The notes below the pieces were generated by a model. It did not search any database, was not told the origin of the DNA, and saw only the letters and a list, made by a program, of their open reading frames with translations. A program made the translations under genes and the position numbers. A DNA stretch of 21,294 nucleotides from a virus: positions 1-21,294 of the IMG/VR virus record IMGVR_UViG_3300027733_000240; one strand, given 5' to 3'. Of the stretch, positions 1 through 21,294 are shown piece after piece; position 1 is the first letter of the stretch; each line of letters begins with the position of its first letter.

Positions 1-2
1 AA

Positions 3-224
3 AATCTGATGATGCACCGCAATGCGTTTACGCTTGCAGTTGCTGACTTGGAACTGCCTGATGGCGTTCACTTTGCTGGTCGTGCAAGCGATAAGGAAAT
101 CGGTCTGTCTATGCGTGTTGTGCGTCAGTACACCATCAACAACGACTCGATTCCTACCCGTCTTGACGTTCTTTATGGCTGGGCTCCACTCTATCCCGAG
201 TTGGCCTGCCGTATTGCCTCCTAA
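3..224 (+). CDS. Major capsid (coat) protein, P22-like, C-terminal fragment
   Basis: The reading frame is open from the left edge, so the 5' end lies outside the window and only about 73 codons are present. The visible end reads ...HRNAFTLAVADLELPDG..., then RVVRQY, then RLDVLYGW and a final ACRIAS. This pattern (an AFTLA segment, a conserved RVxRQY strand, a RLDVLYG strand near the C-terminus) is one I recognise from P22-type coat proteins of the HK97 fold, which build the icosahedral head. The call is supported by the P22-like gp4, gp10 and ejection genes downstream. The in-frame ATGs at 9 and 12 are internal methionines, not starts. A short hairpin follows the stop codon. The fragment is too small to judge insertions or the I-domain. 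Confidence 0.8.
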   Translation, partial: NLMMHRNAFTLAVADLELPDGVHFAGRASDKEIGLSMRVVRQYTINNDSIPTRLDVLYGWAPLYPELACRIAS

Positions 225-234
225 TTGGACAGGG

Positions 235-251
235 GGGGAGAAATCCTCCCC
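235..251 (+). other. GC-rich hairpin after the coat gene
   Basis: GGGGAG at 235-240 pairs perfectly with CTCCCC at 246-251 across a five-base AAATC loop, just downstream of the coat stop codon. No T-run follows, so it is not a standard rho-independent terminator. It may stabilise the 3' end of the coat mRNA or attenuate transcription into the accessory genes; both are inferences. The rest of the 225-281 gap holds only the AAAGGA ribosome binding site of the next gene. Confidence 0.4.
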
Positions 252-281
252 GTTCATTAACTTTATTAAAGGAAACTTATC

Positions 282-725
282 ATGGCAAATCCAGGCCCAG
301 CAGTAACCATTTCTGCACATCCCCAAGGTGCTACCACTGGCACAACCTTGCGTCTTATCGGCACCGTTAAAAACGTGCCCGCTAACGCTACCGGCAACTA
401 TCCAATTCCCGTGGTTAACTCCTCGGTTTATCTGTTGCAAAGTCTTATCGTCACCAATCTGAACAACGCAGGCGCTTCTGTAACGCCTACTGGTTTGGCT
501 ATGGGTGTTGCTACTACTTCCGGTGGTTCTAGCCTGTACGGTGCAATTACTGCGGCAAACCTGAGTACCCCTCCAGGCGTGTCGTTGGTTGCTCCTACTG
601 CATCAACTACTGGTAACACAGTACAAAACCTGTACTTGAACGTAACCGCTGGACTGACTACCGCAGTCGTTGGCGCTACGTTTGACGTATATGTTTACGG
701 CTACGACTTTAGCGTACCGTTCTAA
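282..725 (+). CDS. Putative virion structural protein, beta-rich (147 aa)
   Basis: The start follows an AAAGGA ribosome binding site with good spacing. The product is rich in Thr, Ala, Val, Gly and Asn with no Lys-rich or catalytic-looking segments, no signal peptide and no membrane helix. Alternating hydrophobic/small residues (for example SVYLLQSLIVTNL and ATFDVYVYGYDF) suggest a beta-sandwich. It lies directly after the coat gene and is followed by a strong terminator, an arrangement typical of a decoration or head-fibre protein made at high level with the coat. I do not recognise the family, so the structural role is inferred from composition and position. It could instead be a fibre-base component. 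Confidence 0.6.
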   Translation: MANPGPAVTISAHPQGATTGTTLRLIGTVKNVPANATGNYPIPVVNSSVYLLQSLIVTNLNNAGASVTPTGLAMGVATTSGGSSLYGAITAANLSTPPGVSLVAPTASTTGNTVQNLYLNVTAGLTTAVVGATFDVYVYGYDFSVPF

Positions 726-743
726 ACTGATGTAAAAGAAAGA

Positions 744-774
744 GGGCCATCTCTGCAAGGGGGTGGCCTTTTTT
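744..774 (+). terminator. Rho-independent terminator
   Basis: GGCCATC (745-751) pairs with GGTGGCC (762-768), a seven-base-pair stem with one G-T wobble near the loop. It is followed at once by six T residues (769-774). It sits in the 85-bp gap between two plus-strand structural genes, so it most likely separates the coat plus the 147-aa gene from the fibre genes, or lets part of the transcription read through. I found no convincing promoter between it and the next gene. Confidence 0.8.
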
Positions 775-810
775 CGTTACAATTTAAACACCTTTACAAA
801 GGAAATCAAA

Positions 811-1137
811 ATGTCCTCTACGACAGTCACCCGTGGCAATTCCCACGAAACCTTCTACATTGGCCCTTCCCTTACCCCTGCTGCGGTTGCTTCTTATACC
901 AGCGCCGTTCAGACATTTACGGTGCCTGGCCTGCAAACTACAGACATTGTTTTGGTAATTGGTGCAACTTCTGCCCAAACCGCAGGAATAATTCCTGGTG
1001 AAGCAGATTGCTACACCGCAAACGTTTTGTCTTTGCAGTTTTTGAATGCTACCGCTGCAAGCGCAACACCAGCCGCAGGAACGTATGTAATCCAAATCGT
1101 TCGTGCGGAAGGCCCATTGCCTGTAACGGCGGTCTAA
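811..1137 (+). CDS. Putative small virion protein (108 aa)
   Basis: I chose the ATG at 811 because an AAAGGA site lies seven bases upstream (798-803). An upstream in-frame GTG at 763 falls inside the terminator stem and can be discarded. The protein has no catalytic motif, signal peptide or membrane segment. Its strands (FTVPGLQTTDIVLVIG, NVLSLQFLNATA, GTYVIQIVRAEG) look like a compact beta-barrel or jelly-roll, compatible with a capsid-decoration or fibre-base role. The stop at 1135-1137 is one base from the next start, so the two genes are translated together. The family is not recognised and the function is inferred from context only. Confidence 0.6.
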   Translation: MSSTTVTRGNSHETFYIGPSLTPAAVASYTSAVQTFTVPGLQTTDIVLVIGATSAQTAGIIPGEADCYTANVLSLQFLNATAASATPAAGTYVIQIVRAEGPLPVTAV

Positions 1138-1138
1138 T

Positions 1139-1483
1139 ATGTCTAACACGACTGTCCTGCGAGTGGTTGGTCAAACAACCGCTATCTCTGTGACAGCATC
1201 GTCAACATCGGCAACCATCATTAATGACCAAGTAAACGATCAAGTTAATTTTGCATCGTTTCTAAACACCGGCGCAGTCGCCGTTGCGGTTAAATTAGGT
1301 GATGCCAATGTGGGCGCTGCTGTGTTGCCGGTGTCTGGTACACCTGGCGACTTTTTGCTTCCTCCGTTGATGACAACCCCTGTTGTATTGGCTTGCCCTA
1401 CCATACCCTTTTATGTTCGCATGATTGGCGTTGGTGCTGGCCCTTCACTTGTGTATGTAACACCTGTCGGGAATCAAAGTTAA
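1139..1483 (+). CDS. Putative small virion protein (114 aa)
   Basis: The start is one base after the previous stop and the stop is one base before the next gene, so the gene lies inside a tight structural cluster. The sequence is almost free of charged residues and rich in Val, Ala, Thr, Gly and Pro. Apparent beta-strands such as AVAVAVKLG and FYVRMIGVGAG suggest a small beta-sandwich. The first 40 residues contain a near-duplicated NDQVNDQVN. No enzyme or membrane features are visible. Position beside the fibre gene suggests a fibre attachment or decoration protein. I do not recognise the family. Confidence 0.55.
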   Translation: MSNTTVLRVVGQTTAISVTASSTSATIINDQVNDQVNFASFLNTGAVAVAVKLGDANVGAAVLPVSGTPGDFLLPPLMTTPVVLACPTIPFYVRMIGVGAGPSLVYVTPVGNQS

Positions 1484-1484
1484 T

Positions 1485-3539
1485 ATGTCTGACCCTGCTA
1501 AAACAGTAGATCAAAACATCCTGCCCGTGCAGGCTCTGTTTAATTTGGATAACACATTCAATACGTTTATTGGGCAGGGTCAGCCATTTTCCGCAACAAT
1601 TAGCCCCAATCAGTCGGGCTTAAACATCACAAACAGCACGATTAACAGCACGACAATTGGAGCGACAACGCCTTCAACCGGCGTGTTTACCAATATTGCG
1701 ACCACAACGGGCACGATTTCAACCGCCCCAGCAAGCGCAAACGATATTGTCAACAAAGCATACGCTGATGCGATTGTTCAAGGGTTAAATCCTAAAAACG
1801 CCTGCCAAGCGGGTACAACCATAAACATCACGTTGTCAGGACTTCAGACAATTGACACCGTTTCCCTTGTTGCTGGAGACTTGGTTTTAGTAAAAAATCA
1901 AGGTGCTGCCGCTGAAAATGGCCTTTATGTTGTATCGGCAACAGCGTGGACACGTTCCCCGCAAATGGATACATGGTCAGAAGTTCAAGGCGCATATACC
2001 CTTGTTCTTTACGGAAGCCAGGCCACAACCGGATGGGTCTGCACTTCAAGCAAGACCGGCACAATTGGCGTTACCGCAATAACGTGGACGCAATTTAATT
2101 CCGCTGGTTCGTACACCGCAGGCACAGGGTTAACCCTTGCTGGAAACACTTTTTCCATTACCAACACTGGAGTTACGGCGGCAACCTATGGTTCTGCTTC
2201 AATTGTTCCTGTTGTAGCGGTAAACGCTCAAGGGCAGATCACCAGCGCGACAAACACTACGATTGCCATTGCAAACACGCAAGTTTCGGGGTTGGGCACA
2301 ATGTCCACTCAAAACGCAAACAATGTCGCAATTACGGGCGGGTCAATCACAGGAACGCCGATTAGCGGCTCTACAGTCGGTGGTAGCACTATCACCGCCT
2401 CAACTGAATTTAGCGGCCCTGGAACAAGTTTAACGGGCACTGCAAGCGGTTTATCCATTGGAGGCAATGCGGCTACCGCAACAACTGCCACAACCGCAAC
2501 AACGGCGACCACCGCGACCACCGCGACAAACCTTGCAGGCGGTGCAGCGGGTTCAGTTCCATATCAATCGGCATCAAGTACGACTGCCATGCTTGGCATC
2601 GGAACATCGGGCCAAATCTTGTCGGTGGTTACTGGCTTGCCTGCTTGGACTTCCATATCAGGCGTGGCGGTAACGTCATTTAGCGCAGGAACGACAGGGT
2701 TTACCCCATCATCGGCGACAAATGGCGTAGTAACACTTGCAGGCACATTAAACACAACCAACGGCGGCACCGGCTTAACCACATTTACATCGGGCGGCGC
2801 GGTTTACGCTACGTCAACTTCAGCGTTAACCACAGGCACGTTGCCGGTCGCATCGGGTGGAACAGGGGTAACGTCAAGCACCGGAACGGGCAATGTCGTA
2901 TTGTCCACCAGCCCCACATTTGTAACGCCTATTTTGGGCACTCCATCATCTGTAACCCTAACCTTTGGGACGGGTTTACCCTTAACCACAGGCGTGACCG
3001 GAACGCTGCCAATTGCGAATGGGGGCACAAATGCAACAGCAACTCCGACTGCGGGCGCGGTGGCGTATGGCACGGGTACGGCTTATGCGTTTACTGCGGC
3101 GGGTACTTCTGGCCAGGTATTAACGTCTAGCGGCTCGGGTACTCCAACTTGGTCAAGCCCAACGTCCGGCATTACGATTTCAGACGACACGACCACGGCG
3201 ACTGCGCTTTATCCTTTATTTTCCACGGCGACAAGCGGCGTTGTAACCACGGAATACACCAGTTCCACAAAGTACAAATACACGCCTTCCACCGGCACTT
3301 TGGCGGTTACATCCTTAACCTTGACTAATGCGTTAACCGTGGCAAATGGTGGAACGGGCCTTTCATCCACTCCTGCAAACGGCGCATTGGACATTGGAAA
3401 CGGCACAGGGTTTACCCGCACAACCTTGACCGCAGGCTCGGGCATAACAGTTACAAACGGATCAGGTTCAATCACGGTTGCATCAACAGGCATTACAACG
3501 GGTAAAGCCATAGCAATGAGCCTAATCTTTGGTTATTGA
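1485..3539 (+). CDS. Tail fibre protein, repetitive Gly/Thr-rich (684 aa)
   Basis: This is a long fibrous virion protein expected to form a trimeric host-contact fibre. Residues about 86-208 form a module I recognise from many phage tail fibres: NDIVNKAYADA, LVAGDLVLVKNQ, NGLYVV, AWTRSPQMDTW, TGWVCTS and AITWTQF. Residues 331-348 are a perfect Thr-Ala-Thr repeat. From about residue 370 on come repeats built around NGGTGLTT, SGGTGVTS, NGGTNATA and NGGTGLSS, typical of triple-stranded beta shafts. The C-terminus ends GKAIAMSLIFGY, a short hydrophobic tail that recurs in fibre proteins of this type. There is no catalytic signature of a depolymerase. Which end binds the capsid or tail cannot be read from the sequence; N-terminal attachment is usual. 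Confidence 0.85.
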   Translation: MSDPAKTVDQNILPVQALFNLDNTFNTFIGQGQPFSATISPNQSGLNITNSTINSTTIGATTPSTGVFTNIATTTGTISTAPASANDIVNKAYADAIVQGLNPKNACQAGTTINITLSGLQTIDTVSLVAGDLVLVKNQGAAAENGLYVVSATAWTRSPQMDTWSEVQGAYTLVLYGSQATTGWVCTSSKTGTIGVTAITWTQFNSAGSYTAGTGLTLAGNTFSITNTGVTAATYGSASIVPVVAVNAQGQITSATNTTIAIANTQVSGLGTMSTQNANNVAITGGSITGTPISGSTVGGSTITASTEFSGPGTSLTGTASGLSIGGNAATATTATTATTATTATTATNLAGGAAGSVPYQSASSTTAMLGIGTSGQILSVVTGLPAWTSISGVAVTSFSAGTTGFTPSSATNGVVTLAGTLNTTNGGTGLTTFTSGGAVYATSTSALTTGTLPVASGGTGVTSSTGTGNVVLSTSPTFVTPILGTPSSVTLTFGTGLPLTTGVTGTLPIANGGTNATATPTAGAVAYGTGTAYAFTAAGTSGQVLTSSGSGTPTWSSPTSGITISDDTTTATALYPLFSTATSGVVTTEYTSSTKYKYTPSTGTLAVTSLTLTNALTVANGGTGLSSTPANGALDIGNGTGFTRTTLTAGSGITVTNGSGSITVASTGITTGKAIAMSLIFGY
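2475..2528 (+). repeat. 9-bp tandem repeat coding for Thr-Ala-Thr, six copies
   Basis: Six consecutive nine-base units encode (Thr-Ala-Thr)x6 within the fibre gene. The units differ at third positions (ACC GCA ACA, ACT GCC ACA, ACC GCG ACC), so the repeat is older at the DNA level in its left part and more uniform in its right part (2505-2525, ACC ACC GCG). A nine-base unit keeps the frame when copies are gained or lost, which could change shaft length. Confidence 0.85.
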
Positions 3540-3548
3540 GGAATAAAA

Positions 3549-3920
3549 ATGGCAAATCCTAATATCGTCAACGTCACTTCCATTTATGGAAATACGTCTT
3601 ACCTTATTCCTAGCACCACAGGGGCAACCACTTGGACTGCGTTAACGCCTGCATCTAACACGGTTAACAAAATTGACAATATCGTGGCGGCTAACGTGAC
3701 GGGCTCTGTTGCAGCGGTGACTGTTGCAATTAATAGTGCGGCGGCTGGCGCTGGCACAAACTATCGCATCGTCTATCAAATCCCAGTTCCTGTGAACGCC
3801 TCAATCGTTGTTGTGGACAAAAGCACGGCGTTTTACTTGGGTGAGGCCCAATCCATTGTGGTGACAGTTGGAACGGCAAACGCCATTGAATTAACCGCAT
3901 CGTATGAGGCGATTACCTAA
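3549..3920 (+). CDS. Conserved small phage structural protein (123 aa)
   Basis: A GAGGAAT ribosome binding site overlaps the preceding stop and precedes the ATG. The N-terminus MANPNIVNVTSIYGNT and the C-terminal half (YRIVYQIPVPVNASIVVVDK, then SIVVTVGTANAIELTASYE) match a kind of small protein that I recall near fibre genes of aquatic phages. It is predicted to be all-beta, soluble and without catalytic motifs. The alternating apolar strands at about residues 70-120 resemble a virion decoration or fibre-base domain. The stop overlaps the next start by one base (TAATG), so it is probably translated with the glycine-rich adhesin that follows. The exact function is unknown. Confidence 0.6.
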   Translation: MANPNIVNVTSIYGNTSYLIPSTTGATTWTALTPASNTVNKIDNIVAANVTGSVAAVTVAINSAAAGAGTNYRIVYQIPVPVNASIVVVDKSTAFYLGEAQSIVVTVGTANAIELTASYEAIT

Positions 3921-4876
3921 TGTCTACCCGCTACAAAGGGTCAATTCTTTCGTCAACGGCGGCGACAAATACGTCATCCGCTGCGATTGGTATTTGGCGC
4001 TTGAATGAGGTAACGCAAGGATTGCAGGCGACTGCATGGCCTAAAGTTCAATTATTGGTTCAATACCTTGTTGTTGCGGGTGGTGGTGGCGGTGGTGGAA
4101 CTTACGCTGCCGGTGGCGGTGGTGCTGGTGGATTTTTAACTGCCACAGGATTTTCTGTAAGTTTTGGTACTGCAATTACTGTAACAGTAGGTGCAGGCGG
4201 CGCAGGAGGCGCAAGCCTTAATGCTGGAACTAGTGGTTCAAATTCTGTTTTTTCTAGCATAACAGCCAATGGCGGTGGTGGTGGCGGTAATTATCAAACG
4301 TCTGTTGCAAATTCGTCTGGCACGGCTGCTGGATACGGAAAAGACGGGGGTTCTGGTGGCGGCGCATCAAATGGCCCTGGTTCTGCAAGAATTGGTGGAT
4401 CAGCAGTTTCTGGCCAAGGAAATGCTGGAGGAAATGCAAACGAGGCTTCCCCTTATTTGGGTGCAGGCGGTGGAGGCGCAGGCGCTGCTGGCGCTGGCGG
4501 CACAGGATATGGAACAGGAACAGGAAACGGTGGAAATGGAACGGCATCATCTATAACGGGTTCATCTGTTACTTATGCGGGTGGTGGTGGCGGTTCTAAG
4601 TATTTGTCATACCCAGCAGGCGCTGGAGGCACGGGCGGTGGTGGCGCGGGTTCTGATGGATCAGTTGCTCCTGGCGCTGGCGGCACAAATCTTGGTGGCG
4701 GTGGTGGTGGTACAGAACGCAATGGTATTTATTTAACAGGCGGCGCAGGCGGTTCTGGCGTGGTCATTATTTCTTCTCCACAAGCGGCTGCATCTACCAC
4801 AGGCTCCCCAACTGTTACCACTAGCGGCGGCAATACCATTTATACATTTACGTCCAGCGGGACAATTACATTCTGA
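3920..4876 (+). CDS. Glycine-rich tail-fibre/adhesin protein 1 (318 aa)
   Basis: The N-terminus (about 1-50) carries SAAIGIWRLNEVTQ and TAWP, a short segment that I recognise from fibre proteins of aquatic phages and that probably serves as the attachment region. From residue about 50 the sequence reads VVAGGGGGGG and then alternates polyglycine tracts with short beta-like stretches (ITVTVGAGGAGG, SSITANGGGGGG). It closes with SGVVIISSPQ, TGSPTVTTSGG and YTFTSSGTITF. This layout matches glycine-rich domain proteins. Glycine-rich loops in T-even gp38 adhesins are known to pack as polyglycine helices that display variable receptor-binding loops, so a tip-adhesin role is likely but inferred. A shorter paralogue lies at 5846-6646. 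Confidence 0.75.
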   Translation: MSTRYKGSILSSTAATNTSSAAIGIWRLNEVTQGLQATAWPKVQLLVQYLVVAGGGGGGGTYAAGGGGAGGFLTATGFSVSFGTAITVTVGAGGAGGASLNAGTSGSNSVFSSITANGGGGGGNYQTSVANSSGTAAGYGKDGGSGGGASNGPGSARIGGSAVSGQGNAGGNANEASPYLGAGGGGAGAAGAGGTGYGTGTGNGGNGTASSITGSSVTYAGGGGGSKYLSYPAGAGGTGGGGAGSDGSVAPGAGGTNLGGGGGGTERNGIYLTGGAGGSGVVIISSPQAAASTTGSPTVTTSGGNTIYTFTSSGTITF

Positions 4877-4884
4877 GGTAAACC

Positions 4885-5220
4885 ATGAGCCATTTTGCAA
4901 AAGTTGAAAACGGCATTGTTACGCAAGTAATCGTAGCCGAGCAAGATGTAATAGATTCCGGCGCGTTTGGCGATGGATGGGTGCAAACGTCTTACAACAC
5001 TTACGGTGGTCAACATCCAGAGGGACACCCATTGCGAAAAAATTACGCTGGAATTGGGTTTACTTATGACATAACTAGGGATGCGTTTATCCCGCCACAG
5101 CCGTTTGCGTCTTGGACTTTGGACGAAAACACTTGCCTTTGGAATACTCCAATACCTTATCCTGATGACGGCAATCGTTATACTTGGGATGAGGCCACAA
5201 CTTCTTGGGTAGCACTATGA
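4885..5220 (+). CDS. Conserved phage protein of fibre region (111 aa)
   Basis: The product begins MSHFAKVENGIVTQVIVAEQ and ends PDDGNRYTWDEATTSW, with PFASWTLDENTCLW before it. I recognise this as a widespread conserved protein of aquatic phages, usually encoded among fibre or structural genes, but no function is established to my knowledge. It is aromatic- and Trp-rich, more charged than its neighbours, and lacks membrane or signal segments. It has a GAGG site before the start, and its stop overlaps the start of the next fibre-like gene (ATGA). Possible roles are fibre assembly or a small fibre cap; neither is shown by the sequence. Confidence 0.65.
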   Translation: MSHFAKVENGIVTQVIVAEQDVIDSGAFGDGWVQTSYNTYGGQHPEGHPLRKNYAGIGFTYDITRDAFIPPQPFASWTLDENTCLWNTPIPYPDDGNRYTWDEATTSWVAL

Positions 5221-5843
5221 GCACTTTAACTTTCCAAGCCGCCTCGGGTGGCGCAGTCAACCTTCTTGGCCCTAACATCTCGTCCACCGTAAACTTTACG
5301 CTTCCAAGTTTTGATGGCACAAGTGGTCAAACGCTTATCACCAATGGAAGTGGAACACTTAGTTTTACAAATCCTGGTGCGTATATCCAAAACGCAAATA
5401 CTTGGACTGGTACGCAATCCTTTGTTGGTGCAACCACAAACCTTGCCGCAACTCTGACAAATGCCGCAGAGGTTGCCACAATTTCTGCCACCGCAGCAAC
5501 TGGAACAATTAACTTTGACGTTACAACACAGTCAGTTTTGTATTACACAACAAACGCCTCGGGAAACTGGACGCTTAACGTTCGCGGGAACAGTTCTACA
5601 TCATTGAATAGCCTAATGTCTGTTGGACAGGCTTTGACCATCGTGTTTATTGCTACGCAAGGAGCAACCGCCTACTATCAAAACGTGTTCAAGATTGACG
5701 GAACAACCATCACACCTAAATGGCAAAATGGAAGTGCTCCTGTTAATGGAAACGCAAGCGGCCTTGATGTGTATAGCGTTGCAATTATTAAGACTGCATC
5801 GGCGACTTATACGGTTTTGGAATCAATCACAAGGTTTGCATAA
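5217..5843 (+). CDS. Tail fibre-like protein (208 aa)
   Basis: I chose the ATG at 5217, which overlaps the previous stop as ATGA; an upstream in-frame TTG is less likely. The N-terminal part (GTSGQTLITNGSGTLSFTNP, then TWTGTQSFVG) resembles fibre-shaft connectors that occur in tail fibres. The C-terminal ~130 residues contain SGNWTLNVRG, FIATQGATAYYQNVF, TITPKWQNGSAPVNGNAS and IIKTASATYTVLES, a terminal domain I recognise from fibre proteins of marine and freshwater phages. It is probably a stand-alone fibre or fibre tip that assembles with neighbouring proteins. Its place between two glycine-rich adhesins supports a host-recognition role. No depolymerase motif is visible. Confidence 0.7.
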   Translation: MSTLTFQAASGGAVNLLGPNISSTVNFTLPSFDGTSGQTLITNGSGTLSFTNPGAYIQNANTWTGTQSFVGATTNLAATLTNAAEVATISATAATGTINFDVTTQSVLYYTTNASGNWTLNVRGNSSTSLNSLMSVGQALTIVFIATQGATAYYQNVFKIDGTTITPKWQNGSAPVNGNASGLDVYSVAIIKTASATYTVLESITRFA

Positions 5844-5845
5844 TC

Positions 5846-6646
5846 ATGCCACTCCTTGCCGCAACTGGTCTTTTAAGCCCGCATAGTTATGGGTTTACAA
5901 CCGGCCCTAACTTTTCCGTTTTAATTGTTGGCGGTGGAGGTGGAAGTTCACGTTTAAGCGCAACTGGTTCTGCGCCAGGTGGAGCCGGTGGCATTATTTA
6001 TTCTGATTCTTTGGCCCCATCATCAGGAACGTACACAATTACCGTTGGAGGTGGCGGTTCGGGGGTCGGCACTCCTACTAGCGGTAGTTCATCCTCTGCT
6101 TTTTCATTGACCGCAGGCGGTGGTGGAGGCGGTGGATATACTGGTAGCGGAAATGGATTGGCTGGTAACGCATCAAATGGTTCTGGTGGTGCAGGCTCTT
6201 GGGGATCGTTTGCGACTCCCTCAAATGGCGGCGCAGGAAACGGAACAGGCAATGCGGGCGGCGGTGGAAACTTTGACTCAACAAACACAAGCGCAGGCGG
6301 TGGTGGCGGTGCAGGATCGGCAGGCGCAACATCTAGCGTTTACGGCGTAGGCGGGGCTGGTGGCAATGGCCTACCTTATGGGATCACAGGAACTGCGGTT
6401 TATTATTCTGGCGCAGGCGGTGGAAGCGGGACAGTTAGTTTTGGCGCTGATGGCCTTGGTGTCCTTGGTTATGGTGGCGGCGCTCAAGCGGATACTACTG
6501 GAACTACTGGTAACGACGGTAAACAGGGAATTGTCATTATTAGGACAAATAAGGCTGCTTCTGCAACCACAGGAAGCCCAACAGTTACCAAAGTCGGTTC
6601 ATTAAATGTTTACCAATTTACATCATCAGGGTCTATCACATTGTGA
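5846..6646 (+). CDS. Glycine-rich tail-fibre/adhesin protein 2 (266 aa)
   Basis: This is a paralogue of the 318-aa protein at 3920-4876. It has the same alternation of polyglycine tracts and short strands (VLIVGGGGGSS, TYTITVGGGGSG, LTAGGGGGGGY) and the same close: [33 protein letters not shown]. It lacks the N-terminal GIWRLNEV-type segment of its relative and begins almost directly with the glycine-rich body, so it must attach differently or act as a separate tip. The variable loops between glycine tracts differ between the two copies, as expected of receptor-binding loops. The start lies two bases after the preceding stop. Confidence 0.72.
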   Translation: MPLLAATGLLSPHSYGFTTGPNFSVLIVGGGGGSSRLSATGSAPGGAGGIIYSDSLAPSSGTYTITVGGGGSGVGTPTSGSSSSAFSLTAGGGGGGGYTGSGNGLAGNASNGSGGAGSWGSFATPSNGGAGNGTGNAGGGGNFDSTNTSAGGGGGAGSAGATSSVYGVGGAGGNGLPYGITGTAVYYSGAGGGSGTVSFGADGLGVLGYGGGAQADTTGTTGNDGKQGIVIIRTNKAASATTGSPTVTKVGSLNVYQFTSSGSITL

Positions 6647-6978
6647 TTACCAGTTGGAAAATCCTAGATATATCAGTTGAGGGAAAAGTAATTACCCGCG
6701 CCAAGTATCACGTTTTGGCTACGGATGAGACAAATGAAGTAGAAACAGAAGGAATTTGGGAGTTTGATCGGTTCAATCCGACCACTCCATACGCCGAAGT
6801 TACCGAAAAACAGGTGATTTCATGGATCAAAGACGGTGCTACGCAATTTGGGCAAAATGTAATAGAATCACGGCTAGAGGAACAATTGGCGCTTCTCAGT
6901 AAGTCGAAATCTGTTGTGCCTCCGTGGAAACCGCCTGTGTTTACCTTGGAGCAGCAATGGCACAGCCAATCGACATAG
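6643..6978 (+). CDS. Conserved phage protein downstream of fibre genes (111 aa)
   Basis: It starts with GTG at 6643, overlapping the previous stop as GTGA, and the frame is closed further upstream. The protein is charged and soluble, unlike its neighbours, with an N-terminal beta-rich half ([25 protein letters not shown]) and a helical second half ([23 protein letters not shown]). I recall similar small proteins beside fibre genes in aquatic phages. A tail-fibre assembly or chaperone-like role is possible given the composition, but is not demonstrated. Its last 22 bases overlap the start of the gp4-like gene, which links the fibre cassette to the neck genes by translation. Confidence 0.6.
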
Positions 6979-7928
6979 TATCAAGAGCATTAAAAGACAT
7001 CGGAGCATTAGAGGCCGGCGAAACGCCTACGCCTGATGCGGCGCAGGATGCGTTTGATATGCTCAACGATATGTTAGATCAATGGTCTAACGAAGATATG
7101 ATGGTCTACAACTTCACGGAAATCATTTTCCCCGTGACAAGTGGACAAATCCAATACACCATCGGCCCAGGCGGGACAATAGGCGCAAGTTTTACCGGCT
7201 CAATCTCTGGCAACATCTTGACGGTAACCGCTATTGCCTCGGGCGCTGTTACGCTAAACCAAACCCTGACCGGCACAGGAATCACCCCTGGAACAACCAT
7301 TGTGTCGTTTATCGGTGGTTCTGGTGGTGATATTTTGGAAGCGGGAACGTATCAAGTAAACATCCCGCAGACCGTGGCAAGCACCACAATCTCAGGTTTT
7401 TACCAAAAGCCTTTGCGCGTCAACTCTGCATTTGTGCGGATTAACACCACATCCAACGGTCAACCCATCCTTGGCGGTGGCCTTGACTACCCCGTGGCGG
7501 TGCTGACCCTTGACGACTATTCTTTGATCGGCCTCAAGACCCTTAACGGCCCGTGGCCCAAGGCTTTGTACTACAACCCTGGCGACACATTGGGAAATCT
7601 GAGCGTTTGGCCCAATCCGTCCCAAGGTGAAATGCACTTGTTTACGGACACCATTTTTGCACGATTTACCACAATGTACGACATCATGCGAATTCCGCAA
7701 GGCTACGTTAATGCGCTGCGCTGGTGTCTTGCAGAACGTCTAATGCCTATGTATGGCAAAGCCAGCCCCGTGCAAATTGGCATGATTTCCAAGTTTGCAG
7801 GCGAGGCTAAAGCGACCATTAAACGCACTAATATGCGCCCGCAAATGGTTTCGCGCTATCAGGATGCACTACTTACCGGACGTTCTAAAGATGCCGGCTG
7901 GATTTTGACCGGCGGCTTTTTGCGTTAA
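6957..7928 (+). CDS. P22 gp4-like tail accessory / head-tail adaptor protein (323 aa)
   Basis: I chose the ATG at 6957, preceded by GGAG; the ATG at 6924 would add 11 unlikely residues. Residues 1-50 ([35 protein letters not shown]) are the helical adaptor signature of the gp4 family, which binds under the portal and helps retain packaged DNA. The C-terminal third ([27 protein letters not shown]) continues the helical fold. Residues about 79-147 interrupt it with a beta module ([15 protein letters not shown]...[11 protein letters not shown]...[11 protein letters not shown]) that also appears twice in the next protein. P22 gp4 is much shorter (166 aa). The position directly before the gp10-like gene matches P22 order. 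Confidence 0.85.
7191..7397 (+). repeat. Beta-module copy 1, inside the gp4-like gene
   Basis: This stretch encodes residues about 79-147 of the adaptor. The shared pattern is FTGSIS..LTVT, then SG.....Q.LTGTGIT, then T.I....G.G, then GTY.(V/I)...QTV. Copies 2 and 3 lie at 8334-8528 and 8547-8744. This copy carries about four extra residues ([12 protein letters not shown]) before its last strand pair compared with the others. Confidence 0.8.
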
Positions 7929-7937
7929 AGGACTGTC

Positions 7938-9935
7938 ATGCCCGAATTCGGATTTGTCGGCCCAAGTTACGAAGCGCCCTCGATTTATCAAGAATCGCAG
8001 GAGTGCATCAACTTTTTCCCCGAAATTGACCCGTTAAAAGAAGGCGGCGTTCGGGGCGTTGTTGCGCTTTATCCGACCCCAGGGTTAACCCTAGAGGCGG
8101 TGCTAAACAATGCCGAAGTGCGCGGCTTGCGTACCTTGTCAGGCGGTAGCCAAATGGTTGCGGTCTGCGGCTCCTACGTTTACGTCTTTACTTCAAACCT
8201 GTCGGCTACCGTGGTCGGCATTCTCAATTCGTCCTCGGGGCGTGTTGGCATCTCTGACAACGGAATAAACGCTTACATTGTGGATGGGGTCTATCGGTAC
8301 ACATGGCGCATTTCCAGCCCCGCAAACGCCGTTTTCACGGGTTCTATTAGCGGCACAACCCTAACGGTTACCCAAGTAAGTAGCGGAACAATTACGGCTC
8401 ATCAATCTTTGACCGGCATCGGCATCACGGCAGAGACTGTGATTACCGCCTTGGGCACGGGTACAGGTGGAACAGGCACTTACACCATCAATCTTTCCCA
8501 AACCGTAGCAGCAGAAACAATGACTTCTGCTGCGGTTGGCGCTCGGTTTACGGCGACTATTGCAGGAACAACCCTTACCGTGTCCGCAGTAGCAAGCGGC
8601 ACAATTTACCTTGGTCAAACAATCCAAGGTGTAGGTCTTACCGTTGGGACAATCATCACCGCATTGGGCACAGGCTCGGGTGCGACAGGCACTTATACAA
8701 TCAGCACGGCGCACACCATTGTGACCGGCATAACCATGTATGCGCTGAATTTCAGCGTTTTGCCAAGTTCTGATGGTGCGTTTAGTGGCGGCACATCAGT
8801 GGACATTGTGGACAATTATTTCGTCTACAACAACCCAGGCACACAACAATGGGGATCGTCTAATCTATTAAGCCCAATTTCCACGTCCACATCTTACGCG
8901 CTCAAAGATGGTGCGCCCGATAAATTGGTGGCCTTGATTGTTGACCACCGCGAAGTTTATTTGATGGGTGAGGCATCCTCCGAAGTTTGGACGGATGTGG
9001 GCGCAGTTCCCTTCCCTTTCCAGCGTATTCCTGGAACGTCCACCCAGCACGGTATTGCTGCCCAATTCTCTGTCGCCCGCCTTGGCAATTCATTTGCCTA
9101 CGTTTCCCGCAACAATCGCGGACAAGCGCAGATCATGCAAATGCAAGGGTATATCCCACAAAGGATTTCAACCCATGCGGTGGAGAATACCTTAACGAAT
9201 CAATACATAGATGATGCTATTTCGTACACCTACCAATTGGAAGGGCACGAAATCTACGTTACGACATTTCCGACTTTGAATCTGACATGGGCTTATGACG
9301 CAACCACAACCATGTGGCACAAATGGCTCGGCATGGCCTCTGATGGCACTTATATGCGGCATTGGAGCAATTGCTCTGCATCGTTCCAAGGTTTGGTTTT
9401 AGTTGGCGATTACTCCAACGGAAAAATCTATTCCTTGAGCAAACAGAACTACACCGACAACGGCACAAACGTGCGCAGATTGCGCCGTGCGCCTCATTTG
9501 GTGACCGACTTTCAGCGCCAATACTTTGACGAACTGCAAATCCAGTTTCAACCTGGCGTTGGAACTACAGGCTTGTTTGTCCCGCAGATTTTGTATTCGC
9601 GCACAATATTGTTGCAAACGCCTTACACAATCACAAGTACGGCAATTCTGACAATACCGTTTGACCAGCAGGACATTATTGGCGATTCAATCCCTTTTGA
9701 TTCCACGGTTACAACAACTAACCCCAAGGCTATGCTGCGCTGGTCTAATGATGGTGGTTCTACTTGGTCAAAAGAGTATTGGGTCAGCATCGGACAATTG
9801 GGCCGGTTCAAGAATCGTGCGATTTGGCGGCGTTTGGGCATGGCCCGTGATCGAGTGTTTGAGGTGTCAATCTCTGACCCTGTGAACGCTGTGATTGTGT
9901 CTGCCAACCTTAAATCATCGGCTGGAGAAAATTAA
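7938..9935 (+). CDS. P22 gp10-like packaged-DNA stabilisation / tail hub protein (665 aa)
   Basis: The start has an AAAGGA site five bases upstream. The N-terminus ([46 protein letters not shown]) is the gp10 family pattern: a declaration of strain-specific ends followed by beta-propeller-like strands. gp10 closes the head after packaging and anchors tailspikes in P22. Residues about 133-197 and 204-269 are two tandem copies of the beta module also found in the gp4-like protein. The rest ([49 protein letters not shown]) continues the gp10-type fold. P22 gp10 has 472 residues, so the module copies explain about 135 of the extra length. The stop overlaps the next start (TAATG). Confidence 0.85.
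8334..8528 (+). repeat. Beta-module copy 2, inside the gp10-like gene
   Basis: It encodes residues about 133-197 ([50 protein letters not shown]). It is followed after six residues by copy 3. The strand pattern and the SG, TG.GIT, GTG and GTYTI.L positions are shared with copy 1 in the preceding gene. Confidence 0.82.
8547..8744 (+). repeat. Beta-module copy 3, inside the gp10-like gene
   Basis: It encodes residues about 204-269 ([48 protein letters not shown]). Copies 2 and 3 share an ITALGTG(T/S)G core and the GTYTI strand, so they are closer to each other than to copy 1, as expected from a local duplication. Confidence 0.82.
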
Positions 9936-10165
9936 TGGCGCTTTCCAATACGCAACAAATTAATCCGTATCCTCAGTCGGAGTTTTTGGACGCGAACACA
10001 AAACGCCCAACTCGAGCGTGGCAACAGTTTTTTCTCAATTTGCTTAATTTTTCAAGCGCAACCACGGCAACCGCAGGTTCAGCAACCTTGCCCGCCAACC
10101 CAGTCGGATTTATAAACGTGACCGTTAACGGCAACGCTTATAAAATTCCGTACTACAACGTGTAA
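9935..10165 (+). CDS. Small conserved phage protein between gp10-like and gp7-like genes (76 aa)
   Basis: The start overlaps the previous stop (TAATG). The N-terminal 40 residues are polar with a helical WQQFFLNLLNF segment, and the C-terminus reads PVGFINVTVNGNAYKIPYYN. I recall this ending (a Gly-Phe/Tyr-Ile/Leu-Asn-Val strand followed by KIPYYNV) from small proteins of other aquatic phages. In P22 the tail needle gp26 and assembly factor gp14 occupy this place. The protein is far too short for a needle like gp26 (233 aa), so a small tip, plug or assembly role is only an inference. Confidence 0.6.
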   Translation: MALSNTQQINPYPQSEFLDANTKRPTRAWQQFFLNLLNFSSATTATAGSATLPANPVGFINVTVNGNAYKIPYYNV

Positions 10166-10175
10166 GGACAAGAAA

Positions 10176-11984
10176 ATGCCTAGAAGTTCTGATTTTGTAG
10201 CGCCAATTACTGCGCAAGTAGTAACTCCAAAAACCATAAGTGCGGCAGATTTTGTCACGCCTTCTTGGGTAAAGAACGCTCGTCAAACCATTGGAACGGA
10301 CGTAGAGCCGGTGTATCCAATGCGCACCGTTCATGGTGGCAATCAAGAGCCTGACACCAGTGCGGCCCCTATTGGGTATCGTTACGATAACGGAAAAAGC
10401 CAATATCAGTATCTTGACTTGGCTGGAACTCCTACCAACTTGGTAAACCGTGGCAACCTTGGCGAAGCAATCAAAACGCTTGCTCCAATTGGGTTGTCAA
10501 TGATTGGCGCTAACTTCCTTGGCCCCGCCCTCAATGATTTGTTTGGCCCTGCTGCTAGTGATTTGTTTGGCGCAGGAGGCGGTGAATTTGGCGCAGGCGC
10601 TGGTGATGTGTTAAGCGGCGCTGGTACTGATGTTGTTACTGGAGGTGGTCTAACATCAGGAACTGGTCTTTCGTCAATGGGCGGCGGTACAGGATTGACC
10701 GGCACGTTGGGTGCAACTGGTGCAGACTTAACTGGCGCAGGTTTAACCACTGGCGGTGCAGGTGTTGCTGGAATGGGCGGCGGTACAGGATTAATTGCTG
10801 CATTAAATACTGGTGGACTTGCTGGTGACGCATTAACAGCCGGAGGAGTCGGCGTTGCGGGTATGGGTGGTGGAACTGGATTAACTGCATTGTCAAACCT
10901 TGGCGGCGATGCTGGCAGTTCTTTAACCGCAGGCGGCACTGGTCTTTCATCAATGGGTGGAGGCACGGGTTTAACTACTGCCGGTGCTGGAGGTGGTACT
11001 GTTGGCGCTGGAGGTGTTACCGGAGCAGGCGGCACAGGAACATTGGTTGGAGGCGAAGGTGTTATTTCTGGTGCTGATGCCGCTGCAAAAGCCGCCGCTG
11101 ATGCAAAAGCCGCCGCTGATGCCGCTGCTGCTGCGGGAACTGCTGATGCTGCCGCTAAAGCCAAGGTTGCCGCTGATGCAAAGGCCGCAGCAGATGCCGC
11201 CGCTGCCGCAGGTGGTGGCTCAAGTCTTTTAAAATCATTGACAGATGCAACCGGCCTTAGTGGAACGCAACTTGCGGCCTTGTTGTCAGGCGCAGTAGGC
11301 GCAGGCAATGCTGCAAACCTAACCAGCGCAATCAACACTGGATTGGACGCTACAACCGCAGCAAATACAGCCTCGCAAGGCGTACTGAAAGACATTTACA
11401 ACCAGCAACTAGGGTTTCAAAAGCCTTATCAAACAACTGGAACTAATGCCCTAAGTCAACTTGGTGCGCTTGGGACGGGTCAGTATCAGCAATACGACCC
11501 CGTTACAGGACTGCCCACAACAATGGGCACAGGCTCTGGCTATTTGCAGCACCAATTTGATGCCTCAGACTTAGCCAAAGGGTTAGCGCCTAACTATGAC
11601 TTTATGCTCCAACAAGGGCAGATGGCAAACCAACGTGCTGCAAACGTTGGCGGTGGTGCGTTGTCGGGCAATACGTTGCAAGGCTTGAATAAGTACACGC
11701 AAGACTATGCAGGAAACGCCTATCAAAATGCGTTTACAAATTACCAAAATCAACGTCAAAACATTTACCAAAATTTGTCAGGATTGGCGGGAATGGGTCA
11801 AACCGCAAACACTGGCGCACAGGCTGCTGGAACGTCTTACGGCAAAGGCACAACTGATCTGCAAACCGCATTGGCTAACGCACAAGCAGCGGCAGCAGTT
11901 GGTAAAGCCCAAGCGCTTGCGGGGGGCACAAGCGGCCTTGCAAACTCCACATTCCTTGCGTCTTTACTTGCTCCCCCGAAATAA
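10176..11984 (+). CDS. P22 gp7-like DNA ejection (injection) protein with glycine- and alanine-rich repeats (602 aa)
   Basis: An AAGGA site precedes the ATG. The C-terminal ~200 residues match the gp7-type ejection pattern: QLGFQKPYQTTGTNALSQLG, LAPNYDFMLQQGQMANQR, GGGALSGNTLQGLNKYTQDY, FTNYQNQRQNIYQNLSGLAG and MGQTANTG. Such proteins travel in the capsid and enter the cell envelope with the DNA. An N-terminal domain is followed by a hydrophobic stretch (about 98-135), four 30-32-residue glycine repeats (about 160-266) and an alanine-rich helical region (about 301-345). P22 gp7 is only 229 aa, so the middle is a large expansion. The place after gp4 and gp10 agrees with P22 order. Confidence 0.8.
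   Translation: MPRSSDFVAPITAQVVTPKTISAADFVTPSWVKNARQTIGTDVEPVYPMRTVHGGNQEPDTSAAPIGYRYDNGKSQYQYLDLAGTPTNLVNRGNLGEAIKTLAPIGLSMIGANFLGPALNDLFGPAASDLFGAGGGEFGAGAGDVLSGAGTDVVTGGGLTSGTGLSSMGGGTGLTGTLGATGADLTGAGLTTGGAGVAGMGGGTGLIAALNTGGLAGDALTAGGVGVAGMGGGTGLTALSNLGGDAGSSLTAGGTGLSSMGGGTGLTTAGAGGGTVGAGGVTGAGGTGTLVGGEGVISGADAAAKAAADAKAAADAAAAAGTADAAAKAKVAADAKAAADAAAAAGGGSSLLKSLTDATGLSGTQLAALLSGAVGAGNAANLTSAINTGLDATTAANTASQGVLKDIYNQQLGFQKPYQTTGTNALSQLGALGTGQYQQYDPVTGLPTTMGTGSGYLQHQFDASDLAKGLAPNYDFMLQQGQMANQRAANVGGGALSGNTLQGLNKYTQDYAGNAYQNAFTNYQNQRQNIYQNLSGLAGMGQTANTGAQAAGTSYGKGTTDLQTALANAQAAAAVGKAQALAGGTSGLANSTFLASLLAPPK
10665..10973 (+). repeat. Four degenerate glycine-rich repeats in the ejection protein gene
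   Basis: The core MGGGTGL recurs with its Met codon at 10677, 10773, 10863 and 10953, giving periods of 96, 90 and 90 bp (32, 30 and 30 codons). Copies 1 and 4 read GLSSMGGGTGLT, copies 2 and 3 read GVAGMGGGTGL(I/T). Most third positions differ (GGC GGC GGT against GGT GGA GGC), so the amino-acid pattern is conserved while the DNA has diverged. Confidence 0.85.
11076..11210 (+). repeat. Alanine-rich helical repeat in the ejection protein gene
   Basis: This stretch codes for residues about 301-345, almost entirely Ala, Asp and Lys. It contains two long near-copies, KAAADAKAAADAAAAAG and KVAADAKAAADAAAAAG, separated by about ten residues. The regular spacing of Lys and Asp fits a long single alpha-helix or coiled coil. 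Confidence 0.85.
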
Positions 11985-11993
11985 GGATTAGAT

Positions 11994-13343
11994 ATGGCAG
12001 ACTCTTTCACAGGCTACACCAATCTTGCCATGCCGCAAACGTCACTTGCGGACATGATGAACATGGCATCGGGTGTGCAGCAATACCAGCAAGCGCAACA
12101 GATGAATCCTTTGGCGTTACAACAGCGCCAACTTGAATTAAAAAAAGCGCAGGCAATGTTTAACCCTGACATTGCCCGCGCACAAGCGGAATCTGAACGC
12201 GCACGGACAGAGGCAAACGTTGCTGCTGGTACTGCCCAGCCTCGCGTTAGCGCAGCAGAAAGTGAATCAAAAATCAAAAAGATTCAAGAATTAAAAGAAT
12301 TTCAATCTAATGCTGCGCGTCAATTGCTTGGCCTTGCAACTAAAAAAGACCTTACGCCTCAAGACATTGAAGATTCCATGACCAAAACCCTAAAGGATAG
12401 CGGTGCTGGTGATGATGCAATTAAACAATCAACGGCGCAAATCCCTAAAACTGGATCGCCTGCTGAATTGCAATTGTGGGTTGGTCGTAATGGTCTGCAA
12501 TCGTTGGAGGCATCGGCGCATTTAGACAAGTTATACCCAGCGGCGCAAATATTAAGCACAGGAGCAGCAAATGTTCCAACAACGGCAGGAAGTTATTTAT
12601 CTGTTCAGCAACCAGGCCAGCAAATTGGCCCTGGCGTTGAACGTCAATTGTCGCCCGAAACAACTGTTGCAGGCCCAACAGGAGCAACTACTTATCTTGG
12701 CCCATTGTCGCAGCGTCAAAGTGGCCTTGTGCAAGCCGGTGTTGGCCCAGCAACCACAAACTTGCAAACAAAACTTGGAGAAACTTTAGGCTCAGATTGG
12801 ACTGCAACATCGCAAAAAGCAAGTGAAGCGCCTCAGAGAATTGCCATATACCAAAACATCAAGAAACTTATCCCAGAATCGTACACGGGTGCATTGGCTG
12901 AGAAAAAGCAGTTTGTGGCTAATCTTGCTCAGTCAATTGGAATTCCTTTCAACGAATTGGAAAGCGCATCCACAGACGAACTGGCAAAGAACACCAAACT
13001 ACTACAACTTGCTGGTGGGAACACGGATGCTGCCCGAGGCTTGGCTGAGTTGGCAAGCCCTAACACCAAAATGACCAAAGAGGGTATGGTGCGGGTCACT
13101 AACCAATTAATTGGGCAAGAACAATTTAACACTGCAAAAGCCAATTTCTTGCAAGGTGCTACAGGCGATCCTGTTGCATATCAAAACAAACTCTTACAAT
13201 GGCAAAACGCTGCCGACCCACGTTTCTTCCAAGAAATGTCTCAAATGGAAGCGCAAAATATGATGAATGCAATGAGCCCAGCGGAAATTGCTGCATTGCG
13301 TCAAAAACGTGCATTGGCTAAACAACTTGGGATTATTCGATAA
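11994..13343 (+). CDS. Putative ejection / internal virion protein (449 aa), gp20 position
   Basis: It lies between the gp7-like and the large 726-aa gene, the place of P22 gp20. The N-terminal 110 residues are Gln/Ala-rich and strongly helical (QQYQQAQQMNPLALQQRQLE, IARAQAESERARTEAN, KIKKIQELKEFQ), consistent with a coiled coil. The middle is Gly/Thr/Pro-rich. The C-terminal half is again helical (FQEMSQMEAQNMMNAMSPAE) and ends in a basic segment (LRQKRALAKQLGIIR). No signal peptide, membrane helix or lytic transglycosylase signature is visible. I recognise no family by sequence; the ejection role follows from order and composition. The stop overlaps the next start (TAATG). Confidence 0.65.
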   Translation: MADSFTGYTNLAMPQTSLADMMNMASGVQQYQQAQQMNPLALQQRQLELKKAQAMFNPDIARAQAESERARTEANVAAGTAQPRVSAAESESKIKKIQELKEFQSNAARQLLGLATKKDLTPQDIEDSMTKTLKDSGAGDDAIKQSTAQIPKTGSPAELQLWVGRNGLQSLEASAHLDKLYPAAQILSTGAANVPTTAGSYLSVQQPGQQIGPGVERQLSPETTVAGPTGATTYLGPLSQRQSGLVQAGVGPATTNLQTKLGETLGSDWTATSQKASEAPQRIAIYQNIKKLIPESYTGALAEKKQFVANLAQSIGIPFNELESASTDELAKNTKLLQLAGGNTDAARGLAELASPNTKMTKEGMVRVTNQLIGQEQFNTAKANFLQGATGDPVAYQNKLLQWQNAADPRFFQEMSQMEAQNMMNAMSPAEIAALRQKRALAKQLGIIR

Positions 13344-15523
13344 TGCCTACATTTGCCGATTTCCTTGATTCAAGCCAGCCAAGTGCTGCGCCTAGTTCTG
13401 CGCCGCCTGCAAAAAAAGGTGGTCAGTTAACCAAAGAGGCAATGCTTGGTTATAACGACCTTGCGGAAAGATTGAGGCAATTTCAAGCGGTCACAAAAGA
13501 CATAAAGCCTGGAACTGACACATATCAAAGAAATATGGCAGACATTGCTGAAGCGCAAAAAGCAATGCAGCAAGCCGGTTTATCTACTATGGAAGCACCA
13601 GCCGCCCCGCAAACAGGCACATTTGCCGACTTTCTTGATATGCCTGCTGTAAGCGGTGGAAGTGGTCGTGGTGGTCAAGGAGGCCCAACGGCAGCGGAAT
13701 TGCAGGCTTATCAACCCAAGCCTCAAGGAATGGTGGCTCAAGCCTTCCAACGCGCATTTCAAATGAAACAACGCGCACCAGGCGAGATTGCATCGGCGCT
13801 TGATGTTGTTGGTAATATCCCGTCCGCAGTAGCGGGAACGGTTGGTTATGGTGCTGGTCGAGTGTTTGGTCTAAGCCCAGAGGAAGCCACGGCAGCATCC
13901 CAACCTGTTGCCCAAGCCTTGGCAAACCCTGTTGGTCGGTTGACAGGCACGGTTGGAGCGCCTGGTTACCAAACGTCATTACCCAGCCAAGCAATGCAAG
14001 CGGTTGGCGGCGTAATTGCCCAAGGCGCAGAGGCAGCAGGCCAGCGAACAGGGATTAGCCCTACTGACATTGAGCAAGGCGTTAACGCTGCAATGATGGC
14101 CCTTCCTGCGAGTATTAAACCTGTCAAGGCTGGTATTGCCAAGATCAAGTCGGCTTTGCCTGAGTACACGTTTGAAGCGGTAACACCTGGTTCCGTAGGC
14201 GCGGCAGCAGTTCCAACTGAAATGACAATCAAGGCGGCATTGGCAAACGCCAGCCCCGATTTACAAAAAGCGGTCAGCAATATCCCGCCAAACAAAGTCA
14301 ACGTTCCTGTCCTACAGCGTCACATTGAGGCAGATTCATTGCCCGAGCCGGTGCGCCTTACCAATGGACAGGCTACGGGTGACGTTAGCCAATTGTCTAT
14401 GGAGCAAAACAGCAGGGGTGCAGACCCTCAAATGGCTGCGCGTCTTAATGAGCAAAATGGACAACTTATTAAAAACATGGATGCAATTCGTGAGATTGCT
14501 GCTCCTGACGCTTATGGTACAAAAACCATAGAAAATAGTGATGCGCTAATTGACTCATACAAAAAAATTGATGATGTGCGTAATCAAAACATTAATGCAA
14601 AATTTAAAGCATTACGCGATGCTAATGGCGGTCAATTTCCAATTGATGCTCCAACATTGTTAGAAAACATTAATAAAAAACTTGGTTCTGAATTGTTGAC
14701 TGACGATGCACCAGCAGGACAAATGGCGGCCATAAAAAGAATGGCAGAATCTGATTCAATGACTCTTGAAAATTATTTGAGTTCTCGCCGAAATCTTAGC
14801 AATATTTCTGCAACTGCTGCTGAAGGCCCAACGCGCATGGCTGCTAAATTTATGGTTCAAGAACTAGACAATTTACCTTTACAAGAAAGTGCAAAACGAG
14901 TTAAGCCGTTGGCTGATGAGGCTAGAAGCGCTGCTAGGGAACGATTCCAAATGCTTGAAAAAGACCCAGCGTATGATGCTGCGGTTAATAATTCTGTGCC
15001 GCCTGACAAATTCATTGATAAATTTGTTGTCAATGGAACACGCGACAACGTGAAAACCATGATTGACCAATTGGGACGCGACTCTGTTTCTCACCAGCAC
15101 ATGAGCGCAGGCACGTTAAATTGGCTGCGTGAAAAATCAATAGATGGTCAAGGCAACTTTTCGCAAGCAGCCTTTAACAAAGCCCTCAATCAATTGGACA
15201 AATCTGAAAAATTAAACCTTGTTTTTAACCCTGATGCATCGTCTACGTTGAAAACATTGGGCAATGTTGCACATTACACCCAAGCGCAACCAAAAGGCGC
15301 TTTTGTAAACAATTCCAATACATTGGTCGGCGCAATGGCTGAACGTGCAGCAGGGGGCTTAGAAACCCTTGGAAACGTTGTTGGTGGTGGCAAGGTTGGA
15401 TTACCACTTGGAAGCATGGTTCGTGGGCAAGTTCAAAAATTCAAAGCAGGACAACGAACTAAAAAAGCACTTGAGCCAGCCGCTGGCATTACATACATAA
15501 AGGACATTGGAAATGGCAGTTAA
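13343..15523 (+). CDS. Putative ejection / internal virion protein (726 aa), gp16 position
   Basis: It is the third large gene after the gp7-like one, the place of P22 gp16 (609 aa). The N-terminus begins PTFADFLD and the same seven residues return at 93-99 (GTFADFLDMP). Residues about 130-290 are Ala/Gly/Pro-rich and amphipathic (IPSAVAGTVGYGAG, QAMQAVGGVIAQGAEAAG), which could insert in membranes during ejection. The rest is mostly alpha-helical and charged (NSDALIDSYKKIDDVRNQNI, MTLENYLSSRRNL). I see no lysozyme or transglycosylase motif. The family is not recognised outright; the role is inferred from order, size and composition. The last 11 bases overlap the next gene. Confidence 0.68.
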   Translation: MPTFADFLDSSQPSAAPSSAPPAKKGGQLTKEAMLGYNDLAERLRQFQAVTKDIKPGTDTYQRNMADIAEAQKAMQQAGLSTMEAPAAPQTGTFADFLDMPAVSGGSGRGGQGGPTAAELQAYQPKPQGMVAQAFQRAFQMKQRAPGEIASALDVVGNIPSAVAGTVGYGAGRVFGLSPEEATAASQPVAQALANPVGRLTGTVGAPGYQTSLPSQAMQAVGGVIAQGAEAAGQRTGISPTDIEQGVNAAMMALPASIKPVKAGIAKIKSALPEYTFEAVTPGSVGAAAVPTEMTIKAALANASPDLQKAVSNIPPNKVNVPVLQRHIEADSLPEPVRLTNGQATGDVSQLSMEQNSRGADPQMAARLNEQNGQLIKNMDAIREIAAPDAYGTKTIENSDALIDSYKKIDDVRNQNINAKFKALRDANGGQFPIDAPTLLENINKKLGSELLTDDAPAGQMAAIKRMAESDSMTLENYLSSRRNLSNISATAAEGPTRMAAKFMVQELDNLPLQESAKRVKPLADEARSAARERFQMLEKDPAYDAAVNNSVPPDKFIDKFVVNGTRDNVKTMIDQLGRDSVSHQHMSAGTLNWLREKSIDGQGNFSQAAFNKALNQLDKSEKLNLVFNPDASSTLKTLGNVAHYTQAQPKGAFVNNSNTLVGAMAERAAGGLETLGNVVGGGKVGLPLGSMVRGQVQKFKAGQRTKKALEPAAGITYIKDIGNGS

Positions 15524-16055
15524 TCTATCCCCCATCGGTAACGGATTCCAGTTCTTTACCACCACAGGAATCCCCTTAAACGGGGGATATATCTACACCT
15601 ACCTTGCAGGCACCACAACCCCTGCGGCGACTTACACATCGTCGGCGGGAACGGTTGCAAACACCAATCCAATCCAGTTAGGCACGGACGGACGACCACC
15701 GCAAGAGATATGGTTAACCGCTGGCTCTAACTACAAATTCACATTGACCGATTCGGCGTTTAACGTCATTCAGACATACGACAACCTGTACGGAATCATT
15801 GGGACAACATCGGCGGTCAGCGCAGTACCGGCTGGCGGCATCATTATGTGGTCTGGAACAATTGCTTCTGTCCCATCTGGCTATTACTTGTGCGATGGTT
15901 CTAATGGCACTCCCAATCTCAAAGATTCCTTTGTTGTAGGCGCTGGCAATACTTACTCTGTTGGTAATACTGGCGGTTTTACTTCATCGGTTACAAGCAG
16001 CGTTGGCACTAACCTTCCAACTTTTTACGCACTTGCATTTATCCAAAAATCATGA
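15513..16055 (+). CDS. Short tail fibre / spike with collar domain (180 aa)
   Basis: I chose ATG 15513, which has AGGA at 15501-15504; the TTG at 15507 is less likely. Residues 1-95 (FQFFTTTGIPLNGGYIYTYL, AGTTTPAATYTSSAG, NPIQLGTDGRPPQEIWL, SNYKFTLTDSAFNVIQTYDN) form the beta domain that I recognise at the N-terminus of many podovirus spikes, where it binds the tail hub. Residues about 106-146 (PAGGIIMWSGTI, VPSGYYLCDGSNGTPNLKD) are a phage tail collar motif. The protein ends soon after with a short strand (FYALAFIQK). It is far shorter than P22 gp9 (667 aa) and has no beta-helix, so it may be an adaptor onto which another fibre docks. It sits at the gp9 place, after the ejection genes. Confidence 0.8.
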   Translation: MAVNLSPIGNGFQFFTTTGIPLNGGYIYTYLAGTTTPAATYTSSAGTVANTNPIQLGTDGRPPQEIWLTAGSNYKFTLTDSAFNVIQTYDNLYGIIGTTSAVSAVPAGGIIMWSGTIASVPSGYYLCDGSNGTPNLKDSFVVGAGNTYSVGNTGGFTSSVTSSVGTNLPTFYALAFIQKS

Positions 16056-16285
16056 CACCCGATTCTTTTGATCCTATTAAATACGGCGTTTTGTGGGAGC
16101 GCGTTCAAAACTATGAGCGCCGCTTTGATGAAATGTCAACCAAGATTGATAAACTTGAAGCCTCCATAGATCGTTTGCTAGAAATGGCGGCGCAAGGCAA
16201 AGGCGGGTTTTGGATGGGTATGACTATTGTTTCTGCCTTGGGTAGTGTTGCTGGTTACTTTTTGCATTGGTTTAACAAGGGCTAG
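16052..16285 (+). CDS. Coiled-coil plus membrane-helix protein, XhlA/holin-like (77 aa)
   Basis: The start overlaps the previous stop (ATGA). Residues about 14-46 form a charged heptad-like coiled coil (WERVQNYERRFDEMSTKIDK). Residues about 53-73 are a single hydrophobic helix (FWMGMTIVSALGSVAGYFLH), followed by a short basic tail. This layout, cytoplasmic coiled coil then one membrane anchor, resembles XhlA-type haemolysins and many phage lysis-cassette accessory proteins. It is the first gene of the lysis cassette. It may be a holin partner or antiholin. The role is inferred from topology and neighbours. Confidence 0.65.
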   Translation: MTPDSFDPIKYGVLWERVQNYERRFDEMSTKIDKLEASIDRLLEMAAQGKGGFWMGMTIVSALGSVAGYFLHWFNKG

Positions 16286-16295
16286 TTTGTGTTAA

Positions 16296-16634
16296 ATGCG
16301 CTTGTTTCTCTTAATCTTTTTGATGCTGGTAACAGTGTCGGCTGCAGAGGACAGGCTAATCCTTTCGGCAACCCCGCCGGAGAAAATAGAGAAGCCCAAA
16401 CCGGTACAGGGCTGTTCAATACAAGACTTGTATGTGATTGCATGGACGGTACACGATCCTATGGAGCGCCGTGTAGCCATGCTGGATTGGCTGGATAAAA
16501 ATGTATGCAGTACCCAAAACTACGCAGATATTTGGAACTCCTTGTCGGAATGGTCGGGCGCATCAGACAACGCTTTGCTACGCGCAAAAGTGATACAGGG
16601 TTACGAAAAAGCACTCAAGAGGGAAAACAAATGA
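16296..16634 (+). CDS. Secreted periplasmic protein of the lysis cassette (112 aa)
   Basis: The N-terminus MRLFLLIFLMLVTVSAAEDR is a classic Sec signal peptide with a likely signal-peptidase I site after VSA or SAA. There is no lipobox and no C-terminal membrane helix. The mature part (about 95 residues) is soluble, helical and charged, with two cysteines (C40 and C71) that could form a disulfide in the periplasm. It lies between two membrane-protein genes and its stop overlaps the next start (ATGA). Roles worth considering are a periplasmic holin regulator (as T4 RI is for holin T), a spanin substitute, or superinfection exclusion. The sequence does not decide. I do not recognise the family. 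Confidence 0.65.
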   Translation: MRLFLLIFLMLVTVSAAEDRLILSATPPEKIEKPKPVQGCSIQDLYVIAWTVHDPMERRVAMLDWLDKNVCSTQNYADIWNSLSEWSGASDNALLRAKVIQGYEKALKRENK

Positions 16635-16879
16635 ACGACAACATCAAAGCACGATTAACGTTTGCAGTTACCTTGATGGTTAGCGCAACATTGTGTATTT
16701 CTGTTCTTGGTATGGTAGGCGCTTTTTTGATGGGCTTGTGGTCAAAAGAAGTGGACAACAGCGAAATATTTAAACTGTTAAGCCCTGCATTTCAGACCAT
16801 CATCGGCGGCTTTATCGGCCTGCTGGCTGGCGTAAAACTGTCCCACGATGAGGACGAACTACCTTGCAAAAAGGATTGA
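16631..16879 (+). CDS. Small two-helix membrane protein, possible holin or antiholin (82 aa)
   Basis: I chose ATG 16631, which overlaps the preceding stop. A longer in-frame extension to 16505 would overlap the periplasmic-protein gene and is less likely. Residues about 10-36 (FAVTLMVSATLCISVLG) and 52-70 (PAFQTIIGGFIGLLAGVK) are two membrane helices joined by a short acidic loop, with an acidic/basic cytoplasmic tail (SHDEDELPCKKD). Size and topology fit class II holins (two membrane segments, 65-95 aa). With a three-helix holin-like protein downstream, one of the two may act as holin and the other as partner or antiholin. Confidence 0.6.
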   Translation: MNDNIKARLTFAVTLMVSATLCISVLGMVGAFLMGLWSKEVDNSEIFKLLSPAFQTIIGGFIGLLAGVKLSHDEDELPCKKD

Positions 16880-16880
16880 T

Positions 16881-17375
16881 ATGTTTGAACTACTAGGCGG
16901 CGGTGTTATTGGTTCTTTGCTTGGCGGCCTGTTTCGTATGGCCCCCGAAGTACTTAAATGGCTAGACAAGAAAAATGAACGTACCCACGAACTGGCTATG
17001 TTTCAGCAACAATGCCAGTTAGAGACATTGCGCGGACAACAGAAATTAGCAGAGATTGGTGCTCAACGGGAAGCAGCGGTAGACGCTGGCGTGATGGATG
17101 CCTTCAACAGCGCCATAGAACAGCAAACAGAGATGGTTAAGGCGGCTGGTGGATGGGTGGCTAGTCTTTCCGCTTCTGTGCGTCCTGTAGTCACCTATTG
17201 GATTCTTTTGCTTTGGAGTTTTATTCACGTTTGGTTTGCCTGGAATGCTTGGACTATGGGCGCTCATCCTGATGCCGTGTTTAAACTGATGATGTCAGGC
17301 GACTTTGCTGCGCTGGTTAGCGGTACGCTAAATTACTGGTTCCTAGATCGTACACTTGCCAAGCGCGGGCTATGA
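16881..17375 (+). CDS. Putative holin, 3TM-type (164 aa)
   Basis: I chose ATG 16881, with AAGGA six bases upstream; the ATG at 16848 is inside the preceding gene. The N-terminus is glycine-rich and apolar (LLGGGVIGSLLGGLF). A charged coiled coil follows (KKNERTHELAMFQQQCQLE to AQREAAVDAG). Residues 97-124 begin with ASVRPVVTYW and form a membrane helix, and a second apolar segment spans about 133-155 (SGDFAALVSGTLNYWFLDR). The pattern of a coiled region, then (S/A)xRP and two helices near the C-terminus is one I recognise from GTA-type 3TM holins and other phage holins. It is directly upstream of the lysozyme, whose start overlaps its stop. Confidence 0.65.
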   Translation: MFELLGGGVIGSLLGGLFRMAPEVLKWLDKKNERTHELAMFQQQCQLETLRGQQKLAEIGAQREAAVDAGVMDAFNSAIEQQTEMVKAAGGWVASLSASVRPVVTYWILLLWSFIHVWFAWNAWTMGAHPDAVFKLMMSGDFAALVSGTLNYWFLDRTLAKRGL

Positions 17376-17815
17376 ACTTAGATATAGCCGTTGCGCTATG
17401 TAAGCGGTTTGAGGGCTTTAAAAGCAAGCCCTATTTATGCCCTGCCAATGTTGCAACTATTGGTTATGGTTCAACCTATTACGCTGATGGACGTAAAGTT
17501 AGCCTGACAGACGCGCCCATGTCAGAGCCTGATGCAGAAGCGTTATTGCTCCACGAACTGCGCCATACCTACTTGCCTGGTGTGCTACGCAACTGTTCAA
17601 TCCTTTTGACAGATGAACGTAAGTGCAACGCCATTGTGGACTTTGCTTACAATTTGGGCACAGGCCGTATCCAAACGTCAACCCTAAAACGCAAGATAAA
17701 TGCTCAAGATTGGGAAGGTGCCAAAGAACAATTGATGTTGTGGACTAAGGGCGGTGGGCGCGTACTTCCTGGCCTTTTAAAGCGCCGCGCCGCTGAGTGT
17801 CAATTATTTGGTTGA
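17372..17815 (+). CDS. Endolysin, T4/P22-type lysozyme (GH24 muramidase, 147 aa)
   Basis: It cleaves the MurNAc-GlcNAc bond of peptidoglycan to release progeny. Residues 10-33 (CKRFEGFKSKPYLCPANV, then TIGYG) hold the GH24 active site, with E14 followed by C23 and T29. The spacing E-x8-(D/C)-x5-T is the family rule; this enzyme has Cys where T4 lysozyme has Asp20. DFAYNLG at about 90 and the C-terminal helix (VLPGLLKRRAAECQLF) are also typical. The length fits the family. There is no signal peptide or signal-anchor helix, so it should stay cytoplasmic until a holin opens the membrane, which agrees with the membrane genes just upstream. The start overlaps the holin stop (ATGA); the end overlaps the last minus-strand gene by 16 bp. 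Confidence 0.9.
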   Translation: MNLDIAVALCKRFEGFKSKPYLCPANVATIGYGSTYYADGRKVSLTDAPMSEPDAEALLLHELRHTYLPGVLRNCSILLTDERKCNAIVDFAYNLGTGRIQTSTLKRKINAQDWEGAKEQLMLWTKGGGRVLPGLLKRRAAECQLFG

Positions 17816-18033
17816 GGGCAATCCTCTGGTACATCTACTTTGACGTAAACAGGGACGTACTTGCCTCCATCGGTGTGTGATGTCCACCGATCAATGTAAA
17901 CGTCTGCCATAGTGCATATAGATCGTTTTACCGCATCGGCAGGAACGCCAAGCAATGCCGCTATATGCCGTGCGGTTAAGCCTTCCTCATATTGGGTAAG
18001 GATGGGCCTGATTCGTTCTGTCATTGCTCTCAT
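17800..18033 (-). CDS. Small helix-turn-helix protein, putative DNA-binding (77 aa)
   Basis: The start at 18033 overlaps the preceding stop (ATGA). Residues about 19-50 (LTARHIAALLGVPADAVKRS, then DVYIDRW) look like a winged helix-turn-helix: a helix beginning at L19, a turn at GVP, a recognition helix and a beta hairpin. The C-terminal segment ends KYVPVYVKVDVPEDCPQPNN. It resembles small winged-helix proteins common in phage early regions. It is the last gene of the minus-strand operon and abuts the lysis genes tail to tail. A regulatory role is plausible; its target is unknown. Confidence 0.65.
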   Translation of the reverse strand: MRAMTERIRPILTQYEEGLTARHIAALLGVPADAVKRSICTMADVYIDRWTSHTDGGKYVPVYVKVDVPEDCPQPNN

Positions 18034-18230
18034 TTTTGCGCTTCTTCTATGCCATCAAGTATATTTCCCTCAATTGCATCTAACATATCGTTAACGTATT
18101 TAATAGCCATTATTCCAACTACCATTGCTTTCATCGGTTGTTGCGCCAACATATATTGATGCGTTTCCTTAAGTGCTTTTTCTGCCAGCATACAAGGCAT
18201 TGCATAATCTACAATTTCTTCAATTTTCAA
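18030..18230 (-). CDS. Small early phage protein, TTG start (66 aa)
   Basis: The start codon is TTG at 18230-18228, overlapping the upstream stop as TTGA and preceded by a perfect AAGGAG at the right distance. The nearest internal ATG (residue 11) has no such site, so TTG is preferred. The protein is helical and Met/Ala-rich (YAMPCMLAEKALKETHQYML, VVGIMAIKYVNDMLDAIEG), with a charged C-terminus. It has no signal peptide; the apolar part is amphipathic rather than a clear membrane helix. I do not recognise the family. Position suggests an early accessory protein. Confidence 0.6.
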   Translation of the reverse strand: MKIEEIVDYAMPCMLAEKALKETHQYMLAQQPMKAMVVGIMAIKYVNDMLDAIEGNILDGIEEAQK

Positions 18231-18595
18231 GAATTTTTCTCCTTTAGTTTGGCTTCAACCATTTGCGCCAACTCGCTGTCCCTGTTGTAGTATGAGTCGC
18301 AAATTTCACATACTTCCTCATCCGTCAACCCAACCCAAGGGCGCTGTGGTGGGTTGGTGTAAACAGGAAAACAATCTTTGCAAGCCTTGTCCGCTGTTGG
18401 TAAACCAAACAAACCGTGTTTGTCAGCCTTACATAGCCACGCCACAGGCTCCTGCGCTGGCTGTGCTGCTTTCTTGCCATCGTAAACACCGTTGAGATAA
18501 ACAGCATACAAGTCGTCAAACTTTTCGTAGTAAGCCCGCCGATCATCAACCAACTTGTCCCGCGCTGCTGCGCGTTTTGATTCGTAGCCTGTCAT
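18227..18595 (-). CDS. Conserved small early phage protein (122 aa)
   Basis: The start has AAGGAG five bases upstream and overlaps the preceding stop (ATGA). The N-terminal half is helical and charged (KRAAARDKLVDDRRAYYEKF, LNGVYDGKKAAQ). The centre carries EPVAWLCKADKHG and the later motif VYTNPPQRPWVGLTDEEVCE. This combination, PVAW then a (T/N)PPQRPW(V/I)GLTDEE linker, is common in small phage and plasmid proteins of proteobacteria. Cys pairs KACKDCF and EVCEICD are visible, but no clear zinc-finger spacing. The function is unknown. Confidence 0.65.
   Translation of the reverse strand: MTGYESKRAAARDKLVDDRRAYYEKFDDLYAVYLNGVYDGKKAAQPAQEPVAWLCKADKHGLFGLPTADKACKDCFPVYTNPPQRPWVGLTDEEVCEICDSYYNRDSELAQMVEAKLKEKNS
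18239..18244 (-). promoter_or_regulatory. Ribosome binding site (AAGGAG) fixing a TTG start
   Basis: On the minus strand AAGGAG lies eight bases before the TTG at 18230. It decides the start of the 66-aa gene, which would otherwise be annotated from an internal ATG. Confidence 0.7.
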
Positions 18596-18786
18596 GCTTG
18601 CTCCTTTTCAATTGGCACATCGCGCCATTCGCCTTTTGTTTCGCCTATTGGCAGTTCCCCGCCAAAACCAAGATTTATGGTGTTATTTGTTTCCCACCAT
18701 TGCTGAAGGAGGATTTTGATGCCTCGGTACGAGGGCACATTGCGCTCAACAAAGCGCAGTTTTGGGGTTGGTTTCATTTCGCTCAT
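18592..18786 (-). CDS. Small early phage protein (64 aa)
   Basis: It starts at an ATGA overlap with a GAGGTG site upstream. The sequence contains PTPKLRFVERNVPSYRGIKI, then LQQWWETN and GEWRDVPIEKEQ. I recall small proteins of this type (LRFVER near the start, LQQWWE, WRDVP near the end) from proteobacterial phages; their function is not known to me. The protein is soluble and Trp-rich for its size. Both ends overlap neighbouring genes, so it belongs to the same operon. Confidence 0.6.
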   Translation of the reverse strand: MSEMKPTPKLRFVERNVPSYRGIKILLQQWWETNNTINLGFGGELPIGETKGEWRDVPIEKEQA

Positions 18787-19067
18787 GCTTCACCTCTTGC
18801 TCTGATGGCGACAGCGCATTGAACGCTGGACTCAACGCTCACCTCTGACTTTGTAGCCTCCCTCCACCATGCCACATCTTTGCTCCATATATTACTTTCA
18901 CAAATCTTGGCACACGCCTCACGCTCATGCGCTATTGCTGCGGCAGCAAAGTCAGCCATCCAAAAAGGCAAATCGTTACTCAAGGGTGTGCCGTCAATAA
19001 AACGCTTCCATAATAATTTGCCGCGCACAATTACAGCAGCGTCTTTCAATAGTTCTGTGTATTTCAT
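18783..19067 (-). CDS. Small early phage protein with AAAIAHEREACA motif (94 aa)
   Basis: I chose the ATG at 19067 because it overlaps the preceding stop as ATGA. A longer frame starting at 19118 runs through the upstream gene and is unlikely. The sequence reads MKYTELLKDAAVIVRGK, then MADFAAAAIAHEREACAKIC and ends CAVAIRARGEA. The AAAIAxEREACAxxC helix is a recurring element in small phage proteins of proteobacteria, function unknown. There is no membrane helix. It forms part of the early operon. Confidence 0.6.
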   Translation of the reverse strand: MKYTELLKDAAVIVRGKLLWKRFIDGTPLSNDLPFWMADFAAAAIAHEREACAKICESNIWSKDVAWWREATKSEVSVESSVQCAVAIRARGEA

Positions 19068-19219
19068 TTGAACACCGCCGCTACAAGCATGGACGCACCC
19101 ACCACAAAGATTATCCACACAACAATTCCCTTGATCTGCTGCCCAAGGAATTCATAAGGGTCTGGATGCTCCTCTTCTGGTTTGTCATAGGCCATGTATT
19201 TTTTGTCTGCATCAGTCAT
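19064..19219 (-). CDS. Tiny single-pass membrane protein (51 aa)
   Basis: I chose the ATG at 19219, with AGGAG at 19225-19229 overlapping the stop of the upstream gene. A longer reading frame to 19354 is rejected because it has no such site and overlaps another coding gene. The N-terminal 28 residues are polar and acidic (DKPEEEHPDPYEFLGQQ). Residues about 29-50 (IKGIVVWIIFVVGASMLVAAVF) are one membrane helix with a final Lys. The acidic head and helix fit an N-in/C-out or N-out topology that cannot be decided. Possible roles are membrane remodelling or superinfection exclusion; nothing in the sequence proves either. Confidence 0.6.
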   Translation of the reverse strand: MTDADKKYMAYDKPEEEHPDPYEFLGQQIKGIVVWIIFVVGASMLVAAVFK

Positions 19220-19227
19220 AACTTCTC

Positions 19228-19380
19228 CTATCGAATCCAAAGATAAAAGCCATGCAGAATGCCAATGGGAAACAAAATGGCACCAGCCACCAAGAATCCC
19301 CACAAACCTTGAGCAAAGCAAGTGAATACATGGGTAAGCCATGCGAAAAAGCATAAAAATCCAATTATTACTTCAGTCAC
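19228..19380 (-). CDS. Tiny two-helix membrane protein, GTG start (50 aa)
   Basis: A GTG at 19380-19378 is preceded by a perfect AAGGAG (19388-19393) seven bases away, inside the 3' end of the upstream gene, and the frame runs to TAG at 19230-19228. The start overlaps the preceding stop region by eight bases. The product (MTEVIIGFLCFFAWLTHVFT..., then GFLVAGAILFPIGILHGFYL) is nearly all apolar, with two likely membrane helices (about 4-22 and 27-47) and a conserved-looking FPIGILHG. I recall tiny membrane proteins of this shape in other phages of proteobacteria. The function is unknown. The gene is short and non-ATG, and could easily be missed. Confidence 0.65.
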   Translation of the reverse strand: MTEVIIGFLCFFAWLTHVFTCFAQGLWGFLVAGAILFPIGILHGFYLWIR

Positions 19381-19570
19381 GTTTGTACTCCTTCATGCGT
19401 TCGTTAAGACGCTCAATACGGGCTAGGCTGAGTTGGAGGCAAGCCTTTGCGTACTCGGTGGCGTTCTCTGATTCAAGCCTCTCCAGATGCGCCTGGGCCA
19501 AAGAATGGGTGATGACTTCCAAAGGGGTTAAGTCACGCCAGTAATCTTTAAAGAATTTTAGAAATTTCAT
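19373..19570 (-). CDS. Small early phage protein, helical (65 aa)
   Basis: The ATG at 19570 overlaps the preceding stop (ATGA). The sequence MKFLKFFKDYWRDLTPLEVI, then LAQAHLERLESENATEYAKA and IERLNERMKEY is charged and helical. The DLTPLEV(I/A)xxxLA(Q/E)AxLxxLE pattern is one I recognise from small proteins of many proteobacterial phages. The function is unknown. It directly follows the nuclease-like gene in the early operon. Confidence 0.65.
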   Translation of the reverse strand: MKFLKFFKDYWRDLTPLEVITHSLAQAHLERLESENATEYAKACLQLSLARIERLNERMKEYKRD

Positions 19571-20046
19571 AATGGATTTAATTTAGATTGAGGGACTGAG
19601 TAAAAACTTCCATTGCCTACGTTTTTTTGGTTTTGCCGAATCAAGAAATTTTCCCGACTAATCCAACCAATGATGCGGACAAATTCCTTGTGCATTTCGG
19701 TTAAAACAAAAATGTCGGCGGGTTTCTTTGTTGACCATTCCACGGCGTTTAGGTTGCCGCCTGGCTTGGTGCATTTAACGTCAATCTCTTTGCCACTTTT
19801 GCTTACAAGATCAGCGCCAAAGTTCCTAAAATCACAGTCAAGATTAAAGTGCAAGTTAAGGCGCTTTGCTACCGCATATTCAGAAATAACGCCTACGATT
19901 GCCATTTGTTCTTTGTCCTGTGATTTGTCTTGCCGTTTTTCCGTTCCTTGCTCACTTGTCACGGAATGCCGCAAACGTCCAATTTCGCGTAATAGCAGCA
20001 TTTCCGTGCCTGATAAGTGAACGTCAGAATGGCGCATCAAAGTCAT
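19567..20046 (-). CDS. PD-(D/E)XK nuclease-like phage protein (159 aa)
   Basis: The conserved core is GVISEYAVAKRL (E56), then NFGADLV (D79) and KEIDVKC (D89-x-K91). This Glu, Asp, (D/E)-x-K order on a helix-strand-strand fold is the PD-(D/E)XK nuclease signature. After it come PADIFVLTEM and RIIGWISREN, typical of small phage proteins of this superfamily. The N-terminus (SGTEMLLLREIGR) is conserved in relatives I recall, so a start at or before residue 10 is required. The ATG at 20046 and the one at 20037 are both possible and neither has a good ribosome site. It overlaps the SSB-like gene by up to 23 bp. It may process DNA ends or act on branched intermediates beside ERF and YqaJ; catalysis is inferred. 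Confidence 0.7.
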   Translation of the reverse strand: MTLMRHSDVHLSGTEMLLLREIGRLRHSVTSEQGTEKRQDKSQDKEQMAIVGVISEYAVAKRLNLHFNLDCDFRNFGADLVSKSGKEIDVKCTKPGGNLNAVEWSTKKPADIFVLTEMHKEFVRIIGWISRENFLIRQNQKNVGNGSFYSVPQSKLNPL

Positions 20047-20266
20047 CAGCAGGCAAGCCCGTGAACTTTTCTTCTTTTAATTTTGGCTCATTGATATAAC
20101 ACCAACCTGACCAGCCGCCTTCAACCAAGGGGATAACGTCAATCTTGAGCATTTCCCCGTTTTTGGTGTTGATGATTGATCCAATACGCTGGTAACGATT
20201 CTTTTGTTGTCCGTCCTTGTTGGTGTATGTCCCAACTACACAGGAAATTTCTTTAGTGATTGCCAT
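20024..20266 (-). CDS. Putative single-stranded-DNA-binding (SSB-like) protein (80 aa)
   Basis: The sequence MAITKEISCVVGTYTNKDGQ, then RYQRIGSIINTKNGEML and GGWSGWCYIN is a small beta-barrel-like protein. It ends in PADDFDAPF, an acidic stretch finishing in Pro-Phe like the DDDIPF tip of bacterial SSB that recruits repair proteins. I recall short phage proteins of this type (V.G.Y....G..KNR....G......G....) beside ERF or RecT genes. It lies two bases after the YqaJ exonuclease stop, which suits coating of the resected strand before annealing. It is shorter than E. coli SSB (178 aa). The DNA-binding role is inferred. Confidence 0.65.
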   Translation of the reverse strand: MAITKEISCVVGTYTNKDGQQKNRYQRIGSIINTKNGEMLKIDVIPLVEGGWSGWCYINEPKLKEEKFTGLPADDFDAPF

Positions 20267-20268
20267 GA

Positions 20269-20922
20269 TTAATTACTTTCAATGATTGCGTTAAGTTGTT
20301 GAATTTGAACGTTTACTTCTGATAAAAAGTTAATGATTTCCCCTTCCATTTCCTTGATAAATGCGTTGTCGCGGTTAACCCGTTTGATAAACAATTGGGC
20401 TTTAGCGGGCATCCTGGGGTCAAACACAACGTAATCGCAGTAAGCGCGTCCTGTGCAAGCCATTTGAAATTGCATTTGCGTGTTGTACTTGGAAGGCACT
20501 TTGCCGGTTAACAATGTGTCAATCATGGTTGCCGTGTTTGGGCATTTGATTTCTACCAGCCCATCGTCCCCAACAAGGCCATCAGGAGAGGCACCAGCCC
20601 ACTCAATTGTTGGGTGGGGTACAAAGCCTACTTCCTCGACCATTGCGCCCGTTTTGGCCTCATACGCTGCACGGGCAAATGGTTCCTGAGTTGTTCCCCA
20701 TTCCATTGCGGTGCTGGTAAACGAATCGCCTTTGGTTTGGGTAAGGCGTTCGCAGACCAATTGGGCCATGTAGTTGTCGCGGCTAGTGGAGTAACCGCTT
20801 TTGGTCTTTGCCATCAGATCAGCAACCCGTGAGGCGGTTACTTTGCCCAGACGGGCGGTAAACCAATCGTCCGTGCCTTGTTCAATCAGACCAGGCCATG
20901 TGTTAGGTAATTCAAGCGACAT
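20269..20922 (-). CDS. YqaJ-type viral recombinase / lambda-exonuclease-like nuclease (217 aa)
   Basis: It should degrade one strand of dsDNA to leave a 3' overhang for the annealase. The motifs of the lambda-exonuclease fold are all present: DDWFTARLGKVTASRVADLM (R24, S31), TAMEWGTTQEPFAR (E80), GASPDGLVG (D114), LVEIKCP (E124-x-K126) and YNTQMQFQMACTGR (Q149). The order and spacing match lambda Exo residues R28, E85, D119, E129 and K131 closely. The length fits the family (lambda Exo 226 aa). AAAGGAA lies upstream of the ATG at 20922. Its start overlaps the ERF stop by 11 bp, so exonuclease and annealase are made together, a Red-like pair. Confidence 0.9.
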   Translation of the reverse strand: MSLELPNTWPGLIEQGTDDWFTARLGKVTASRVADLMAKTKSGYSTSRDNYMAQLVCERLTQTKGDSFTSTAMEWGTTQEPFARAAYEAKTGAMVEEVGFVPHPTIEWAGASPDGLVGDDGLVEIKCPNTATMIDTLLTGKVPSKYNTQMQFQMACTGRAYCDYVVFDPRMPAKAQLFIKRVNRDNAFIKEMEGEIINFLSEVNVQIQQLNAIIESN

Positions 20923-21294
20923 TTTTAAGTTCCTTTAAACGTTTGTTTTTGACTGCAATTACTTTGGCTTGATACATCTGGTCGCCATCGCAACAAGCAT
21001 AAGCCCCGTTGTAAGCAAGTTTCAATTCGTCTATGGTCGCGCAAGTCGCCATAACGCCTAATTGCTCCTCAATAAACCTTACGTTTGGCTCTGATGCTGG
21101 TTGTGCTTGTTTCCTAGTTGCTGCATTGCCATCGTCATCCTCTGGAGCAATACCGCAAGCCGCCATCAAAGAATAGCGCCGTGCATACGTTAACGCCGAG
21201 CCGTAACCTTGCGGGTCTTGTTTGGCAGCGGGAACGTGCAACTTGCCACATTCCATCATCTCGCCCGATTCGTGGACAAAGACTGTTTCCACAG
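20912..21294 (-). CDS. erf: ERF-family single-strand annealing protein, 5' end outside the window
   Basis: The visible C-terminal ~127 codons start with HESGEMMECGKL and carry QDPQGYGSALTYARRYSLMA followed by CGIAPEDDDGN. The QxxGSAxTYARRYxLxxxxGI(A/P)xxDDDGN signature defines ERF annealases (P22 Erf and relatives), which pair complementary single strands during recombination and genome circularisation. A C-terminal tail (IEEQLGVMATCATIDELKLA, MYQAKVIAVKNKRLKELK) is helical. The frame is open to the right edge and the GTG at 21292 is probably an internal Val codon, so the N-terminus is missing. It is the first visible gene of the early operon. Confidence 0.88.
   Translation of the reverse strand, partial: VETVFVHESGEMMECGKLHVPAAKQDPQGYGSALTYARRYSLMAACGIAPEDDDGNAATRKQAQPASEPNVRFIEEQLGVMATCATIDELKLAYNGAYACCDGDQMYQAKVIAVKNKRLKELKNVA

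Follow-up and report, generated by a model that had tools for sequence, protein, structure and literature searches.

The gp4-like adaptor and the gp10-like hub

The window analysed here, the whole stretch of 21,294 bases from a virus record, is a podovirus-type genome fragment of a freshwater virus. It encodes two neighbouring neck proteins that carry copies of one inserted module:

6957..7928, plus strand: gp4-like head-tail adaptor, 323 aa, starting at ATG 6957
7176..7406, plus strand: whole gp4 insert, between residues 73 and 151 (by alignment)
7188..7400, plus strand: gp4 module copy (HMM match; 53% identity to the gp10 modules over a match with E 3e-12)
7938..9935, plus strand: gp10-like hub or head-closure protein, 665 aa
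8322..8747, plus strand: whole gp10 insert, residues 129-270 (by alignment)
8334..8537, plus strand: first tandem gp10 module, residues 133-200 (HMM match; AlphaFold)
8547..8750, plus strand: second tandem gp10 module, residues 204-271 (HMM match; full-length gp10 model)

The larger protein matches PHROG 578, the head-closure family Hc3, by profile (E 2.6e-88), and its PDB profile matches comprise P22 gp10, Sf6 gp8 and the Pam1 and Pan3 hubs (best E 1.6e-54). Structurally, its full-length AlphaFold model aligns with P22 gp10 (8eap) at a TM-score of 0.70 by target. By sequence and by fold it is a P22 gp10-like hub (Hc3). The gene directly before it, whose first methionine also begins its homologues, matches PHROG 12985 (E 6e-38), PHROG 637 (adaptor Ad3) and, by PDB profile, P22 gp4 (E 7e-5). 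Its sequence and its position, which agrees with the expected gene order, identify it as a P22 gp4-like adaptor. Both proteins had been correctly named in the original prediction, made from the DNA letters. It had also noted that the P22 counterparts are shorter, which they are (gp4, 166 aa; gp10, 472 aa), but the inserts do not make up the whole size difference: they account for 77 of the 157 extra residues in gp4 and 142 of the 193 in gp10.

No tRNA genes or Rfam elements were found in the window. Just upstream of gp4 lie two glycine-rich proteins (3920-4876 and 5846-6646), both assigned to PHROG 2295 and alike at their C-terminal ends (TTGSPTV..YxFTSSGxIT), which resemble glycine-rich phage adhesins. 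After gp10, a 76-aa ORF (9935-10165) resembles a fibre protein's N-terminal anchor; in the sister phages L377 and L383 the fibre counterpart of this ORF is 450-500 aa long and itself contains one module.

Three homologous copies of one module

The module copies are ∼65-75 residues long, one in gp4 and two in tandem in gp10. Pairwise identities among the three are 56, 44 and 57%, with alignment scores 13.3, 10.4 and 14.8 SD above 1000 shuffles, and an HMM built from them matches exactly these three stretches in the window. The three copies are homologous, which confirms the arrangement first read from the sequence. The motif strings proposed at that stage hold for both gp10 copies (LTGIGIT ... 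ITALGTG ... GTYTI in the first, IQGVGLT ... ITALGTG ... GTYTI in the second) but not for the gp4 copy, which reads LTGTGIT ... GTYQV; here the third motif differs, the loop is longer and the end is GTYQV instead.

Clean insertion in both proteins

In an alignment of 183 gp10 sequences, the stretch flanked by residues 128 and 271 of the window protein is empty in 76 proteins (0 residues); it is ∼142 residues long in 98 and 224-268 in eight, and one protein has 76 unrelated residues there. The equivalent site in P22 gp10 is the short turn Y117-D118-G119-T120 (numbering from the alignment). None of the 10 aligned homologues from named phages has the gp10 segment; the nearest two, MW202520 and MW202674 (61-63% identical), do have the gp4 segment. 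Rhodoferax phage P26218, PAE2 and DSL-LC05 have neither segment. In a sister clade the gp4 module is present, while 67 of 67 gp10 proteins have none. The gp4 site, between residues 73 and 151, holds 5-6 residues in seven references, ∼77-83 in ∼160 sequences and 145-150, amounting to two modules, in nine. The module is a true, clean insertion, absent from other gp4 and gp10 homologues, and these site-length counts, with the AlphaFold models described below, bear out the proposal of a self-contained, inserted beta module. A constant place in all relatives, as expected of a fixed part of the fold, is seen within the close clade alone, and gp10 relatives beyond that clade have 0 residues at the site.

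Other material occurs at the same positions. The one gp10 with unrelated residues, from a Herbaspirillum contig with a prophage (L190:380-2026), carries its 76-aa repeat-like module (HGRKTGETIIIAGATPAAYNGTFTVT) precisely at the turn where other gp10 proteins have the tandem, and the gp10 hub turn may therefore be an insertion hot spot. In the gp10 proteins L173:4241-6481, L249:3122-5329 and L301:3611-5989, the extra length comes from other repeat-like sequence that separates the two modules or lies within them, with 80-125 residues placed before or inside the second (NRGSGYTTAPTVTF, YTNPTTYYITATNGTTTFTLS). The gp4 of Xanthomonas phage PBR31 (L005:3986-4936) also has an insert at this gp4 site, ∼65-80 residues long and containing the motif LVLGGDISGAGIPAGATVTAIG; its match to the module profile is weak and short (hhalign probability 22% over 24 columns). 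Apparent inserts at the gp4 site in L266 and L284 were dropped, as those gp4-like ORFs are differently built proteins.

Predicted fold and nearest structures

AlphaFold, applied to 106 diverse modules, predicts a compact beta domain (mean pLDDT 94.7, pTM 0.83) with strands at module positions 4-22, 29-32, 40-44 and 53-72. From the window, the fold was predicted for the first gp10 copy by itself and for both copies within full-length gp10. That full-length model (pLDDT 77.5) has low quality at residues 1-46 and over the C-terminal region; it places the modules at residues 131-199 and 202-269 with pLDDT ∼93, between strands 119-124 and 272-274. All three copies belong to one module family, by HMM match in every case and by shared fold for the gp10 copies. 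In the models, the two long outer strands suggest that both ends of the module leave together, a geometry that fits insertion into a loop.

Against the PDB, the module alone gave one convincing fold match, 8eci_1 from Arthrobacter phage Bridgette (124 aa; probability 1.00, TM-score 0.67 by query, 30% identity over 77 columns). This best match differs from the module in being a small separate chain, and its E value is only 9.6e-3; no sequence-profile match links the two, and PDB sequence searches with the module returned chance matches only. Bridgette has dimeric capsid cement proteins (PMC13033339), and 8eci_1 is probably one of these. Viral predicted structures that match the module include a major capsid protein, a gp10, fibres, a pectate-lyase protein and a tip protein J.

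Immunoglobulin-like domains of tailed-phage proteins, such as that of the PHROG 807 major tail protein or T4 Hoc (PMC10385173), are likewise surface beta domains on unrelated virion proteins. Unlike these, the module is predicted to have two long outer and two short inner strands, which is not the pattern of an Ig sandwich; it matched no Ig family HMM, and its Foldseek matches to antibodies were insignificant.

Occurrence in unrelated proteins and family status

The HMM detects the module in 145 distinct ORFs besides gp4 and gp10 among the loci fetched, which were collected by pattern scans of IMG/VR and GTDB and by HMMs; because the seeds were made from the module or its hosts, these loci show breadth, not frequency. 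A tblastn search with the module returned three records in phages and none in plasmids, probably because the low-complexity filter masks it. Viral host proteins comprise the tail sheath (PHROG 205), PHROG 1876, the major tail protein (PHROG 807), baseplate proteins (PHROG 438, PHROG 6, Baseplate_J), a minor head protein (PHROG 2122), virion structural proteins (PHROG 3645 and 3287), a tail protein (PHROG 376), and fibres, collars and pectate-lyase-like spikes. In Sinorhizobium phage phiLM21, a single module interrupts an apparent beta-helix tail fibre. Bacterial genomes carry it in a GH5 cellulase, a DUF6701/laminin-G protein and very long cyanobacterial ORFs; some matches on contigs assigned to bacteria are clearly phage genes, for example the gp4 and gp10 of L173. 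The HMM and the PHROG and Pfam assignments of these hosts show recurrence in unrelated proteins, in line with the similar motifs in phage and bacterial surface proteins mentioned in the original prediction. As the module also occurs in fibre, spike, sheath, tail-tube, baseplate, head and bacterial proteins, it is mobile over deep time, while being fixed within this clade.

The module is an uncatalogued domain, without a Pfam or NCBIfam family. The 106 diverse modules gave no NCBIfam match and only weak, scattered Pfam matches; one of these, FeoA (E 0.004-0.1), was rejected as the identity of the module because it falls below the family cut-off. Two PHROGs contain the module as one segment that is not the family's defining part: PHROG 38233 (tail fibre; positions ∼552-625 of 896) and PHROG 21413 (function not named; ∼397-467 of 595). 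Several module-bearing proteins match the 'tail fiber protein' PHROG 38233 through the module alone, a likely source of wrong annotation. Since the module is widespread and has no Pfam or NCBIfam entry, some virion proteins have probably been misnamed after it.

History of the copies

In the module tree, gp4 copies, gp10 first copies and gp10 second copies form three separate groups; the tree rests on few columns and its inner branches are mostly unsupported, so the deep order was not used. The gp10 copies align with higher scores to unrelated proteins' modules than to gp4 copies, and the difference persists in samples of equal size (gp10 first copy: 196 and 190 for unrelated proteins' modules, 170 and 173 for gp4 copies). 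Identity between gp4 and gp10 copies is about the same within genomes as between them (0.525 versus 0.509; 0.471 versus 0.470), and the partner from the same genome is the best match in 1-2 of 99 cases. The distances of each copy track its own host gene, and after correction for this the other copy contributes little (partial r 0.11 and 0.00). The separate groups, the tracking of host genes and the greater closeness of gp10 copies to unrelated modules do not support the idea, raised in the original prediction, that one module spread between the neighbouring gp4 and gp10 genes. Within genomes, the gp4 copy and the gp10 first copy are slightly more alike than between genomes (naive permutation p 0.0005), so that a degree of contact or exchange between the copies is conceivable.

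Where gp4 carries two modules, these are 24-50% identical within a pair, and the second resembles modules of other proteins more closely than it does its partner; new copies therefore seem to be drawn from a wider pool and then to stay. In L256:2732-5260 and L275:2693-5260, modules occur in a tail sheath gene and in the PHROG 1876 gene before it; the two copies are 66-72% identical and rank 4th-5th of 532, and this pair could be a case of local spread between neighbours.

Once gained, the gp10 insert has been retained. On a tree of the gp10 core with the insert removed, the 40 distinct tandem carriers are explained by a single gain without any loss. The median dN/dS is 0.094 for the insert and 0.052 for the gp10 core (44 usable pairs), and the insert is under purifying selection.

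A proposed display module on the phage neck

We lean towards the reading that the module is one compact ∼65-residue beta domain, taken up as a unit, inserted into loops of virion proteins and serving on the neck as outward decoration. Tailed phages would acquire the domain whole and carry it in loops of virion proteins. With the long first and last strands probably side by side and the ends leaving at one point, as the models suggest, it could be accommodated in a tight beta turn while the host fold stays intact. One copy would occupy a turn of the gp4 adaptor and two the hairpin turn of the propeller-like domain of gp10, the gp10 pair having presumably been acquired separately from the gp4 copy. 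If the neck holds 12 gp4 and 6 gp10 subunits, the numbers of chains per entry in solved relatives, it would display 24 modules (12 + 12), most likely facing outward. Such decoration may provide weak auxiliary contacts with the host surface or with surrounding polymers, or may shield the neck.

The closest known parallel is found in the 936 lactococcal phages, where carbohydrate-binding modules occur in the neck passage structure, the major tail protein and Dit; these add-ons are thought to give auxiliary host contacts, and two have been shown to bind host cells (PMC6669499). Recent domain shuffling has also been described in neck passage structures (PMC10684548). In both the 936 phages and the present case, small modules are added to several virion proteins, the neck among them; the 936 examples involve a siphophage collar and recognisable carbohydrate-binding folds, whereas here a podophage adaptor and hub carry a module with no known carbohydrate-binding match and hardly any tryptophan. 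Neither the family searches with the 106 members nor the significant fold matches returned a carbohydrate-binding module. The composition of the module (50% Thr/Ser/Gly, 0.2% Trp, few charged residues) is unlike that of typical carbohydrate-binding modules and counts against plain sugar binding. The distribution of the module, in exposed virion proteins and secreted-type bacterial enzymes, is that of displayed auxiliary modules and, together with the 936-phage analogy, favours outward decoration.

The main rival is a structural role, in which the 12 gp4 and 12 gp10 modules (6 x 2) pack together or dock tail fibres or spikes and so stiffen the neck. gp4 and gp10 touch in P22-type necks, their modules would match 12 to 12 in this clade (by chains per entry), the slight within-genome excess noted above points the same way, and the closest solved structure belongs to the capsid of a phage with cement proteins. 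The sister clade that pairs a gp4 module with a module-free gp10 nevertheless argues against a need for pairing, as do the phages with two gp4 modules and the near-absence of covariation between gp4 and gp10 module distances after host-gene correction. Overall, we regard structural packing as unlikely.

Less probable still is a tolerated passenger, a stable and easily inserted fold that spreads by recombination, has no specific role and is kept as clean removal is rare. Its low-complexity composition, its presence in many unrelated hosts and the other inserts accepted at the gp10 site (L190, L173, L249, L301) would suit such an element, but purifying selection at a dN/dS of ∼0.09 and the lack of any loss in ∼40 distinct gp10 lineages make it improbable. 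Recent duplication between the neighbours gp4 and gp10, which their adjacency and the similar PHROG 1876 and sheath copies of L256 and L275 might suggest, is highly improbable given the equal identities within and between genomes, the rarity of own-genome best partners and the nearness of gp10 copies to unrelated proteins' modules.

Implications for virion decoration

The decoration of virions with swappable beta domains is a known habit; what is described here is an uncatalogued domain in the adaptor and the hub, the core neck parts that hold the DNA in. Chances seem about even that the module exemplifies something broader: a family-less, fold-distinct mobile display domain, drawn from a pool common to phages and bacteria and plugged into turns of virion proteins from at least 10 unrelated families. 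The gp10 turn would then be a hot spot that accepts unrelated modules too, and necks would bear an auxiliary adhesion or shielding ring of 24 domains. Clean inserts in adaptor and hub, at one site together with unrelated domains, show places other than the fibres at which a tailed phage can add surface functions. An HMM of the module would help to correct annotation and open the role of virion decorations other than fibres to testing.
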